Assembly (NCBI RefSeq): GCF_026586805.1
Contig: NZ_JAPFHA010000002.1
Location: 62,001 to 126,000 of the forward strand
Direction: 5' to 3'
Length of the DNA stretch: 64,000 nucleotides
Origin: Niveibacterium sp. 24ML
Lineage (GTDB): Bacteria; Pseudomonadota; Gammaproteobacteria; Burkholderiales; Rhodocyclaceae
Numbering within the stretch: position 1 is the stretch's first letter; every line of letters starts with the position of its first letter. Positions 1 to 64,000 of the stretch are shown piece after piece. The notes beneath the pieces are model-generated. The model was not told where the DNA came from, ran no database searches, and saw only the letters and a program-made list of their open reading frames with translations. A program made the position numbers and the translations under genes.

Positions 1-1125
1 ACCGATGGCGATGAACTCACTGCATCGGTGCGGGTGCATAACAAGTATCCGGGCGATCGCACCGTCGAGCTCGACATCCGCATCGTGAATCAGCACGGAG
101 ACAACGTGCTGTGGGGCTCGTTAACCGTGCTGCCGCCGGGCACCAAGGGGCGTTTTGCCGATTCGCGCCAGACGGCGTTCTACATGCCGCGCAACGACTC
201 GTTCGCCAAGATGTACGCCGCCTGCGCCGGCATCCCGCCGGTACTGACCGCGGTAGTGCACCCCTGCGACCGTGAGGCCTTGCTGGGCCCGGTGGAGGCG
301 GCGCGCAAGGGGCTGATTACGCCGGTTCTGGTGGGGCCGCTTGCGAAAATCCGTGCGGTGGCCGATGCCGAGGGCGTTGATCTGTCGCCGTTTGAGGTAA
401 TCGATTGCGAGCACAGCCACGCAGCCGCCGAACATGCTGTGAGCCTTGCCCGTCTTGGTAAGGTGCAGGCCCTGATGAAGGGCAGCCTGCACACCGATGA
501 GCTGATGGCCGCGGTGGTCAAGAGCGCCACCGGGCTGCGCACCTCGCGCCGGGTCAGCCACGTGTTCGTGATGGACGTGCCGGCCTACCCGCGGATGCTG
601 TTGGTGACCGATGCCGCGATCAACATCTTCCCAACGGTGGAGGAGAAGGTCGACATCGTCCTGAACGCGGTTGAGCTTGCGCACATCCTCGGGATTGCGT
701 TGCCCAAGGTAGCGGTGATCTCGGCGGTTGAAACGGTGAACCCGAAGATCCAGTCGACGATCGACGCAGCGATGCTGTGCAAGATGGCCGACCGAAAACA
801 GATCACCGGCTGCGTGATTGACGGGCCGTTGGGTTTTGACAACGCCGTCAGCGAGGCCGCCGCCAAAACAAAGAAGATCGTCTCGCCGGTGGCGGGGCGC
901 GCCGACATCCTGATCGTGCCCGATCTGGAAGCCGGCAACATGGTTGCGAAGCAGCTTCAATATCTTGCCGGTGCCGACAGCGCTGGCATCGTGCTCGGCG
1001 CCAAGGTGCCGATCGTTCTGACCAGCCGGGCCGACTCTGTCGCGATCCGGATGGCCTCCACCGCCGTGATGGCGCTGATTGCGCACTATCGCAGCACGGG
1101 AGAGATCCCGATGAATACCCCCTGA
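1..1125 (+). CDS. Bifunctional enoyl-CoA hydratase (MaoC) / phosphate acetyltransferase, 5' end missing
   Basis: The reading frame is open from the first base, so the true start lies upstream; the first internal GTG at 28 is not the start. The 374 visible residues begin in the tail of a MaoC-like hot-dog domain (about residues 1-55, ending near the sequence DNVLWGSLTVLPPG). A complete PTA/PTB phosphotransacylase domain follows, which transfers an acyl group from CoA to phosphate. The gene is 19 bp upstream of ackA, and the pair would make acetate and ATP from acetyl-CoA. The MaoC-PTA fusion is a known arrangement in proteobacteria; whether the substrate is acetyl-, butyryl- or crotonyl-CoA cannot be read from sequence. 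Confidence 0.9.
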   Translation, partial: TDGDELTASVRVHNKYPGDRTVELDIRIVNQHGDNVLWGSLTVLPPGTKGRFADSRQTAFYMPRNDSFAKMYAACAGIPPVLTAVVHPCDREALLGPVEAARKGLITPVLVGPLAKIRAVADAEGVDLSPFEVIDCEHSHAAAEHAVSLARLGKVQALMKGSLHTDELMAAVVKSATGLRTSRRVSHVFVMDVPAYPRMLLVTDAAINIFPTVEEKVDIVLNAVELAHILGIALPKVAVISAVETVNPKIQSTIDAAMLCKMADRKQITGCVIDGPLGFDNAVSEAAAKTKKIVSPVAGRADILIVPDLEAGNMVAKQLQYLAGADSAGIVLGAKVPIVLTSRADSVAIRMASTAVMALIAHYRSTGEIPMNTP

Positions 1126-1144
1126 AAAAACAAAAGGTTTCCCC

Positions 1145-2329
1145 ATGACCGATGCAATTGTTGTGCTGAACGCAGGCTCATCGAGCCTCAAGTTTTCTGT
1201 GTTTGCAGTTGAAGACGGCGAGATCAACCTGCGCCTGCGTGGCCAGCTTGAAGGCCTGTTCACCTCGCCCAAGTTCGTTGGCAAGACGGCCGACGGCAAG
1301 GTGTTGGGCGAACACGCCTGGCCCGAGGGCCATCAGTTGGGCCACGAGGGCGCGATGGCGCACCTCACCGCCTTCCTTGATGCGCATACCGAAGGGCTCG
1401 AGATCAAGGCCATCGGCCACCGCGTGGTGCACGGCGGCGTTGAATTCGCCGAGCCGGTACGCCTTGATCCGGCGACGCTCAAGCGCCTTGAGGCCTTTGT
1501 GCCGCTGGCGCCGCTGCACCAGCCGAACAACCTGCTGCCGATCCGTTTGCTGCTTGAAAGCGGCACCAAGGCGACGCAGGTCGCGTGTTTCGACACCGCG
1601 TTCCACCGCGACCAGCCGCTGATTGCGCAAATGTACGCGCTGCCGCATGAAATGACAGCCGCCGGCATCCGCCGCTATGGTTTCCATGGCCTCTCGTACG
1701 AGTTCATCGCCTCGGTCATGGCGCAACACGACGAGCGCGCCGCCAAGGGCCGCACAGTGGTGTTCCACCTCGGCAACGGCGCCAGCATGTGTGCGGTTGA
1801 AAACGGCCGTAGCGTTGCGACGACGATGGGTTTTACCGCGGTCGACGGCTTGCCGATGGGCACCCGCTGTGGCTCGGTTGACCCCGGCGTGCTGCTGTAT
1901 CTGATGGATCAGCGCGGCATGGATGCGCGTGCGATCGAAAAACTGATCTACCACCGCTCTGGCTTGCTGGGCATGTCCGGCATTTCGAGCGACTGCCGTG
2001 CGCTGGAAGAGTCCGATGAGCGCAATGCCAAGCTGGCGCTCGATCACTTTTGCTACCGCGCCGCGCGCGAGCTGGCATCGCTGGCCGCGACGATGGGCGG
2101 AGTGGATGCCGTGGTGTTCACCGCCGGCATCGGTGAGAACTCGCCGACGGTTCGCGCGAAGATCCTTGAGCAGGCAGCCTGGCTGGGCATCGATCTTGAT
2201 GTCGAAGCCAACAACTGCCGTGGCTTTGCGAAGATCAGCACCGCCGCCAGCAAGGTCAACGCGTGGGTCATCCCAACCAATGAAGAACTGATGATCGCGC
2301 GTCACGCCTGGCGTGTGGTCCACGGCTGA
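1145..2329 (+). CDS. ackA: Acetate kinase
   Basis: The 394-residue protein has the usual length for acetate kinase, which converts acetyl phosphate plus ADP to acetate plus ATP in the cytosol. Visible signatures are N9 in the NAGSSSLKFS motif, R93 in GHRVVHGG, the catalytic D150 in CFDTAFH, H181 in GFHGLSYE, the HLGNGAS phosphate loop and the C-terminal FTAGIGEN motif. It starts 19 bp after the phosphotransacetylase stop and is surely in the same operon. With that gene it forms the acetate branch of fermentation, matching the adhE found later in the window. Confidence 0.97.
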   Translation: MTDAIVVLNAGSSSLKFSVFAVEDGEINLRLRGQLEGLFTSPKFVGKTADGKVLGEHAWPEGHQLGHEGAMAHLTAFLDAHTEGLEIKAIGHRVVHGGVEFAEPVRLDPATLKRLEAFVPLAPLHQPNNLLPIRLLLESGTKATQVACFDTAFHRDQPLIAQMYALPHEMTAAGIRRYGFHGLSYEFIASVMAQHDERAAKGRTVVFHLGNGASMCAVENGRSVATTMGFTAVDGLPMGTRCGSVDPGVLLYLMDQRGMDARAIEKLIYHRSGLLGMSGISSDCRALEESDERNAKLALDHFCYRAARELASLAATMGGVDAVVFTAGIGENSPTVRAKILEQAAWLGIDLDVEANNCRGFAKISTAASKVNAWVIPTNEELMIARHAWRVVHG

Positions 2330-2497
2330 TCCAGCCACCAAGAACCCACCTCTCCCCCGGGTACGGCCGGTTGCTGCAAGGCGCCGGCCGTTTTCACGTC
2401 GGCGGGCCTGCCGCCGCATGCATTGCTATCATCCGACGCTCAGGGAAGCGGCTGGCCGACGCCGGGGGGCGATTGGCCAGCACAAATGGGGGAGAGC

Positions 2498-3055
2498 ATG
2501 GCATTACCAGAACCGGGGCCACGACGTCGCTTGCACACGCGCCGGATCGAGGCCGAGGGCTACCTTCGTGACGACGGGCATTTCGAACTCGACGCTACAT
2601 TGGTGGATCTGAAAGACCAGGACTACGAGATCCTCTCGGGCGTCCGCGCGGCCGGCTCGCCGGTTCACCAGATGCGGGTGCGGCTGACCATCGACAAACG
2701 CTTCAACGTGCTGGATGCGATCGCAGACACCGAGTGGGCGCCTTACACCGGATACTGCGAAACCATTGCGCCGGCCTATCGGCAGCTGGTCGGGCTGAAT
2801 CTGTTTCAGGGGTTTCGCAAGGCTATGCGCGAGCGCTTTGCTGACGTGCACGGCTGCACCCACCTGACCGAGCTGCTGCTGACCTTGCCCACGGTGGCAT
2901 TGCAGACTTTCGCCACCCTGATCCGCGAAGATGACTCGGGTGATCGCAAGCCTTACCAGCTCGATCGCTGCCACGCTCTTGATTCAGCAGGCGCCGCGGC
3001 GCAGCGTTACTACCCCAGGTGGTATCGGCCGCATGTGCCAGGCGAGACCGAGTAG
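2498..3055 (+). CDS. DUF2889 family protein
   Basis: A 185-residue soluble protein. I chose the ATG at 2498 because a strong GGGGGAG ribosome site sits about 4 nt upstream; an in-frame ATG at 2423 has none. The protein has the DUF2889 pattern: an N-terminal RRLHTRRIEAEGYLRDDG stretch, then a segment containing DYEILSG and CTHLTELL. The family has no established function. In proteobacteria it occurs as a single small gene beside central-metabolism genes. There are no signal peptide, membrane segments or enzyme motifs. It lies 168 bp after ackA and 231 bp before sucC. Confidence 0.75.
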   Translation: MALPEPGPRRRLHTRRIEAEGYLRDDGHFELDATLVDLKDQDYEILSGVRAAGSPVHQMRVRLTIDKRFNVLDAIADTEWAPYTGYCETIAPAYRQLVGLNLFQGFRKAMRERFADVHGCTHLTELLLTLPTVALQTFATLIREDDSGDRKPYQLDRCHALDSAGAAAQRYYPRWYRPHVPGETE

Positions 3056-3084
3056 CCGTAAGTAACGCGCAAGGGCGATTCGGT

Positions 3085-3090
3085 TACAAT
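3085..3090 (+). promoter_or_regulatory. Probable -10 box upstream of sucC
   Basis: TACAAT, preceded by GGT, fits a housekeeping -10 box; no good -35 is present at 17 bp. It would give a leader of about 190 nt before sucC, which is G-rich between 3150 and 3195. No riboswitch family was recognised in that leader. Confidence 0.35.
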
Positions 3091-3286
3091 CCGCCGATCC
3101 GGGTGTTGCACTGCGGCAAAGGGGCTGCCACGCGCCCGGTCTGGCTTCTGCTAAGGGGGAGGGGGCGGATCCACTGCGTCAAAGGGGGCGCAGTCCGTCT
3201 CGCTTGCCCGTATTCCGACCCGATACCAACTTTGAGCCTACTGCGCCCGGCCTTGCCGGGTGGGGGGCAGAGATCGAAGGGCAACC

Positions 3287-4447
<1,161 letters not shown>

Positions 4448-4465
4448 TGGCCGGAGAAAACTGAA

Positions 4466-5359
4466 ATGTCGATTCTCATCAACAAAGACACCAAGGTCAT
4501 CACCCAGGGCATCACTGGCAAGACCGGCCAGTTTCACACCGAAAAATGCCAGGAGTACGCGAACGGCAAGAATTGCTTCGTTGCCGGCGTGAACCCGAAG
4601 AAGGCGGGCGAGTCGATCTTCAACATCCCGATCTTCGGTTCGGTGAAGGAAGCCGCTTCTGAAACCGGCGCGACCGTATCGGTGATCTACGTGCCGCCGG
4701 CGGGCGCGGCCGCTGCGATCTGGGAAGCCGTCGAGGCCGATCTGGATCTGGCGATCTGTATCACCGAGGGCATCCCGGTTCGCGACATGCTCGAAGTGCG
4801 CAACAAGATGAAGGCCAAGGAAGCGGCCGGCGGCAAGAAGACCCTGCTGCTGGGGCCGAACTGCCCGGGCCTGATCACGCCTGACGAAATCAAGATCGGC
4901 ATCATGCCGGGCCACATCCACCGCAAGGGCCGCATCGGCGTGGTGTCGCGTTCGGGTACGCTGACCTATGAAGCGGTCGCGCAGCTGACCGAAATCGGCC
5001 TCGGCCAATCGTCGGCTGTCGGCATCGGTGGCGACCCGATCAACGGCCTCAAGCACATCGATGTGATGCGCATGTTCAACGACGATCCGGATACCGATGC
5101 GGTGATCATGATCGGCGAGATCGGCGGCCCCGACGAAGCCGAAGCGGCGATGTGGTGCAAGGCCAACATGAAGAAGCCGATCGTTGGCTTCATCGCTGGC
5201 GTGACCGCGCCGGCCGGCAAGCGCATGGGCCACGCTGGTGCGCTGATCTCCGGCGGCGCCGATACCGCAGATGCCAAGCTCGCCATCATGGAAGAGTGCG
5301 GCTTCAAGGTGACCCGCAACCCGTCTGAAATGGCGCGCTTGCTCAAGGGCATGCTCTGA
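4466..5359 (+). CDS. sucD: Succinyl-CoA synthetase alpha subunit
   Basis: The 297-residue alpha subunit begins [15 protein letters not shown], as is typical. The Rossmann CoA-binding domain contains [12 protein letters not shown] near residue 15. The phosphorylated active-site histidine lies in [13 protein letters not shown] near residue 247. It pairs with SucC directly upstream to complete the ADP-forming synthetase. A strong terminator follows the stop codon, so the operon appears to end here. Confidence 0.97.
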
Positions 5360-5382
5360 CCCTGAGCTTAGTGTTGTGTAAC

Positions 5383-5412
5383 AACGCCCGGCCTTGGCCG
5401 GGCGTTTCGTTT
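5383..5412 (+). terminator. Rho-independent terminator after sucD
   Basis: Near-perfect GC-rich inverted repeat AACGCCCGGCC / GGCCGGGCGTT with a TT centre, followed by a T-rich stretch (TTTCGTTTT). It separates sucCD from the TerC gene. Confidence 0.85.
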
Positions 5413-5458
5413 TGGTGCTTGAGCGGGCGCTTGGCGCGGCCAGCCCTGGCGGCTCCGC

Positions 5459-5464
5459 TAGAAT
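5459..5464 (+). promoter_or_regulatory. Possible -10 box for the TerC gene
   Basis: TAGAAT lies directly after the sucD terminator and 25 bp before the chosen start. The -35 region is poor, so this is a weak call based on position. Confidence 0.3.
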
Positions 5465-5488
5465 TTGGCTTTTCAAAGAAACACGCTG

Positions 5489-6190
5489 ATGCTGCAATTT
5501 TCTGATCCGCTCTTCTGGTCTGCCGTCGCGCAGATCATCGTGATTGACTTGGTGCTCTCGGGCGATAACGCCGTCGTGATTGCGCTCGCCTGCCGCAATC
5601 TGGCGCCTGCGCAGCGCAAGCTCGGGATCTTCTGGGGCGTGTTCGGCGCGGTGGGTTTGCGTGTGGTGCTGACGGCCTTTGCCGCGCTGCTGATGGATTG
5701 GCCTTGGCTCAAGGTGGTAGGTGGGCTGCTGTTGCTTTGGATTGGGGTGAAGCTGCTGGTGCCCGAGCAAGACGGCGATCACGAGATTGGCGGCGCGTCC
5801 AATGTGTGGGGCGCGGTGAAGACCATCATCATTGCCGACTTCGTGATGAGTCTGGATAACGTCATCGCGGTCGCCGGCGCGTCGCACGGTAGCATTCCGT
5901 TGCTGGTATTCGGCCTGGTCGTGAGCATTCCTATCATCGTGTTTGCCAGCCAGCTCATCCTCAAGGCGATGGAGCGCATCCCCTTGATCGTCACGATTGG
6001 TGCGGGCCTGCTGGGTTGGGTGGCGGGTGCGATGATTTTTGCCGATCCCGGCGTTCGGCCCTATGTTGCGGGGATGCCGGGCTGGGCACATTACGGTGCG
6101 TCGGCGCTGGGGGCGGTGCTGGTGGTCCTGGTCGGCTGGCTGATTTCACGGCGACAGGCCAAGGGCTATCGGGTACTGGAGAACGTCTGA
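5489..6190 (+). CDS. TerC/YjbE family integral membrane protein
   Basis: A 233-residue protein with about seven membrane segments. The start is placed at ATG 5489 (MLQFSDPLFW); an upstream TTG in frame is less likely. The two family signatures are present: DLVLSGDNAVVIAL near residue 20 and DFVMSLDNVIAVAGA near residue 125, whose acidic residues lie in the membrane. Members of the TerC superfamily export metals such as manganese in several bacteria; the particular ion here is unknown. It is followed 1 bp later by the ornithine cyclodeaminase-like gene. Confidence 0.88.
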   Translation: MLQFSDPLFWSAVAQIIVIDLVLSGDNAVVIALACRNLAPAQRKLGIFWGVFGAVGLRVVLTAFAALLMDWPWLKVVGGLLLLWIGVKLLVPEQDGDHEIGGASNVWGAVKTIIIADFVMSLDNVIAVAGASHGSIPLLVFGLVVSIPIIVFASQLILKAMERIPLIVTIGAGLLGWVAGAMIFADPGVRPYVAGMPGWAHYGASALGAVLVVLVGWLISRRQAKGYRVLENV

Positions 6191-6191
6191 G

Positions 6192-7151
6192 ATGGCGGCG
6201 CTCTACCTCACCGAGCAGGATGTCGCGGCCGTGGTCGACATGCCGCTCGCGCTTGAGGCCGTTGCGTCGGCGCATCTTGCGCTGGCGAAGGGCGAGGCGG
6301 TTGATTGCCCGCGCCAACGTGTGCGAAGCGGAAAATCGATCCAGCATTTGCTGCAGGGTGGGCTTTTCGATGCCCGCAAGGTGACCGGCTACAAGGTCTA
6401 CACCTCGTCGCGCGCAGGCGTTCGCTTCTGGCTGCATCTGTTCGACGCAGAGCGTGGCGATCCGCTTGCGGTGATCGAAGCCAACCGGCTTGGCATGATG
6501 CGCACCGGTGCTGCGGGCGGCGTGGCAGCGCGCGCGCTCGCGCGTGAAGACAGCCGTCGTGCGGTGGTGTTTGGCGCTGGCTGGCAGGCGCGTGGCCAGC
6601 TTGAGGCATTGGCCTTGTCCACTTCGGTTGAGCAGATCGCGGTGGTGGCACGCGATGCAACGCGCCTTGACGCGTTTTGCTGCGAAATGGCAGCACTGAC
6701 CGGGCGCGAGGTTTTCCCCGCCGAAGACATCGAGGCTGCCGTGCGGCAGGCGGATGTGGTGGTCACCATCACGACCGCGGCCGCGCCCTTGTTCAAGGGG
6801 GAATGGCTGGCCGAGGGGTGCCATGTCACGGCGGCCGGATCGAACGCGTTGATTCGGCGAGAGATCGACGAAACCTGTGTGTCCCGGGCTGGTTTGGTGG
6901 TGGTGGATAGCCGCGCCACCGCTTTGCGCGAGGCTGGCGATCTGCTGCCCGCACTTGAGAAAGGGCGTCTGCGTGAAGGCGCGCTGGTGGAGCTTGGCGA
7001 AATCCTCGCGGGGCACCGGGCGGGCCGATCGGATCAGCGCATGATCACGCTTTTCGAATCGCAAGGTCTGGCCGTTCAAGACCTCGCCTTGGGGGTTGAA
7101 GTGCTTACTCGCGCGCAATCTGCCAAACTCGGCACGCTCCTGCCCTATTGA
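6192..7151 (+). CDS. Ornithine cyclodeaminase / mu-crystallin family protein
   Basis: The 319 residues give the usual family length. A Rossmann NAD(P)-binding segment with VVFGAGWQARGQLEAL lies near residue 120, and the motif GLMMRTGA-like (here GMMRTGAAGGVAAR) precedes it. Family members include ornithine cyclodeaminase, alanine dehydrogenase (archaeal type) and ketimine reductases, and sequence alone does not choose among them. It starts one base after the TerC stop, so they are probably co-transcribed, though no functional link is obvious. Confidence 0.8.
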   Translation: MAALYLTEQDVAAVVDMPLALEAVASAHLALAKGEAVDCPRQRVRSGKSIQHLLQGGLFDARKVTGYKVYTSSRAGVRFWLHLFDAERGDPLAVIEANRLGMMRTGAAGGVAARALAREDSRRAVVFGAGWQARGQLEALALSTSVEQIAVVARDATRLDAFCCEMAALTGREVFPAEDIEAAVRQADVVVTITTAAAPLFKGEWLAEGCHVTAAGSNALIRREIDETCVSRAGLVVVDSRATALREAGDLLPALEKGRLREGALVELGEILAGHRAGRSDQRMITLFESQGLAVQDLALGVEVLTRAQSAKLGTLLPY

Positions 7152-7251
7152 ATTCGCCGGTACCCGTTGCCCGCCGGGGCGTGGCGGGGCATGATTGTGA
7201 TCTTGGTGGTGCTGCCCTCGGGTGGTTTTACGCCTCAATCTGGAGTTCCGA

Positions 7252-8013
7252 ATGCCCAAAATCGTCCTGAGCATGGATGGCCTCGTGCTGAAGGAAATCG
7301 CGCTCGACAAACAGCGCATCACAATCGGTCGCAAACCGCACAACGACATCCAGATCGACAATCTGGCGATCAGCGGCGAGCACGCTTCGATTGCGACGAT
7401 CCTCCAGGATGCGTTCCTCGAAGATCTCAACAGCACCAACGGGACTTACGTAAACGGCCAGCCCGTCAAGAAACATGCGCTCAAGGACGGCGATGTCGTC
7501 GAACTGGGCAAGTACCGCCTCAAGTTCCTCAAAGACACGCCGCCCCCCGCGGCACTCGCCAATTCGCTGGAAATGGCGTACGAAGTGCCGCAAGACTTCA
7601 CCAAGACGCAGAACACCACAATGCGCACCGCCGCAGAGACCATGGTGACCGGCTTCGCGGAGGGGCAGACGGCGACGCAGGGCGTCACAGCATCGGGCGG
7701 GCTGTCGGGCACCAACTGGTCGCAGCCGGAATCGGATGCTGTCAGCCAGATCGGTGTCGTACAAATTCTGTCGGGGCGCAACGCCGGGCGTGAGTTGGAA
7801 CTAAGCAAGTCGCTTACCACGCTGGGCAAGCCGGGCCTGCAAGTGGCGGTGATCACGCGTCGTTCGGTGGGCTATTTCATCACCCATGTTGAGGGCACTG
7901 CGTTCCCGGTGGTCAATGGCCGCGAGATCGACGCGCAGGCCCGCGCCTTGCAGGATCACGACGTGATCGAGCTAGCGGGCGTCAAGATGGAGTTTTACCT
8001 GCGCGCCGGCTGA
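7252..8013 (+). CDS. FHA-domain protein
   Basis: A 253-residue protein starting at MPKIVLSMDGLVLKE with a GGAG ribosome site a few bases upstream. Residues about 5-95 form a canonical forkhead-associated domain: ITIGRKPHNDIQIDN, SGEHA and LNSTNGTYVNG supply the conserved G-R, S-x-x-H and N-G positions that bind phosphothreonine. A second, weaker FHA-like fold is likely at about 165-250 (ILSGRNAGRELELSKSLTTLG). It precedes an MBL hydrolase and the GAF-fused ATPase in the same direction, so it may be the phospho-dependent adaptor of that group. No kinase is nearby. Confidence 0.85.
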   Translation: MPKIVLSMDGLVLKEIALDKQRITIGRKPHNDIQIDNLAISGEHASIATILQDAFLEDLNSTNGTYVNGQPVKKHALKDGDVVELGKYRLKFLKDTPPPAALANSLEMAYEVPQDFTKTQNTTMRTAAETMVTGFAEGQTATQGVTASGGLSGTNWSQPESDAVSQIGVVQILSGRNAGRELELSKSLTTLGKPGLQVAVITRRSVGYFITHVEGTAFPVVNGREIDAQARALQDHDVIELAGVKMEFYLRAG

Positions 8014-8033
8014 GCGCGCGGGTGGGGTGAGCG

Positions 8034-8804
8034 GTGGAGGTCCGCGTTCTCGGATGCAGCGGCGGCATTGGTGGGCTGGACGTTCGCACCACGGCGCTGG
8101 CTGTTGACGACGACATCCTGATCGACTGCGGCACCGGCGTCGGCATGCTGGATGTGCCGGCCTTGATGGCGATTGATCACGTATTCCTCACGCACGCGCA
8201 CCTCGATCATGTGGCCTACCTGCCGTTCATCATCGATACGGTGGGTGATTACCGCGATCGGCCGCTGATGGTGTATGCGGCGCCCGAAACCTTGCGGATT
8301 GTTCGTTCCCATATCTTCAACTGGCTGATCTGGCCAGATTTCTCCGCGATTCCCGATCGTGCGCACCCGCTGATGCATTTCAACGAAATGCGGCCGGGCG
8401 AGTCGGTCGATCTTGGCGGGCGGCGCATTACATCTCTACCTGCGCTGCACGCGGTGCCGGCGGTTGGTTACCAGTTGCGCTCCGAAACCGGTGCCAGTCT
8501 GGTGTTTTCGGGCGATACAACGGTTTGCGAGCCGCAGATCGACGCAATCAATGCGATCAACGATCTGAGCGCGCTGATCATTGAAACCGCGTTTCCGAAC
8601 GCGCAGCACGATCTGGCCCTTGCCGCCCGGCACTTGTGCCCGCAGATGCTTTTTTCGGTACTCGATCGCCTGCTGGTATCGCCCGAGGTGTTTGTCACCC
8701 ACCTCAAGCCTGCACAGGCGGCCGAGATTACCGCCGAGATTGAACAATACGCTGGGCGCCTGCGGCCGAAGATCCTTACAAACGACCACGTTTTCCGCTT
8801 CTGA
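8034..8804 (+). CDS. MBL-fold 3',5'-cyclic-nucleotide phosphodiesterase-like protein
   Basis: The 256-residue protein starts at GTG 8034. The metallo-beta-lactamase signature THAHLDH lies near residue 60, with further metal ligands in LHAVPAVGY, SGDTT and the terminal NDH. Overall resemblance is to class II cyclic nucleotide phosphodiesterases, which hydrolyse cAMP or cGMP, but general MBL hydrolases look similar. It lies 20 bp after the FHA gene and 68 bp before the GAF-PilB gene. The nearby GAF domain raises the possibility of cyclic-nucleotide control of pilus assembly (inference). Confidence 0.7.
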   Translation: MEVRVLGCSGGIGGLDVRTTALAVDDDILIDCGTGVGMLDVPALMAIDHVFLTHAHLDHVAYLPFIIDTVGDYRDRPLMVYAAPETLRIVRSHIFNWLIWPDFSAIPDRAHPLMHFNEMRPGESVDLGGRRITSLPALHAVPAVGYQLRSETGASLVFSGDTTVCEPQIDAINAINDLSALIIETAFPNAQHDLALAARHLCPQMLFSVLDRLLVSPEVFVTHLKPAQAAEITAEIEQYAGRLRPKILTNDHVFRF

Positions 8805-8872
8805 TCGCGCCGTTGGCGCAGGCTGCCGGGTTTATCATCTGAACGAGGCATTTCGCCATTGGGGGGCGATTG

Positions 8873-11224
8873 ATGAGTTCGATTCCGGGGCGCACCAGCG
8901 CAGGTGATCTGAGCCGCAGGCTGGCTTTTTTCAAGGGTCTGCAAGGGCTGACGGCCCGTATCCACGCCACAAACAACATCGACGAGATCATCTTCGAGCT
9001 CTCGGCGGATATCTGCAGCCTGTTCGGCGCAGAGCGGATCACGCTCTACACGGTGGACGAATCCGGCGCCGCGATCGTCTCGAAGGTAAAGACCGGGCTG
9101 CATTCGATCAAGGCGATCCGGCTGCCGATTTCAGACCGCAGCGTGGCTGGCTACGTTGCCCTGCACAAGACCTTGTTGAACATCCACGATGTCTACGACG
9201 CCGGCGAACTGAGCGCGATATCGCCTAACCTGGAGTTCCGCCGCGAAGTGGACGAGCGTAGCGGTTACCACAGCAAACAGATGCTGGTTGCGCCGATCAT
9301 GGGGGCCGCCGAGAGCGAGCTGCTCGGCGTGGTGCAATTGATCAATGCCCGCGATGGCTCGTCCTTCTCCGCGATTGATGAGGAGGGGCTCCAGGGGCTG
9401 GCGCAGACGCTCGGCGTGGCCTTCGCCCAGCGCCTGTCGCAAGAGAAGCCGTTGCGCAACAAGTACGAGCACCTTGCCCGCGCCGGGCTCATCAGCCATG
9501 AGCAGCTTGAGGACATGTCTCGCCTTGCGCGTGAGCGCAATGCCACGGTCGAAGCCATGCTGCTGGACGAACACCGACTTGCGGCGGCGGCGGTGGGGGA
9601 GTCGATGTCCCGCTTCTACGGCGTGCCCTACGAGCCCTTTCGGCAAGAACGGGTCAAGTCGATGCACCTGCTGCGCAACATCAAGAAGGACTACGTGCTG
9701 CAAAGCGGCTGGTTGCCGCTGGAAGAAACCCAGGAAGGCATCGTCATACTGACGACCGATCCCGAACTTGTGCGCGGTGCCCGGGTTGCCGACAACGTAT
9801 TCCCCGGCGCCAAGCTTTCGTTCCGCGTCACCACCCGGCGCGAGTTCGAGAAAACCACTCAACAGCTCTTTGAGCAAGGTTTTGATGACGCCTCGGTGAC
9901 CGATCTGATCTCGGGACTGGGCGATGATGATCGCGATGGGCCTTCGCAAGACGACATCTCCGCCGCGGCGGACAACGAGTTGGTCAAGCTGGTCAACAAA
10001 GTCATCATCGAAGCACACCGGCAGGGCGCCTCCGATATTCACATCGAGCCTCGTCCGGGCAAGGAAAAGACGCTGATCCGCTTCCGCAAGGACGGCTCGC
10101 TGGTGCCCTACATCGAGATCCCCGCCAGCTACCGCAACCCGCTGGTCACGCGCATCAAGATCATGTGCGACCTCGACATCTCCGAGCGCCGCAAGCCGCA
10201 AGACGGCAAGATTCGCTTCCGCAAGTACGGCCCGCTTGATATCGAACTGCGGGTCGCCACGGTGCCCACCGCCGGTGGCATGGAAGACGTGGTGATGCGT
10301 CTGCTTGCCAACGGCGAACCGCTGCCACTGGCGGATCTGGGCATGTCGCCGCGCAACCTTGATCGGCTGCGCGGCACGATCAACAAGCCGTACGGCATCT
10401 TCTTCTGCTGTGGCCCAACCGGCTCGGGCAAAACCACCACGCTGCATTCGATCCTGCGGGAACTGAATACGCCCGATACCAAGATCTGGACGGCGGAAGA
10501 CCCGGTTGAAATCACCCAGCGCGGCCTGCGGCAAGTGCAGATCAACCGCAAGGCAGGGCTCGATTTCGTTTCGATCATGCGTGCCTTCCTGCGCGCCGAC
10601 CCGGACGTGATCATGGTCGGCGAAATGCGCGACAAGGAAACCGTGACGATCGGCATCGAAGCCTCGCTCACCGGCCACCTCGTGCTCAGCACCTTGCACA
10701 CCAACAGCGCGCCCGAATCGGTGGTGCGCCTGCTCGACATGGGCATGGACCCCTTCAACTTCGCCGATGCGCTGCTCGGCGTGCTGGCTCAGCGTCTTGC
10801 CAAGCGCCTCTGCAAACACTGCAAAGAGGCCTACCACCCCGACGAAGATGAAATTCAGGCGCTACTCAACGAGTACTGCGAGGATTTGCGCCTCACCCCC
10901 GAATTCCGCGCCGACCCCGCCGCTGCAGAAGCCGCCATCCTTGCTGAATGGAAAGCCGAGTTTGGTCATGAAGGCCAGTTGCTGCTCTACCACCCCAAGG
11001 GCTGCCCCGAATGCACCGAGGGCTACAAAGGCCGCGTCGGCCTGCACGAAATGATGATCGGCTCCGCCCCTGTCAAACACCTCATCCAGGCCCGCGCCCC
11101 CGTCTCCGAGCTCTTCACCGCTGCGATGGAAGACGGCATGCGCACGCTGCGCCAAGACGGCATCGAGAAAGTGCTCAAAGGGGTGACGGACATGAAGCAG
11201 GTGCGGAAGGTGTGTATTCGTTGA
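8873..11224 (+). CDS. GAF-domain-fused GspE/PilB-type secretion ATPase
   Basis: A 783-residue protein; ATG 8873 is preceded by GGGGGGCG. A GAF sensor domain covers about residues 25-170. A MshEN-like N1 domain follows at about 190-330, then the hexameric ATPase. The Walker A motif GPTGSGKTT starts at residue 514, the His box is GHLVLSTLHTN, and four cysteines (CKHC and CPEC) form the zinc knuckle typical of PilB/GspE. PilB enzymes polymerise type IV pili; most are about 560-570 residues and lack GAF. A pilin gene lies 190 bp downstream behind its own sigma-54 promoter. No pilC or pilD is present. Confidence 0.87.
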   Translation: MSSIPGRTSAGDLSRRLAFFKGLQGLTARIHATNNIDEIIFELSADICSLFGAERITLYTVDESGAAIVSKVKTGLHSIKAIRLPISDRSVAGYVALHKTLLNIHDVYDAGELSAISPNLEFRREVDERSGYHSKQMLVAPIMGAAESELLGVVQLINARDGSSFSAIDEEGLQGLAQTLGVAFAQRLSQEKPLRNKYEHLARAGLISHEQLEDMSRLARERNATVEAMLLDEHRLAAAAVGESMSRFYGVPYEPFRQERVKSMHLLRNIKKDYVLQSGWLPLEETQEGIVILTTDPELVRGARVADNVFPGAKLSFRVTTRREFEKTTQQLFEQGFDDASVTDLISGLGDDDRDGPSQDDISAAADNELVKLVNKVIIEAHRQGASDIHIEPRPGKEKTLIRFRKDGSLVPYIEIPASYRNPLVTRIKIMCDLDISERRKPQDGKIRFRKYGPLDIELRVATVPTAGGMEDVVMRLLANGEPLPLADLGMSPRNLDRLRGTINKPYGIFFCCGPTGSGKTTTLHSILRELNTPDTKIWTAEDPVEITQRGLRQVQINRKAGLDFVSIMRAFLRADPDVIMVGEMRDKETVTIGIEASLTGHLVLSTLHTNSAPESVVRLLDMGMDPFNFADALLGVLAQRLAKRLCKHCKEAYHPDEDEIQALLNEYCEDLRLTPEFRADPAAAEAAILAEWKAEFGHEGQLLLYHPKGCPECTEGYKGRVGLHEMMIGSAPVKHLIQARAPVSELFTAAMEDGMRTLRQDGIEKVLKGVTDMKQVRKVCIR

Positions 11225-11341
11225 GTGCCTGCCGTGCGACGGCAGTGTAACTGACGTATAGCGTCACTTGCCCTTTCGCCTTGGGAAGAGGTTCAGGCAC
11301 CACATCAAGCGTTTTCAGGGAAATGCCGCGAAACTGGTATC

Positions 11342-11357
11342 TGGCACGGCTCATGCT
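11342..11357 (+). promoter_or_regulatory. Sigma-54 (RpoN) promoter of the pilin gene
   Basis: TGGCAC, five bases, then ATGCT gives the -24/-12 pattern with GG and GC exactly ten bases apart. It is 58 bp upstream of the pilin ATG, as expected for RpoN-dependent pilA genes controlled by PilR-type activators. No pilSR genes are in the window. Confidence 0.75.
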
Positions 11358-11414
11358 GGATGTGCTTCGAGCGGGATGTGCCCGCCGAGACTTTCTCAAC
11401 TGAGGAGAATCAGC

Positions 11415-11825
11415 ATGACGAACAAAATCCAAAAAGGCTTCACCCTGATCGAACTGATGATCGTTGTGGCAATTATCGGTATCTTGGCCGCAGTTGCGTT
11501 GCCGGCATACCAGGACTACACCATTCGTGCCAAGATCAGCGAGTGTGCTGGCGTAGCAAGCGCATGTAAGTCGTCAGTCTCGGAGGCTTATGCGTCGATG
11601 AATGCCCTGCCGGGTACTACCGCGGCCGCAGGCTGTGCAACAACCGATACCCAATATTGCGACGCCCCGTCGGTTGGCACCAATGGCGTAATTACTGTGG
11701 GCATCAAGACGCTGACCGGCGTTTCAGGTGCTTGTAACCTTCTTTTGACGCCTAATCCTTCGGCAAGTGCCTGGACTGGCTCAACGACTTGCGACAAGAA
11801 GTACGTGCCAGCAAACTTCCGCTAA
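11415..11825 (+). CDS. pilA: Type IV major pilin-like protein
   Basis: A 136-residue prepilin starting at ATG 11415 after a GAGGAG ribosome site. The short leader MTNKIQKG is cut before F9, followed by the class IVa helix [18 protein letters not shown] with the invariant glutamate at mature position 5. The C-terminal half has four cysteines at about residues 44-82 and two more near the end that can form the disulfide-bounded D-region. A strong terminator follows. The sigma-54 promoter and the adjacent TfpX and PglL genes mark it as a structural, probably glycosylated pilin; serine- and threonine-rich segments offer O-glycan sites. Confidence 0.93.
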
Positions 11826-11842
11826 TGCCATTGTCGCCTGAG

Positions 11843-11869
11843 AACGCCCCGCGATGCGGGGCGTTTTTG
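11843..11869 (+). terminator. Terminator after the pilin gene
   Basis: Perfect 9-bp stem ACGCCCCGC / GCGGGGCGT around GAT, followed by TTTTT. It should keep the abundant pilin message separate from the downstream accessory genes. Confidence 0.88.
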
Positions 11870-11894
11870 CTTTGCTTCTTTGTGGAATAGCGCT

Positions 11895-12620
11895 GTGGAT
11901 AGAAATCAGATCCAGACAAGGATTCGCTTTGCTTCGCTACATCTCGCGATCAGCGGACTGGTTCTTGCTGCTATATCAACAGTCGTGTTCATCTGCTGGT
12001 ACCCAAACGATCTGCTTGAGATACAGGGCGGCTTTTTCGTATTGGGAATGGTGGTGCTCGTCGATCTATGTCTTGGGCCGTTACTGACTTTTGCGGTGTA
12101 TGACACGAAGAAGCGAGAGTTACTGCGCGATCTGATTGTCGTTGTCTTGATACAGCTCGCAGCTACGAGCTATGGGGTGTGGGTCCTCTATTCGGAGCGA
12201 CCTGCGTATCTCGCCTTTGTCCATGATAGGTTCTTCGTCGTCCGCGCAGGTGACTTGTTTGGCCCTGCCGGCGAGGCAGAGTTTGGTCGGGTGGGCTATG
12301 GATTCGGTCCGGCTGTTGTCGCGGTTAACATGACTGCGCGGACTGAGATGGAGTTGGCCCCAGAGATTGAAAATGCCGCCGCGGTGCCTTTGTTTGCGGC
12401 GATGCCGGCTGGCTATCAGGCCATCTCCGATGCACGGAGTCGTCTAGCGCATACAGGCCGAAGCGCGACCGGTGGAAAGTTACCTCACTCCGTGATCGCT
12501 TTGCTTGAGGGTGATCCGCAACTAAGGGCTTACCCTGTGGTGGGCAGGAAGTCATCAGGTTTCGTTGTATTGAACCATCAATACCCACTTGACTCGATAC
12601 GTGTCATAGCCCTCAACTAG
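11895..12620 (+). CDS. TfpX/TfpZ-type pilin accessory protein
   Basis: About 241 residues from GTG 11895; a TTG at 11880 is also possible. The N-terminus has three to four membrane segments (SLHLAISGLVLAAISTVV, then GGFFVLGMVVLVDLCLGPLL, and LIVVVLIQLAATSYGVWVL). A periplasmic domain of about 120 residues follows. WYP near residue 35 and DLCLGPLLTF are family hallmarks. In Pseudomonas and other bacteria such genes sit directly after pilA alleles and aid assembly of that particular pilin. The gene lies between the pilin and PglL, as in those loci. Base composition is clearly lower in GC than the window average. Confidence 0.8.
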   Translation: MDRNQIQTRIRFASLHLAISGLVLAAISTVVFICWYPNDLLEIQGGFFVLGMVVLVDLCLGPLLTFAVYDTKKRELLRDLIVVVLIQLAATSYGVWVLYSERPAYLAFVHDRFFVVRAGDLFGPAGEAEFGRVGYGFGPAVVAVNMTARTEMELAPEIENAAAVPLFAAMPAGYQAISDARSRLAHTGRSATGGKLPHSVIALLEGDPQLRAYPVVGRKSSGFVVLNHQYPLDSIRVIALN

Positions 12621-12697
12621 ATTGCTTCGCAGCTGCGCTCTAAGCCTGCGTTTTTGGGCCGTAGGGGCCAGATTGAAGACTTGCCCGAGAGGGTTTT

Positions 12698-14401
12698 GTG
12701 TTTGGCTTTGTCGGCAGAAACTCTGTTCATTTTGCTTTAGTTTTGGGGCTTGCCGCCTCCATTCTTCCACTTCGATCAAGTCCAAGCGCTACGTTTTGGT
12801 CGGAATGGCTTGTAGGTGGAATGGCGCTGACATGGTCGTCTATTCGGCTGAGTCGTGCGCAAAGCTGGCGCGCGATGAGCGAGGTCCCTTGGGCGGCAGG
12901 TTTTTTGGCCGGTGCGTGCCTCGTCCCGTTGCTTTCAGCTCGCGTGCATGCATCAGCATTTGGCGTTTCTTCTTTCCTTTTGACGCTGATGTGTGTGAGT
13001 TGCGTGGCTAGTCTCTCACGTGATGTCTCGAAGGTTGTCTCGTTCGGGGTGCTACTCGGCGCCGTGCTTCAATCGCTCGCGGGCGCTATGCAGCTCGCTG
13101 GCATCTCAGCTTTCGGTCTGGTGCTTTCCAAGGTGTATCTGCAGGCGTTCGGCAATGTCGGCCAAGCGAATCACTATGCATCGCTTCTAAGTTTGGGGCT
13201 TGCGGCTTTGGTAGTCGGCGCTGGGCGTTGGCGCTGGCCAAACTGGCTGACGGGTGTGTGCGTGGTTTGGCTTGCCTTTTCCATCGCGGCTTCTGCGTCA
13301 CGCGCACCGTGGTTCTACATGCTGGCATTCATCGTCCTTGGCGCTTGGGCCTTGCGTTCGGATGATCCCGATAGCCGCGAGGCGGGGTGGCGGTCGATCT
13401 GGGTCGGGGTGGTCGTGCTGGCGGTTCAGGTGGTGTTCGCCTATGGCGGTTTCCTGGACAAGCTTGGTGTGACTTCGTCAATTGCCCGTGCCGCCGATGC
13501 CGGCTCCAACGGCCAGCGCCTCTACGATTGGGCGTTGGCTTGGTCGGCGATCAAGGCGCATCCGTGGCTGGGCGTGGGGATTGGCGGTTTCCATGGTTGG
13601 GCGATCGAGCAGATGCCCTTCACGCCGCCGGTGCCGTTTTCGAAGTTTGCCGAGCATGCGCACAATTTGCCACTTCACCTGGCGGCGACGATGGGCGTGC
13701 CGTTCACCGTGCTGTTTCTTGGTGGGCTCGGCTGGTGGCTGGTGCGGCAGTTGCGTGCGCCGATGACGCCGGAGCGCTTGTTTGCGTTCTGCGGGCTGGC
13801 GGTTATCGGTTTGCACAGCATGGTTGAGTACCCGCTCTGGTACACCTATTTCATCATTCCGGCGGGTTTGTTTTGCGGGATTCTGGCAGCGACCAATCCG
13901 TCCGAGCGCACGATTACTGTGCCGGCTTGGGTGATGCGCGGCTTTGCAGCGCTGATGCTGATCGGGCTGGTATGGGTGGCGCGCGACTATGTGATCCTTG
14001 AGCGCGCGTATGCCGACTGGTATGCCCATCGTGCCGCGCCCACGCTGGAAGATCGCGCCCGCGTGCGGGCTGCGGTGGAGCGGGTGCCGCGCTGGTCAAT
14101 CGTCGGTGATCATGCGCAGTCGATGGCGCTGCAGACTTGGCTACCGGATGCGGCGACAGCGGCGGACATGGTTTCGCGCTGTGAGCCGGCATTCAAGGTG
14201 CGCCCCTCCTGGGGCTTGGGTACGCAGTGTCTGCTTGCAATGGGGATGGCGGGTGACCGCGTCGGGCTTGAGCGGATGTCCCGGGTGATGTGCGAGGGCT
14301 TCGCGCGCCACCATGCCTTGCTGCGCCAATGGGTGGATGGTGCCCAGCGTTACAAGCCCGCCCTGCCTTTGCGCTCGTTCGCCTGCCTGCGCAATCCCTG
14401 A
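12698..14401 (+). CDS. PglL-type O-oligosaccharyltransferase (Wzy_C family)
   Basis: A 567-residue inner-membrane protein from GTG 12698 with about eleven membrane segments. The Wzy_C core includes the large periplasmic loop with HAHN (H320, H322) near residue 320 and the motif GLHSMVEYPLWYTYF, diagnostic for pilin O-glycosylases of the PglL/PilO/TfpW group rather than ordinary O-antigen ligases. A soluble C-terminal domain (about 430-567) matches the Wzy_C_2 region. It would move a lipid-linked glycan onto the pilin encoded 0.9 kb upstream. GC content is low in its first third and normal afterwards. Confidence 0.82.
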   Translation: MFGFVGRNSVHFALVLGLAASILPLRSSPSATFWSEWLVGGMALTWSSIRLSRAQSWRAMSEVPWAAGFLAGACLVPLLSARVHASAFGVSSFLLTLMCVSCVASLSRDVSKVVSFGVLLGAVLQSLAGAMQLAGISAFGLVLSKVYLQAFGNVGQANHYASLLSLGLAALVVGAGRWRWPNWLTGVCVVWLAFSIAASASRAPWFYMLAFIVLGAWALRSDDPDSREAGWRSIWVGVVVLAVQVVFAYGGFLDKLGVTSSIARAADAGSNGQRLYDWALAWSAIKAHPWLGVGIGGFHGWAIEQMPFTPPVPFSKFAEHAHNLPLHLAATMGVPFTVLFLGGLGWWLVRQLRAPMTPERLFAFCGLAVIGLHSMVEYPLWYTYFIIPAGLFCGILAATNPSERTITVPAWVMRGFAALMLIGLVWVARDYVILERAYADWYAHRAAPTLEDRARVRAAVERVPRWSIVGDHAQSMALQTWLPDAATAADMVSRCEPAFKVRPSWGLGTQCLLAMGMAGDRVGLERMSRVMCEGFARHHALLRQWVDGAQRYKPALPLRSFACLRNP

Positions 14402-14467
14402 CCGGATTTGCTGCGCTGCACGCCGGTATACTGGTGCGTTGCCTGGCATTAAAGAGCCCTCAAGTCC

Positions 14468-15073
14468 ATGACATTTCTCGATAAACACGGCGTTTTGCCC
14501 CGCTTTCAGGCTGGAGAGCGGTTTTCGATTGAGCTGGGCTGTGGTCCGCGCAAGCTCGATGCCGCAGCAGTGGGGATTGATGCGCTGGACTTCGATTGCG
14601 TCGATCTGGTGGGCGATGTTTTTGAAGTGCTCGCCGCCTTGCCGCAAGGCGGTGTTTCGTCCTGCTATTCGGCGCATTTCTTTGAGCACATTGACGATCT
14701 GCCGCGCCTGATCGACGAACTGGCGCGCATCATGGCCCCCGGTAAGATCGCGACGGTCAAGGTTCCGCACTTTGCCAACCCTTACTTCTACTCCGATCCG
14801 ACCCACCGCCGCTTTTTCGGCCTCTACACCATGTCCTACTACGCGCGCGATGCGCTGCTCTGGCGCAAGGTGCCTAACTATGGCCGCATGCCGGCCTTTG
14901 AGCTGGATGCTGTGACGTTGAAGTTCGACTCGCCGTTTCCGATTCGAGGCTTGATCAAGCGGACACTTGGCCGAGTGTTCAATCTGACAACCTGGTTGCA
15001 GGAGTTCTACGAAGAGAACCTCTGCTACCTGTTCCCCTGTTACGAAGTCGAATACCGCCTGCGCCGGCTCTGA
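14468..15073 (+). CDS. SAM-dependent methyltransferase (type 11-like)
   Basis: A 201-residue protein with a Rossmann-like core. The SAM loop is in SIELGCGPRKLDAAAVGID near residue 20, with DFDCVDLVGD and the post-loop AHFFEHIDDLPRLIDELARI that is typical of class I methyltransferases. It is the first gene of the glycan cluster and lies 8 bp before the flippase. It could methylate a sugar of the exported glycan, but the acceptor cannot be told from sequence. Confidence 0.78.
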   Translation: MTFLDKHGVLPRFQAGERFSIELGCGPRKLDAAAVGIDALDFDCVDLVGDVFEVLAALPQGGVSSCYSAHFFEHIDDLPRLIDELARIMAPGKIATVKVPHFANPYFYSDPTHRRFFGLYTMSYYARDALLWRKVPNYGRMPAFELDAVTLKFDSPFPIRGLIKRTLGRVFNLTTWLQEFYEENLCYLFPCYEVEYRLRRL

Positions 15074-15080
15074 TTCGCTG

Positions 15081-16511
15081 ATGTCGTTGCGCTCAAGCCT
15101 CGCCTACTTTGCTTTTCGCGGCGCTTCGGGCGCCATGGCGGTGCTAACCGTATCGGTCTTCGCGCGCCTGCTCGGCCCAGAGGGTTATGCGCACTGGACG
15201 CTCGCTGTTGTCCTCAGCAGCTTCGTCGCCGGCGTGCTGATCCAGCCGATCCACGCTACGCTGGCGCGCTTTCTGCCGCGCCCCGGGGGGGCTGAACTGG
15301 TTACGACATTCGGCCGGCTGCTGTTGGTGGCTGCGGGCATCGTCACCGTGTTCGCCCTTGTGCTGGACGCGCTGATTCCCGCATGGTTGCCTGCCGGCAT
15401 CCTTGCTCTGGCGCTTGCGCTGGGCCTGTCGCAGGGCGTCTTTGATTTCGCCGCGCAGCATTGCTCCAGCACCTTGCAGGCTCGCCGGTATGGCCGGCTC
15501 TACCTGTTTAAGTCCGTGGTGGCGCTGGCGCTTGGCTATGCGGTGCTGACGCAGGGCTGGGGCGCGGCGGGGGCGGTGTTTGCCGTGTGCGCGGCCTATC
15601 TGCTTGCTACCGCGGTGTTCGGGCGCGCAGCCTGGGTGGCGGTGGTGCGTGGCCGCTTCAGCGCGGCAAGCTTGCCTGAGATCCGAGCCTACGCCTTGCC
15701 CGTGGGCTTTGCCCTGCTGACTGGCGCGCTTTTGCAGTGGGGGGATCGGCTGGTGCTCGCCGCCCACGTCGCACCGGCGCAATTGGGCGCTTACGGTGCG
15801 GCGGGGGATCTGGCACAGCAGGGTTTTGGCCTGCTCTTCAGCGCCTTCCACCTGGCTTGGTTTCCGCGGCTTATATCGGCGTGGGAGCGTCGGGCGCCGG
15901 ATCTGCAGGCCCAGCTTGACCGCTATGCGCAGCTCTCGCTGCTTGTGATGGTGCCGGCCACGCTGGGGTTTGCGCTGGTCGCGCATGAGCTTGCCGGCGC
16001 GCTGCTGGGCAGCGCATTCCGCGACGATGCCGCGCGTGTCATGCCCTGGCTGGCCTTGGCGGCCTTGCTCGGCGGGCTGCGCACCTACCTGTTTGATTTG
16101 CCCCTGCATCTTGGCCAGCGCATGGGCGTGCAGAGTGCAATCGCCGGTGGCTGCGCGCTGCTGGGCGTAACGCTCAATCTCTTGCTGGTGCCGCGCTACG
16201 GCATCGCGGCGGCGGCGGCGGTGGCAGTGCTGGCACAGGGCTGCGGATGTGTCGCGAGCTACTGGGTCGGGCGGCGCACGTTGAGCCCGCGCTGGGCAAT
16301 GCGCGATCTTGGCGCGGTCGGCGCCGGGGCGCTCGGCATGGCGCTTGCGGTGATGGCGGTGCCGATGTCTGCGGGCGCTACGCTGCTGGTCGCCACGACA
16401 CTGGCGGCCAAGGTGCTGTTGGGCGGGCTGGTGTATGCGCTGGCGATGCTGGCCTTCAACACCGCCGGACTGCGCACGCTGATCCTTCGGTGCCTGAGGC
16501 CTGGCGTATGA
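15081..16511 (+). CDS. Polysaccharide flippase (Wzx-like, MATE/MOP superfamily)
   Basis: A 476-residue protein with 12-14 membrane segments and the N-terminal pattern GASGAMAVLTVSVFARLLGPEGYA found in polysaccharide biosynthesis exporters. Such proteins flip undecaprenyl-diphosphate-linked glycans to the periplasm. Its stop overlaps the next start (ATGA at 16508-16511), so the glycosyltransferase is translationally coupled. With the PglL ligase upstream and the initiating transferase downstream it completes the export path. Confidence 0.85.
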   Translation: MSLRSSLAYFAFRGASGAMAVLTVSVFARLLGPEGYAHWTLAVVLSSFVAGVLIQPIHATLARFLPRPGGAELVTTFGRLLLVAAGIVTVFALVLDALIPAWLPAGILALALALGLSQGVFDFAAQHCSSTLQARRYGRLYLFKSVVALALGYAVLTQGWGAAGAVFAVCAAYLLATAVFGRAAWVAVVRGRFSAASLPEIRAYALPVGFALLTGALLQWGDRLVLAAHVAPAQLGAYGAAGDLAQQGFGLLFSAFHLAWFPRLISAWERRAPDLQAQLDRYAQLSLLVMVPATLGFALVAHELAGALLGSAFRDDAARVMPWLALAALLGGLRTYLFDLPLHLGQRMGVQSAIAGGCALLGVTLNLLLVPRYGIAAAAAVAVLAQGCGCVASYWVGRRTLSPRWAMRDLGAVGAGALGMALAVMAVPMSAGATLLVATTLAAKVLLGGLVYALAMLAFNTAGLRTLILRCLRPGV

Positions 16512-17521
16512 CGCAACGTGTGCGGGCTGTCGCCTTGACACAAGGTGTCCGGGAGCCGTCGGCGCGGTTTCGTGTGCGTCAATACCTGCCGCAACTCGAA
16601 TGCGCCGGTATCGATCTGGTCGAACGCCCCGCGCGTTTTGGTGCTTATCCGCCTGGTCCCGGCTTGCAACGCCTGCCCTGGCTGGCCGCCACCCTGGCAG
16701 AGCGGGCCTTTGCGGCGTTGCGATCGAACTCGGCCGACGTGGTGCTCTTCCAGCGTGAAATGGTGTCGACGCTGTCGCTGACCGAACGCCTTTGCCGTGC
16801 GCCAGCGGTGCTGGATGTGGATGACGCGATTTGGCTGACGCAGCGCGCCGGCATGATCGACCGCCTCGCTGCGCGCTGCCGGCTGGTGTTATGCGGCAAC
16901 GACTACATTGCGGATCACTTCGCGCGCTTTGCGCCGGTCCGTGTGTTGCCAACCGGTGTGGATACCCGCGTCTGGGTGCCCGGCGTGCGCGACGCGAAGC
17001 CGACGCTGGTCTGGTCGGGCAGTGCAGGGGGCTTGCCCTACCTCTACGAGATCGAAGCGGCGCTTGCGCGCTTGCTGGCGGATCTTCCCGAGGCAAGGCT
17101 GCGGGTGGTCAGCAATACGCCGCCGCTCTTCCGAACGATCGATCCCTCACGCGTCGAGTTCATCCCCTGGTCGCCGGAGCGCGAGGTCGCGGCGGTGCAA
17201 TCGGCTTGGGTGGGCCTGATGCCGATGCCAGACACACCGTGGACGCGCGGCAAGTGCAGCTTCAAGATGCTGACCTACCTTGCCTGTGCCGTGCCGGCGG
17301 TTGCGTCCCCTTGGGGGATGAATCAACTGGTCATCGCCGGCGGTGGCGCGTTTGCGGCGATCAGCGACGACGACTGGGTCGAGCATCTGCAAGCGCTGCT
17401 GCGCGATGCCGATCTTGCGCGGCAGGCAGGTCTTGCCGGGCGCGCCCAGATCGAAGCGAAATACGCGTCAGAAATGCTCGGGCAAACCCTTGCAGCAGCC
17501 CTTCGCGAGGTGGCCGCTTGA
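16508..17521 (+). CDS. Glycosyltransferase, family-4-like
   Basis: A 337-residue protein starting in the ATGA overlap with the flippase. The C-terminal GT-B domain has the nucleotide-sugar site: LPTGVDTRVW, LVWSGSAGGLPYL, and KCSFKMLTYLACAVPAVASPWGMN, the usual E/K-x7-E-like donor region in altered form. The N-terminal half is the acceptor domain. There is no membrane segment. Donor and acceptor are unknown; it probably acts on the cytoplasmic face on a lipid-linked intermediate. Confidence 0.78.
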   Translation: MTQRVRAVALTQGVREPSARFRVRQYLPQLECAGIDLVERPARFGAYPPGPGLQRLPWLAATLAERAFAALRSNSADVVLFQREMVSTLSLTERLCRAPAVLDVDDAIWLTQRAGMIDRLAARCRLVLCGNDYIADHFARFAPVRVLPTGVDTRVWVPGVRDAKPTLVWSGSAGGLPYLYEIEAALARLLADLPEARLRVVSNTPPLFRTIDPSRVEFIPWSPEREVAAVQSAWVGLMPMPDTPWTRGKCSFKMLTYLACAVPAVASPWGMNQLVIAGGGAFAAISDDDWVEHLQALLRDADLARQAGLAGRAQIEAKYASEMLGQTLAAALREVAA

Positions 17522-17574
17522 ACGCGCCGCGCTCGCCCGATAATCTCCTTCACCGTTTGGATTGAGACGCAGGT

Positions 17575-19536
17575 ATGTGTGGCATTGCTGGGTTCTGGGG
17601 GCCGTCTGCGTCATCCGATGCGCTGACTTCAATCGCGCGGGCGATGGGTGAGGCGAGCGTGCATCGCGGGCCGGACGGGCGGGGTGAGTTTGCCTTGCCG
17701 GCGGTGGGGCTTGGGTTGGCGCACCGGCGACTGGCGATCATCGATCTGACCGAGGCCGGCCACCAGCCGATGCATTCCGCGTCGGGGCGCTGGACGGTGG
17801 TCTTCAACGGCGAGATCTACAACTACCTGGTCGCCCGTGCCGAGCTCGAAAAGCTGCGCGGCGGATTCGCCTGGCGCGGCCATTCCGATACCGAACTGCT
17901 GGTCGAGGCGCTGGAAACCTGGGGCGTTGAAGGCACGCTGGCGCGCTGCAATGGCATGTTCGCGTTCGCTGCGTGGGATCACGCCGCAGGCCGGTTGATC
18001 CTCGCGCGCGACCGGCTTGGCGAGAAGCCGCTCTACTACGGCACCATGCCCGACGGCACGCTGCTGTTCGGCTCGGAACTCCGCGCGCTGTACGCACACC
18101 CTTCTTGGCGCGGTGCAATCAACCGCGACGCGGTGGGCATGCTGATGCACTACAACAGCATCCCGGCGCCGTTTAGCGTGTGGCAAGGCGTTGCCAAATT
18201 GCCACCGGCACACTGGCTGGAGGTGCGCGAGCGCAGGGCAAGTGCGCCACGGCCTTACTGGTCGCTACGCGATGCGATGCAAACCGGCGCCGCATCGCGT
18301 ACTGGTGCGGCCGGTGACGACAGCCTCTGGGTCGATCGGCTCGAAACTGTGCTCGGCGAAGTGGTCGAGCAGCAGATGCTCTCCGACGTGCCGCTGGGCG
18401 CCTTCCTGTCTGGTGGCATCGACTCCTCGCTGGTGGTTGCGATGATGCAGAAGCGCGCCTCGCAGCCAGTCAAAACCTTCACGATAGGTTTCCGCGAAGA
18501 CGCCTTCGACGAGGCGCGTTTTGCCCGCGAAGTCGCCGCGCACCTGGGCACCGAGCACCACGAGTTCTACCTCACGGGCGGCGATGCGCTGGGCGTGGTG
18601 CCCAAGTTGGCCGAGATCTATGACGAACCTTTCTCGGATTCCTCGCAAGTGCCGACCTGGCTGGTCTCGCACTTTGCACGCCAGCATGTCACGGTCGCGC
18701 TGTCGGGCGACGCGGGTGACGAGCTGTTTGCCGGCTACACCCGCTACCTCGTCGGCGATGGGTTCTGGCGCCGTGCCAGCAAGGTGCCTTACCCCTTGCG
18801 TCGCGCGATCGCTGCGGGCATTGGCTGTATGCCGTCGCGCGCATGGGATGGGCTCGGTGCCGCACTCGGGCCAGCCTGCCCGAAGCTGTTGCGCAATTCA
18901 CCCGGCGACAAGTTCTCGCGCATCGCCCGCATGCTGCGCGAGCGCTCGCCAGCCGGTTTCTACGATGAGCTGATCTCGCACTGGAAGGACCCCGCGACCC
19001 TGGTGCCGGGCGCGCGCCTTGCACCGCTCGAACTGGCCGAGGCCGCGGCCCGCGCCGGGCTCAGCGACATCGAATTCATGCAGGCGCACGACACGCTGGC
19101 CTACCTGCCTAACGACATCCTGGTGAAGGTCGACCGCGCGGCGATGGCGGTTAGCCTGGAGACTCGCGCGCCCTTCCTCGACCGCCGCGTCCTCGAGTTC
19201 GCCTGGACCGTGCCTGAATCGCTCAAGGTGCGCGAGGGCAATGGCAAGTGGTTGATGCGCGAACTGCTCGCGCGCCATGTGCCGCGAGCGCTGTTCGAGC
19301 GCCCCAAGCAGGGCTTCGGCGTGCCGCTCGCGGGCTGGTTACGTGGGCCCTTGCGCGAATGGGCCGAGAGCTTGCTGGCGCCCTCGGCATTGGCCGAGAG
19401 CGGCCTGTTCGACCCGGCGCCGATCCGCAAGAAGTGGGCTGAACATCTGGCCGGGCAAGGTCACTGGCACTACTACCTGTGGGACGTGCTGATGTTTCAG
19501 GCCTGGTTCCAGCGCTACCGCGCCCAGGTGAGCTGA
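17575..19536 (+). CDS. asnB: Glutamine-hydrolysing asparagine synthase-like amidotransferase
   Basis: A 653-residue enzyme beginning MCGIAGFWG; C2 is the catalytic nucleophile of the class II glutaminase domain (about residues 1-200, with HRGPDG and FNGEIYN). The ATP-pyrophosphatase synthetase domain follows with the PP-loop LSGGIDSS near residue 280 and ALSGDAGDELFAGY. AsnB homologues inside polysaccharide clusters are thought to amidate sugar acids rather than make asparagine. The position between glycosyltransferases favours such a role here (inference). No asparagine-specific residue can be judged by eye. Confidence 0.85.
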   Translation: MCGIAGFWGPSASSDALTSIARAMGEASVHRGPDGRGEFALPAVGLGLAHRRLAIIDLTEAGHQPMHSASGRWTVVFNGEIYNYLVARAELEKLRGGFAWRGHSDTELLVEALETWGVEGTLARCNGMFAFAAWDHAAGRLILARDRLGEKPLYYGTMPDGTLLFGSELRALYAHPSWRGAINRDAVGMLMHYNSIPAPFSVWQGVAKLPPAHWLEVRERRASAPRPYWSLRDAMQTGAASRTGAAGDDSLWVDRLETVLGEVVEQQMLSDVPLGAFLSGGIDSSLVVAMMQKRASQPVKTFTIGFREDAFDEARFAREVAAHLGTEHHEFYLTGGDALGVVPKLAEIYDEPFSDSSQVPTWLVSHFARQHVTVALSGDAGDELFAGYTRYLVGDGFWRRASKVPYPLRRAIAAGIGCMPSRAWDGLGAALGPACPKLLRNSPGDKFSRIARMLRERSPAGFYDELISHWKDPATLVPGARLAPLELAEAAARAGLSDIEFMQAHDTLAYLPNDILVKVDRAAMAVSLETRAPFLDRRVLEFAWTVPESLKVREGNGKWLMRELLARHVPRALFERPKQGFGVPLAGWLRGPLREWAESLLAPSALAESGLFDPAPIRKKWAEHLAGQGHWHYYLWDVLMFQAWFQRYRAQVS

Positions 19537-19540
19537 CACA

Positions 19541-20668
19541 ATGCGGGTGCTGCTGTTCGCCAACACCGATTGGTTCCTGTGGAACTTCAAGCGCTCGCTC
19601 GCCCACGCCTTGCGCGCTGCGGGCCACGATGTGGTGCTGGTGAGTCCGCCCGGTGAATTCGGCGAGCGCTTGCGCGCCGACGGATTCCGCTGGGAGCCCT
19701 TCGAACTCTCGCGCAGCGGCACGCACCCACTGCTCGAACTGCAGGCGGTGCGTCGGCTCGAAGCGCTCTACTGCGCGCTGCGGCCCGATCTGGTGCACCA
19801 CTTCACGATCAAGTGCGTGATCTACGGCTCCTTCGCGGCGCGGCGCACCCAGGTGCCGCGCATCGTCAACTCGATTACCGGACTCGGTTTCGCGCTGCTC
19901 GCGACCACGCTCAAGGCGCGGCTGATCCGCCCGGTGGTGGTGGCGCTGTACCGCCGTGCGCTGGTCGGCACGCAGGTGATTTTCCAGAACGCCGACAACC
20001 GCGACACGCTGGCGGCGCTGGGTGTGCTTGAGCGATCCGGCGTGCATGTGATTCCCGGCGACGGGGTGGATCCCGCTTTCTTCGCGCCGCCCGCCAACGC
20101 AGCGCGTGGCAAGACCGTTCTGATGATGGGGCGTCTGCTTGCATCCAAAGGTGTGGCCGAATACGTAGCCGCTGCGCGCATCGTGCGCGCGCGCCATCCC
20201 GATGCGCGGATGCTGCTGGCCGGTGCGCCCGACCCCGGCAACCCCGAAAGCATTGGCGAGGCACAGTTGGCGCAATGGCGCGGCGTGGGCGCAGTCGAAT
20301 TCCTTGGCCAGCGCAGCGATGTGTTGGCTCTGCAGCAGCAGGCCGATGTGGCCGTGTTGGCAAGCACGCAGGGCGAGGGCATGCCGCGTGCTTTGCTCGA
20401 AGCGGCATCCTGCGGGCGGCCGATGGTCGCTACGGATGTGCCCGGTTGCCGCGAGCTGGTGGCGCATGGACGTAACGGCTTGCTGGTGCCGCCGGGCGAT
20501 GCCGAAGCGCTTGCGGCGGCGATCATTTCGCTGCTCGACGATCCGGCGCGCGCCGCACGCATGGGCGCCGAAGCGCGGGCCGATGTACTCGCGGGCCTGA
20601 CGGACGCGCGCATCGCGGCGCGGACGATGCAGGTCTATGGGCTTGACGCGGGAGCGGGCGCCGCGTGA
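19541..20668 (+). CDS. Glycosyltransferase family 4
   Basis: A 375-residue GT-B enzyme. The N-terminus, MRVLLFANTDWFLWNFKRSL, matches the Glyco_trans_4_2 acceptor domain. The C-terminal donor domain has VIPGDGVDPAFF, VLMMGRLLASKGVAEYVAAA and the EGMPRALLEAASCGRPMVAT motif with its two acidic donor-binding residues. It follows asnB by 4 bp and overlaps the next gene by four bases (GTGA). It is expected to add a hexose or acetamido sugar to the lipid-linked glycan. Confidence 0.85.
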   Translation: MRVLLFANTDWFLWNFKRSLAHALRAAGHDVVLVSPPGEFGERLRADGFRWEPFELSRSGTHPLLELQAVRRLEALYCALRPDLVHHFTIKCVIYGSFAARRTQVPRIVNSITGLGFALLATTLKARLIRPVVVALYRRALVGTQVIFQNADNRDTLAALGVLERSGVHVIPGDGVDPAFFAPPANAARGKTVLMMGRLLASKGVAEYVAAARIVRARHPDARMLLAGAPDPGNPESIGEAQLAQWRGVGAVEFLGQRSDVLALQQQADVAVLASTQGEGMPRALLEAASCGRPMVATDVPGCRELVAHGRNGLLVPPGDAEALAAAIISLLDDPARAARMGAEARADVLAGLTDARIAARTMQVYGLDAGAGAA

Positions 20669-21723
20669 GTTTCAACTACCTCTTCTACCCCTTCGCGCTG
20701 TCGCTGATTTTCTGCCTCGTGCTGGCGCGGCTGGCACCGTGGCTGGCGCTGATGGATAAACCCGATGCGCGCAAGCAGCACGGCCGCGCGGTGCCCGTGG
20801 TGGGCGGCATCGCGATCATGGGTGCCTACATCCTCGCGCTGAAGCTGCGCGGGATTGGCGGCAACCTCTTCGAGGCGATGCTGCCTGTGGCGCTGGTGCT
20901 GGTGGTGGGCGTGATCGACGATGCGCGGCCGGTCCCAGCGCGCGTGAAGCTGATCGCGCAGTGCGTGGCCGCCTGGCTGCTGCTGCGCGTGACCGGCTTC
21001 ACCCTGGCGCAGGTGCCGCTTCCGGGGCTGGATGGCGGCGTGCCGCTGGGGCCGCTGGATACCGCGGTTACGGTGTTCGTCATCGTCGGCGTAGTAAACG
21101 CGCTTAATCTTTCAGACGGGGCGGATGGTCTGGCCGGCGGGCACGTGATGATTGCGCTGACGGTGTTCCTCGTTGCTGCAGTATCGGCGGGGCGCACGAC
21201 CGATGTGCTGCTGATCGTCGGTCTGATGTCCTCGGTGCTGGGTTTTCTGGCCGTCAATGCGCGCCACCCGATGCTCGACCGCGCCCATGTGTTCATGGGC
21301 GATGCAGGCGCGCTCGCGCTCGGAACCTTGCTGTGCTGGTTCGCGATCCATCTTTCGCGTGGCCCGAACCCGGCAATGCCGCCGGTGCTGCTGCTGTACG
21401 CCGTCGCGCTGCCCCTGCTCGACATGGCCACCGTGTCGGTGCGGCGCCTGATGCAGGGCGTATCGCCAATGCGGCCGGATCGCACCCACCTGCACCACAT
21501 CCTGTGCCTGAAAGGCCTGTCAGTGGAACTCTCGGTGCCCTTGCTGTGGGCGCTGAACGCCGCGATTGCCACGCTGGGCTTGCTGCTGTGGCGTGGTGGC
21601 GCGTCGCAGGGCGTGCTGCTGCTCGTCTGGGTCTTGGTGCTGGCGGGCAAGATGGTCTGGATGCGCGTGTGGGAGGAGGTCGAGCCGCCAGTGCCCTCCA
21701 TATCGAATGAAGCGGAGCGGTAA
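20665..21723 (+). CDS. WecA/MraY-family undecaprenyl-phosphate sugar-1-phosphate transferase
   Basis: A 352-residue polytopic protein starting at GTG 20665 within the previous stop. Family motifs are clear: DKPDARKQHGRAVPVVGG near residue 30, GVIDDARPVPARVK, NALNLSDGADGLAGG with catalytic aspartates near residue 155, HVFMGDAGALALG and the cytoplasmic PDRTHLHH loop that binds the sugar. WecA-type enzymes start glycan synthesis by placing a HexNAc-1-phosphate on undecaprenyl phosphate. This makes the cluster able to initiate its own glycan. The exact UDP-sugar is not determined. Confidence 0.87.
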   Translation: MSFNYLFYPFALSLIFCLVLARLAPWLALMDKPDARKQHGRAVPVVGGIAIMGAYILALKLRGIGGNLFEAMLPVALVLVVGVIDDARPVPARVKLIAQCVAAWLLLRVTGFTLAQVPLPGLDGGVPLGPLDTAVTVFVIVGVVNALNLSDGADGLAGGHVMIALTVFLVAAVSAGRTTDVLLIVGLMSSVLGFLAVNARHPMLDRAHVFMGDAGALALGTLLCWFAIHLSRGPNPAMPPVLLLYAVALPLLDMATVSVRRLMQGVSPMRPDRTHLHHILCLKGLSVELSVPLLWALNAAIATLGLLLWRGGASQGVLLLVWVLVLAGKMVWMRVWEEVEPPVPSISNEAER

Positions 21724-21734
21724 CAGGTGGCTAA

Positions 21735-22868
21735 GTGCGTCCGATAAGAGTCTGTTTCATCATCTCTGGTTTGGGCCTTGGTGGCGCCGAACATGTTCTA
21801 TTGCGGTTGTTGCGCGCGCTTGATCGCACAAGCATTGAGCCGTTGCTCGTGGTTCTTGGGGCTGATGATGCCTTGGCGGACGAATTCGCTCGCGCGGGCG
21901 TAGTGCCCCACATGGTTGGTCTGACGAGACGGCGCTTGCAACTGATGGACATGTTCCGCCTGATGTCCCTAATCAGAGGGCTGTCACCGGATTTACTTCA
22001 GGGTTGGATGTACCACGGAAATTTCGCAGCCAGTTTCTTCGGCGCTCGATTGGGCGTGCCGGTGTGCTGGAGCATCCATGACACGCCCGATGCCGCGCAC
22101 GGACTAAGCACAACAACCCGCTGGATTGTTAAGTTGTCGCGTTGGTATGTGGGACGAGTGGCCACAATCTTCAATGTTTCCGCACGAAGCGCTGCATATT
22201 GCTGTGCGACGATGGGGTGGCCCGCAGACCGGACCGAGGTGCTGCCAAACGGTCTCGATGTGTCGAAGTTTCGCCCTGGCGCGGCACGCAGGGCCGCATG
22301 GCGACTCGCGCTCGGTGTCAACGATTCGATTCCTTTGATCGGTATGGTGGCGCGCTGGAGTCCAGTCAAGAATCATCGTCTATTCTTGGAAGCGGCAGCG
22401 ACTCTGGTCAAAAGTGGCAATCCGGGGCGTTTTGTCATGGTCGGCAAGGGGCTCGATAGTGACAACAGCGTGTTGTCTGGCTGGATTGACGAGCTTGATC
22501 TTGGGGCAAGGGTTGTGTTGCTTGGCCCTCGACATGATCTTGAAGAGATTTACCCTGCATTCGATCTTGTCGCGCTTACATCGAAGAGCGAGGGGTTTCC
22601 GCTGGCATTGACCGAGGCGATGGCATGCGGTGTTCCCGTGGTCAGTACGGACGTGGGCGATGCGAGCGAGATCATTGGCGAAGCAGGTCGAGTAGTGCCC
22701 GCGAGTGCTGAGGCATTTGCTGCCGCGTTTGCAGAATTGCTTGGTGCTCCCAAGCTGGCTGAATTGGGGGTGGCCGCAAGAGCGCGGATCGTCGATCGCT
22801 ATGCAATCGAAGGCATTGCGGCAAGGCTGGCTGCGCGTTACGTGGCTCTCGCGGCTGGACGCACGTAA
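21735..22868 (+). CDS. Glycosyltransferase family 4
   Basis: A 377-residue GT-B protein from GTG 21735. It has the glycine-rich ISGLGLGGAEHVLLRLLRAL acceptor-side loop, LPNGLDVSKFRPGAARR, GMVARWSPVKNHRLFLEAA and SEGFPLALTEAMACGVPVVSTD, the donor site with two glutamates. Codon usage is visibly richer in A and T than in the three genes before it, suggesting a separate origin. It ends the glycan cluster; purB follows after 83 bp behind its own promoter. Confidence 0.86.
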   Translation: MRPIRVCFIISGLGLGGAEHVLLRLLRALDRTSIEPLLVVLGADDALADEFARAGVVPHMVGLTRRRLQLMDMFRLMSLIRGLSPDLLQGWMYHGNFAASFFGARLGVPVCWSIHDTPDAAHGLSTTTRWIVKLSRWYVGRVATIFNVSARSAAYCCATMGWPADRTEVLPNGLDVSKFRPGAARRAAWRLALGVNDSIPLIGMVARWSPVKNHRLFLEAAATLVKSGNPGRFVMVGKGLDSDNSVLSGWIDELDLGARVVLLGPRHDLEEIYPAFDLVALTSKSEGFPLALTEAMACGVPVVSTDVGDASEIIGEAGRVVPASAEAFAAAFAELLGAPKLAELGVAARARIVDRYAIEGIAARLAARYVALAAGRT

Positions 22869-22913
22869 ACCGCGGAGCTTGAGATTCCTCTGCGGAGGGC
22901 GGTGCCGATTCGT

Positions 22914-24319
<1,406 letters not shown>

Positions 24320-24336
24320 GCTTCCACGTGTTCTGA

Positions 24337-24372
24337 CCACGCCCCGGCGCCGCGCGCTGCGGCGTGGTTTTT
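24337..24372 (+). terminator. Terminator after purB
   Basis: CCACGCC pairs with GGCGTGG around a GC-rich loop that can itself fold, followed by TTTTT. It lies just before the DUF2322 gene. Confidence 0.6.
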
Positions 24373-24395
24373 CATTTCCACATCAGGATTTCGAC

Positions 24396-24713
24396 ATGAG
24401 TTTTGCCGACACCCTCAAGCAGCTTCCCAAGGTTTCCCACCTCGATGCACTGCAGTTGATCGATGCCGACGGCGCAATCGTCGCGACCATCGAGAACAAG
24501 CCTGGCCAGGCCGGTTCGTTGGCGGTGTACAACCACCTCGCCCAGCTTCACGGTTCGATCAACGCTGATGCAGCCAAAAAGGGAATTGAGCTCTACGCTG
24601 AGCATAGCGAAGACGCGCGTGCCAACCCGGGCAAGCATCCGAACATCGATCGGCTGATCGAGATCGCTGCCGGTGCCGCCACCCTGCGGGTCAAGCACAT
24701 CTTCGCGGTTTGA
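24396..24713 (+). CDS. DUF2322 family protein
   Basis: A 105-residue soluble protein starting MSFADTLKQLPKVSHLDAL, with a GGAT-type ribosome site. It shows the conserved pattern of DUF2322 (LQLIDADGAIVATIENKPGQ, then GKHPNIDRLIEI). The family is restricted mainly to beta- and gammaproteobacteria and has no assigned function. It sits between purB and a DUF2237 gene, both in the same direction. No cysteines or obvious catalytic cluster are present. Confidence 0.75.
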   Translation: MSFADTLKQLPKVSHLDALQLIDADGAIVATIENKPGQAGSLAVYNHLAQLHGSINADAAKKGIELYAEHSEDARANPGKHPNIDRLIEIAAGAATLRVKHIFAV

Positions 24714-24761
24714 GGGAACCCGGCGCGCCGCCGCCGGTCTGCCTGATCAGGAGGCAATATC

Positions 24762-25130
24762 GTGTCGATCGAACGTAATGTGCTGGGTGGGCCACTGCAG
24801 GCCTGCAGTTTTGATCCGCTGACCGGATTTTTCCGCACGGGCTGCTGTGAGACTGGGCCCGAAGACCTGGGTCGCCATGTCGTGTGCGCCCGGGTGACGG
24901 CAGAGTTCCTCGCCTTTTCGGCCGAACGCGGCAACAACCTGTCGCAGCCGCGCCCCGAGATGCGCTTCCGCGGCTTGCGGCCGGGCGATCGCTGGTGCCT
25001 TTGCGCGCTGCGCTGGCGTGAAGCGCTGGAGGCTGGTGTGGCCCCTCCGGTAGTGCTGGAGGCGACCCACGAATCCGTGCTGCGGGTGGTGTCGCTGCAG
25101 GATCTGACGCGCCACGCCGTATCCGCCTGA
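24762..25130 (+). CDS. DUF2237 family protein
   Basis: A 122-residue protein from GTG 24762, behind an AGGAGG ribosome site. It has the highly conserved family core NVLGGPLQACSFDPLTGF, the GCCETGPEDLGRH cysteine motif, PGDRWCLCA and the closing APPVVLEATHE. Several invariant cysteines suggest metal binding or redox chemistry, but the family has no known function. It is 48 bp after the DUF2322 gene and probably shares its transcript. Confidence 0.82.
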   Translation: MSIERNVLGGPLQACSFDPLTGFFRTGCCETGPEDLGRHVVCARVTAEFLAFSAERGNNLSQPRPEMRFRGLRPGDRWCLCALRWREALEAGVAPPVVLEATHESVLRVVSLQDLTRHAVSA

Positions 25131-25409
25131 CCCATGCACCAGGACGGCGCCGTCATGCTTTGCTGTGGTGCAGCAATGTTTGTAGTGCTTGGTGATTAAA
25201 CTGCGCTACGTTGTTGGGTTGTGGCGCACAAATTGTTTTAATCGTTGCGTATTTTGTCTGAAGGCAACAACAATCAACCCGCGAAATTCGGCTGAAAACT
25301 AGAATCAAGCCTCGTTTTCGGCCGGCGGGCTACCCATCCGCACTGGTCTGAATGTTCGGCGTTACCCACGTCGAGCGCCTGATCCACCTCTACCCGAGGT
25401 CTTTGCGGA
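25131..25409. other. Lower-GC intergenic region
   Basis: 279 bp between the DUF2237 and DMT genes. The part from about 25160 to 25310 is much more A/T-rich than its surroundings and probably holds the promoter of the transporter gene. I found no convincing -35/-10 pair, open frame or RNA structure. Confidence 0.5.
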
Positions 25410-26342
25410 ATGCAGCTTGCTCAAGTCTCATCGTCAGTGCGCGCAATTGCGCCGCTGCGTCCTTATCTTCTCTTGATTTTTGCTGCGCTGTGCTGGGCCG
25501 GCAACTTCGTCCTGGCGCGCGGCGTCAGTACGCAGATCCAGCCCGTTTCGCTGGCTGTGGGGCGCTGGACCGTTGCAGCGATCCTGCTCGCACCGCTGGC
25601 TTTGCCCCGCCTGCGCGATGCGATGGCATCCTTGCTCGCCATGCGCGGCCGTCTGCTGGGGCTCTCGCTGCTCGGCATCGCCGCTTCGAACACGCTTGTC
25701 TATGTCGGCCTGCAAACGACGCCAGCCACCCACGGCGTGCTACTTAATGCACTGATGCCGATGATGGTGGCTGTGCTGGCGGCAGTGATCTGGCGCAAGG
25801 CGCTGCCGGTTGGCGCGTGGGCCGGCATGGCCGTGTCGGTGCTGGGCATCCTGCTCATCGTCAGTCACGGGAATCCGCTCTCCTTGATCGAGATCGGGAT
25901 CGGCGGCGGCGAGTTGTGGGTGGTGGGCGGCATGGTGTGTTGGGCTGCCTATACCGTGATGCTGCGGACGGTATCGCCGCAGGTCGACAAGCTGGTGTTG
26001 CTGTGGGCCTCCGTCGTACTCGGCTTGGTGATGCTGACGCCGTTCTGGATCGGCGAACTGGTCATGCACGGTCTGCCGGTGCCGACCCGCGGCGCGATGG
26101 CAGGCGTCTTGTACCTTGGGGTGTTTCCGTCTGTGCTCGCCTTGTTTGCGTACATGAGTGCGGTGGCGGACATTGGCGCTTCGCGTGCGGCGGCGTTCCT
26201 TCACCTGATCCCGGCGTTCGGCACGCTCATGGCGGCGCTGTTCCTGGGTGAGCAGCTCGCGCTCTTTCACTATGTCGGGCTGGCTGCGATCCTTGCCGGG
26301 CTGGTCTGGACGCAACAGTCTTCGGGGCGAGAAAAAGCGTGA
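25410..26342 (+). CDS. EamA-family (DMT) transporter
   Basis: A 310-residue protein with ten predicted membrane segments in two repeated EamA halves (about 15-145 and 160-300). The N-terminal LLLIFAALCWAGNFVLAR and the second-half start LWVVGGMVCWAAYTVMLR are typical of RhaT/YdcZ-like drug and metabolite transporters. Substrates of such exporters are usually unknown and cannot be inferred here. The gene appears monocistronic; the next gene has its own promoter-like element. Confidence 0.85.
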   Translation: MQLAQVSSSVRAIAPLRPYLLLIFAALCWAGNFVLARGVSTQIQPVSLAVGRWTVAAILLAPLALPRLRDAMASLLAMRGRLLGLSLLGIAASNTLVYVGLQTTPATHGVLLNALMPMMVAVLAAVIWRKALPVGAWAGMAVSVLGILLIVSHGNPLSLIEIGIGGGELWVVGGMVCWAAYTVMLRTVSPQVDKLVLLWASVVLGLVMLTPFWIGELVMHGLPVPTRGAMAGVLYLGVFPSVLALFAYMSAVADIGASRAAAFLHLIPAFGTLMAALFLGEQLALFHYVGLAAILAGLVWTQQSSGREKA

Positions 26343-26400
26343 AATGCGACACGCGTCACGGCCTGTGGCGCTAGACCCTGCGTCGCGGTAACGATTTCGG

Positions 26401-26406
26401 TATGAT
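26401..26406 (+). promoter_or_regulatory. -10-like box just before the HTH-receiver gene
   Basis: TATGAT only 10 bp before the ATG at 26416. If used, transcription would start 2-4 nt before the start codon, giving a nearly leaderless message. No ribosome site is visible, which fits. Confidence 0.4.
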
Positions 26407-26415
26407 CCCGTGGTC

Positions 26416-27042
26416 ATGAGCGACCTTCACGCAATTCCTGCCAAACCCGAGCGCGAGTACTGCAGCACCAGTGAGGCTGCGCAGATGCTTGGCGTGTCTC
26501 TGGGTACCGTGCAGCAGATGGTTGAAAACGGGCTTCTCGAGGCCTGGAAGACAGCCGGGGGCCACCGCCGCATCCGCATCGGATCGGTCGAGGATTATCT
26601 GAAGCGCCGGTCTTCCGGCGGCGGCGTTGTGCCCACCATCGGAATGCTCCGCGTGCTGGTGGCCGAAGACGACCGTATCCTGCAGCGGCTCTACGCCCAC
26701 ACCTTCGAGACCTGGGGCCTTCCCATCGAAATGCGTCTGGTGGAGTCGGGTTTTGATGGTCTGCTCGAAATCGGGCGCCAGCAGCCTGATCTGCTGATCT
26801 CGGATCTGGTGATGCCGGGCCTCGATGGTTTCGCGATGATCTCCAAACTGCGCTCGGATCCGAAGCTTGCCGAGATGGACATCATCGTGGTCACCGGCTT
26901 GTCGGCAGATGACATTGCCGAGCGTGGTGGCCTTCCGGATGACGTGACGATCTACGGCAAGCCGGTGCCATTCAAGGAACTCAAAGGCTACATTCAGGCT
27001 CGTCTGGCACAGTTCCAGCGCCACGGCCGCGCTGCCGGCTGA
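26416..27042 (+). CDS. Excisionase/MerR-type HTH with C-terminal receiver domain
   Basis: A 208-residue protein with an unusual order. An N-terminal winged HTH of the excisionase/MerR type comes first (about residues 14-65: YCSTSEAAQMLGVSLGTVQ and AWKTAGGHRRIRIGSVEDYL). A receiver domain follows (about 78-200) with acidic pair D85-D86, phospho-acceptor D130 in LLISDLVMPG, T160 and K182, a full active set. Most response regulators have the receiver first. ATG 26416 is chosen over the GTG at 26410. No histidine kinase is adjacent. It likely binds DNA under phosphorylation control. Confidence 0.85.
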   Translation: MSDLHAIPAKPEREYCSTSEAAQMLGVSLGTVQQMVENGLLEAWKTAGGHRRIRIGSVEDYLKRRSSGGGVVPTIGMLRVLVAEDDRILQRLYAHTFETWGLPIEMRLVESGFDGLLEIGRQQPDLLISDLVMPGLDGFAMISKLRSDPKLAEMDIIVVTGLSADDIAERGGLPDDVTIYGKPVPFKELKGYIQARLAQFQRHGRAAG

Positions 27043-27060
27043 GTGCGCCAATGCGCAAGA

Positions 27061-27086
27061 AAAAAGCCCGCTTCGGCGGGCTTTTT
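27061..27086. terminator. Bidirectional terminator between the HTH-receiver gene and rfaE2
   Basis: Perfect 11-bp stem AAAAAGCCCGC / GCGGGCTTTTT with a TTCG loop. A/T runs on both sides let it serve the two convergent genes. Confidence 0.92.
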
Positions 27087-27106
27087 CATTGGTGTTCTGC
27101 TCAGCC

Positions 27107-27601
27107 TCAGGCGCCGCGAATGCGCCCCAGCAACGCGGTGGTTGAACGCAGATGCTCGAAGGGGATTGAATGGACGGTGCCGCCCCAGCCCAGCACCTCC
27201 GGCGCGCCAACGATGCGGTCTGGCGTCCAGTCGCCGCCCTTGACCAGGATGTCCGGTTTGCAGCTGAGGATCCGTTCAATCGGTGTGTCTTCGTCGAACC
27301 AGGTCACCAGGTCGCAGCAGTCGAGTGCTGCCATCACCGCAAGCCGGTCTTCCAGGCAATTGATCGGCCGGTCGTCGCCCTTGCCCTGGCGTTTCACCGA
27401 TGCGTCGGTGTTGAGCGCCACCACCATCGCCGCGCCCAGCTCGCGCGCCTGCGCGAGGTAGGTGACGTGGCCGCGATGCAGGATGTCGAAGCAGCCGTTG
27501 GTGAACACCAGCGGACGCGGCAGCGCTGCAATGCGTGTTGCGAGTTGGTCGGGTGCGCAGATGCGCTGTTCGAAGCGTGGGCGGGGATAGCTGGCGGACA
27601 T
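27107..27601 (-). CDS. rfaE2: D-glycero-beta-D-manno-heptose 1-phosphate adenylyltransferase
   Basis: A 164-residue stand-alone nucleotidyltransferase, equal to the C-terminal half of HldE. The start is the ATG at 27601 (MSASYPRPRFEQ). The cytidylyltransferase-fold signature FTNGCFDILHRGHVTYLAQA near residue 34 contains the HxGH motif for ATP binding, and the second motif is LVKGGDWTPDRIVG. It makes ADP-heptose for the lipopolysaccharide inner core. The kinase half (RfaE1) must be elsewhere. The gene is convergent with its neighbour and lies 69 bp after the GGDEF gene. Confidence 0.92.
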   Translation of the reverse strand: MSASYPRPRFEQRICAPDQLATRIAALPRPLVFTNGCFDILHRGHVTYLAQARELGAAMVVALNTDASVKRQGKGDDRPINCLEDRLAVMAALDCCDLVTWFDEDTPIERILSCKPDILVKGGDWTPDRIVGAPEVLGWGGTVHSIPFEHLRSTTALLGRIRGA

Positions 27602-27670
27602 GGTTGTTCGGGGTGATGGCAAGCCCAGAGTCTAGCGCAGCTCGGCTGCCGGCTCGCGCACCTTACGAGC

Positions 27671-30037
27671 TTAGCTGTGGTGCTCGCTCTTCACCCGGTA
27701 CATCGCGGAGTCGGCGTGACCGAGCAATGCTTCGGCGTCTTGCCCATCGCTCGGGTAGCGTGCCACGCCGATACTGGCGCACAAGCGGATGGTCTTGCCG
27801 CTGGGCATCACCAGCGGCTCTTCCAGGGCTCTGTGGATTCTGGCAACAGCCTGTTCGGCCGTGTTCTCGTGGTCGAGGCCGTCGAGGATGGCGACGAATT
27901 CGTCACCGCCAAGCCGCGCAACCGTGTCGCCCAAGCGGATGCAGCCTGCGATCCGCCGTGCGGTTTCGCGCAGCACTTCGTCTCCCGTCGCGTGACCGAA
28001 ACAATCGTTGATTTCCTTGAAGCGATCGAGATCGACGAATAGCAGTGCCAGTTCGCGTCGGTCGCGCCGCGCGCGATGGAGTGCGCCTTGCAAGCGGTCC
28101 TGCAGCAAGGTGCGGTTGGGTAGTCCTGTCAACGGGTCGTGGTGGGCCTGCAGCTCTAGCTGATGCTGCCGATCCTTGAGCGGGGTGATGTCGGCCAGTA
28201 CCGCAATGTACTGGGCGATCTGATCGTCGTCGCCGCGTACCGCGATGACGGTGGCCCAAACCGGAATCGGCTGCCCGTTCTTGCGCCGCAACCAGAGCTC
28301 GCCAACCCAGCGGTGTTCGCTCTGCAGGGCCTTGCTCATTTCATGGCGGGTGTCACAGGCAGGGCGTTCGGCATCGAGGATGCCGGGCGACTTGCCGAGC
28401 AGTTCTGCTTCTTGGTAGCCGCTGATTTCGATCAGGGCCGGGTTGACGGCGAGGATGCGCTGATGCGCATCGGTAACGACGATGCCCTCTGCGGTGTTGC
28501 GGAACACGGCGTCGGCCTGGCGCAGTCGCAGGGCGGCCTCGTAGGCGGCCGAGATGTCGTGGCAGATACCGATCAGGCCGATCGGTTTGCCGCTGCCATC
28601 AAGGATCGGGCTCTTGAGGGTATCGACACGGACTTGCCGACCCTCCGGATACACGATCCATTCCTCGTTGCGGCGCGCCTCGCCACAGGCCATCACGACC
28701 TGGTCATGGGTACGGTAGAGGTCGGCGAGCGCGCGTTCCCACAGATCATGATCGGTGCGGCCGACCAGCTTTGCTTCGGTGGTGCCGCTGAGGCGCTCGA
28801 AGGCCGGATTGCAGACGATGAAGCGCCCCGCCTGATCCTTGGCGAAGACCGGGTCGGCGATCGAATCGAGCAGGGTGCGCAACAAGGCGCGTTCGCGCAG
28901 CGTGCGGTCGAGCACCCGGCGGCGCTGGGCGGTGCGCAAGGCCAGCGCCAGCGCGATCAGCGCAAGGCCGGCAACCAGCGCGGCGGCGGCCGTTGTGGCA
29001 ACCGGGTGAGCGCGCCACACCGGGGTCGGGCGATTGATGACTCGCGCATCGGGTGCGAGCAGGTCTTCGGCCAGGTGCCAGCGCTGGAGCGCTGCGTGAT
29101 CGAAGATCGGGCGATTCGGGCTGGTCTCGCGGATCGGGATGCTTTGCGGCGGTGTACCGTTGAGGATGCGCAGGGCCATGTCGGCCGCTACCAGACCGTG
29201 CTCTCGGTGGCTCATCACATAGCCGCCGACAAGGCCGCGCCCGATGCCGTGTTCCCAGAGGTGAAAGACGGGGCCGTTGGCGTGCTCGATGATCCAGTCC
29301 ACGCCGTTTTCGAAACTGCGCGGCTTGCCCTGCACATCGCGGTAGGCGGCCAGCAGCAATGCCGCCTCGTCAGGGGCGAGGCGTTCAAGCCGGCGCGCGA
29401 GCTCATCCCAGGTGATCTGTGTGAGATCGGCGACTTCGATGGCGATCTCGGGGAAGCGGGTGGCGTGCTGCGCGCGCAGCGTCAGCAGATCGGCGCGGCC
29501 GCCGGGGCTACCATCGGCGATGACGAGCATGCGCTTGAGGCCCGGCATCAGGCGCTGAACTTGCGCAAAGGTTTCGGGGATCGATACATGTTCGATCACC
29601 CCGGTTTCGCGGGGCGAGCCGCGCAGCGCGAGCGCCCGTTCAACATTGTTCACGCCGAGGAAGACCACGGGGACATTACCGAACAGCGTAGTGCCGTGAT
29701 CGGTGGCGAGGTTGAAGGCCGCATCGTCGGCGCTGATCACCAGGTCATAACGGGGTTTGCGCGCGAGGCGGTAGGCGAGCCATTCGCGATAGCGGGCGGC
29801 GCTCTCGGGGTCGGAGAGATGGCGCGCGTCCATGAACTCTTCGTCGATCTGGATGCCGTGCGCAGCCAGCACCTCGAATACGCCGCTATGGATTTTCTCG
29901 GTGGTCGGAAAGCCCGGGTGGTAGGAGTACAGCAACAGCACACGGCTGTCTTGAAGGGCTTCGGCGCCGAGGCATGCGCCCGCCAGCAGGTGGAAGCCGA
30001 GCAGCAGTAGTCCGATACGAAGCAATGCGCGTCGCAT
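27671..30037 (-). CDS. Membrane sensor: ABC-substrate-binding-like, two PAS, GGDEF
   Basis: A 788-residue protein. A signal peptide (LLRIGLLLLGFHLLAGACLG) precedes a periplasmic domain of the ABC-sub-bind type (about 28-335, LLLYSYHPGFPTTEKIHSGV). One membrane segment follows near 345-368, then PAS (about 385-500), PAS (about 505-620) and GGDEF (about 630-785). The GGDEF motif is intact at 710-714, with RLGD (701-704) five residues before it as an inhibitory site, so it should be an active, product-inhibited diguanylate cyclase. The ligand is unknown. It appears monocistronic. Confidence 0.9.
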   Translation of the reverse strand: MRRALLRIGLLLLGFHLLAGACLGAEALQDSRVLLLYSYHPGFPTTEKIHSGVFEVLAAHGIQIDEEFMDARHLSDPESAARYREWLAYRLARKPRYDLVISADDAAFNLATDHGTTLFGNVPVVFLGVNNVERALALRGSPRETGVIEHVSIPETFAQVQRLMPGLKRMLVIADGSPGGRADLLTLRAQHATRFPEIAIEVADLTQITWDELARRLERLAPDEAALLLAAYRDVQGKPRSFENGVDWIIEHANGPVFHLWEHGIGRGLVGGYVMSHREHGLVAADMALRILNGTPPQSIPIRETSPNRPIFDHAALQRWHLAEDLLAPDARVINRPTPVWRAHPVATTAAAALVAGLALIALALALRTAQRRRVLDRTLRERALLRTLLDSIADPVFAKDQAGRFIVCNPAFERLSGTTEAKLVGRTDHDLWERALADLYRTHDQVVMACGEARRNEEWIVYPEGRQVRVDTLKSPILDGSGKPIGLIGICHDISAAYEAALRLRQADAVFRNTAEGIVVTDAHQRILAVNPALIEISGYQEAELLGKSPGILDAERPACDTRHEMSKALQSEHRWVGELWLRRKNGQPIPVWATVIAVRGDDDQIAQYIAVLADITPLKDRQHQLELQAHHDPLTGLPNRTLLQDRLQGALHRARRDRRELALLFVDLDRFKEINDCFGHATGDEVLRETARRIAGCIRLGDTVARLGGDEFVAILDGLDHENTAEQAVARIHRALEEPLVMPSGKTIRLCASIGVARYPSDGQDAEALLGHADSAMYRVKSEHHS

Positions 30038-30075
30038 TGATACCCCCGCGGGCGCATGGTTGCGCCCTTACCCAA

Positions 30076-30081
30076 ACTATA
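30076..30081 (-). promoter_or_regulatory. Possible -10 box for the PAS-GGDEF gene
   Basis: TATAGT on the minus strand about 39 bp before the start codon; the -35 region is not convincing. Confidence 0.35.
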
Positions 30082-30108
30082 ACGGACGCGGGGCGCGCTT
30101 CTGAAGGG

Positions 30109-30942
30109 CTATCCCGCCGCCGCGCCGAGGGACTTGCGGAAGCGGTTGAGGTCTTGCGCGGTCTCGAAGGCCTGGCCGAAAAGGCTCGATAGATTGCGCA
30201 GGATGCCGCCGATGACGCGGGCCTCCTGTTCGCGGCCGAACTGGATCTGTTCCGAGAGCCAGTGCTCCAGCCAGGCTGGATTCGGCAGCCGCGACTGGAT
30301 CGTGTCGTTCGGGAACAGGCCCTGATTGACATGCAGGTTCGTCGGGTGCAGCGGTTTGCCGCTGCGCGCCGAGCTGGCCATCAAGACGCCGATCTTTGCG
30401 AAGGCGGCGCGCGCGGTGTCGCCCGCACGGTCGATCGCCTGCTTCATGTACTTGAGGTAGGCGCCACCATGGCGGGCCTCATCGCGCGAGAGCAGGTCGT
30501 AGATCTTCTTGATGACCGGCTCGGAATGCCATTCGGATGCCCGCCGATACCATTGGGTCAGGCGTAATTCGCCGCAGAAATGCAGCATCAGGGTTTCGAG
30601 GGGCGGCGCCGGGTCGAATTCAAAGCGGACCGCGTGCAGCTCTTCTTCGCTCGGGCTCAGTTCGGGGCGGAAGCGCCGCAGGTATTCCATCAGGACCAGG
30701 GCGTGCTTCTGCTCTTCGTAGAACCAGATCGACATGAAGGCGGAAAAGTCCGAGTCCTCGCGGTTGTCGCGCAGGAACATTTCGGTGGCGGGCAGCGCGG
30801 ACCATTCGGTGATGGCGTTCATCTTCACCGTCAGCGCCTGTTCTTCGCTGAGCAGGCCGGGATCGAAGCGGTCCCACGGCACGTCCCGCTCCAAGCTCCA
30901 GCGCGCAGATTCGAGCGATTTGTACAGTTCGGGATACAGCAT
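30109..30942 (-). CDS. Ferritin-like diiron protein of unknown function
   Basis: A 277-residue soluble helical protein; ATG 30942 has a GGAGA ribosome site. It shows a complete diiron carboxylate pattern: E46, then E77-Q-K-H80; E125, then E155-A-R-H158, with 30-31 residues inside each pair. This resembles acyl-ACP desaturases and other O2-activating diiron oxidases more than storage ferritins. It lies 73 bp after the B12-type MerR gene on the same strand, so it should be co-transcribed with it. I infer an oxidase acting on lipids made by the divergent operon; the substrate is unproven. Confidence 0.75.
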   Translation of the reverse strand: MLYPELYKSLESARWSLERDVPWDRFDPGLLSEEQALTVKMNAITEWSALPATEMFLRDNREDSDFSAFMSIWFYEEQKHALVLMEYLRRFRPELSPSEEELHAVRFEFDPAPPLETLMLHFCGELRLTQWYRRASEWHSEPVIKKIYDLLSRDEARHGGAYLKYMKQAIDRAGDTARAAFAKIGVLMASSARSGKPLHPTNLHVNQGLFPNDTIQSRLPNPAWLEHWLSEQIQFGREQEARVIGGILRNLSSLFGQAFETAQDLNRFRKSLGAAAG

Positions 30943-31015
30943 GATGGGGGTCTCCAGGGGCGGGCGCAGCCTGGCGAGCGGGAGGCTCAATCCGGAGGCG
31001 GCCGGGCAACGCGAC

Positions 31016-31927
31016 TTATTGCAGGTTCTTGTTACGCCATTCTTCCAGCGCACCGGTGGCGTCGGCAATATCGGTGATGATGCTGACCCCTGCGATGCCT
31101 GGTTTTCGCTCGGCCAGGGCGCGCCCGCCCGCCCACAGTGAGATGTTTGCGGGCAGGGTCTGGCGCAAGGCGGTGAGGCCGTCGATCGCCTGGCGGGCCG
31201 GAAAGGCGGCCGAGAACGAGAGCGCGACGATGTCGAAGCCGCCCGCCTGCGCTGCGGCGTCAATATCGGCCAGCGGCATCTGGGTGCCCAGCGAAACACA
31301 GGTGGCGCCCTCGCTCACCAGCATGGCTTCGGCCATCAGCAAACCGAGCACGTGCAGCTCATCGGGCAGGGTGGTCAGCAGCACGCGCGGGCGCGATCCG
31401 CCGCCCTGTGCGCTGATCGCATTGCGCAGGATGTTCTGCACCTGCTCGGTGTACAGATGTTCTTCCGCCACATCGATTTCGCCCCGCAGCCAGGCGCTGC
31501 CGATCATCTGATTCATGGGCGCAATGGTGCTAGTGACAAATTCCTGCAAGCCCTGCTTGAGCAATACCTGCTGCAGCGCGCGGCGTAGTTCGTCGGCGCG
31601 GTGCAGGCGCAGCAACTCGATCAAGCTGCTGCAGCGGCTTGCCGCGGCCGGGCATTCGATGCCCTTGGGCTGGTGGTTTTCAAGCAGGCGCGCCAGTTCG
31701 TCTGCGCTGGCCATGATCAGCTTGCCGGGGCGCATGCCCTGGTCGATCAAACGCTTGAGCAGACGCAGCTTGTCGACCTGGTCGGCGGGGTAGAGCCGTT
31801 CGTCATTGCTGTCGCGCTCGGGCTGCGGAAAGCCGTAACGACGCTCCCACATCCTGAGCGTGTCTTTGGGCAAGCCGGTGTCGCGTTCAACGGCGGCGAT
31901 CGAGAAAGTGCTCTGTTGCTTTTGCAT
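31016..31927 (-). CDS. CarH/LitR-type MerR regulator with B12-binding photoreceptor domain
   Basis: A 303-residue protein. The MerR HTH (about residues 7-75) has FSIAAVERDTGLPKDTLRMW and ERRYGFPQPERD. A helical B12-cap domain (about 95-175) carries W146 and E156-H157 in WLRGEIDVAEEH. The Rossmann B12-binding domain has H192 in DELHVLG, plus SLGTQ and WAGGRAL. The offsets from W to E, H and the axial-ligand H (10, 11, 46) equal those of Thermus CarH W131/E141/H142/H177. Such proteins repress in the dark as adenosylcobalamin tetramers and release DNA on light. It is divergent from the lipid operon and flanked by palindromes. Confidence 0.93.
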   Translation of the reverse strand: MQKQQSTFSIAAVERDTGLPKDTLRMWERRYGFPQPERDSNDERLYPADQVDKLRLLKRLIDQGMRPGKLIMASADELARLLENHQPKGIECPAAASRCSSLIELLRLHRADELRRALQQVLLKQGLQEFVTSTIAPMNQMIGSAWLRGEIDVAEEHLYTEQVQNILRNAISAQGGGSRPRVLLTTLPDELHVLGLLMAEAMLVSEGATCVSLGTQMPLADIDAAAQAGGFDIVALSFSAAFPARQAIDGLTALRQTLPANISLWAGGRALAERKPGIAGVSIITDIADATGALEEWRNKNLQ

Positions 31928-31930
31928 TCA

Positions 31931-31947
31931 ATTTGTCCTGGACAAAT
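31931..31947. promoter_or_regulatory. Operator palindrome 1 (regulator side)
   Basis: ATTTGTCCTGGACAAAT is a perfect 17-bp palindrome around a central base. It ends 2 bp upstream of the -35 box of the divergent operon and lies 4-20 nt before the regulator's ATG, so it also contains the regulator's AGGA ribosome site. It is a probable binding site for the CarH-like protein. Confidence 0.72.
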
Positions 31948-31949
31948 GC

Positions 31950-31978
31950 TTGACGCGTTCGATCTATGTGTCTATCTT
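31950..31978 (+). promoter_or_regulatory. Promoter of the lipid-modification operon
   Basis: TTGACG and TATCTT are separated by exactly 17 bp. The expected start is near 31985. The two palindromes lie just before the -35 and about 10 bp after the start point, a layout for tight repression. Confidence 0.7.
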
Positions 31979-31994
31979 ACGAACACGGAATCAA

Positions 31995-32009
31995 TTTGTC
32001 CAGGACAAA
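31995..32009. promoter_or_regulatory. Operator palindrome 2 (operon side)
   Basis: TTTGTCCAGGACAAA, a perfect 15-bp palindrome, same core as palindrome 1 with the other central base. The two centres are 63 bp apart, six helical turns, so both sites face the same side of the DNA. It lies immediately before the ribosome site of the 71-residue gene. Confidence 0.72.
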
Positions 32010-32020
32010 AGGTGGCGAAA

Positions 32021-32236
32021 ATGACGCAACTCAGATCGATCGCAGTCAGCCGGAAACGCTTGCTGGCCTTGGCTTCAGCCCTGGTTCTGCTGGGCGGACT
32101 GGGCTGGACCCTGGCTCACGCAGGCGAGCAAGTGTGTGCCGCAACGGCAGGTCTGGAGCATGATCGGATTCTGCTTGTCCTGCACAGCAATGGCGCCGAG
32201 GCGGCAGTGCCGCGCCTGCCCAGCCTTGCTCCTTGA
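32021..32236 (+). CDS. 71-residue single-span membrane protein, first gene of the lipid operon
   Basis: The ATG at 32021 has an AGGTGG ribosome site 5 nt upstream. The protein has a basic N-terminus (RKR at about 11-13), one hydrophobic segment (LLALASALVLLGGLGWTLA, about 14-32) and a short periplasmic tail with one cysteine near residue 38. The segment could be a signal peptide with cleavage after AHA, giving a secreted peptide of about 38 residues. I do not recognise the family. Its position between operator and FAD enzyme implies co-regulation by light. Confidence 0.65.
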   Translation: MTQLRSIAVSRKRLLALASALVLLGGLGWTLAHAGEQVCAATAGLEHDRILLVLHSNGAEAAVPRLPSLAP

Positions 32237-32269
32237 TCCGGCCGCAGCGCAAACACGGGGAAGCCGACA

Positions 32270-33607
32270 ATGAAGATGGGTGAATTCAACGCTCGCATGC
32301 TCGATCAAGGCAGCCGGCAGCGGATTGCGGTGGTGGGCTCTGGCATTGCCGGGCTCGGTGCGGCCTGGCTGCTGCGTAACCATCACGACGTCGTGCTGTT
32401 TGAAGCGGCGCCGCGGCTGGGAGGCCACACCAACACGGTGGATGTGAGCCTGGATGGCATCACGCATGGTGTGGATACCGGCTTCCTGGTGTTCAACCGC
32501 CGTACCTACCCGAACCTTTGCGCCTTGTTTGCCGAACTGGATGTGCCGGTGACCACCAGCGACATGAGCTTTGCCGTCAGCGTGAGCGAGCCGGATATCG
32601 AATGGGCTGGCAGCAATCTGGCAAGCGTGTTTGCGCAGAAGCGCAATCTGACGAGGCCTGCCTTCTGGCGCATGCTGCAAGACATCGTGCGCTTCAATCG
32701 CGAAACCACGCAGGCTGCACGCGAACACTCGCTACCGGCGATCTCGCTGGGCGACTATCTCGATCGCAACCGTTACGGCGCGGAGTTCCGCGACTGGTAC
32801 CTGGTGCCGATGGCGGCGGCGATCTGGTCTTGCCCGCCGCGCACCATGCTTGAATACCCGGTCGCGACCTTCCTGCACTTCTGCCATAACCACGGCCTGC
32901 TCAAGGTCACCGATCGGCCGCAGTGGATGACGGTGAATGGCGGCGCGCGCGAGTATGTGCGCCGCATCGCCGCGCAGCTGCCGGATATCCGCCTCAGTAC
33001 GCCGGTGGCCGGCGTGCGCCGCGAGGCGGGCAAGGTCGAGCTGCTCACCGCCGCCGGCGCGGAGGTCTTCGACCAAGTGGTCTTCGCCTGCCATTCCGAT
33101 CAGACGCTCGCGATCCTTGGCGGTGCCGCAACGCCACTGGAGCGTTCGGTGCTTGGCGCGGTGCGTTACCAGCCCAATCGTGCCCTGCTGCATACCGACC
33201 CGGCCTTGCTGCCGCGCCGGCGAAGCACCTGGAGCGCATGGAACTACGCATCGAGCGCGGGCGCTTCGGCCGATCGCTCGGTGGCCGTGTCCTACCTCAT
33301 CAACCAGTTGCAGCCCCTGCCGTGGAAGGCGCCGGTGGTGGTGTCGCTCAACCCGTTCCGCGAGCCCGCGCCCGAGCATCTGATTGCCGAGATCGACTAC
33401 GCCCACCCGGTGTTCGATGCGGCGGCGGTGGCGGCGCAAGCGCATCTGCCGATGCTGCAGGGGCGCAACCACACCTGGTTCTGCGGTGCCTGGACGGGCT
33501 ACGGCTTCCATGAAGACGGGCTGCGCTCTGCGGTGGATGTGTGCGGCATGATCGGCGCGGTCGCGCCCTGGAAGGCGCAACCCTTGCGTGAGCAGGTGCT
33601 TGCATGA
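32270..33607 (+). CDS. FAD-dependent amine-oxidase-like oxidoreductase
   Basis: A 445-residue flavoprotein. The FAD dinucleotide motif IAVVGSGIAGLGAAWLLR lies near residue 18, followed by E45 in LFEAAPRLGGHTNT. The C-terminal FAD site is NHTWFCGAWTGYGFHEDGL. The family is annotated as NAD/FAD-binding or amine oxidase, and in many proteobacteria it is fixed next to DUF1365 and a Cfa-like enzyme. Related flavoproteins in the bacterial furan-fatty-acid pathway desaturate methylated acyl chains; that role here is an inference. Its stop overlaps the next start (ATGA), so the pair is coupled. Confidence 0.87.
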   Translation: MKMGEFNARMLDQGSRQRIAVVGSGIAGLGAAWLLRNHHDVVLFEAAPRLGGHTNTVDVSLDGITHGVDTGFLVFNRRTYPNLCALFAELDVPVTTSDMSFAVSVSEPDIEWAGSNLASVFAQKRNLTRPAFWRMLQDIVRFNRETTQAAREHSLPAISLGDYLDRNRYGAEFRDWYLVPMAAAIWSCPPRTMLEYPVATFLHFCHNHGLLKVTDRPQWMTVNGGAREYVRRIAAQLPDIRLSTPVAGVRREAGKVELLTAAGAEVFDQVVFACHSDQTLAILGGAATPLERSVLGAVRYQPNRALLHTDPALLPRRRSTWSAWNYASSAGASADRSVAVSYLINQLQPLPWKAPVVVSLNPFREPAPEHLIAEIDYAHPVFDAAAVAAQAHLPMLQGRNHTWFCGAWTGYGFHEDGLRSAVDVCGMIGAVAPWKAQPLREQVLA

Positions 33608-34377
33608 ACGGCGGCGCCGAGGCAGCCCTCTGCGTGGGTGGCGTGATGCACGCGCGCCACTGGCCGGTGGGGCACCGCTTCGCTTACCCGCTTGCCTGGG
33701 TGCGGCTGCCATTGTCGAAGCTCGATACGCTGGGTAATGCGCTGTTCGGGGTGGAGCGGGCGCGGGTCTTTTCCTTCCGCAACCGCGACCATGGCGCGCG
33801 CGATGGCAGCCCGCTGCTGCCTTGGATTCAGGACTTGCTGGCCCGCCACGGACTGGCCGCGGCCTGCGATGGCGAAGTGGTGCTGCAGACCTTCCCGCGC
33901 CTGTTCGGTTTTGTCTTCAACCCGGTGAGCTTCTGGTATTGCCATGATCGGGACGGTGCGCTGCGCGCGGTGCTGTGCGAGGTCAGCAATACCTTTGGCG
34001 AGCGCCACAATTACCTTGTTGCGCATCCCGATGGCCGCCCGATCACCAGCGCAGATCGCTTCCGTTCGAGCAAGGTCTTCCATGTGTCGCCCTTCTTTCC
34101 GGTGCGCGGCGAGTACGAATTCCGCTTTGTCCAACGCGGCAAGATCGCCAGCGTGTCGATCGACCTCTTCGACGGCGGCCGCCACCAACTCACCACCCGC
34201 TTGAGCGGGCGCGCCGGCGCGCTGTCGCCTGCTGCACTGGCGCGCGCCGCGCTGCGCTTTCCGCTGCTGACGCTGGGCGTTGTCGTTCGTATTCACTGGC
34301 AGGCGCTCAAGCTGTTCGCCAAGCGTGTGCCCTTTCACCGAAAACCCGTGCCGCCCCTTCAGGAGACGACTTCATGA
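33604..34377 (+). CDS. DUF1365 family protein
   Basis: A 257-residue protein with the family core: GVMHARHWPVGHRFAYPL at the N-terminus, LFGFVFNPVSFWYCHDRDG in the middle, and FHVSPFFPVRGEYEFRF. It has no signal peptide or clear catalytic motif; conserved histidines and aromatic residues suggest lipid or cofactor contact. The family almost always accompanies an FAD oxidoreductase and a Cfa-type methyltransferase. It overlaps both neighbours by four bases. The function is not established. Confidence 0.87.
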   Translation: MNGGAEAALCVGGVMHARHWPVGHRFAYPLAWVRLPLSKLDTLGNALFGVERARVFSFRNRDHGARDGSPLLPWIQDLLARHGLAAACDGEVVLQTFPRLFGFVFNPVSFWYCHDRDGALRAVLCEVSNTFGERHNYLVAHPDGRPITSADRFRSSKVFHVSPFFPVRGEYEFRFVQRGKIASVSIDLFDGGRHQLTTRLSGRAGALSPAALARAALRFPLLTLGVVVRIHWQALKLFAKRVPFHRKPVPPLQETTS

Positions 34378-35585
34378 GCGCTATTGAAAACACCCTCGCT
34401 TCCGGCCGTTTCGAACTGCTGCCCGGCCCGGCCAACGCCGTCATCAAGATGCTTGGCGCAATCCGCGGTGGCAGCCTGGAGCTGGCCTTGCCCAATGGCG
34501 AACGCGTTGTTGCGGGTGAGGGCCACCGCGTGGCGAGTTTCGAAGTTGGCGACTGGGGCGTTTTCGAAACCCTGATCGCAAAGGGTTCGATCGGCCTGGC
34601 CGAAGACTTCATCAACGGCCTCTGGCGCACCGACAACCTGACTGGCCTGCTGACCCTGGCGGCGCAGAATCGCGACGCCATGAGCCGTGCGATTCACGGC
34701 AATGCGCTGCGCCTGCTGGGCTACAAGATCTGGCACGGCCTGCGGGCCAACACCCGCAAGGGCGCCCGCCGCAATATCGAGGCGCACTACGATTTGGGCA
34801 ACGATTTCTACAGCCTGTGGCTGGACGAAACGATGACCTACTCAAGCGCGCTGTTTGCCGACCCGCACCAGCCGCTGGCCGATGCGCAGCGCGCCAAGTA
34901 CCGCCGCATCCTCGATCAGCTCGACGCCAAATCGGGCCAGCGCATTCTGGAAGTGGGCTGCGGTTGGGGGGGGTTCGCCGAAGTCGCAACGCTTGAATAC
35001 GGCTGCGAGGTGCTCGGGCTCACGCTCTCGCCCGCGCAGCTGAAGTTTGCGCGTGAGCGCGCCGAACGCGTTGGCTTTGCCGACAAGGCCGACTTCGAGC
35101 TGTGCGACTACCGTGACGTGCGCGGCCATTACGATCACATTGTTTCGATCGAGATGTACGAAGCCGTGGGCGAGCGTTTCTGGCCTTCCTACTTCCAGCA
35201 GTTGCATGATCGACTGGCACCCGGCGGCCGCATCGTGATCCAGGCGATCACGATTGACGACAATCTGTTCGGCTTCTACCGCAAGAATCCGGACTTCATC
35301 CAGCGCTACATTTTCCCCGGCGGCATGCTCGCTTCGCCGGGCACGATCGAGCGCCTGGCCAAGCGCTCCGGTCTGGCGATCGTCGATGATCTGGCCTTCG
35401 GTCTGGACTACGCACGCACCCTGGCGGTGTGGCACGAGCGCTTCAACGCCGTGCGCGAGCAGGTGCACGCGCAGGGCTTTGACGAGCGTTTCGTGCGCCT
35501 GTGGCAGTTCTATCTGTCGTACTGCGAGGCTGGTTTCCGTGCCGGCTCGACCGACGTGCATCACTACGCGTTTGCGCGCGCCTGA
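34374..35585 (+). CDS. cfa: Cyclopropane-fatty-acyl-phospholipid synthase family methyltransferase
   Basis: A 403-residue protein starting in the ATGA overlap. The SAM site is QRILEVGCGWGGFAEVAT near residue 190, preceded by AHYDLGNDFYSLWLDETMTYS, the Cfa signature, and followed by YIFPGGMLASPG and YCEAGFRAGSTDVHHY near the end. Cfa enzymes add a methylene, or in some relatives a methyl group, to the double bond of phospholipid acyl chains. The operon context (FAD enzyme, DUF1365) fits the branch that makes methylated fatty acids as well as true cyclopropane synthesis; sequence alone does not decide. Confidence 0.9.
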   Translation: MSAIENTLASGRFELLPGPANAVIKMLGAIRGGSLELALPNGERVVAGEGHRVASFEVGDWGVFETLIAKGSIGLAEDFINGLWRTDNLTGLLTLAAQNRDAMSRAIHGNALRLLGYKIWHGLRANTRKGARRNIEAHYDLGNDFYSLWLDETMTYSSALFADPHQPLADAQRAKYRRILDQLDAKSGQRILEVGCGWGGFAEVATLEYGCEVLGLTLSPAQLKFARERAERVGFADKADFELCDYRDVRGHYDHIVSIEMYEAVGERFWPSYFQQLHDRLAPGGRIVIQAITIDDNLFGFYRKNPDFIQRYIFPGGMLASPGTIERLAKRSGLAIVDDLAFGLDYARTLAVWHERFNAVREQVHAQGFDERFVRLWQFYLSYCEAGFRAGSTDVHHYAFARA

Positions 35586-35595
35586 GGGGGCGGCC

Positions 35596-36138
35596 ATGTT
35601 GCGCATCCGTCTGCTCATGAGTCTGTTGTGTGCGGCGCTGGCGCTGCCGGTAGCGGCCACTGCATCGAACACCGCGCTGCCTGAGGCCGTGCGCACGCTG
35701 GCGCCGGACTGGCGCCAGCTGGGCAGCGGCGAGATGAGCTGGTTTGGTCTGCGGCTCTACGACGCGCAGCTCTGGGGTAGCGCTGCAAGCTTCTCGCCCG
35801 CGTCGCCCTATGCCTTGCACCTGACCTATGCGCGCGATTTCTCTGCCGAGCGCCTGGCCGACACCAGCATCGACGAGATGCGCCGCCTTGGCACGCGCGA
35901 CGAGGCAACCCTCGCGCGCTGGCGCGCCGAGCTGGGCCGCGTGTTTCCGGAAGTCAAACGGGGTGACGTGATCGTCGGCGTGCACCTGCCCGATCGCGGC
36001 GCGCGTTTCTACCACCAGGGCAAACTTACCGGCGAGGTGAACGACCCCGCTTTCGCGCGGGCCTTCTTCGCCATCTGGCTCGACCCCCGCACCCGCGCGC
36101 CCGAGCTGCGAACGCGCTTGCTGGGCAGCGCATCATGA
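35596..36138 (+). CDS. Chalcone isomerase-like periplasmic protein
   Basis: A 180-residue protein with a clear signal peptide (LRIRLLMSLLCAALALPVAATA). The mature part matches the bacterial chalcone-isomerase-like family: the fold pattern GLRLYDAQLWGS, then YARDFSAERLADTS, and VGVHLPDRGARFYHQGKLTGEV. Family members bind fatty-acid-like ligands in plants; bacterial ones have no proven activity. It begins 10 bp after cfa and overlaps the MFS gene by four bases. A lipid-binding role in the envelope is plausible. Confidence 0.8.
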   Translation: MLRIRLLMSLLCAALALPVAATASNTALPEAVRTLAPDWRQLGSGEMSWFGLRLYDAQLWGSAASFSPASPYALHLTYARDFSAERLADTSIDEMRRLGTRDEATLARWRAELGRVFPEVKRGDVIVGVHLPDRGARFYHQGKLTGEVNDPAFARAFFAIWLDPRTRAPELRTRLLGSAS

Positions 36139-37430
36139 CGCGTACCGCAGCGGCCCTTGCGCCGCCGGGCTTGCTGCGGATTGGTGATTTGCTTGCCTAT
36201 GGTGCGCTGGCCGTACCGCTCGCGTTTGCGGCACTGCCGCTGTATGTGCACGTGCCCAAGCTGTACGTCGACACGGTGGGCCTCTCGCTCAGCCTGGTCG
36301 GTGCGGTGCTGTTGGCCGCGCGCCTGGGGGATGCGGTGGCCGACCCGCTTTTCGGCTTGTGGAGCGATCGCCTGCAACGGCGCCGCGGCCTTACGCTGAT
36401 TGCGCTACCGCTGCTGGTGCTGGGCATGTTCGGCTTGCTGCGCCCGCCTGAAGGCGCTGGCGTTGCCTGGCTGGCGGCGATGCTGGTGCTCGCCTACACC
36501 GGCTATTCCTTGTCGAGCGTGAACTACTACGCCTGGGGCGCAGAGGCGGGGGCAAGCTCGGCGGGCCGTACCGGGCTGACCGCTGCGCGCGAAGGCTGTG
36601 CCCTGCTCGGCGTGGTGCTCGCATCGGCTTTGCCGGAGCTGCTGGCGCCCACCCAGGCGCAAGGGCTTGAGCGCATGCTCTGGATCTTTGTGCCGCTGGT
36701 GCTGGTGAGCGCGTGGCTCGCAGCACGCTATGCGCCTGCGCCGCGGCCGCTCAGGCCGGTGCGGTCCGGCGCCAGCATGTTCCAGCAGGGCTTGATCCCT
36801 TTGCGCGACCGGCCGGTGCTCGCACTGCTCGCGGTTTACGCCCTCAACGGAATTGCTGCGGCGATTCCGGCGACCATCTTTCTGTTCTTCGTGGCCGATG
36901 TGCTAGACCGCGAGCGCTTGTCCGGCCTCTTCCTCGCCGCTTACTTCGTCAGTGGAGCGGCCGCCTTGCCGCTATGGGTGAAGCTGGCCGGGCGCACGGG
37001 CAAGGTGCGCGCCTGGCTGCTTTCGATGTGCGTGGCCGGACTGGCGTTTGGCTGGGCGGTGAGCTTGGGGGAGGGCGACGTCGCGGCCTTTTTTGCGATC
37101 TGCGTGCTGTCGGGCATCGCGTTGGGGGCCGACATCACCTTTCCGCCCGCCCTGCTGGCCGATGCGCTGGCGCAACCGTCGCGCGCTTCGGCCGGCGGCG
37201 TCTACTTCGGCTGGTGGAACCTTGTCACCAAGCTCAACCTTGCGCTTGCTGCAGGCATCGCCTTGCCCTTGCTTGATCTGCTCGGCTACCAGCCCGGCGT
37301 GCGAGATGCCGCGGCGCTGAGCGCACTGGCAATCGTCTACGCGATCGCACCAATCATCCTCAAAGCCTTTGCTGCACTGCTGCTGTGGCGCGTGCAGGCC
37401 CGAATCGAAACAGACGGAGTCTCACGATGA
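36135..37430 (+). CDS. MFS transporter, glycoside-pentoside-hexuronide-like
   Basis: A 431-residue protein with about twelve membrane segments. Features of the MFS_2 group are visible: AARLGDAVADPLFGLWSDR in the loop 2-3 region near residue 65 and the later ALGADITFPPALLADA-like stretch (here GIALGADITFPPALLADAL). MFS_2 members include sugar symporters and lysophospholipid flippases such as LplT relatives and MFSD2A. In this operon a lipid substrate is an attractive guess. It overlaps both neighbours by four bases. Confidence 0.83.
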   Translation: MTRTAAALAPPGLLRIGDLLAYGALAVPLAFAALPLYVHVPKLYVDTVGLSLSLVGAVLLAARLGDAVADPLFGLWSDRLQRRRGLTLIALPLLVLGMFGLLRPPEGAGVAWLAAMLVLAYTGYSLSSVNYYAWGAEAGASSAGRTGLTAAREGCALLGVVLASALPELLAPTQAQGLERMLWIFVPLVLVSAWLAARYAPAPRPLRPVRSGASMFQQGLIPLRDRPVLALLAVYALNGIAAAIPATIFLFFVADVLDRERLSGLFLAAYFVSGAAALPLWVKLAGRTGKVRAWLLSMCVAGLAFGWAVSLGEGDVAAFFAICVLSGIALGADITFPPALLADALAQPSRASAGGVYFGWWNLVTKLNLALAAGIALPLLDLLGYQPGVRDAAALSALAIVYAIAPIILKAFAALLLWRVQARIETDGVSR

Positions 37431-37951
37431 AACGCTTGTTGATTGTCCTGATGACGGTCTTCTTCCTTGCAGGCTGCGCGAGCGTCGATGTGGCGGACTA
37501 CCGCAACGAGAAGCCGGTGCTCGATCTGCAGACTTACTTCAACGGTACGGTGGATGCGTGGGGCGTGTTCCAGGACCGCTCCGGCAAGGTCGTCAAACGC
37601 TTTCATGTGGTGATCGAGTCGAGCTGGCAAGGCAAGGTCGGTACGCTCGATGAGCGTTTCGTGTATTCCGACGGCACGACGCAACGCCGTGTCTGGACGG
37701 TGACAAAGCACGACAGCGGCCGATACACTGGCCGTGCCGACGACGTTGTGGGCGAAGCGCAGGGCGAGGCGCAGGGCAACGCCCTGCGCTGGCGCTACAC
37801 GCTGGCCTTGCCGGTGGATGGAACGGTGTACAACGTCGAGTTCGACGACTGGATGTTCCTGATGGATGACAAGACGATGCTGAACCGTTCGTTCATGAGC
37901 AAGTTCGGCGTCGAGCTCGGGCAGGTCACGCTGAGCTTCCGAAAGCGCTGA
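37427..37951 (+). CDS. DUF3833 family lipoprotein
   Basis: A 174-residue lipoprotein: the signal peptide MKRLLIVLMTVFFLAGC ends in a lipobox with the acylated cysteine at residue 17. The mature domain has the DUF3833 pattern LDLQTYFNGTVDAWGVFQDRSGKVVKRF and the terminal DWMFLMDDKTMLNRS. It is predicted to be periplasmic and anchored by lipid. The family is almost confined to this type of operon and has no known biochemical role. It is fused to the flow of the operon by ATGA overlap upstream and 5 bp to the SDR downstream. Confidence 0.87.
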   Translation: MKRLLIVLMTVFFLAGCASVDVADYRNEKPVLDLQTYFNGTVDAWGVFQDRSGKVVKRFHVVIESSWQGKVGTLDERFVYSDGTTQRRVWTVTKHDSGRYTGRADDVVGEAQGEAQGNALRWRYTLALPVDGTVYNVEFDDWMFLMDDKTMLNRSFMSKFGVELGQVTLSFRKR

Positions 37952-37956
37952 CAGAT

Positions 37957-38730
37957 ATGGCGATGAACGAACCGATTCGGGACTGGCGCGGCAAGCGCGT
38001 CTGGATAGTGGGCGCGTCCACCGGCATTGGCGCCGCCTTGGCGGAGGACTTGGCTGCGCGCGGCGCGCACCTGGCGCTCTCGGCGCGCCGCGTCGAACGT
38101 CTGCAAGCCTTTGTGGATCGACTCCCTGGCAGCGTCGCGATCCCGCTCGACGTGGCCGAGCACCAGACCCTGATGCCAGCCTTGCTCCAGCTGCTGGATC
38201 TGTGGGGCGGCATCGATGTGGTGATCTTCAATGCTGGGACCTATGCGCCGATGCGGGCGTGGGATCTGACGGTGGAAGGCGCGCGGACCACCTTCGAGAT
38301 CAATCTGATGGGCGTCATCAATGGCGTTGCCGCCGTGCTGCCGCAGTTCCTGCAGCAAGGCGAGGGCGCCATCGTCATCGTCGGCAGCGTGGCGGGCTAT
38401 CGTGGCTTGCCAAAGGCGCTCGCTTATGGGGCCTCGAAAGCGGCAGTGATCAACTTCGCCGAGTCGCTGTACATGGACCTTGCCCCGCGCGGCGTGAGTG
38501 TGTTTCTGGTGAACCCGGGCTTCGTCGAAACCCCGCTGACCGCCAAGAACAAATTCCGCATGCCTGCGCTGATCAGCGCGGCCGAAGCTTCACGCCAGAT
38601 CCTGCAAGGCATGGCGCGCGGACGCTTCGAGATCCACTTCCCGCGACGCTTCACCTTGATGCTCAAGGCCATGCGTTTCCTGCCCGAATGGATCTACCTG
38701 CGCGCGGTCCGCCGTGCAACCGGCACATGA
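37957..38730 (+). CDS. Short-chain dehydrogenase/reductase
   Basis: A 257-residue classical SDR. The NAD(P) motif is VWIVGASTGIGAALAEDLA near residue 15, with NAG at about 91, the catalytic serine in IVIVGSVAGYRG and the YGASKAA motif Y152-x3-K156 (approximate numbering). Start choice between 37957 and 37963 is open. SDRs in these operons are believed to act on fatty acyl or polyketide-like carbonyls, but the substrate is unknown. It ends with an ATGA overlap into the NTF2-like gene. Confidence 0.87.
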   Translation: MAMNEPIRDWRGKRVWIVGASTGIGAALAEDLAARGAHLALSARRVERLQAFVDRLPGSVAIPLDVAEHQTLMPALLQLLDLWGGIDVVIFNAGTYAPMRAWDLTVEGARTTFEINLMGVINGVAAVLPQFLQQGEGAIVIVGSVAGYRGLPKALAYGASKAAVINFAESLYMDLAPRGVSVFLVNPGFVETPLTAKNKFRMPALISAAEASRQILQGMARGRFEIHFPRRFTLMLKAMRFLPEWIYLRAVRRATGT

Positions 38731-39164
38731 ACACCGGTGCAGCGCTGGCAGAGCTGGTGATTGCCTACGAGGGCTTGAGCGCGCAGAACACGGCTGCGCT
38801 GGCGGCCCGCTATGCGCCCGAAGCTCGCTTCAAGGATCCATTCAACGAGGTGCAGGGGCGCGCGGCGATCGAGCGGATCTTCATCCACATGTTCGAGCAG
38901 GTCGATGCGCCCCGGTTTTGCGTGACCGGTCAGTTCCCCGGCGACGGGGCGGCGATGCTGACCTGGGAATTCCACTTACGCTTTCGCGGTGAAGCGCAGG
39001 CGCGAGTGATTCGCGGCGCCAGTCACCTGCGCTTCGATGCGCAAGGCCTGGTGACCGATCACCGCGATTACTGGGATGCCGCTGAAGAGTTGTACGCCCA
39101 GATTCCGCTGCTGGGCGCGCTGATGCGTTGGCTGCGGCGCCGCCTCGCGACGCCGCAGCACTGA
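38727..39164 (+). CDS. Nuclear transport factor 2 / SnoaL-like protein
   Basis: A 145-residue cone-fold protein. The core YEGLSAQNTAALAARYAPEARFKDPFNEVQG and VTDHRDYWDAAEELY fit the SnoaL/NTF2 superfamily, in which a pocket binds hydrophobic ligands or catalyses isomerisation. There is no signal peptide. It is the ninth and last gene of the photoreceptor-linked operon; the convergent channel gene stops 5 bp further on. Confidence 0.8.
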   Translation: MNTGAALAELVIAYEGLSAQNTAALAARYAPEARFKDPFNEVQGRAAIERIFIHMFEQVDAPRFCVTGQFPGDGAAMLTWEFHLRFRGEAQARVIRGASHLRFDAQGLVTDHRDYWDAAEELYAQIPLLGALMRWLRRRLATPQH

Positions 39165-39168
39165 TCGA

Positions 39169-40002
39169 TCAGTTGCTACCCGCCACTTTCGGCGTCTTGC
39201 GCGGCGGCAACTCGCGCGCCGCTTCGGCAGCTTCTGCCATGTCCATCTGTTCTGGGCTCAGGTAGCGGTAGGCCAGACCAACGAAGACCGCGCCGCCGAT
39301 CACATTCCCCAGGGTGCTGAACACCAGATTGAACAAGGCTTCCTGGATGGTGAGCCCACCGTGGCTCATGATGGCCATCGAGAAGGTGCCCATGTTGGCG
39401 ATCGAGTGCTCAAAGCCGAGGTAGAGAAAGATGAATACCACCAGGATCATCGCGATCATCTTGGTGAAGTCTTCCTTGACCTGAAGCGCGACCCACACCG
39501 CCAGGCACACGACCCAGTTCGCCAGGATGCCCTTGAAGAAGATCACTTGCGCGCTCTGGTGGACCTTATGCACCGCACCCTGGTTGAGCGCATGCTCGGG
39601 CGGCAGCGCATCGAGTACGCCCGCGCCGTAGAGCAGGCCCGTCAGGATGAGTGCGCCCACCAGATTGCCGAAGTAGCACACGATCCACAGTTCGATCATC
39701 TGCCCCCAGGACGTCTTGCCCTCGGCCGAAGACACCGCGAGGTACATGTTGTTGCTGGTGAAGAGTTCAGAGTTCGTGAACACGATGATCGACAGACCCA
39801 CGCCGAAAAACAGGCTTGCCAGCACCTTGCCGAAAGGCGAATCGTGCAGGTTGTTCAGCAGCGACCAATACACCAGCACGACGATCGACAGGTACATGCC
39901 GGCGAGCACAGCCCGCATGATGTACCGCCCCGGATCTTCTTCCAGTAGCGAGATTTTGCGCAGGCCACTTGCGGCCGACTTTTCAACGATTGGACGTTCC
40001 AT
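39169..40002 (-). CDS. Formate/nitrite transporter (FNT) family channel
   Basis: A 277-residue protein; ATG 40002 has AGGAA upstream. It has six membrane segments and the FNT motifs NSELFTSNNMYLAV near residue 85, NWVVCLAVWVALQ near 170 and GFEHSIANMGTFSMA near 210, where the histidine gates anion transport. FocA carries formate and NirC nitrite; residues visible here do not separate them, though the fermentative neighbours favour formate. It is divergent from an OFA transporter and shares a 204-bp control region with an FNR-like box. Confidence 0.87.
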   Translation of the reverse strand: MERPIVEKSAASGLRKISLLEEDPGRYIMRAVLAGMYLSIVVLVYWSLLNNLHDSPFGKVLASLFFGVGLSIIVFTNSELFTSNNMYLAVSSAEGKTSWGQMIELWIVCYFGNLVGALILTGLLYGAGVLDALPPEHALNQGAVHKVHQSAQVIFFKGILANWVVCLAVWVALQVKEDFTKMIAMILVVFIFLYLGFEHSIANMGTFSMAIMSHGGLTIQEALFNLVFSTLGNVIGGAVFVGLAYRYLSPEQMDMAEAAEAARELPPRKTPKVAGSN

Positions 40003-40113
40003 TGCGGGAGTTCCTGTTTTTCTTGGGGAGGGGCCGCTGTGCGGCTTGTGAGCACAAGTTTCCGCGCACTGTAAGTGACTGACTTTGCAGCATTTGCGCT
40101 TCTGTGGCTCTGT

Positions 40114-40127
40114 TTGATGTGCGTCAG
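40114..40127. promoter_or_regulatory. FNR/ANR-type box between the formate channel and OFA genes
   Basis: TTGAT-GTGC-GTCAG: the left half matches the FNR consensus in 5 of 5 positions and the right half in 3 of 5. Its centre lies 41.5 bp before the start point predicted from the -10 at 40150, the class II activation distance. It may also serve the divergent channel gene. Confidence 0.55.
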
Positions 40128-40149
40128 TTTGGCGGGCCGGTAGTAAAAC

Positions 40150-40155
40150 TACATT
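40150..40155 (+). promoter_or_regulatory. -10 box of the OFA transporter gene
   Basis: TACATT, with a start predicted near 40162. There is no -35 box, as expected when an FNR dimer occupies -41.5. Confidence 0.45.
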
Positions 40156-40206
40156 TATCGAGCCATAAGCAATCACATTTTCTTACAAGCCCTTGAGGAG
40201 ACATTC

Positions 40207-41481
40207 GTGAAGAATCGCTGGCTCATCGCCGCATCCGCAGTAGGCGTCCACATATCCATCGGTTCGGTTTATGCGTGGAGCGTGTTCAAGAAACCGCTCG
40301 CGCCGCTGATGGAAGCCACCCCCGGGTTCCAGACGCTCAAAGAGATCGTGCCCGATCCGATCGGTCTCGCATTTGGCCTCGCCATTCTCTTCCTTGGGCT
40401 GTCCGCTGCCGTGCTTGGGCGTTTTGTCGAGCGCAATGGCCCGCGCATCTCTGGCATGGTGTCGGCCTGCTTCTGGGCCGCCGGCCTGGCCATCTCCGGC
40501 CTCGGTGCGCTGCATGACAACCTCTGGCTCTTGCTACTCGGCTACGGCGTGGTCGGCGGAATCGGTTTGGGGGTGGGTTACATCACGCCGGTATCGACCT
40601 TGGTCAAATGGTTCCCCGACCGCCGTGGTCTGGCAACCGGTATGGCCATCATGGGCTTCGGCTTCGGTTCGCTGGTTGGTGCGCCGGTGTTTGCCAAGCT
40701 GATCGCCATGTTCGGCGTGCCGCAAACGTTCTTCATCATTGCCGCGGTTTACTTCTGCGTCATGATGGCTAGTGCGCAGTACCTTGCGGCCCCGCCCCAA
40801 GGCTGGAAGCCTGCCGGATTTGAAGACGCAATTGCCAAGGGGAAGGCCAAGGTCACCTTCGACCTGACGCAATCGACCGCAAACGAAGCCGCCAAGACCC
40901 TGCCGTTCTACGGGCTCTGGGCGATGATGTTCATCAACATCACCTGCGGTATCGGCATGATCTCGATTGCCTCGCCGATGTTCCAGGAGTTGTTCGGCAT
41001 GGAAGCGGCGGCTGCGGCCGGCATTGTGGGTACGATGGCCTTGTTCAACGGCCTGGGGCGTATCGGTTGGTCCACCGTGTCCGATCTGCTGTCGCGCCCG
41101 GTTACCTTCATCATGTTCTTCTCGATCGAGTTCCTGGCCTACCTGTCCTTGTCCGGCATGCCTGAATTCGTGATCTTCCAGGGTCTGGTGTTCCTGGTCA
41201 TGACCACCTACGGCGGCGGCTTCGCTACCCTGCCCGCATACATCGGCGACTTGTTCGGCACCAAGCAACTGGGCGCGATTCACGGTTACGTGCTGACCGC
41301 GTGGTCGCTCGCCGGTATCGTCGGCCCGCAAATCGCCGGTATGGGCAAGAAGATCGGTTATCACAACGTGCTGCTGACCTTCGTTGCGATGTACGCCGTG
41401 GCGCTGGTCGTTTCGATCCTGATGCGCCTGTACGTTGTGCGTGCGATGGCGAGCAAGCAACAATCGACCGCAGCTGTCTGA
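40207..41481 (+). CDS. OFA-family MFS transporter (oxalate/formate antiporter-like)
   Basis: A 424-residue protein from GTG 40207 with an AGGAG ribosome site. It has twelve membrane segments, beginning AASAVGVHISIGSVYAWSVF, typical for the OFA family, and the loop GYITPVSTLVKWFPDRRGLATG near residue 125. Known OFA members exchange oxalate and formate or take up lactate or pyruvate. A putative FNR site suggests use under low oxygen, for export or exchange of fermentation acids. It ends in a strong terminator. Confidence 0.87.
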   Translation: MKNRWLIAASAVGVHISIGSVYAWSVFKKPLAPLMEATPGFQTLKEIVPDPIGLAFGLAILFLGLSAAVLGRFVERNGPRISGMVSACFWAAGLAISGLGALHDNLWLLLLGYGVVGGIGLGVGYITPVSTLVKWFPDRRGLATGMAIMGFGFGSLVGAPVFAKLIAMFGVPQTFFIIAAVYFCVMMASAQYLAAPPQGWKPAGFEDAIAKGKAKVTFDLTQSTANEAAKTLPFYGLWAMMFINITCGIGMISIASPMFQELFGMEAAAAAGIVGTMALFNGLGRIGWSTVSDLLSRPVTFIMFFSIEFLAYLSLSGMPEFVIFQGLVFLVMTTYGGGFATLPAYIGDLFGTKQLGAIHGYVLTAWSLAGIVGPQIAGMGKKIGYHNVLLTFVAMYAVALVVSILMRLYVVRAMASKQQSTAAV

Positions 41482-41504
41482 GACTCAGAAGTCCGGTTGT
41501 AAGC

Positions 41505-41529
41505 AAGGGCACCTTCGGGTGCCCTTTTT
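41505..41529 (+). terminator. Terminator after the OFA transporter
   Basis: AAGGGCACC / GGTGCCCTT stem with TTCG loop, then TTTTTG. Confidence 0.88.
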
Positions 41530-41993
41530 GTTTTGGCTGCGTTGTCCGCCAAAATCCCACTGGGTCGAACCTGCTGCACCGCAGATTGTGAGTCGCTTCG
41601 CCGAGACCGGGCGCTGGGTTTTGCCCACGCTTGCTGCGGCTGTGACGCACTGGGATGGTCCTGCCGTGCGGATTCGCGGGAGATGCGCGTGAACTTAGTG
41701 GTCCTCAGGCTTTGGGGGGGTGGGGTGTGCTTCACCGCGTCTGAGCGCGCGGCATTTGCACGCTTAGGGATGGCCTGAGTCATGCGGACTGGCTGACGAA
41801 GCCCCGCTCGTCGGTGCAAGGAGGTTTCGATGTGCGCTGCCGGTTCGGGCGGTGAATGCCGGTTTGCACCGCAGAGCGGGCGCGCTGAGCATGCGGCGGC
41901 GTCGTAGTCGCAGGTCCGGTCGGGCGGGGCGCGCAGGCGAAAGGCGCTCGGCGCAGGCGTTACGCCGCAAGGTGCGTGCAGGCAGCAGCAAAC
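41530..41993. other. Gene-poor interval between two terminators
   Basis: 464 bp bounded by the OFA and adhE terminators. No conserved protein or RNA was recognised on either strand. It holds a G-rich run near 41712-41727 and a 25-codon frame with a strong ribosome site (listed separately). Several longer frames here look like chance openings in GC-rich DNA. It may be a decayed gene. Confidence 0.5.
41830..41907 (+). CDS. Possible 25-residue peptide
   Basis: ATG at 41830 stands 5 nt behind a full AAGGAGG ribosome site and opens 25 codons to TAG. The peptide begins MCAAGSGGECRF and is unlike any family I know. The ribosome site is the only positive evidence; chance is quite possible. Confidence 0.2.
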   Translation: MCAAGSGGECRFAPQSGRAEHAAAS

Positions 41994-42020
41994 AAAAACC
42001 CCGGCACTAGGCCGGGGTTT
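41994..42020 (-). terminator. Terminator after adhE
   Basis: Perfect 10-bp stem AAACCCCGGC / GCCGGGGTTT with a five-base loop, followed on the minus strand by TTTTTG. It is 25 bp after the adhE stop. Confidence 0.88.
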
Positions 42021-42044
42021 CCATTTACTGCTGGGGGGCTAAGG

Positions 42045-44714
42045 TCAGGCGACCTTCTTGCCGCCCTTCTTGGTGCTGGCCACCGGGGCGGCTTCCGGCT
42101 CGTCTTCGCGTTCGTACGCTTCGACGTAGGCGCGGCCGTAGTAGCTGTCGAGCAGGATCTGCTTGAGTTCGCTGATCAGCGGGTAGCGCGGGTTGGCGCC
42201 GGTACATTGATCGTCGAACGCATCTTCAGCCAGCTTGTCGACCTTGGCCAGGAAGTCAGCTTCGGACACGCCGGCAGCCTGGATCGATGCCGGGATGTTG
42301 AGGGTCTTCTTCAGGCCTTCAACCCATTCGACGAGCTTCTCAACGCGCTCGTGGTCGCGGCTGGCTTCGATGCCGAGGTGACGGGCGATCTGGGCGTAGC
42401 GTGCAACGCTCTTCGGACGGTCGTACTGCGAGAACGCAGCCTGCTTGGTCGGGATATCGACGGCGTTGTAGCGGATCACGTTCGAGATCAGCAGCGCGTT
42501 GGCCAAGCCGTGAGCGATGTGGAACTCGGCACCCAGCTTGTGCGCCATCGAGTGGCAGACACCCAGGAAGGCGTTTGCGAAGGCGATACCGGCGATGGTG
42601 GCGCCGTTATGGACTTGCTCGCGGGCCTTCGGATCCTTGGCGCCGTTCTCGTACGCGGAGGGCAGGTAGTCCTTCAGCAGCTTGAGCGCTTGCAGGGCCT
42701 GTGCATCCGAGTACTCGTTCGCCATGATCGAAACATAGGCTTCGAGCGCGTGGGTCACGGCGTCGATACCACCGAAGGCGGTCAGCGACTTGGGCATGTT
42801 CATGACCAGGTTCGCGTCGACGATCGCCATGCTCGGCGTCAGCTCGTAGTCGGCGATCGGGTACTTCACGCCGGTCACTTCGTCGGTCACGACAGCGAAC
42901 GGGGTGACTTCCGAACCGGTACCCGAGGTCGTCGGCACGGCAACCATCATCGCCTTGACGCCCAGCTTCGGGAACTTGTAGATGCGCTTGCGGATGTCCA
43001 TGAAGCGCAGCGCCAGGTCTTCGAACGCGACTTCCGGATGCTCGTACATCACCCACATGATCTTCGCGGCGTCCATCGGCGAGCCGCCGCCCAGCGCCAG
43101 GATCACGTCCGGCTGGAAGGCATTGGCCAGCGACAGGCACTTGCGCACGACGGCCAGCGTCGGGTCGGCAGCGACTTCGAAGAACACTTCGACTTCCATG
43201 CCCAGGCTCTTGAGCAGGCGAACCGGCTCATCGACGTAACCGTTTTCGAACAGGTAACGGTCGGTCACGATCAGGCAGCGCTTCTTGCCTTGCAGGTCGT
43301 CAAGGGCGAACGGCAGACAGCCGCGGCGGAAGTAGATCGACTTCGGAAGTTTGTGCCACAACATGTTCTCGGCTCGCTTCGCAACGGTTTTCTTGTTGAT
43401 CAAGTGCTGGGGACCGACGTTCTCGGAGATCGAGTTGCCGCCCCACGAACCGCAACCCAGCGTCAGCGAGGGTGCAAGCCGGAAGTTGTAGAGGTCACCG
43501 ATACCGCCTTGCGACGACGGGGTGTTGATCAGGATGCGGGCGGTCTTCATCTTGTCGCCGAAGTGGCGGATGCGATCCTGCTGCAGATCCTGGTCGGTGT
43601 AGAGGGCCGAGGTGTGGCCGATACCGCCCATGGTCACCAGCGCGACAGCCTTGTCGCAGGCGTCATAGAAGTCCTTGGCGCGGTACATGCCCAGACAGGG
43701 CGACAGCTTCTCGTGTGCAAACGCTTCAGCTTCGTTGATGTCGCTCACTTCACCGATCAGGACCTTGGTGAAGGGCGGCACGGTCACGCCAGCCATCTCA
43801 GCGATCTTGATGGCGGACTGGCCAACGATCGCGGCGTTCAGGTGGCCTTCGACGAGGATGACCTTGCGGACTGCCTCGGTTTCCTTCTTGCTCAGCATGT
43901 AGCCGCCGTGGTGGGCGAAACGCTCACGCACTGCGTCGTACACCTTGTCGACCACGATCACCGACTGCTCGGATGCACAGACGACGCCATTGTCGAAGGT
44001 CTTCGACATCAGGATCGAAGCGACAGCGCGCTTGATGTCGGCAGTTTCGTCGATCACGGCCGGGGTGTTACCTGCGCCCACGCCGATTGCCGGCTTGCCG
44101 GACGAGTAGGCTGCCTTCACCATGCCGGGGCCGCCGGTGGCGAGGATCAGGTTGATCTCGGGGTGACGCATCAGTGCGTTCGAGAGTTCAACCGACGGCT
44201 GGTCGATCCAGCCGATGATGTCTTTCGGGGCGCCGGCGGCAACGGCTGCATCGAGCACGAGCTTGGCGGCGTAGCAGGTTGCGTTCTTGGCGCGCGGGTG
44301 CGGTGAGAACACGATGCCGTTGCGGGTCTTCAGTGCGATCAGCGCCTTGAAGATGGCAGTTGAAGTCGGGTTCGTGGTCGGAACGATGCCGCAGATGATG
44401 CCGATCGGCTCAGCGATCGTCATGATGCCGAATTCCGGCTCTTCGTCCAGCACGCCGCAGGTCTTCTCGTCCTTGTACTTGTTGTAGATGTACTCGGAGG
44501 CGAAGTGGTTCTTGATGACCTTGTCTTCCAGGATACCCATGCGGGTTTCCTCGACGGCCATCTTTGCCAGCGGGATGCGCGCATCAGCGGCGGCAAGCGC
44601 GGCACTGCGGAAAATCAGGTCAACCTGCTCTTGCGAGAAACTGGCGAACTTCTGCTGAGCTGCCTTGACTCGAACCATAAGGGCGTCGAGTTCGGCCACA
44701 TTCGTGACAGTCAT
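42045..44714 (-). CDS. adhE: Bifunctional acetaldehyde-CoA / alcohol dehydrogenase
   Basis: An 889-residue fusion enzyme. Residues about 1-440 form a CoA-acylating aldehyde dehydrogenase with catalytic cysteine in NGVVCASEQS near residue 245 and NAD motif GVGAGNTPAV. Residues about 455-870 form an iron-dependent alcohol dehydrogenase with GGGSPMDAAK and metal-binding histidines in CHSMAHKLGAEFHIAHG. It reduces acetyl-CoA to ethanol, recycling two NADH, and polymerises into spirosomes in E. coli. The C-terminus has a lysine-rich tail (STKKGGKKVA). An FNR-like site lies upstream. Confidence 0.97.
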   Translation of the reverse strand: MTVTNVAELDALMVRVKAAQQKFASFSQEQVDLIFRSAALAAADARIPLAKMAVEETRMGILEDKVIKNHFASEYIYNKYKDEKTCGVLDEEPEFGIMTIAEPIGIICGIVPTTNPTSTAIFKALIALKTRNGIVFSPHPRAKNATCYAAKLVLDAAVAAGAPKDIIGWIDQPSVELSNALMRHPEINLILATGGPGMVKAAYSSGKPAIGVGAGNTPAVIDETADIKRAVASILMSKTFDNGVVCASEQSVIVVDKVYDAVRERFAHHGGYMLSKKETEAVRKVILVEGHLNAAIVGQSAIKIAEMAGVTVPPFTKVLIGEVSDINEAEAFAHEKLSPCLGMYRAKDFYDACDKAVALVTMGGIGHTSALYTDQDLQQDRIRHFGDKMKTARILINTPSSQGGIGDLYNFRLAPSLTLGCGSWGGNSISENVGPQHLINKKTVAKRAENMLWHKLPKSIYFRRGCLPFALDDLQGKKRCLIVTDRYLFENGYVDEPVRLLKSLGMEVEVFFEVAADPTLAVVRKCLSLANAFQPDVILALGGGSPMDAAKIMWVMYEHPEVAFEDLALRFMDIRKRIYKFPKLGVKAMMVAVPTTSGTGSEVTPFAVVTDEVTGVKYPIADYELTPSMAIVDANLVMNMPKSLTAFGGIDAVTHALEAYVSIMANEYSDAQALQALKLLKDYLPSAYENGAKDPKAREQVHNGATIAGIAFANAFLGVCHSMAHKLGAEFHIAHGLANALLISNVIRYNAVDIPTKQAAFSQYDRPKSVARYAQIARHLGIEASRDHERVEKLVEWVEGLKKTLNIPASIQAAGVSEADFLAKVDKLAEDAFDDQCTGANPRYPLISELKQILLDSYYGRAYVEAYEREDEPEAAPVASTKKGGKKVA

Positions 44715-44818
44715 AACAATGCTCCTGCATCAAGGGGAATCGGGCGCAGTGCCGAGGTTTTGCGATGACCCCGATACAGCGAGTCGGTCACATAGAACAG
44801 CCTGCGTATTTTCCAAGC

Positions 44819-44824
44819 AGTATA
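44819..44824 (-). promoter_or_regulatory. -10 box of adhE
   Basis: TATACT on the minus strand, predicted start near 44812. No -35 box; its place is taken by the FNR-like site. Confidence 0.55.
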
Positions 44825-44845
44825 AGGATTGCCGCGAAACTTCAT

Positions 44846-44859
44846 ATGATCTAAGTCAG
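44846..44859 (-). promoter_or_regulatory. FNR/ANR-type box upstream of adhE
   Basis: In adhE orientation CTGAC-TTAG-ATCAT, matching the TTGAT-N4-ATCAA consensus in 3 of 5 and 4 of 5 positions. Its centre is about 40.5 bp before the predicted start point, in the class II position. Confidence 0.55.
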
Positions 44860-45035
44860 TCGCTTCGGCGGTGCAGCAGACGCGGTCAAGCCGCAGGGAG
44901 GGGGCGGGTCTTGACGAGGGACCAGGTTTCGCCGGGCGCTGACGTGAAACCGGTGATGCAGCAATACGACCGAGGGCTCGCAAAGAGGTTCCTCGGCGTA
45001 CGTAGGGGGCGTGCGGTGCGCCTTCGCGTTGCGGG

Positions 45036-45812
45036 TCAGGCGTGGCGACGCTGGAGCGATTCGTAAAGGCTGATGAACTCCTTGGCCAGCTTGTGCGAGG
45101 GGTCGAGGTGGATCATCGGCTTGGCGTGTTCGTGCGACTCGCGGATCTTGACGCTGGCAGAGAGGAAAGACGTCAGCACCGGCAGGCCTTCGTCCTGGAG
45201 TTCCTTGACGATTCGCTGCGGCAGGGCCGCGCGCGGCTGGAACTGGTTGACAACGATGCCTTCGATCTCGAGCGTTTCGTTGTGGTCTGCCTTGAGTTCG
45301 GTGACGCTCTCGAGCAGCGAATAGAGGGCGCGACGGGAGAAGTCGTCGCAGTCGAAGGGGATCAGGCAGCGTTCGGCGGCGATGAGCGCGGAGCGGGTAT
45401 AGAAGTTCAGCGCGGGTGGCGTGTCGATGAACACCATGTCGTAGTCGTCAGCCAGCTCGTCAAGCGCATCGCGCAGCTTGTAGATCTTGTAGCGCGACTC
45501 AAGCTTGCTCATCAGTTCTTCGAGCGCAGGCGCCGACGGAAGGATGTGCAGGCGCTCGAAGGGGGTCTCGTGCACATAGCCTTCGACCTTGTCGTTGAGC
45601 AGTCGAAGCCGCAGCGTCTGGTCGAACATGTCTGCAAGGGTCTTGTCGAGCGAATCGGCCGCCTTGCCCAGAAGGTAATGCGTTGAGTTTCCCTGTGGAT
45701 CGAGGTCCACGACCAGCGTGCGTTTGCCCCGGCTGGCGGCAATCGCGGCGAGGTTGCAGGTAATGGTGGATTTGCCGACGCCACCCTTTTGATTGAATAC
45801 CACGCGTCGCAC
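45036..45812 (-). CDS. Orphan ParA-family ATPase
   Basis: About 258 residues from GTG 45812, chosen because AAGGA lies a few bases upstream and the family begins just here (RRVVFNQKGG); a GTG at 45842 would add ten residues. The deviant Walker A motif KGGVGKST is intact, with DLDPQGN (Walker A') and FIDTPPALNFYTR (Walker B). No parB, parS array or chemotaxis partner is adjacent. ParA proteins position DNA, chemoreceptor arrays or other cargo; this one's cargo is unknown. Divergent from a periplasmic binding protein gene. Confidence 0.87.
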   Translation of the reverse strand: MRRVVFNQKGGVGKSTITCNLAAIAASRGKRTLVVDLDPQGNSTHYLLGKAADSLDKTLADMFDQTLRLRLLNDKVEGYVHETPFERLHILPSAPALEELMSKLESRYKIYKLRDALDELADDYDMVFIDTPPALNFYTRSALIAAERCLIPFDCDDFSRRALYSLLESVTELKADHNETLEIEGIVVNQFQPRAALPQRIVKELQDEGLPVLTSFLSASVKIRESHEHAKPMIHLDPSHKLAKEFISLYESLQRRHA

Positions 45813-46028
45813 GATCGGATCCTTTGAAGGTTGGTGCACCACGGCATTGTGCCAAATCCGCCTGATGAACGGCGGAGCCGTGTCGAGCCGGGCGATGTGA
45901 AGTTGTTTTACAAAGCGGAATCAACCGGAATTTCTCGTTTTCGGATAATCTTTTCACGTTTTGGTGGGATCGACCCGGAGCCAAAAAACAGAACGCGAAC
46001 TCGAGTTCGCCGAAATCAGGAGGTGGAT

Positions 46029-47147
46029 GTGAAGCGCAGTCTTACAGCGCTGTGCTTGGCGATGGTGGTGGGGGGAGTGGCCCAGACCGCGGTTGCCGAG
46101 GACATTGTGGTATTGCAGGTCGCCCCAGGCGCGACCAAGGATGGAACGGTGGGTTGGCAACTGCAGATGGGGGCCAAGAGCTGGTTCGATGAAGTCAATG
46201 TGCGTGGCGGCATCGGTGGCAAGCAGATCAAGCTGCTCTCGGTGGATGAAACGGGCGACGTGTCGGTGCAGGTCAAGGCGCTGATCAAGGAGCATCAGCC
46301 TGCGGTGCTGTTTGGTACGGTCGGTTCGGCCTCTGTTCAAAAGCTGCTGGCCGACAAGGTGCTCGATTCAACCCAGGTGCCCTTGATTGGTCCCCGTACG
46401 GGCGCGGGGGTGATCGCCAACGACAAGAAGGCGGACCTGGTGTTCCTGACGCGGCCAAGCTATGCCGACGAAATGGACAAGGTGATGAAGCAGCTTGCGA
46501 CCATCGGGATTCGCAAGTTTGTGGTTTTTCATTCGGAAGACATTACAGGGCTTGAGTTGCGTGACCTTGCGAAGGCGGTCGCGGCCAAGCAGAACCAGAC
46601 CGTTGTGGCCGCCGTGGCGCAACCTCGCGATTTGGGCAAGATTGCGCCGCTGGCTGATGCGGTGGTCGAGAAAGAGCACCAGGCGGTGTTGCTGGCCGTC
46701 GAGGCGCCGGCAGCTGCGGCCTTCGTCAAGCGGTATCGCGAGCTGGGCGGTTCTGGCCAGCTGGTTGCCATGTCTACGGTTGAAGGCGTGCGTCTTGCAG
46801 AGATGGCCGGCGCGAAAGCGTCGCGTGGTGTGGCGGTATCGCAGGTTGCGCCCAATCCGCGTAACGAGGCCTACGCGGTTGTGCGGGAGTTCACCACCAA
46901 CTACCGTAAGTACGGCCCCTACACCGAAGAGCCCACGCAAGCCATGATGGAAGGCTATCTGGCAGCGAAGGTGATCAGTGAAGGCCTCAAGCGTGGCGGC
47001 GGCAAGGCCGGCCTGGCGCGCGCTGTTTCTGGTATGTCGAGCTACGATGTGGGGGGCGTGACCTACAGCTTTGGTTCGGCCTCACGCAGTGGCGCGAAGT
47101 ACATCGAAATGTCGGTGATCGACAAGGATGGCCGCGTAACACGCTGA
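46029..47147 (+). CDS. Periplasmic branched-chain amino-acid-type binding protein
   Basis: A 372-residue protein from GTG 46029, which has a perfect AGGAGG five bases upstream. The signal peptide is KRSLTALCLAMVVGGVAQTAVA. The mature part is a type I periplasmic binding fold (Peripla_BP_6): VLQVAPGATKDGTVGW, AVLFGTVGSASVQKLLAD, and the hinge region KYGPYTEEPTQAMMEGYLAAK. Similar proteins bind leucine, amides or other small ligands for HAAT transporters or sensors. No permease or ATPase gene is adjacent, so it is an orphan receptor. A terminator follows directly. Confidence 0.87.
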   Translation: MKRSLTALCLAMVVGGVAQTAVAEDIVVLQVAPGATKDGTVGWQLQMGAKSWFDEVNVRGGIGGKQIKLLSVDETGDVSVQVKALIKEHQPAVLFGTVGSASVQKLLADKVLDSTQVPLIGPRTGAGVIANDKKADLVFLTRPSYADEMDKVMKQLATIGIRKFVVFHSEDITGLELRDLAKAVAAKQNQTVVAAVAQPRDLGKIAPLADAVVEKEHQAVLLAVEAPAAAAFVKRYRELGGSGQLVAMSTVEGVRLAEMAGAKASRGVAVSQVAPNPRNEAYAVVREFTTNYRKYGPYTEEPTQAMMEGYLAAKVISEGLKRGGGKAGLARAVSGMSSYDVGGVTYSFGSASRSGAKYIEMSVIDKDGRVTR

Positions 47148-47164
47148 CCCCCGGCAGCATCAAA

Positions 47165-47192
47165 AAAAACGGCGACCTTGGTCGCCGTTTTT
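47165..47192. terminator. Bidirectional terminator between binding protein and Cache gene
   Basis: AAAAACGGCGACC / GGTCGCCGTTTTT, a 13-bp perfect stem with a TT centre. T-runs on both strands fit the two convergent genes. Confidence 0.9.
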
Positions 47193-47210
47193 GTTTGTAC
47201 AGCCGAGCGC

Positions 47211-47672
47211 TCAGTCGCGCAAGCCTGCCAGCAGAATCACGTCTCCCTGGCGCTTGACCAGCGCGGCTTCGGGCCGTTCGGCGCGGGTGATGGGGCTGCG
47301 AGTTTTGTAGTAGACCCAGCCCTCGCCTTGCGCGGTTGCAACCTGAAGCGCATCCACGTAAAGGTACTTGCCGCTGACGTCGCGCAGATCAAGGATGTTG
47401 CGCCCGACTCGCTGCGGCTGATTCGGATCTGCAACGACGTTTCCGGCCAAGTCCAGGGCGAGAACGCGCGTCTTGCCTTCGTGCAGCGGGCTGTTGGCTT
47501 TCTGCAGGCTGTTGACCATGGCGGCGTTGCCATTGGTGGATGCAAATTGCGTCGCGCGCTCCATGGCTGCGCGTGCCTCTTCCTTGGTGACTTGTGGTTT
47601 GAACGAGATGACGGCTGTGCCACCTACGAATGCAAGGCCGATTGCGATGCCTTTGATTACGCTGCTCTTCAT
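47211..47672 (-). CDS. Small secreted or membrane-anchored Cache-like protein
   Basis: A 153-residue protein; ATG 47672 has a GGGAGAA ribosome site. One hydrophobic N-terminal segment (IKGIAIGLAFVGGTAVISF) precedes a domain resembling a single Cache (Cache_2): ATQFASTNGNAAMVNSLQKA, then RVLALDLAGNVVADPNQPQRVGRNILDLRDVSGKYL in outline, and the GWVYYK strand. In receptors this domain binds small acids; here it has no signalling domain attached. The gene sits alone and convergent to the binding-protein gene. Confidence 0.65.
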   Translation of the reverse strand: MKSSVIKGIAIGLAFVGGTAVISFKPQVTKEEARAAMERATQFASTNGNAAMVNSLQKANSPLHEGKTRVLALDLAGNVVADPNQPQRVGRNILDLRDVSGKYLYVDALQVATAQGEGWVYYKTRSPITRAERPEAALVKRQGDVILLAGLRD

Positions 47673-47979
47673 TACGATTCTCCCGATCGGTTGATACGGC
47701 ACGCTCTTCGGCGTGTAAACGTGTGAACGGCCAGTGCCTTGTGGACTTGAGGGTGACAAGTGCCGCGTGGCGCACCGGTCATGCTGCACTGCGCTAGAAT
47801 CGCGCCGAACGTACTGCGACGTTCTTCCCCCCAGCGCCGTCCGACCGGGATGGCGCCTTGCCGGTGAGCATCCGGAGGCCTTCTCCACACTGGTGTCACG
47901 TGCAGCACGCCCATGCGGGCACGCGCCTTTTGCGCTTGCCCAGGGCCATGCTTTCAGACAATCACTTGAGGCAAGACGA
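47673..47979. other. Divergent control region of the Cache gene and maeB
   Basis: 307 bp without a gene. A TAGAAT -10-like box lies at 47795-47800 on the plus strand, implying a maeB leader of about 175 nt. The frame of maeB stays open upstream to 47734 but without conserved residues or a ribosome site. No riboswitch recognised. Confidence 0.4.
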
Positions 47980-50274
47980 ATGGATAAGGATTTCATTGCC
48001 GCGGCGCTCGACTATCACCGCTACCCAAGCCCGGGGAAGATCTCGGTCACGCCAACCAAAGGGCTGACCAACCAGCGGGATCTGGCTTTGGCTTATTCGC
48101 CGGGTGTTGCGGCGGCGTGCGAAGCGATCGTCGCGGACCCGGCGCAGGCGGCCGAACTCACCTCGCGCGGTAATCTGGTCGGGGTGATCACGAACGGCAC
48201 CGCGGTGCTGGGCCTGGGCAATATCGGCCCGCTGGCCGGCAAGCCGGTGATGGAGGGCAAGGGCTGTCTGTTCAAGAAATTTGCCGGGATCGATGTGTTC
48301 GACATCGAACTCAACCAGAACGACCCCGACAAGCTGATTGAGATCATTGCCGCGCTTGAGCCCACGCTTGGCGGTATCAACCTTGAGGACATCAAGGCGC
48401 CCGAGTGTTTCTACATCGAGCAGCAACTGCGTGAGCGCCTCAATATTCCGGTGTTCCATGACGATCAGCACGGCACGGCGATCATCTCCACCGCGGCCCT
48501 GATCAATGGTCTGGAGGTTGTCGGCAAGGCCATCGGTGAGGTGAAGCTGGTGTGCTCGGGCGCCGGGGCGGCGGCGATCGCCTGCCTTGACCTGATGTGC
48601 CGCCTTGGCCTCAAGCGCGAGAACGTGTTCGTGTGCGATTCGCGCGGCGTGATCTGGCAGGGGCGCGACGAAAACATGGAGGCCAACAAGGCCCGTTATG
48701 CTCAGGCCACTACGGCGCGTACCCTGGGCGAGGTGGTCGAAGGCGCGGATGTCTTCCTCGGGCTGTCGACGGCAGGCGTGCTCAAGCCCGAGATGGTTGC
48801 GAAGATGGGGCCGAGACCCCTGATCTTCGCGCTCGCCAACCCGACGCCGGAAATCATGCCGGAGCAAGCGCGCGCCGTGCGGCCAGACTGCATCATCGCC
48901 ACCGGCCGTTCGGACTACCCCAACCAGGTGAACAACGTGCTGTGCTTCCCGTTCATCTTCCGCGGGGCGCTCGACGTGGGGGCAACGCGGATCACCGAAG
49001 AGATGAAGCTCGCGTGTGTGGAGGCGATCGCGGGCCTGGCGCGGGCCGAGCAGAGCGATGTCGTCGCCATGGCCTACGGCGGCGCCGAGCTGCGCTTTGG
49101 CGCCGACTACCTGATCCCCAAGCCGTTTGATCCGCGCCTCATCGTGCGCATTGCGCCGGCCGTGGCCAAGGCTGCGATGGATTCTGGCGTGGCCGCGCGC
49201 CCGATTGCCGACATGGATGCCTACGTCCAGCGCCTGACGGAGTTTGTGTACCACTCCGGGATGCTGATGAAACCGGTGTTCAACGCGGCCAAGCGCGTGG
49301 CCGCCAGCCGCAAACGCGTGGTGTATTGCGAAGGCGAAGACGAACGCGTGCTGCGTGCGGTGCGGGTGGTGGTGGATGAAGGCCTTGCACACCCGATCCT
49401 GATCGGGCGGCCAGCGGTGATCGAAAAGCGGATCGAGCGCTTTGGCCTCAACCTGACGATGGGGCGCGACTTCGATGTGGTTAACCCGGAGTCGGATGCG
49501 CGCTATCGCGATCTGTGGCAAAGCTATTTCCGCCGCATGGCCCGTGACGGCGTCACGCCCGACATCGCCAAAGCCGAGTTGCGGCGCGACACCACGCTCA
49601 TTGGCTGCATGTTGCTCGACAAGGGCGATGCCGATGCGATGGTGTGCGGTACCTATGGCGCGTATGAGAGCCACTTGCGGCATGTGGCCAACATCATCGG
49701 CCTGCGCCCGGGTGCCCGGCTATTTGCGGCCATGAACCTTCTGCTGCTGCCGGCACGGATGATGGCGATTACCGATACCTATGTTAACGAGTGTCCCGAC
49801 GCGGAAGCGGTGGCCGAGATCGCCCGCATGGCGGCCGAGGAGTTGCGCCGCTTTGGCATTGAGCCGCGCGCGGCCTTGCTTTCGCATTCGAGCTTCGGGA
49901 GTTCCCGCTCGGCCTCTGCACGCAAGATGCGTGAAGCCTGCGAACGCTTGAAGGTGCTGGCGCCGGAGCTGGAGGCCGATGGCGAGATGCACGGCGATGC
50001 GGCGATCTCTCCCGAGGTGCGCGAACGCGTGCATCCGGATTCCACGCTCAAGGGCGAGGCCAATCTCCTGGTGATGCCAAACATCGACGCAGCGAACATC
50101 GCGTTCAACCTGATCAAGATTTCAGGCGGCGATGGCGTCACGGTGGGCCCGATCCTGCTTGGGGCGGCGAAGTCGGTGCATATCCTGACGCCCTCGGCGA
50201 CGGTGCGGCGGGTGGTTAACATCACCGCACTGGCGGTGGTGGATGCGCAGGCCGCAGCTGCGCGCGATCGCTGA
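47980..50274 (+). CDS. maeB: NADP-dependent malic enzyme with C-terminal phosphotransacetylase domain
   Basis: A 764-residue MaeB-type enzyme starting [19 protein letters not shown]. The malic domain (about 1-160) has [13 protein letters not shown]; the NAD(P) domain (about 165-420) has [16 protein letters not shown] and the metal site FHDDQHGTA. Residues about 430-764 form a PTA domain, which in E. coli MaeB is regulatory (acetyl-CoA, acetyl phosphate) and not catalytic. It decarboxylates malate to pyruvate and yields NADPH. The long form matches the family. Confidence 0.95.
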
Positions 50275-50333
50275 ATCTGCAAACCGCGTGGCCGGCCCCG
50301 TGCCGGCCGCTTGAATACGGATTGGGGGGTGAC

Positions 50334-51308
50334 ATGTCGATGGCGATTCGAATCAACAGCACTGGCGGGCCAGACGTCCTGCAATGGGAGGCGCTGGATG
50401 TGCCGCCGCCGGCCCCGGGCGAGGTGCAGATCCGGCAGCATGCCGTCGGGCTGAACTACATCGACGTCTATCACCGCAGCGGCCTCTATCCTTTGCCCTT
50501 GCCGGCCGGTATCGGTCTCGAGGGCGCGGGCGAGGTGGTCGCACTCGGCGAGGGGGTGGCTGAGCTGAGCGTGGGCGATCGTGTCGCCTACGCGGGCGGG
50601 CCGCCGGGGGCCTATGCGCAGCTGCGCAACCTGCCGGCCGATCGATTGGTTCGCCTGCCCGACGCGATCTCCTACGACACCGGCGCTGCGATGATGTTGC
50701 AGGGCCTCACGGCGCAGTACCTGTTGCGCAGGACCTACCGCGTGCAACCCGGCGAGACAGTGCTCGTGCATGCAGCGGCAGGGGGCGTTGGCCTGATTCT
50801 CTGTCAGTGGGCCAAGGCCCTGGGCGCCATCGTGATCGGCACGGTGGGGTCGGATGAAAAGGCGGCACTGGCCGCGGCCCACGGCTGCGATCACCCCATC
50901 GTCTACACCCGGGAGAACTTCGCTGAACGCGTCAGGGCGCTGACCGGCGGCCGGGGCGTGGCGGTGGTGTATGACTCGATCGGCAAAGACACGTTCATGG
51001 ATTCGCTGGCAAGCCTGCAGCCGCTGGGAATGATGGTCAGCTACGGCAATGCCACCGGCCCGGTGCCACCGTTTGATCTGAGTGTGCTGGCAAAACTGGG
51101 CTCGCTTTTTCTCACCCGCCCCAGTCTTTTCGCTTACACCGCGAAACGATCGGATCTGCTTGCCATGTCGTCAGAGCTGTTTGAGGTGGTGCAGAATGGT
51201 GCCGTGAAGATCGAAGTGCGCCAGCGCTATGCGCTTGCCGATGCGGCGCAGGCCCATCGCGATCTTGAAGCGCGTCGAACCACTGGTTCAACGATTCTGG
51301 TTCCCTGA
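50334..51308 (+). CDS. qor: Quinone oxidoreductase (zeta-crystallin type)
   Basis: A 324-residue medium-chain dehydrogenase without the structural or catalytic zinc ligands. ATG 50334 follows a GGGGGGT ribosome site. The Qor pattern VGLNYIDVYHRSGLYPLPLP lies near residue 38 and the NADPH site LVHAAAGGVGLILCQWAKA near residue 145. It reduces quinones with NADPH, one or two electrons at a time. It is followed 14 bp later by a small exported protein gene. Confidence 0.9.
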   Translation: MSMAIRINSTGGPDVLQWEALDVPPPAPGEVQIRQHAVGLNYIDVYHRSGLYPLPLPAGIGLEGAGEVVALGEGVAELSVGDRVAYAGGPPGAYAQLRNLPADRLVRLPDAISYDTGAAMMLQGLTAQYLLRRTYRVQPGETVLVHAAAGGVGLILCQWAKALGAIVIGTVGSDEKAALAAAHGCDHPIVYTRENFAERVRALTGGRGVAVVYDSIGKDTFMDSLASLQPLGMMVSYGNATGPVPPFDLSVLAKLGSLFLTRPSLFAYTAKRSDLLAMSSELFEVVQNGAVKIEVRQRYALADAAQAHRDLEARRTTGSTILVP

Positions 51309-51322
51309 GCGTTACTGCCCCA

Positions 51323-51700
51323 ATGAAGATTCGAATCGTTTCCCAACTGCTGCTGTCTGTTGCGATTGCCCTGGGAGCGGCGACGGGCCAGGCGTCCGAA
51401 ACGCCGCCCGAAGCGCCATTCACGCCGGCTCAGGCGGCGTATTTCAAGGCCGAAAGCCGCAAGGCCGACGAGCGCTTCGTCAGCGATGTCGCGCGCATCA
51501 CCGGCAGCAGCGCAGCCCAGGTGCGCAAGGCGATGCCGCCGGAGGGGCGCATCGTCAACCCGGCAGTACGAGTGGTGACAACCCTTGAGCACCAGCGCGG
51601 CGCTGAGTTTTCAGAGCAGATCCGCGCCGAGGTTGATGCCGCCGAGACCACGCGGCGCAAGGCAATTGCCGCTGCGCGTGAAGCCGCGCACAAGCGCTGA
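51323..51700 (+). CDS. Small periplasmic protein of unknown function
   Basis: A 125-residue protein with a signal peptide (MKIRIVSQLLLSVAIALGAATGQA; cut after QA-S). The mature part is highly charged and probably helical, rich in Arg, Ala and Glu, ending in EVDAAETTRRKAIAAAREAAHKR-like coiled-coil sequence. I do not recognise the family. It follows qor closely and may share its transcript. Confidence 0.65.
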   Translation: MKIRIVSQLLLSVAIALGAATGQASETPPEAPFTPAQAAYFKAESRKADERFVSDVARITGSSAAQVRKAMPPEGRIVNPAVRVVTTLEHQRGAEFSEQIRAEVDAAETTRRKAIAAAREAAHKR

Positions 51701-51707
51701 GTCGGTG

Positions 51708-51728
51708 GCCGGGCTCAGTGAGCCCGGC
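51708..51728. terminator. Hairpin between convergent genes
   Basis: GCCGGGCTCA-G-TGAGCCCGGC, a perfect 10-bp inverted repeat. It includes the LysR stop codon and has no T-run, so termination strength is doubtful. Confidence 0.45.
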
Positions 51729-52626
51729 GTTGCATCAGTTCTGCGCAGCCCGGTTCACTGAGTCGGGCGACAAACCATTCCAGTGCGCGCCCATGGTGAT
51801 TGGATTGCCAGGCCAGCCAGAGCGGCGCGCTGGCTTTGGGCCCCGCCAGTTTCTTTTCGACCAGCCGCCCGGCGGCGATGTCGTGTTCTGCCAGGGTTCG
51901 CGGCAAGTGGCCCACGCCCAGCCCGGTGCGTTGCGCCGCCGCCTTCGCGGCAATATCGGGCACGGTGAGCGTGTCTTGCCCGTCAAGCAGACCGGCGGTG
52001 CGCGCCATCAGCTGGCGCGAGGTGTCGGCAATGACGATGGCGCGGTATTGCCGCGCAAGATCGGTCGGGATCGGTTCCGGGGCATCGGCCAGCGGGTGGT
52101 GAGGCGCCACGCAGAAGACGAAGTCCTGTTGCCCCCACGCGCGGGTAGCGTAAGTCGCACCGGGCGGTGGGTCGCCCACCGCGCCGATCACGAAGTCCGC
52201 GCGCTGGGTGGCGAGCGCATCCCATGTGCCGCCCAGCACTTCGTACATCAGCTTGAGTCGGGTGCCGCCATAGTTGGCATAGAACTCCGCGATGACCGGG
52301 TAGAGCGCGGCAGCGTCGAGCGAGCCGTCGATGGCGATGCGCAGCTCGGCCTCCCAGCCGGTGGCGATGCGCCGAGCACGACATTCCAGATCACCCGCCG
52401 CGCGCAAAAGGGTGCGTCCATCTTCAAGGAGGGTTCGGCCTGCGGTAGTGAGGGCGGCGCGACGCCCGACTTTCTGGAAGATCTCGAAGCCCAGATCGTC
52501 TTCTAGTTTGCGAACCGCGTGGGTCAGCGCCGAGGGCACGCGGTGCAGGGTTTCCGCTGCTGCCGCAAAGCTCCCGCGGGTGTCGATCGCATCGAGCATG
52601 GCCAGGGCTTCGAGTGAAATCTTCAT
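51715..52626 (-). CDS. LysR-family transcriptional regulator
   Basis: A 303-residue LysR protein. The N-terminal HTH (about residues 1-60) has MLDAIDTRGSFAAAAETLHRVPSALTHAVRKLEDDLG. The effector domain (about 90-295) is a periplasmic-binding-like fold (AELRIAIDGSLDAAALYPVIAEFYANY). It is divergent from the CoA-transferase gene across 268 bp and convergent with the qor-linked gene. Regulation of the CoA-transferase is the likely local role. The inducer is unknown. Confidence 0.88.
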   Translation of the reverse strand: MKISLEALAMLDAIDTRGSFAAAAETLHRVPSALTHAVRKLEDDLGFEIFQKVGRRAALTTAGRTLLEDGRTLLRAAGDLECRARRIATGWEAELRIAIDGSLDAAALYPVIAEFYANYGGTRLKLMYEVLGGTWDALATQRADFVIGAVGDPPPGATYATRAWGQQDFVFCVAPHHPLADAPEPIPTDLARQYRAIVIADTSRQLMARTAGLLDGQDTLTVPDIAAKAAAQRTGLGVGHLPRTLAEHDIAAGRLVEKKLAGPKASAPLWLAWQSNHHGRALEWFVARLSEPGCAELMQRRAH

Positions 52627-52893
52627 CCGGTCCTCGTTGGGGTTGATTGCGGGGCAAAGCGGGGAATGCGCATGCCGATTGTATGCGACGGCCGCGCGCA
52701 GCCGTTTGATCGCGCAGGCGCCGCCGCTATGATGTGGCGCCCGCTGGCGGGGCGTGGTCGCGGCAGGGGGATTCAGCGCTTGGCGGAGAGGGCATTCGAT
52801 CCGGGCGCGTTAATCGCAGCACCGGCGTGTGCCGTGCGCTGCTGACGCCCTGGCTGCCCATAATGTCCAATGCTGTTGCTCAAGGTGCTTTCA

Positions 52894-54087
52894 ATGAATA
52901 CAAAACCCTTGCAGGGGGTTCGGGTGATCGAGTTTGGCACGCTCATCGCGGGCCCCTTCTGTGCGCGCATCCTTGCCGAGTTTGGCGCCGAGGTGATCAA
53001 GGTGGAATCCCCCGAAGGCGGTGATCCCCTGCGGCAGTGGCGAAAGATGCATGAGGGCACCTCACTGTGGTGGTACGTTCAGGCACGCAACAAGCAGTCG
53101 GTCACGCTCAACCTCAAGCACCCCGACGGGGTGCGCATTGCGCGTGAGCTTTGCGCCAGTGCTGACCTCGTGATCGAGAACTTCCGCCCGGGCGTGATGG
53201 AAAAACTGGGGCTGGGTTGGGATGTGCTATCGGCGGCGAATCCGGGTCTGGTGATGGTGCGCCTTTCCGGCTTTGGGCAGACCGGCCCGATGGCGCAGCA
53301 GCCTGGCTTCGGCGCGATCGGAGAATCGATGGGCGGTCTGCGTTTTGTGACCGGCTTTCCGGATCGGCCGCCGGTCAAGTCCGGCATCTCGATCGGTGAT
53401 TCGATCGCGGGCTTGTGGGGGGCGATCGGCGGCCTGATGGCGCTGCGGCATCGCGAAGTCAATGGCGGTGCCGGGCAGGTGGTTGATGTAGCGCTTTACG
53501 AAGCGGTCTTCGCGATGATGGAGAGCTTGGTGCCCGAGTACGCCTTGGGCGGTGCGGTGCGGGAGCGGACCGGCAACATCATGCCGGGCATCACGCCGTC
53601 GAACACCCACACGACGCGTGACGGCGAGCATGTGGTGATCGGCGGCAATGGCGATGCGATCTACAGGCGCCTGATGCGTGCAATGGGCCGCGACGATCTG
53701 GCCGATGATCCGGCGCTTGCTGGTAATGCCGGGCGCAGCGCGCGGGCGTCAGAAATCTATGCGGCAATCGATGCCTGGGTCGGCGCTCATGATTCGGCCC
53801 ATGTGCTTGCGGCGCTCTCGGCCGCCGAGGTGCCCGCCACCAAGGTCTATTCGGTTGCCGACATCTTTCGCGATGCGCAGTTCGCGGCGCGTGGCATGCT
53901 CGAAGAGGCAAGCCTGCCCGACGGCACGGAAGTCCGCATCCCCGGGGTGGTGCCGCGCCTGGCCGATACTCCGGGTGGCACAGAATGGCTTGGGCCCAGG
54001 CTGGGCGAGCACACCGAATCGGTGCTGGCGTCACTCGGGTATACCCCGGAAAAACGCGCTGCGCTGCGCGAGGCCGGGGTTCTGTAG
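52894..54087 (+). CDS. Class III CoA-transferase (CaiB/BaiF family)
   Basis: A 397-residue protein; ATG 52894 (MNTKPLQGVRVIEFGTLIAGP). It has the family CoA-binding region AEFGAEVIKVESPEGGDPLR, the catalytic aspartate in SIGDSIAGLWGAIGG and the C-terminal VPATKVYSVADIFRD. The enzyme moves CoA between carboxylic acids without a ping-pong phosphoryl step. Close members include formyl-, succinyl- and carnitine CoA-transferases, and the acid here is unknown. A divergent LysR gene may control it. Confidence 0.9.
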   Translation: MNTKPLQGVRVIEFGTLIAGPFCARILAEFGAEVIKVESPEGGDPLRQWRKMHEGTSLWWYVQARNKQSVTLNLKHPDGVRIARELCASADLVIENFRPGVMEKLGLGWDVLSAANPGLVMVRLSGFGQTGPMAQQPGFGAIGESMGGLRFVTGFPDRPPVKSGISIGDSIAGLWGAIGGLMALRHREVNGGAGQVVDVALYEAVFAMMESLVPEYALGGAVRERTGNIMPGITPSNTHTTRDGEHVVIGGNGDAIYRRLMRAMGRDDLADDPALAGNAGRSARASEIYAAIDAWVGAHDSAHVLAALSAAEVPATKVYSVADIFRDAQFAARGMLEEASLPDGTEVRIPGVVPRLADTPGGTEWLGPRLGEHTESVLASLGYTPEKRAALREAGVL

Positions 54088-54142
54088 GCGTTCATTGGTC
54101 TGCAAGCGCCTTGGTGGGCTTCAACCGGGGGAGCCGCTCCGG

Positions 54143-54148
54143 TATAAT
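54143..54148 (+). promoter_or_regulatory. -10 box of the petABC promoter
   Basis: TATAAT preceded by GG, 59 bp before the petA ATG. The -35 region at 17 bp spacing, TTCAAC, is a partial match. Confidence 0.55.
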
Positions 54149-54206
54149 CCCGCGGTTTTTCTATGGTTTTTGTGCTTTCGGGACGTATCACCGGGGATAG
54201 AGGGTC

Positions 54207-54803
54207 ATGAGCGACGAGAACAAAACGGACAACGGCCGGAGAACTCTGGTCATTGCCACTGCCGCTGTCGGGGGCGGAGCGGTGGCCGGGGCGGCTGTGC
54301 CGTTCCTGGCGAGCCTTTCGCCGTCTGAACGGGCGAAAGCTGCGGGTGCGCCGGTTGAGGCTGACATCAGCAAGCTGCAGCCGGGCGAGATGATGACGGT
54401 GGAGTGGCGCGGCAAGCCGGTGTGGATCCTGCGTCGCACCAAGGAGCAGTTGGCAACGCTGGCCAAGGTCAAGGGCGAGATGGCCGACCCGGATTCGGCG
54501 CGCTCCGAGCAGCCGGAGTACTGCAAGAACGAGCACCGTTCGATCAAGGAGGAGTACCTCGTCACGATCGGTATCTGCACCCACCTGGGCTGTTCGCCAA
54601 GCTCCAAGTTCCAGCCCGGTGCCGAAGGCGGCATGACTGCTGACTGGCAGGGTGGTTTCCTCTGCCCGTGCCATGGTTCGACCTTCGATCTGGCGGGTCG
54701 GGTATTCAAGAACAAGCCGGCGCCGGACAACCTTCCGGTGCCGCCGCACAAGTATCTCGCCGACACCAAGCTGCTGATCGGCGACGACAGCAAGGGGGCT
54801 TAA
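54207..54803 (+). CDS. petA: Ubiquinol-cytochrome c reductase Rieske iron-sulfur subunit
   Basis: A 198-residue protein with a twin-arginine N-terminus (NGRRTLVIATAAVGGG) that also forms the membrane anchor. The 2Fe-2S ligands are C124 and H126 in CTHLGC, and C153 and H156 in CPCHGS; C129 and C155 make the disulfide. It takes the first electron from ubiquinol in complex III. First gene of the bc1 operon, with petB 3 bp downstream. Confidence 0.97.
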   Translation: MSDENKTDNGRRTLVIATAAVGGGAVAGAAVPFLASLSPSERAKAAGAPVEADISKLQPGEMMTVEWRGKPVWILRRTKEQLATLAKVKGEMADPDSARSEQPEYCKNEHRSIKEEYLVTIGICTHLGCSPSSKFQPGAEGGMTADWQGGFLCPCHGSTFDLAGRVFKNKPAPDNLPVPPHKYLADTKLLIGDDSKGA

Positions 54804-54806
54804 GCC

Positions 54807-56189
54807 ATGACAAGCAAGCCGCAGGCGCTGCTTAACTGGATCGACGAACGTTTCCCGCTGACGTCGACCTACAAGGCCCATCTGGCCGAGTACTACGCAC
54901 CGAAGAACTTCAACTTCTGGTACTTCTTTGGCTCGCTGGCACTGCTGGTGCTGGTGATCCAGATCGTCACCGGCATCTTCCTGGTGATGCACTACAAGCC
55001 GGACGCGTCGCTGAACGCGGCCGGTGTGCCGGTTGCCTTTGCCAGCGTCGAGTACATCATGCGCGATGTGCCGGGCGGCTGGATCATCCGCTACATGCAC
55101 TCGACCGGCGCGTCGGCGTTCTTCGTCGTCGTGTACCTGCACATGTTCCGTGGCCTGCTCTATGGTTCGTACCGCAAGCCGCGCGAGCTCGTGTGGGTGT
55201 TCGGTACCCTGATCTTCCTGTGCCTGATGGCCGAAGCCTTCATGGGCTATCTGCTGCCCTGGGGCCAGATGTCGTTCTGGGGCGCGCAGGTGATCGTAAA
55301 CCTGTTTGCCGCCATTCCGGTGATCGGGCCGGATCTGTCGGTGTTCATCCGTGGTGACTATGTCGTCAGCGATGCCACCCTGAACCGCTTCTTTGCCTTC
55401 CACGTGATCGCCGTGCCGCTGGTGCTGCTGGGCCTGGTGGTGGCTCACCTGGTTGCGCTGCATGAAGTCGGCTCGAACAACCCGGACGGGGTCGAGATCA
55501 AGAAAAAGAAGGACGCCAAGGGCGTGCCGCTTGATGGCATTCCTTTCCATCCGTACTACACGGTCAAGGATATCTTTGGTGTTGCGGTGTTCCTGATCGT
55601 CTTCTCGGCGATCCTGTTCTTCGCGCCCGAAGGCGGCGGTTACTTCCTAGAGTTCAACAACTTCATCCCGGCCGATCCGCTGAAAACGCCGCCGCACATT
55701 GCCCCGGTCTGGTACTTCACGCCGTTCTACTCGATCCTGCGCGCGGTGACCTCGGACTTCCTGATCATCATGCAAGCCGGTGTTGCAGCGATCTGGGTCT
55801 GGTCGCTGATGCGTGCGCCGTTCATCGGCAAGGCCATCGCGACGGCTGCGGCCGTGGTGCTGATTCCGGGCATGTTCTTCATCGACGCCAAGTTTTGGGG
55901 CGTCGTCATGATGGGCGCCGGTGTTGTGGTGCTCGGCTTCCTGCCCTGGCTTGATCAAAGCCCGGTCCTGTCGATTCGCTACAAGGGCGCGCTGACCAAG
56001 ACTGCGATCGCGATCTTCGTGGTGGCCTTCGTCATTCTCGGCTACCTCGGGGTATTGCCGCCGACGCCGATGCGCAACCTCACGGCACAGATCTGCACGG
56101 TGATCTACTTCGCGTTTTTCGCCTTGATGCCGATCTACACCAAGCTGGACAAGACCAAACCCGTACCGGAAAGGGTGACCTGGAAATGA
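54807..56189 (+). CDS. petB: Cytochrome b subunit of the bc1 complex
   Basis: A 460-residue subunit with eight membrane helices. The two pairs of haem-b histidines are in HSTGASAFFVVVYLHMFRG and FFAFHVIAVPLVLLGLVVAHLVALHE, and the Qo-site PEWY equivalent appears as PVWYFTPFYSILRA. Usual betaproteobacterial length. It overlaps petC by four bases (ATGA). Confidence 0.97.
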   Translation: MTSKPQALLNWIDERFPLTSTYKAHLAEYYAPKNFNFWYFFGSLALLVLVIQIVTGIFLVMHYKPDASLNAAGVPVAFASVEYIMRDVPGGWIIRYMHSTGASAFFVVVYLHMFRGLLYGSYRKPRELVWVFGTLIFLCLMAEAFMGYLLPWGQMSFWGAQVIVNLFAAIPVIGPDLSVFIRGDYVVSDATLNRFFAFHVIAVPLVLLGLVVAHLVALHEVGSNNPDGVEIKKKKDAKGVPLDGIPFHPYYTVKDIFGVAVFLIVFSAILFFAPEGGGYFLEFNNFIPADPLKTPPHIAPVWYFTPFYSILRAVTSDFLIIMQAGVAAIWVWSLMRAPFIGKAIATAAAVVLIPGMFFIDAKFWGVVMMGAGVVVLGFLPWLDQSPVLSIRYKGALTKTAIAIFVVAFVILGYLGVLPPTPMRNLTAQICTVIYFAFFALMPIYTKLDKTKPVPERVTWK

Positions 56190-56953
56190 GCCGCACGATG
56201 AAATTCCTGCGAGCCGTGGCGCTTGTAGCGCTGGCTTCGCCGCTCGTTGCAAATGCGGCGGGCGCTGAGCTGCATCTGGACAAGGCACCGGTCAGCTTCG
56301 AGAACAAGTCGCTCCAGAACGGAGCGAAGCTGTTCGTCAACTATTGCCTCAACTGCCACGGCGCCAGCTTCCTTCGTTACAACCGCCTGAAGGATATTGG
56401 CCTGACGGAAGACCAGATCCGCGACAATCTGATGTTCACCGCCGACAAGGTCGGCGAGCAGATGAAGGTTGCGATCCGGGCTGACGAAGCCAAGGCCTGG
56501 TTTGGTGCAACGCCGCCCGATCTGACGGTGATCGCCCGTGCCCGCGCGTCCGAATTTGGCAGCGGCGCGGACTGGCTCTACACCTACCTGCGCAGCTTCT
56601 ACCGCGATGAAAAGCGCCCGACCGGCTGGAACAACACCGTGTTCGCGAACGTGGGCATGCCCCATGTGCTCTGGGAGCTCCAAGGCGAGCAAGTGGCGCG
56701 CTTCGCCGAGAAAGATGACGGAAGCGGCAACAAGACCAAGCATTTTGAAGGCTTTGAAGTGGTCAAGGCCGGCAAGATGGAAAAGGCCGAGTATGACCAG
56801 AACGTTGCCGACCTCGTGTCGTTCATTGTCTGGATGGGCGAGCCCGCACAACAAACGCGCAAGCAGATCGGCGTGGTCGTGATTGCTGTGCTGTCGCTGC
56901 TCGCGCTGGTCGCATTCGCGCTAAAGAAAGCCTACTGGAAGGACGTTCACTGA
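56186..56953 (+). CDS. petC: Cytochrome c1
   Basis: A 255-residue subunit with a signal peptide (FLRAVALVALASPLVANAAG). The covalent haem site is C54-L-N-C57-H58, and the sixth ligand is likely the methionine of the NVGMPHVLWEL segment. A C-terminal anchor helix (IGVVVIAVLSLLALVAFAL) holds it in the membrane. It completes the bc1 complex. A long hairpin follows. Confidence 0.96.
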   Translation: MSRTMKFLRAVALVALASPLVANAAGAELHLDKAPVSFENKSLQNGAKLFVNYCLNCHGASFLRYNRLKDIGLTEDQIRDNLMFTADKVGEQMKVAIRADEAKAWFGATPPDLTVIARARASEFGSGADWLYTYLRSFYRDEKRPTGWNNTVFANVGMPHVLWELQGEQVARFAEKDDGSGNKTKHFEGFEVVKAGKMEKAEYDQNVADLVSFIVWMGEPAQQTRKQIGVVVIAVLSLLALVAFALKKAYWKDVH

Positions 56954-56996
56954 TACGTCCGCCTGCTGCAGGTGCAAGCCTGTAGCGAAGATGTCC

Positions 56997-57028
56997 GGAC
57001 TACGCGCCGCCTCTGCGGCGCGTAGTCC
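56997..57028 (+). terminator. Long hairpin after petC
   Basis: GGACTACGCGCCGC / GCGGCGCGTAGTCC, a perfect 14-bp stem with a CTCT loop, followed by ATTTCTGATTT. Probably the petABC terminator despite the imperfect T-run. Confidence 0.7.
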
Positions 57029-57064
57029 ATTTCTGATTTAACTACTTCGCGGGGATTGCCTACG

Positions 57065-57661
57065 ATGATGAACCTGTATTCCGGTACGACGGACCCCTTC
57101 AGCCACCGCTGCCGGATTGTGCTCTACGAAAAGGGCATGGATTTCCAGGTCATCGACGTCGACCTTTTCAACAAGCCTGAAGACATTGCGGTCATCAACC
57201 CATACAACCGCGTGCCAGTGCTGGTCGATCGTGATCTGGTTCTGTACGAGCCCAACATCATCAACGAATACATCGACGAACGCTTTCCGCATCCGCAACT
57301 GATGCCGGCCGACCCGATCATGCGTGCCAAGGCGCGCCAGTTGCTGCATTCGCTTGAGCACGAGCTGTTCTCGCATATCGAAGCCTTGGAAAAGAACGCC
57401 AAGGGCGTCGAGAAGAACCGTGCTCACGTCCGCGACCAACTGGTGCAACTCGCGCCGATGTTCGTCAAGCAGAAGTTCATGCTGGGCGAAGAGTTCTCGA
57501 TGCTCGACGTGGCCATTGCACCATTGCTGTGGCGCCTTGAGCACTACTCGATCGATCTGCCCAAGACGGCGGCGCCGATCGCCAAATACGCCGAGCGCGT
57601 GTTCTCGCGTCAGGGCTTCATCGACGCGCTGACCCCGTCAGAGCGGGCAATGCGTCGCTAA
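57065..57661 (+). CDS. sspA: Stringent starvation protein A
   Basis: A 198-residue glutathione-S-transferase-fold protein (MMNLYSGTTDPFSHRCRIVL; start ATG 57065 or 57068). The thioredoxin-like domain has NPYNRVPVLVDRDLVLYEP, as in SspA. The catalytic GST serine or tyrosine is absent, in line with a non-enzymatic role binding RNA polymerase. It lies just after petC and before sspB, the classic betaproteobacterial order. Confidence 0.92.
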   Translation: MMNLYSGTTDPFSHRCRIVLYEKGMDFQVIDVDLFNKPEDIAVINPYNRVPVLVDRDLVLYEPNIINEYIDERFPHPQLMPADPIMRAKARQLLHSLEHELFSHIEALEKNAKGVEKNRAHVRDQLVQLAPMFVKQKFMLGEEFSMLDVAIAPLLWRLEHYSIDLPKTAAPIAKYAERVFSRQGFIDALTPSERAMRR

Positions 57662-57787
57662 GACTGGCTTGGCTGACCCGTAGGAGGCGTGGGCTCGCCC
57701 ATCCCTCCGGCGGGTAGCCTCTTCGGGCAGGGGCTGCGTCTGCCCGGCTTGGATCGGTGCTTTTTGCGGGAATGATGAGTAGCTGAA

Positions 57788-58237
57788 ATGAGTAAGGTTC
57801 CGTCCACCAAGCCCTACCTGGTGCGTGCCCTCTACGAGTGGTGCGTCGATTCCGGCTTCACGCCGCATGTGGCGGTACAGGTCGATGACGATGTACGTGT
57901 GCCGCGAGCCTTTGTGCGCGACGGCCAGATCGTGCTCAACGTTGCCCCCGACGCCACCAACCAGTTCAACCTCGACAACGAGGCGCTCAGTTGCCAGGCG
58001 CGCTTTGGCGGGGTTGCGCAGTTGATCTACGTGCCGATTGCCAACATTGCGGCAATTTACGCGCGGGAAAACGGCCAGGGAATGGCTTTCGAAGTCGAGT
58101 TGAAAGCCGATGCCTCGTCTGCTGGGCCTGAAGATGTGCCCACGGCGGAGGAGCCACCTGAAGACAGCGAGCTTGCCGCAGATGAACCGCCTCCGCCCGA
58201 TGGCGGCGCGCGGCCACGGCTGCGGGTGATCAAGTAA
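57788..58237 (+). CDS. sspB: ClpXP protease specificity-enhancing factor
   Basis: A 149-residue adaptor that delivers ssrA-tagged proteins to ClpXP. The N-terminal domain matches SspB (KPYLVRALYEWCVDSGFTPHVAV, then FNLDNEALSCQARFGG). A flexible acidic linker follows and the C-terminus ends in the ClpX-binding sequence RPRLRVIK. It is 126 bp after sspA, probably one operon. Confidence 0.95.
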   Translation: MSKVPSTKPYLVRALYEWCVDSGFTPHVAVQVDDDVRVPRAFVRDGQIVLNVAPDATNQFNLDNEALSCQARFGGVAQLIYVPIANIAAIYARENGQGMAFEVELKADASSAGPEDVPTAEEPPEDSELAADEPPPPDGGARPRLRVIK

Positions 58238-58244
58238 GACGACG

Positions 58245-58270
58245 ACGGCCCCGTGGGGCCGTTGTTGTTT
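58245..58270 (+). terminator. Terminator after sspB
   Basis: ACGGCCCC / GGGGCCGT hairpin followed by TGTTGTTTT. Confidence 0.7.
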
Positions 58271-58405
58271 TCAGACCTGGGACCGGGCGGCTTCGCCTTC
58301 GTGGCGTTGGACGAGGTCGGCCAAAGTTTTTGCGCTATCGCTGATCGCGTGCTGGAAACGTTCGAGCATCGTGTCCAGCAAGCGCAGCTTGTGACGAGTC
58401 GACAT
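58271..58405 (-). CDS. Possible 44-residue helical protein
   Basis: ATG 58405 opens 44 codons to TGA just beside the sspB terminator. The peptide starts MSTRHKLRLLDTMLERFQHA and goes on DSAKTLADLVQRHEGEAA; it should form an amphipathic helix with leucines at heptad-like spacing. The ribosome site (AGAGA) is modest. Residue use is far more protein-like than the surrounding frames, but no family is recognised. Confidence 0.4.
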   Translation of the reverse strand: MSTRHKLRLLDTMLERFQHAISDSAKTLADLVQRHEGEAARSQV

Positions 58406-58589
58406 AGTCTCTGCGCAAGGTAAGGCGATGCATCAGCTCAGGGCTTACTGCAGGGCGTGACGTTCTTTGGGTGTTTCGCTGCGGAGGCGTACGGGCGATT
58501 TGGCCGCTTGGGGCACCGCCTGAAATGGGGGCTCAGGCGTGCCGGCTCCGAGTGACGCCCGCCGCGCTCAGGCTGGTGGGCGGGCGCGG
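58406..58589. other. Intergenic interval with no recognised feature
   Basis: 184 bp between the possible small gene and the MDR reductase stop. With the small gene it makes a 327-bp stretch that lacks any established gene. Confidence 0.5.
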
Positions 58590-59597
58590 TCAGCTCAGGC
58601 GAACCAGCATCTTGCCGGTGTTCTCGCCGCGGAACAGGCCGATGAAGGCGTCCGGCGCCGCTTCAAGCCCTTCGCGAATCGTCTCCCGGGTCTGGATCTT
58701 CCCTTCGGCCAGCCATTTCGCCATCAGCGCGACAAATTCCGGGTAGGCGCCCCAGTGATCGGACACGATGAAGCCTTCGAGCCGCAGCCGTTTCATGATC
58801 ACCAGCGCGATGTTCGATGGCCCCTTCGGCGCCTCGGTCGCGTTGTACTGCTCGATCATGCCGCACACGGCCACGCGGCCGTTGGGCTTGAGCACGTTGA
58901 GCGCGGCTTCAAGGTGGGCACCGCCGACGTTCTCGAAATACACATCGATGCCCTCGGGCGCCGCGGCCTTGAGTGCGGCAGTCAGGTCGCCCGCCGTGCG
59001 GTAGTTGATCACCGCATCGGCGCCCAGCTCGCGCAGCCATGCGGCCTTCTCTTCATTGCCGACACTTGCCACGACGCGGCAGCCCTGTAGTTTGGCGATC
59101 TGCACCGCGATCGCGCCAACTGCACCCGAGGCGGCCGAGACGAACACGGTTTCACCCGCCTTGATGTGGGCGATGCGGGTGAGGCCGGTCCAGGCCGTCA
59201 TGCCGGTCATGCCGATGGCGCCAAGCCAGGCTTGTGGCGGTGCGAGGCGGGTGTCCACTGCATGCACCTGGGTGTCGGCGGCGACGAAGTGCTCGCGCCA
59301 GCCGAACTGGTGCAGCACCACGTCGCCTACCTTGAAGCGTGGGCTGGTGGATTCGAGCACTTCGCCCACCGCGCCGCCGTCGAGTGGCTTGCCGATCTGG
59401 AAGGGCGGCACATAGCTCTCGCGATCGACCATGCGGCCACGCATGTACGGATCTACCGACATCCAGAGGTTCTTCACCAGCACTTCGCCGGCCTTCAGGG
59501 GCGGCACCGGCGTGCTGGCGATTTCGAAATTGGCGGCAGTCGGCGTGCCCGTGGGGCGGGATGCGAGGCGGACTTCGCGGGTCGATTCGAGGAACAT
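58590..59597 (-). CDS. NADP-dependent MDR-family reductase (CurA / LTB4DH-like)
   Basis: A 335-residue zinc-free medium-chain dehydrogenase. The N-terminal oxidoreductase domain has KNLWMSVDPYMRGRM, diagnostic for the CurA/leukotriene B4 dehydrogenase group, and the NADPH site is FVSAASGAVGAIAVQIAKL near residue 150. Such enzymes reduce the double bond of alpha,beta-unsaturated carbonyls. It lies 17 bp after ohr on the same strand, so both probably belong to an oxidative-damage response. Confidence 0.9.
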   Translation of the reverse strand: MFLESTREVRLASRPTGTPTAANFEIASTPVPPLKAGEVLVKNLWMSVDPYMRGRMVDRESYVPPFQIGKPLDGGAVGEVLESTSPRFKVGDVVLHQFGWREHFVAADTQVHAVDTRLAPPQAWLGAIGMTGMTAWTGLTRIAHIKAGETVFVSAASGAVGAIAVQIAKLQGCRVVASVGNEEKAAWLRELGADAVINYRTAGDLTAALKAAAPEGIDVYFENVGGAHLEAALNVLKPNGRVAVCGMIEQYNATEAPKGPSNIALVIMKRLRLEGFIVSDHWGAYPEFVALMAKWLAEGKIQTRETIREGLEAAPDAFIGLFRGENTGKMLVRLS

Positions 59598-59614
59598 GCA
59601 GTTCTCCTTGGCGA

Positions 59615-60031
59615 TCAGATCAGCGTGATCTGGACGTCGAGATTGCCACGGGTGGCGTTTGAATAGGGGCAGACCTCATGCGCTTTGGCGATCAGGGCCA
59701 AGGCCGTGTCGCGTTCGATGCCCGGCAGGCTGACGTCGAGCGCCGCTGACAGCACGAAGCCACCGCTTGGGTTCGCGCTGATCCCGACGCGGCCGGTCAC
59801 CGAGGATTCCGTGATCGAAACCTTGGTGGCGCGGGCCACATGGCGAATCGCATTTTCAAAGCAGGCCGAATAGCCGGCGGCGAACAGTTGTTCCGGGTTG
59901 GTAGCGAGTTTGCCGCTGCCGCCCAGTTCGCGCGGCAGTGCGAGGGTGACATCGAGTGCGCCGTCGCTGCTGACGGCTCGGCCTTCACGGCCCCCGGTGG
60001 CGGTGGCAACTGCGGTGTAGAGCGTTTTCAT
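59615..60031 (-). CDS. ohr: Organic hydroperoxide resistance protein (Ohr/OsmC family)
   Basis: A 138-residue peroxidase; ATG 60031 (MKTLYTAVATATGGREGRA). The catalytic cysteines are C57 in GYSACFENAI and C121 in EVCPYSNATRGN; the activating arginine is R15 or R18 and the glutamate is in NPEQLF. Ohr dimers reduce organic and lipid peroxides using lipoylated proteins. No OhrR gene is adjacent; the divergent LysR gene may take its role. Confidence 0.93.
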   Translation of the reverse strand: MKTLYTAVATATGGREGRAVSSDGALDVTLALPRELGGSGKLATNPEQLFAAGYSACFENAIRHVARATKVSITESSVTGRVGISANPSGGFVLSAALDVSLPGIERDTALALIAKAHEVCPYSNATRGNLDVQITLI

Positions 60032-60080
60032 GGTGCGTTCTCTCTGTGGTGAGGCTGCCGGGGCAGCGGGTGAGGCAGAC

Positions 60081-60120
60081 TCTACCCAGCGGCGGCGCAT
60101 CAATCCAATGCATGGGTAGA
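60081..60120. promoter_or_regulatory. Inverted repeat and -10 box in the ohr/LysR divergent region
   Basis: TCTACCCA at 60081-60088 and TGGGTAGA at 60113-60120 form perfect 8-bp arms 32 bp apart centre to centre, about three helical turns. The right arm overlaps a TAGAAT -10 box (60117-60122) for the LysR gene. This fits a LysR operator giving autorepression and control of ohr. Confidence 0.45.
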
Positions 60121-60152
60121 ATGCGCGCTATGACTATTTGGTATGGCTGGCC

Positions 60153-61076
60153 GTGCCCGAACTTCACCAGATCGACCTGAACCTGCTGGTCGCCCTGCAG
60201 GCGCTACTGCAAGAGGCAAACGTCACCCGCGCGGCGGAGCGGCTGGGCGTGACCCAGCCGGCGATGAGCCGCACCTTGGCTCGCCTGCGGACGCTCTTCG
60301 ATGACCCGCTCTTCGTGCGCACGCCCGCCGGTTTGCAGCCCACGCCGCGCGCCGAAGCCCTGCGTGAGCGCCTCAAGGCAACGCTGGCCGATGTTGCCGG
60401 TCTGGTGGCCCCGCCGAGTTTTGACCCCGCAAGCGCCCGTGGCGTGTGGCGCATCAGTACCACCGACTACGGCGCGGTTTCGATGATTCCGCGCGTGCTC
60501 TCGCGCCTGCACCGCGAGGCGCCCTTGCTTGACATCGCAGTGGTGCCCTGGCGGACCGACAGCGGCTTTCGTTGCCTGGAAAGTGGCGACGTCGAACTCG
60601 CGCTCAGTTCCGTATCGCAGGCCCCCGCCGCGATTCATGGCCGCGGCTTGGGGGATGACCGCTTCGTTGCGCTGATGCATGGCGATCATCCGGCCTTGAA
60701 GCAGCCCTTCGATCTGGACGCCTTCGTGCGCATCCCGCAGATCCTGATCCACCTGGGGGGCAGTGACCCGCGCGGCGTGGTCGATCTCGCCCTCGAACGT
60801 GTTGGCCGCCGCCGCCGGGTTGCGGCGCGGGTATTCAATTTCATGGCCGCAATGGCGATGGCCGCGCGTACCGACATGCTCGTCTGCGTGCCGCGTACCC
60901 TGGCGCGGCTGTATGCGCCGCAGTTTGGCCTGGTAGAAGCTGAACTCCCGGTCGAGGTGCCCGACATCCGTTATGCCTTGCTGTGGCACGAGCGCTGGCA
61001 CAACGACCGCGCGCACACGTGGTTGCGCTCGCTGTGTTTTGAAGAAATCACCGCCGCCCTCGCAGATTGCCGCTGA
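60153..61076 (+). CDS. LysR-family transcriptional regulator
   Basis: About 307 residues. GTG 60153 (VPELHQIDLNLLVALQAL) is the start best matching relatives; a TTG at 60138 would add five residues. The HTH contains NVTRAAERLGVTQPAMSRTLARLRTLF, followed by DPLFVRTPAGLQPT, the mark of the NodD/LinR-like branch. The effector domain runs from about 90 to 300. It is divergent from ohr and the MDR reductase and is their likely regulator. Confidence 0.88.
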   Translation: MPELHQIDLNLLVALQALLQEANVTRAAERLGVTQPAMSRTLARLRTLFDDPLFVRTPAGLQPTPRAEALRERLKATLADVAGLVAPPSFDPASARGVWRISTTDYGAVSMIPRVLSRLHREAPLLDIAVVPWRTDSGFRCLESGDVELALSSVSQAPAAIHGRGLGDDRFVALMHGDHPALKQPFDLDAFVRIPQILIHLGGSDPRGVVDLALERVGRRRRVAARVFNFMAAMAMAARTDMLVCVPRTLARLYAPQFGLVEAELPVEVPDIRYALLWHERWHNDRAHTWLRSLCFEEITAALADCR

Positions 61077-61162
61077 ATCCCGCATCTGCGGGTAAAAACC
61101 ACTGTGCGCCGGGGGCAGGTAACGGCGACAATCGCAGCCTGTGTCCGACCACGCTTGAAGCA

Positions 61163-62932
61163 ATGACTCAGCCGACCCCTTCGCTTTTCTCCCTGCGTCA
61201 GGTGCTCATCGTTCCGTATGTGGCGCTGATTCTTGCCCTGGCGGTGGTGATCGGCGTGATCTCTTACCTTACCGGTTCGCGTGCGGTCGCCACCGTGTCC
61301 GATCACTTGCTGATCGAAACCGTCGGGCGCATCGGCCAGGCGGTGGATCGGCATGTGGTGGGCTCCGGGGCGGTGCTCGAAGCCGTGTTTCCGGCCGGCA
61401 TGTCGGCGCCGGCCTCGATCGAGACCGATCTGCAGGCCCTGCGCACCCGCATGTGGATCGCCACCTCGCTGCATATCGACCCAAACAACTACGCCTACTA
61501 CGGCAACCGCGCCGGGCAGTTCATCGGGCTCTGGCGTAACTCGGTCAGCGAAGGCGAATTGCGGCTCAAGACGCGCGCGGAAGACCCGCGCACCTTCTAC
61601 ACCTTCCGTGGCATCGGCGGCGCGCTCGAAGAGGCCTCGCGCGAGACCAAGATCTTCGATCCGCGCGCGCGGCCCTGGTTCAAGGCGGGGGAGGGTACGC
61701 AAACACACACCTGGACGGCGGTGTACATCGACTTTCGCCATGGCGGGCTGGTCGCCACGCGCGCGCGCAGGGTGCTCAATGCGGCCGGCGAGTTCGAGGG
61801 CGTGGTCGCCACCGATGTCTCGCTGCGCGGGCTGAACGACTTTGTTTCGCGACTTGCGCTGTCAAAGAACGGCATCGCATTCATCGTCGAGCCGGACGGC
61901 AAGCTGATTGCGTCATCCGCCAGCCCCAACCTCAAGCCGCAGCCCGACGGCACCAATGCTCGCCTGGGCGCATCGGAAAGCGGCCATCCCCTGCTGGCGG
62001 CTACCTACGCGCAAGTGCGTGACACCCTGGCCTCGGTGAAGGCCGCGCAACTGCCGCAGACCCGCACCTTCCAGGGCCCCAAGGGCGAAACCGTGCATGC
62101 CGCCTTCGACCGGGTGAAGGACGATGCGGGGCTGGAGTGGATTACCGTTGTCGCGGTGCCGGCGAGCGACTTCATGCAGGGCGTGACCGAGAACGTGGTG
62201 CGCACGGCCATCGTCGGCGGCATCGCCGCCTTGCTCGCGATCGCCCTCGGTTTGCGCATCCTGGGCTGGGTCACCGGCGATCTGCGCCGCCTGTCGCAAT
62301 CGGCCCGTGCGATCGGCGACGGCGATCTGGATTCGCCGGTGGGCGTGCATCGCAAGGACGAAATCGGCCAGTTGGCCCGCAGTTTCGAGGCCATGCAGGA
62401 GCGCCTGCGGACCGACCGCCTGACCGGCCTGGCCAACCGCGACGCCTTCATGCGGCGGCTGGGCGGGCGCATCGGACAACATCGCCGCGCGGCCGACGAC
62501 TCGCCGTTTGCGGTGCTCTTCGTCGATCTGAACTACTTCAAGCAGGTCAATGATCGTCTTGGGCATGAGGCCGGCGACAAGGTTCTGATCGAGATTGCCG
62601 AGCGCCTGCGCGACGCGGTGCGCGCCAGCGACTTTGTTGCGCGTTACGCGGGCGACGAGTTCGTGCTGCTGCTCGACCGCGTGGCCGATCGTGCCCAGGC
62701 AGAGCGCGTGCGCGAACACATCGAGCATGTGCTGGCTCAGCCTTTGCGGAGCGTTGACGTGAGCGCGCTGGGCAGCACCGCTTTGGGCGGGGCGGTCGGC
62801 CTTGCGCTCTTCCCGCAGGACGGCGACGAGGCCGAGCCCCTGATGCGCAGTGCAGATCACGAAATGTATGCACGCAAGTTCAGCGCGCGTGGTGAAACTT
62901 CCCCGATCCACGCCGATGATGGCAATGCCTGA
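61163..62932 (+). CDS. Diguanylate cyclase with periplasmic dCache sensor and HAMP
   Basis: A 589-residue membrane protein; ATG 61163. Two membrane helices (about 14-35 and 335-358) flank a dCache-type sensor. HAMP (about 360-410) connects to GGDEF (about 420-580). The active motif reads A496-G-D-E-F500 instead of GGDEF; alanine at the first position is tolerated in active enzymes. R487-A-S-D490, five residues before it, forms the inhibitory I-site. It makes cyclic-di-GMP in response to an unknown outside ligand. Confidence 0.9.
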   Translation: MTQPTPSLFSLRQVLIVPYVALILALAVVIGVISYLTGSRAVATVSDHLLIETVGRIGQAVDRHVVGSGAVLEAVFPAGMSAPASIETDLQALRTRMWIATSLHIDPNNYAYYGNRAGQFIGLWRNSVSEGELRLKTRAEDPRTFYTFRGIGGALEEASRETKIFDPRARPWFKAGEGTQTHTWTAVYIDFRHGGLVATRARRVLNAAGEFEGVVATDVSLRGLNDFVSRLALSKNGIAFIVEPDGKLIASSASPNLKPQPDGTNARLGASESGHPLLAATYAQVRDTLASVKAAQLPQTRTFQGPKGETVHAAFDRVKDDAGLEWITVVAVPASDFMQGVTENVVRTAIVGGIAALLAIALGLRILGWVTGDLRRLSQSARAIGDGDLDSPVGVHRKDEIGQLARSFEAMQERLRTDRLTGLANRDAFMRRLGGRIGQHRRAADDSPFAVLFVDLNYFKQVNDRLGHEAGDKVLIEIAERLRDAVRASDFVARYAGDEFVLLLDRVADRAQAERVREHIEHVLAQPLRSVDVSALGSTALGGAVGLALFPQDGDEAEPLMRSADHEMYARKFSARGETSPIHADDGNA

Positions 62933-63003
62933 GGTGTTGCGCGCGCCCTTGGGCGGGGCCGGATGCGACTGGAAATTCCGACCCGCGCCCCGATTGTGTT
63001 CGC

Positions 63004-63933
63004 ATGGATAACGCTGATATTGCCGCCGCCTTGCAAACGCAAGGCAGCGCCCTCGTGTTTCTGAACGTCTTGCTGCAACAGCTCGGCTTGCCGGTACCGG
63101 CCGTGCCCACGCTGGTGGCAGCCGGCAGTCTTGCGCAGGGCACGCCTGCCTTGCTGGGCATGCTGCTGGCCGCGGTACTGGCATCGGTGTTGGCCGACGC
63201 AATCTGGTATCTGGCTGGGCGGGCGTTTGGCTACCGGGTGCTGAACGGGCTTTGCCGCCTCTCGATCAACCCCGGTTCCTGCGTCAGCCAGACTGAGGCG
63301 CGCTTCCTGCGTTGGGGGATCTGGTCGCTCGTGATCGCGAAGTTCGTGCCCGGGTTTTCTACCGTTGCGCCACCCATTGCGGGTGCCTTGCGCATGCCCT
63401 TGCCGACCTTCCTGCTCGCTGCCGCGATCGGCGCCGCGCTGTGGGCCGGATTCGCGCTGCTGGCAGGCCTGCTACTGCGAGAGCAGATCGAATGGTTCAT
63501 GGGCTGGGCGCTGCAGCATGGGGCCGACGCCCTGATCGTGATCGCCATCGGTGCGCTGCTCTGGTTGGGCTGGAAGCTGTGGCAGCGGCGGCGCTTCGAG
63601 CGTGCCGCTGCCATGCCGCATATCTCGCCCAACGAGTTGGCCTCGGCCATGGCAGCGGGCGTGCCGGTCCGCGTGCTGGATCTGCGCGGCGCCAGCTTGC
63701 GCGCGGAAACCGGCGAAATCGCCGCGGCGGTGGTCGCCCAGTACGATGCGCTCGACGCCGCGGTGGCCCAGTGGCCGCGCGATGCGCTGGTCGTCACGCT
63801 TTGCGCCTGCCCGGAAGACGCCGGCGCGGTGCACGCCGCGCGCGAGATCAAGAAGCTTGGCTACCGCCAGGTCCGCCCGCTCACCGGCGGATTCGAGGCC
63901 TGGAAGGCGCACCCGGCCCTCGCCGGCGCCTGA
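63004..63933 (+). CDS. DedA/VTT-domain membrane protein fused to a rhodanese domain
   Basis: A 309-residue fusion. The DedA (SNARE-associated, VTT) domain covers about residues 15-165, with the conserved GLPVPAVPTLVAAGSLA, the KFVPGFSTVAPPIAGALR motif bearing the key arginine, and about five membrane segments. A further helix near 180-195 leads to a cytosolic rhodanese domain (about 205-305) whose active-loop cysteine is in VVTLCACPEDAGAVHAA. DedA proteins help undecaprenyl phosphate or lipid scrambling. The fusion occurs in several proteobacteria; its purpose is unknown. Confidence 0.88.
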   Translation: MDNADIAAALQTQGSALVFLNVLLQQLGLPVPAVPTLVAAGSLAQGTPALLGMLLAAVLASVLADAIWYLAGRAFGYRVLNGLCRLSINPGSCVSQTEARFLRWGIWSLVIAKFVPGFSTVAPPIAGALRMPLPTFLLAAAIGAALWAGFALLAGLLLREQIEWFMGWALQHGADALIVIAIGALLWLGWKLWQRRRFERAAAMPHISPNELASAMAAGVPVRVLDLRGASLRAETGEIAAAVVAQYDALDAAVAQWPRDALVVTLCACPEDAGAVHAAREIKKLGYRQVRPLTGGFEAWKAHPALAGA

Positions 63934-63935
63934 CA

Positions 63936-64000
63936 TCAGCCGATGATGCCCATGCGCTGACCGGCGGCGTGCGCTTGATCGCTCAGCCTGCCGGGGCGGG
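63936..64000 (-). CDS. Possible 3' end of a minus-strand gene
   Basis: A frame open from the window end gives a tail ending LSDQAHAAGQRMGIIG before TGA, 2 bp beyond the DedA stop. Tight convergent genes are common in this genome, but 20 residues cannot be identified. Confidence 0.3.
   Translation of the reverse strand, partial: RPGRLSDQAHAAGQRMGIIG

Follow-up and report, generated by a model that had tools for sequence, protein, structure and literature searches.

In Niveibacterium sp. 24ML, a LitR/CarH-type regulator and a nine-gene operon read in the opposite direction are separated by a pair of palindromes, which is new here and had been overlooked by the first-pass annotation of this 64,000-nucleotide stretch of DNA (hereafter the window). 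By protein family, UfaD, UfaO (DUF1365) and UfaM, the set for furan fatty acids, form the core of the operon, and judged from the conserved operators the regulator very probably controls this adjoining lipid operon. We regard it as likely that the regulator, bound to adenosylcobalamin (AdoCbl), represses the operon in the dark and that light induces furan phospholipids, a reading in which we infer the AdoCbl binding, the light response and the product. The first-pass proposal of a B12-regulator module over a lipid operon is thus upheld by a conserved cobalamin pocket, operon adjacency and conserved operators, but not in its inclusion of a diiron gene, which is not core.

The regulator (31016–31927, minus strand; recognised from Pfam, a PDB match and homologue alignment) has an N-terminal MerR_1 domain (E 3.4e-13, 49.9 bits against a cut-off of 21.6) and matches both B12-binding_2, above its cut-off (E 3e-6), and B12-binding, below its 32.1-bit cut-off (E 2.1e-6, 28 bits). 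A PDB search matched it to the Thermus CarH structure 3whp (E = 5.5e-31), W146, E156 and H157 aligning to the Wx9EH motif and H192 to the lower-axial His; relative to the CarH numbering each of the four is shifted by +15, which bears out the earlier claim that the CarH light-sensing residues occur at exact offsets. The Thermus counterparts are W131, E141, H142 and H177 (PMC10442372, PMC4557120). All four residues are invariant in 61/61 regulator homologues, which thus carry the Wx9EH adenosyl-cap motif of CarH and class I LitR. The cobalamin motif of these proteins is given in PMC8156234 as ExHx2G-x41-SxV/T-x22-27-GG; E190, H192, G195, S237 and GG267-268 fit its spacings and are invariant in the 61, the V/T position being Ser239 in every one. 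A class II LitR has only the four-helix B12-binding_2, and the regulator differs from this in its additional B12-binding match, below cut-off and with conserved motif residues. As it scored 135.9 bits against the 400-bit NCBIfam CarH equivalog cut-off, we name it LitR/CarH-type and not CarH itself. The genome also encodes a PduO-type adenosyltransferase.

A His at the CarH H132 position was found in 0/61 homologues (Leu147 in the window's regulator), and due to this the light state could not be the bis-His state of Thermus CarH. Leu147 had gone unremarked in the first-pass annotation. Thermus H132A mostly remains tetrameric after light, with disassembly in an earlier study, as PMC10442372 mentions; cobalamin photoreceptors lacking a His at this position can still be light-responsive, according to PMC11796333.

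The two predicted operators, O1 (TTTGTCCTGGACAAA, 31932–31946) and O2 (TTTGTCCAGGACAAA, 31995–32009), are perfect palindromes of the form TTTGTCCWGGACAAA; the genome (4.64 Mb) contains no further exact copy, and the window has these two matches against 0.04 expected. They flank two divergent promoter-like sites that overlap each other: that of the operon (TTGACG-N17-TATCTT, 31950–31978, plus strand), matching the consensus and with TTGAC and TATcTTA conserved in relatives, and that of the regulator gene (TGGACA-N17-TAAGAT, 31974–32002, minus strand), called from a consensus match only and with its -35 box inside O2. The operator pair was present in 62/78 named loci versus 6/3,699 control windows, with an O1–O2 distance of mostly 63 or 74 bp in the named loci, and the exact 15-mer occurred in 31/60 family genomes with a strong regulator versus 0/90 genomes without one. 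The pair is missing in 16 of the 78 (L182 and L188, for example, have no site at all) and in the class loci L118, L120 and L121. With regard to the 11-bp direct repeats of CarH and class I LitR operators, ACA recurs at +11 in 30/53 unique loci, a position that overlaps the -35 box and reads ACG in the window, and at +11 and +22 in 21 and 25, respectively, of 31 unique loci, where unique means that identical stretches alone were removed; the main sites are the palindromes.

Gene order is likewise conserved, and the association of regulator and operon is beyond chance: UfaD is divergent from the regulator in 48/60 family loci and in 60 of the 68 named loci whose upstream flank spans 3.5 kb or more, the named (L122–L199) and family (L043–L102) loci not being independent, as they overlap (some genomes are identical) and share common descent. 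The 60 family loci comprise 57 of the 59 other strong matches and three weaker second copies (L100–L102); G035 and G040, on short contigs, were omitted. Some of the 12 family loci missing a divergent UfaD are also on short contigs, and in L048, L127, L134 and L135 the ufa genes share the regulator's strand.

All nine divergent genes were confirmed on the plus strand, as were the five ATGA overlaps (33604, 34374, 36135, 37427 and 38727). The first gene (32021–32236) encodes a 71-residue protein with a hydrophobic N-terminal segment and no Pfam match; similar ORFs directly follow O2 in 42 of 104 operator-pair loci, a count whose motif was set after viewing a first list, making its His partly circular, and whose control used random anchors, weaker than real-promoter anchors. 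Adjacent to one another are the genes for the UfaD-like FAD oxidoreductase (32270–33607; Amino_oxidase and NAD_binding_8, with place and neighbours as in PMC7380195), the UfaO-like DUF1365 protein (33604–34377; E 1.9e-79) and the UfaM-like methyltransferase (34374–35585; CMAS, E 7.9e-85), likenesses drawn at the level of Pfam families. The UfaD/UfaO/UfaM set suffices for 9M5-furan fatty acid in two alphaproteobacteria, and UfaO is a candidate oxygenase in this synthesis (PMC7380195); DUF1365, which the first-pass annotation had termed functionally undescribed, therefore does have a described member. The operon continues with a chalcone-isomerase-like protein in which inspection by eye suggests a signal peptide (35596–36138; Chalcone_3, E 6.4e-12), an MFS_2 transporter (36135–37430; E 5.3e-58), a DUF3833 lipoprotein (37427–37951; E 1.9e-73) with C17 invariant in 35 sequences and a predicted beta-barrel (pLDDT 93.8, with fold matches), an SDR oxidoreductase (37957–38730; adh_short, E 1.5e-45) and an NTF2/SnoaL-like protein (38727–39164; SnoaL_2, E 1.7e-15). 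In relatives, glutathione peroxidase and FolE2 genes occupy the same operon place.

The UfaM-like enzyme is the only full CMAS protein of the genome. In 46/46 sequences, Cys139 of E. coli Cfa is replaced by Ser or Ala, His240 by Ala and His266 by Gln, while the E239 and Y317 equivalents are retained; C139, E239, H266 and Y317 belong to the Cfa site. Identity as a cyclopropane synthase was rejected on the changes at C139 and H266, and such an activity appears unlikely from these residues.

We then searched for operators elsewhere. At up to three mismatches there were 48 places in the genome versus 32 for a reversed control; a regulon from such weak matches was therefore discarded and exact or one-mismatch sites alone were used. 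The single one-mismatch 15-mer site in the genome is C7:80726, its surroundings judged by ORFs alone, and the contigs bearing photolyase and folE2 have no operator site even at three mismatches. In two relatives, extra exact copies lie upstream of photolyase genes, a placement compatible with a light response; 8/10 extra exact sites in relatives are not upstream of any recognised photolyase. One of the ten, on contig C160 of G103, may adjoin that genome's own regulator contig, because a similarly starting gene flanks the regulator in G139.

Under the scheme we favour, the regulator would in the dark hold AdoCbl via H192 and the W146/E156/H157 cap, oligomerise and occupy O1 and O2; as these flank both overlapping promoters, one complex would silence the ufa operon and the regulator gene alike. 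Light would break the Co-C bond, the regulator would leave the DNA and the operon would be transcribed. UfaM would then methylate an unsaturated phospholipid chain, UfaD desaturate the methylated chain and UfaO close the furan ring using O2; the resulting furan phospholipid would shield the membrane from photo-oxidation, and MFS_2, the chalcone-isomerase-like protein and the DUF3833 lipoprotein may move or shield it in the envelope. Light thus probably turns on a protective membrane lipid, the response and the product both being predictions. Beyond the pocket, operators and gene set, the PduO-type adenosyltransferase and the glutathione peroxidase and FolE2 genes of relatives speak for this scheme. 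Speaking against it are the missing H132 His, the low equivalog score, the eight extra sites away from photolyases, the site-less photolyase and folE2 contigs, and the loci lacking the operator pair or a divergent UfaD.

The product might be another one: in place of the predicted furan acid, the only full CMAS homologue of the genome could give rise to a methylated or cyclopropane fatty acid or one with an unknown modification, yet we consider this rather unlikely given the replaced Cfa residues and a gene set that by family is the 9M5-furan-sufficient one. It is somewhat less likely still that the regulator reads cobalamin status and not light, repressing when AdoCbl is plentiful and releasing when it is scarce. 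Such a sensor would explain a fully conserved pocket without the H132 switch residue, and apo-CarH proteins bind DNA poorly (PMC8156234); against it stand the light response that persists in other His-less cobalamin photoreceptors (PMC11796333) and the photolyase-associated operators of two relatives. A B12-independent repressor might instead answer to a photoreceptor protein or to some other stress signal; the precedent is Pseudomonas, whose class II LitR governs a ufaM cluster via a short LOV protein (PMC9758184); as the second B12 domain that class II lacks is present and conserved here, we judge this improbable. ChrR was rejected as regulator: the Cupin_7 matches of the genome are to one stand-alone two-cupin protein, with no sigma factor recognised among the ORFs of the 3.3 kb covered. 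The name 'PhrR' was also dropped as a lead; one paper applies it to a TyrR-type regulator.

Compared with known systems, the regulator shares with CarH and class I LitR (Thermus, Bacillus, Myxococcus) a MerR domain, two cobalamin subdomains, the Wx9EH and ExHxxG motifs and a hint of 11-bp operator repeats, but differs in its missing H132-position His, its facing palindrome pair and its predicted target, a furan-fatty-acid-type operon where CarH targets in the literature consulted are mainly carotenoid genes. The Rhodobacter/Rhodopseudomonas pathway (PMC7380195) has the same three protein types, and an operon on a Paracoccus plasmid combines Ufa-type genes with MFS and SDR ones; control in that pathway is by sigma/anti-sigma (ChrR) and not a B12-type repressor, and CHI-like, DUF3833, NTF2-like and small-protein genes are added here. 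In Pseudomonas (PMC9758184) a LitR-family repressor likewise acts over ufaM, FAD oxidoreductase, SDR and photolyase genes, but it is LOV-responsive, without the second B12 domain, and its operator is TGTACA-N12-TGTACA. Plasmid pAZKH of Azoarcus sp. KH32C, known from annotation alone, repeats the gene order seen here, with a MerR gene divergent from FAD, DUF1365, Cfa-like, CHI, MFS, DUF3833, SDR and NTF2 genes; this module differs in being plasmid-borne with the small protein unannotated.

In the literature consulted B12 photoreceptors are mainly carotenoid switches and furan fatty acids are under singlet-oxygen or LOV control; the conserved module joins a B12-type regulator to the furan set in Thauera-, Azoarcus-, Zoogloea-, Dechloromonas- and Accumulibacter-type bacteria and, if the proposal holds, would reveal a light response of common freshwater and wastewater bacteria. 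It also offers a short, sharply defined candidate operator, a naturally occurring CarH-like protein that lacks the His132 switch, and a hypothesis, amenable to testing, for the role of the DUF3833, chalcone-isomerase-like, MFS_2 and small proteins. More tentatively, we speculate that Rhodocyclales and their neighbours possess a distinct B12-photoreceptor branch without this switch, using facing palindromes spaced in 11-bp steps, that releases an envelope programme headed by a rapidly evolving, unnamed family of small exported proteins, in which inner-membrane furan phospholipids pass towards the outer membrane via MFS_2, the periplasmic chalcone-isomerase-like protein and the barrel lipoprotein, the same lipid genes being wired to B12, LOV and singlet-oxygen sensors across clades; taken jointly, this is possible but doubtful.

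The diiron gene (30109–30942, minus strand; start set at ATG 30942, as the frame reaching 31299 would overlap the regulator) does lie beside the regulator on its strand, as first reported, but is found within 3.5 kb downstream of it in only 7/71 named and 6/60 family loci, too seldom for a pathway member, and was rejected as one; in L176, L183 and L186 it is at the operon's far end instead. Its product matches FA_desaturase_2 at 29.7 bits in total over a cut-off of 22.7, no single stretch exceeding this by itself; among its modest fold matches DesA2 ranks first (E 6.5e-4, TM 0.44). All 16 aligned members match FA_desaturase_2, and E46, E54, E77, H80, E125, E155 and H158, including the two ExxH motifs (E77xxH80 and E155xxH158), are invariant in the 16. 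The identity of this protein across 15 relatives, 70–94%, is striking.

In our domain searches, the protein encoded at 31016-31927 (minus strand) matched a MerR domain as well as the two cobalamin subdomains, and its alignment with the related Thermus CarH (3whp; E-value 5.5e-31) placed W146, E156, H157 and H192 on the named residues of that photoreceptor, as the first-pass annotation had proposed. These four residues, together with E190, G195, S237 and GG267-268, are invariant in 61/61 homologues; however, unlike Thermus CarH, neither the regulator nor any of these 61 proteins has a His at the CarH H132 position (the residue after W146), where Met, Leu or Glu is commonest. H132 is described as forming the bis-His light state of Thermus CarH, and an H132A variant as still mostly tetrameric after light, although disassembly had been observed in previous work (PMC10442372); Arg, Gln or Tyr is reported at this position in other cobalamin photoreceptors (PMC11796333). 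Based on the invariant pocket residues and the lack of this His, AdoCbl binding by the regulator is likely, and its light state, judged from sequence, cannot be the one described for Thermus CarH. The regulator scored 135.9 bits against the NCBIfam CarH equivalog model, which has a cut-off of 400 bits, and a search of the genome identified an adenosyltransferase of the PduO type and nothing matching the BtuR type.

Between the regulator and the divergent operon there are two 15-bp perfect palindromes, O1 (31932-31946) and O2 (31995-32009), where 0.04 were expected in the window; genome-wide, neither their 13-bp core nor its reversed control gave any further exact copy. Of the 78 loci kept from our scan of named records, 62 had at least two sites (≤2 mismatches) in the 300 bp preceding the regulator, compared with 6 of 3,699 other 330-bp windows from the same loci. 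The exact 15-mer occurred in 31 of 150 family genomes (the window's included); all 31 belong to the 60 in which the regulator match was strong (E-value below 1e-60), and the 15-mer was absent from the other 90. The commonest distances between neighbouring sites are 63 bp (n = 30) and 74 bp (n = 20), i.e., about six and seven helical turns, and in some loci a third site, frequently a weaker one, is present 150–180 bp further. Of 84 unique pairs, 71 have T as the central base of O1 and 83 have A as that of O2, indicating that O1 and O2 face each other. The window's genome has a single one-mismatch copy, at C7:80726-80740 (position 1501-1515 of fetched locus L035), ~340 bp 5' of a long minus-strand ORF.

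By consensus match, this interval also contains two sigma-70-like sites overlapping at their -10 boxes: a putative operon promoter between O1 and O2 (TTGACG-N17-TATCTT), and a putative regulator promoter with its -35 inside O2 (TGGACA-N17-TAAGAT). The TTGAC and TATcTTA of the putative operon promoter are kept across relatives. In the 63-bp class the ACA of O1 recurs 11 bp later, within the -35, in 30/53 unique loci (the window itself has ACG there), and among 31 loci of the 74-bp class it is repeated at 11 bp in 21 and at 22 bp in 25, which suggests that the longer form has one additional 11-bp unit, equal in length to the 11-bp repeats of CarH operators (PMC8156234).

The nine divergent genes (32021-39164, plus strand) and five ATGA overlaps of the first-pass annotation were borne out, and family searches returned the anticipated Amino_oxidase (UfaD-like), DUF1365 (UfaO-like), CMAS (UfaM-like), Chalcone_3 (CHI-like), MFS_2, DUF3833, adh_short (SDR) and SnoaL_2 (NTF2-like) matches; the first protein, of 71 residues, had no family match. 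The window corresponds to C22:62001-126000 of a genome that is 4.64 Mb and 99% complete. The nearest named record found, very near ones possibly being missing, was an uncultured Uliginosibacterium (L122), whose regulator is 75% identical. UfaD is divergent from the regulator in 48 of the 60 family loci fetched and all eight operon genes are in 34, some others being cut by short contigs. Among named loci, divergent UfaD was identified in 60 of the 68 that extend 3.5 kb or more upstream; in the 61 that extend 9.5 kb or more, UfaD, UfaO and UfaM were each found in 57, DUF3833 and SDR in 53, MFS in 51, CHI in 50 and NTF2-like in 49. The regulator is rare in the wider class (9/369 genomes at E-value 1e-40, the window's own counted). 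Relatives frequently have extra ORFs between the regulator and UfaD, scanned examples being one glutathione peroxidase and two FolE2; in the window the small protein occupies this interval, and the genome's folE2 sits on another contig. In many relatives (L132, L045, L189 and L186) glutathione peroxidase and/or FolE2 genes separate operator and ufaD, an arrangement resembling a photo-oxidative stress operon. The diiron protein (30109-30942, minus strand) is strongly conserved (70–94% identity over 15 relatives), and 3' of the operon (39169-41481) are two ORFs for membrane proteins, judged by eye to be a channel of the formate/nitrite type and an MFS carrier of the oxalate/formate type.

We consider it reasonably probable that the AdoCbl-bound regulator represses this operon in the dark and that light induces furan phospholipids. 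In two alphaproteobacteria, UfaM, UfaD and UfaO (a DUF1365 protein) are reported to synthesize 9M5-furan fatty acid, for which three other Rhodobacter operon genes are dispensable (PMC7380195). Compared with E. coli Cfa (6bqc), the window CMAS enzyme, the only full one in the genome (a second match was weak and partial), keeps the E239 and Y317 positions and has Ser at Cys139, Ala at His240 and Gln at His266; in 46 homologues the Cys139 position is Ser or Ala, and the latter two replacements are invariant. These residues are part of the E. coli Cfa site. DUF3833 is predicted with high confidence to form a ten-stranded barrel (pLDDT 93.8) resembling nitrobindin, fatty-acid-binding-like and lipocalin-type proteins, a shared fold that is no proof of function, and its Cys17, located at a lipobox-like site, is invariant; the CHI-like protein has, by eye, an apparent signal peptide. 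The MFS_2 family includes lysolipid transporters, and ufa genes occur together with annotated lipocalins on Burkholderia anthina and Cupriavidus plasmids. We infer that the accessory genes form an envelope lipid route.

Of 104 non-identical loci with an operator pair, 42 have a small ATG-started ORF (40–125 residues, with a hydrophobic segment) beginning just 3' of O2, and 39 of the 42 ORFs have a C-terminal hydrophobic-His motif; from 6,000 random anchors we obtained 59 such ORFs, 18 with the motif. The ORFs appear to encode a rapidly diverging family of small proteins that are exported or reside in the membrane. In the window (32021-32236) and loci L043-L199, a small protein with one hydrophobic segment often heads the operon.

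Six relatives have ten extra exact sites, distant from the regulator or on other contigs. Two precede photolyases: that at L241:3026-3040 is flanked on one side by DNA_photolyase and photolyase-related genes and on the other by a DUF3429 gene, and that at L248:3034-3048 is before a DNA_photolyase gene. Four others precede one FAD oxidoreductase, two LytTR regulators and one esterase. As the operator is at or before a LytTR regulator gene at L238:3008-3022 and L239:2045-2059 (a PAS domain was found in one), light control may pass there to a second regulator. No operator site, even at 3 mismatches, lies on the contigs that carry photolyase and folE2 in the window's genome, and its regulon may thus be this locus alone.

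In Pseudomonas a ufaM-containing cluster is reported to be controlled by class II LitR/LOV (PMC9758184), and in Vibrio cholerae blue light is reported to induce a Cfa-like gene, the response being carried by MerR and ChrR (PMC5241685). Open-access titles and abstracts, weak evidence as subscription papers are mostly outside them, returned neither a B12-type LitR over furan-fatty-acid genes nor this operator in Rhodocyclales; the parts are of known kinds, and what appears to be new is the way they are combined, together with the operator and the small protein. Elsewhere, ufa genes are found beside sigma/anti-sigma pairs (Paracoccus and Burkholderia plasmids), a TetR gene (Cupriavidus) and a MerR type like the window regulator (Azoarcus pAZKH). 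The plasmid copies with sigma/anti-sigma pairs, L204 (Burkholderia anthina, typed conjugative) and L205 (Paracoccus zhejiangensis), suggest that the lipid module moves and changes regulators.
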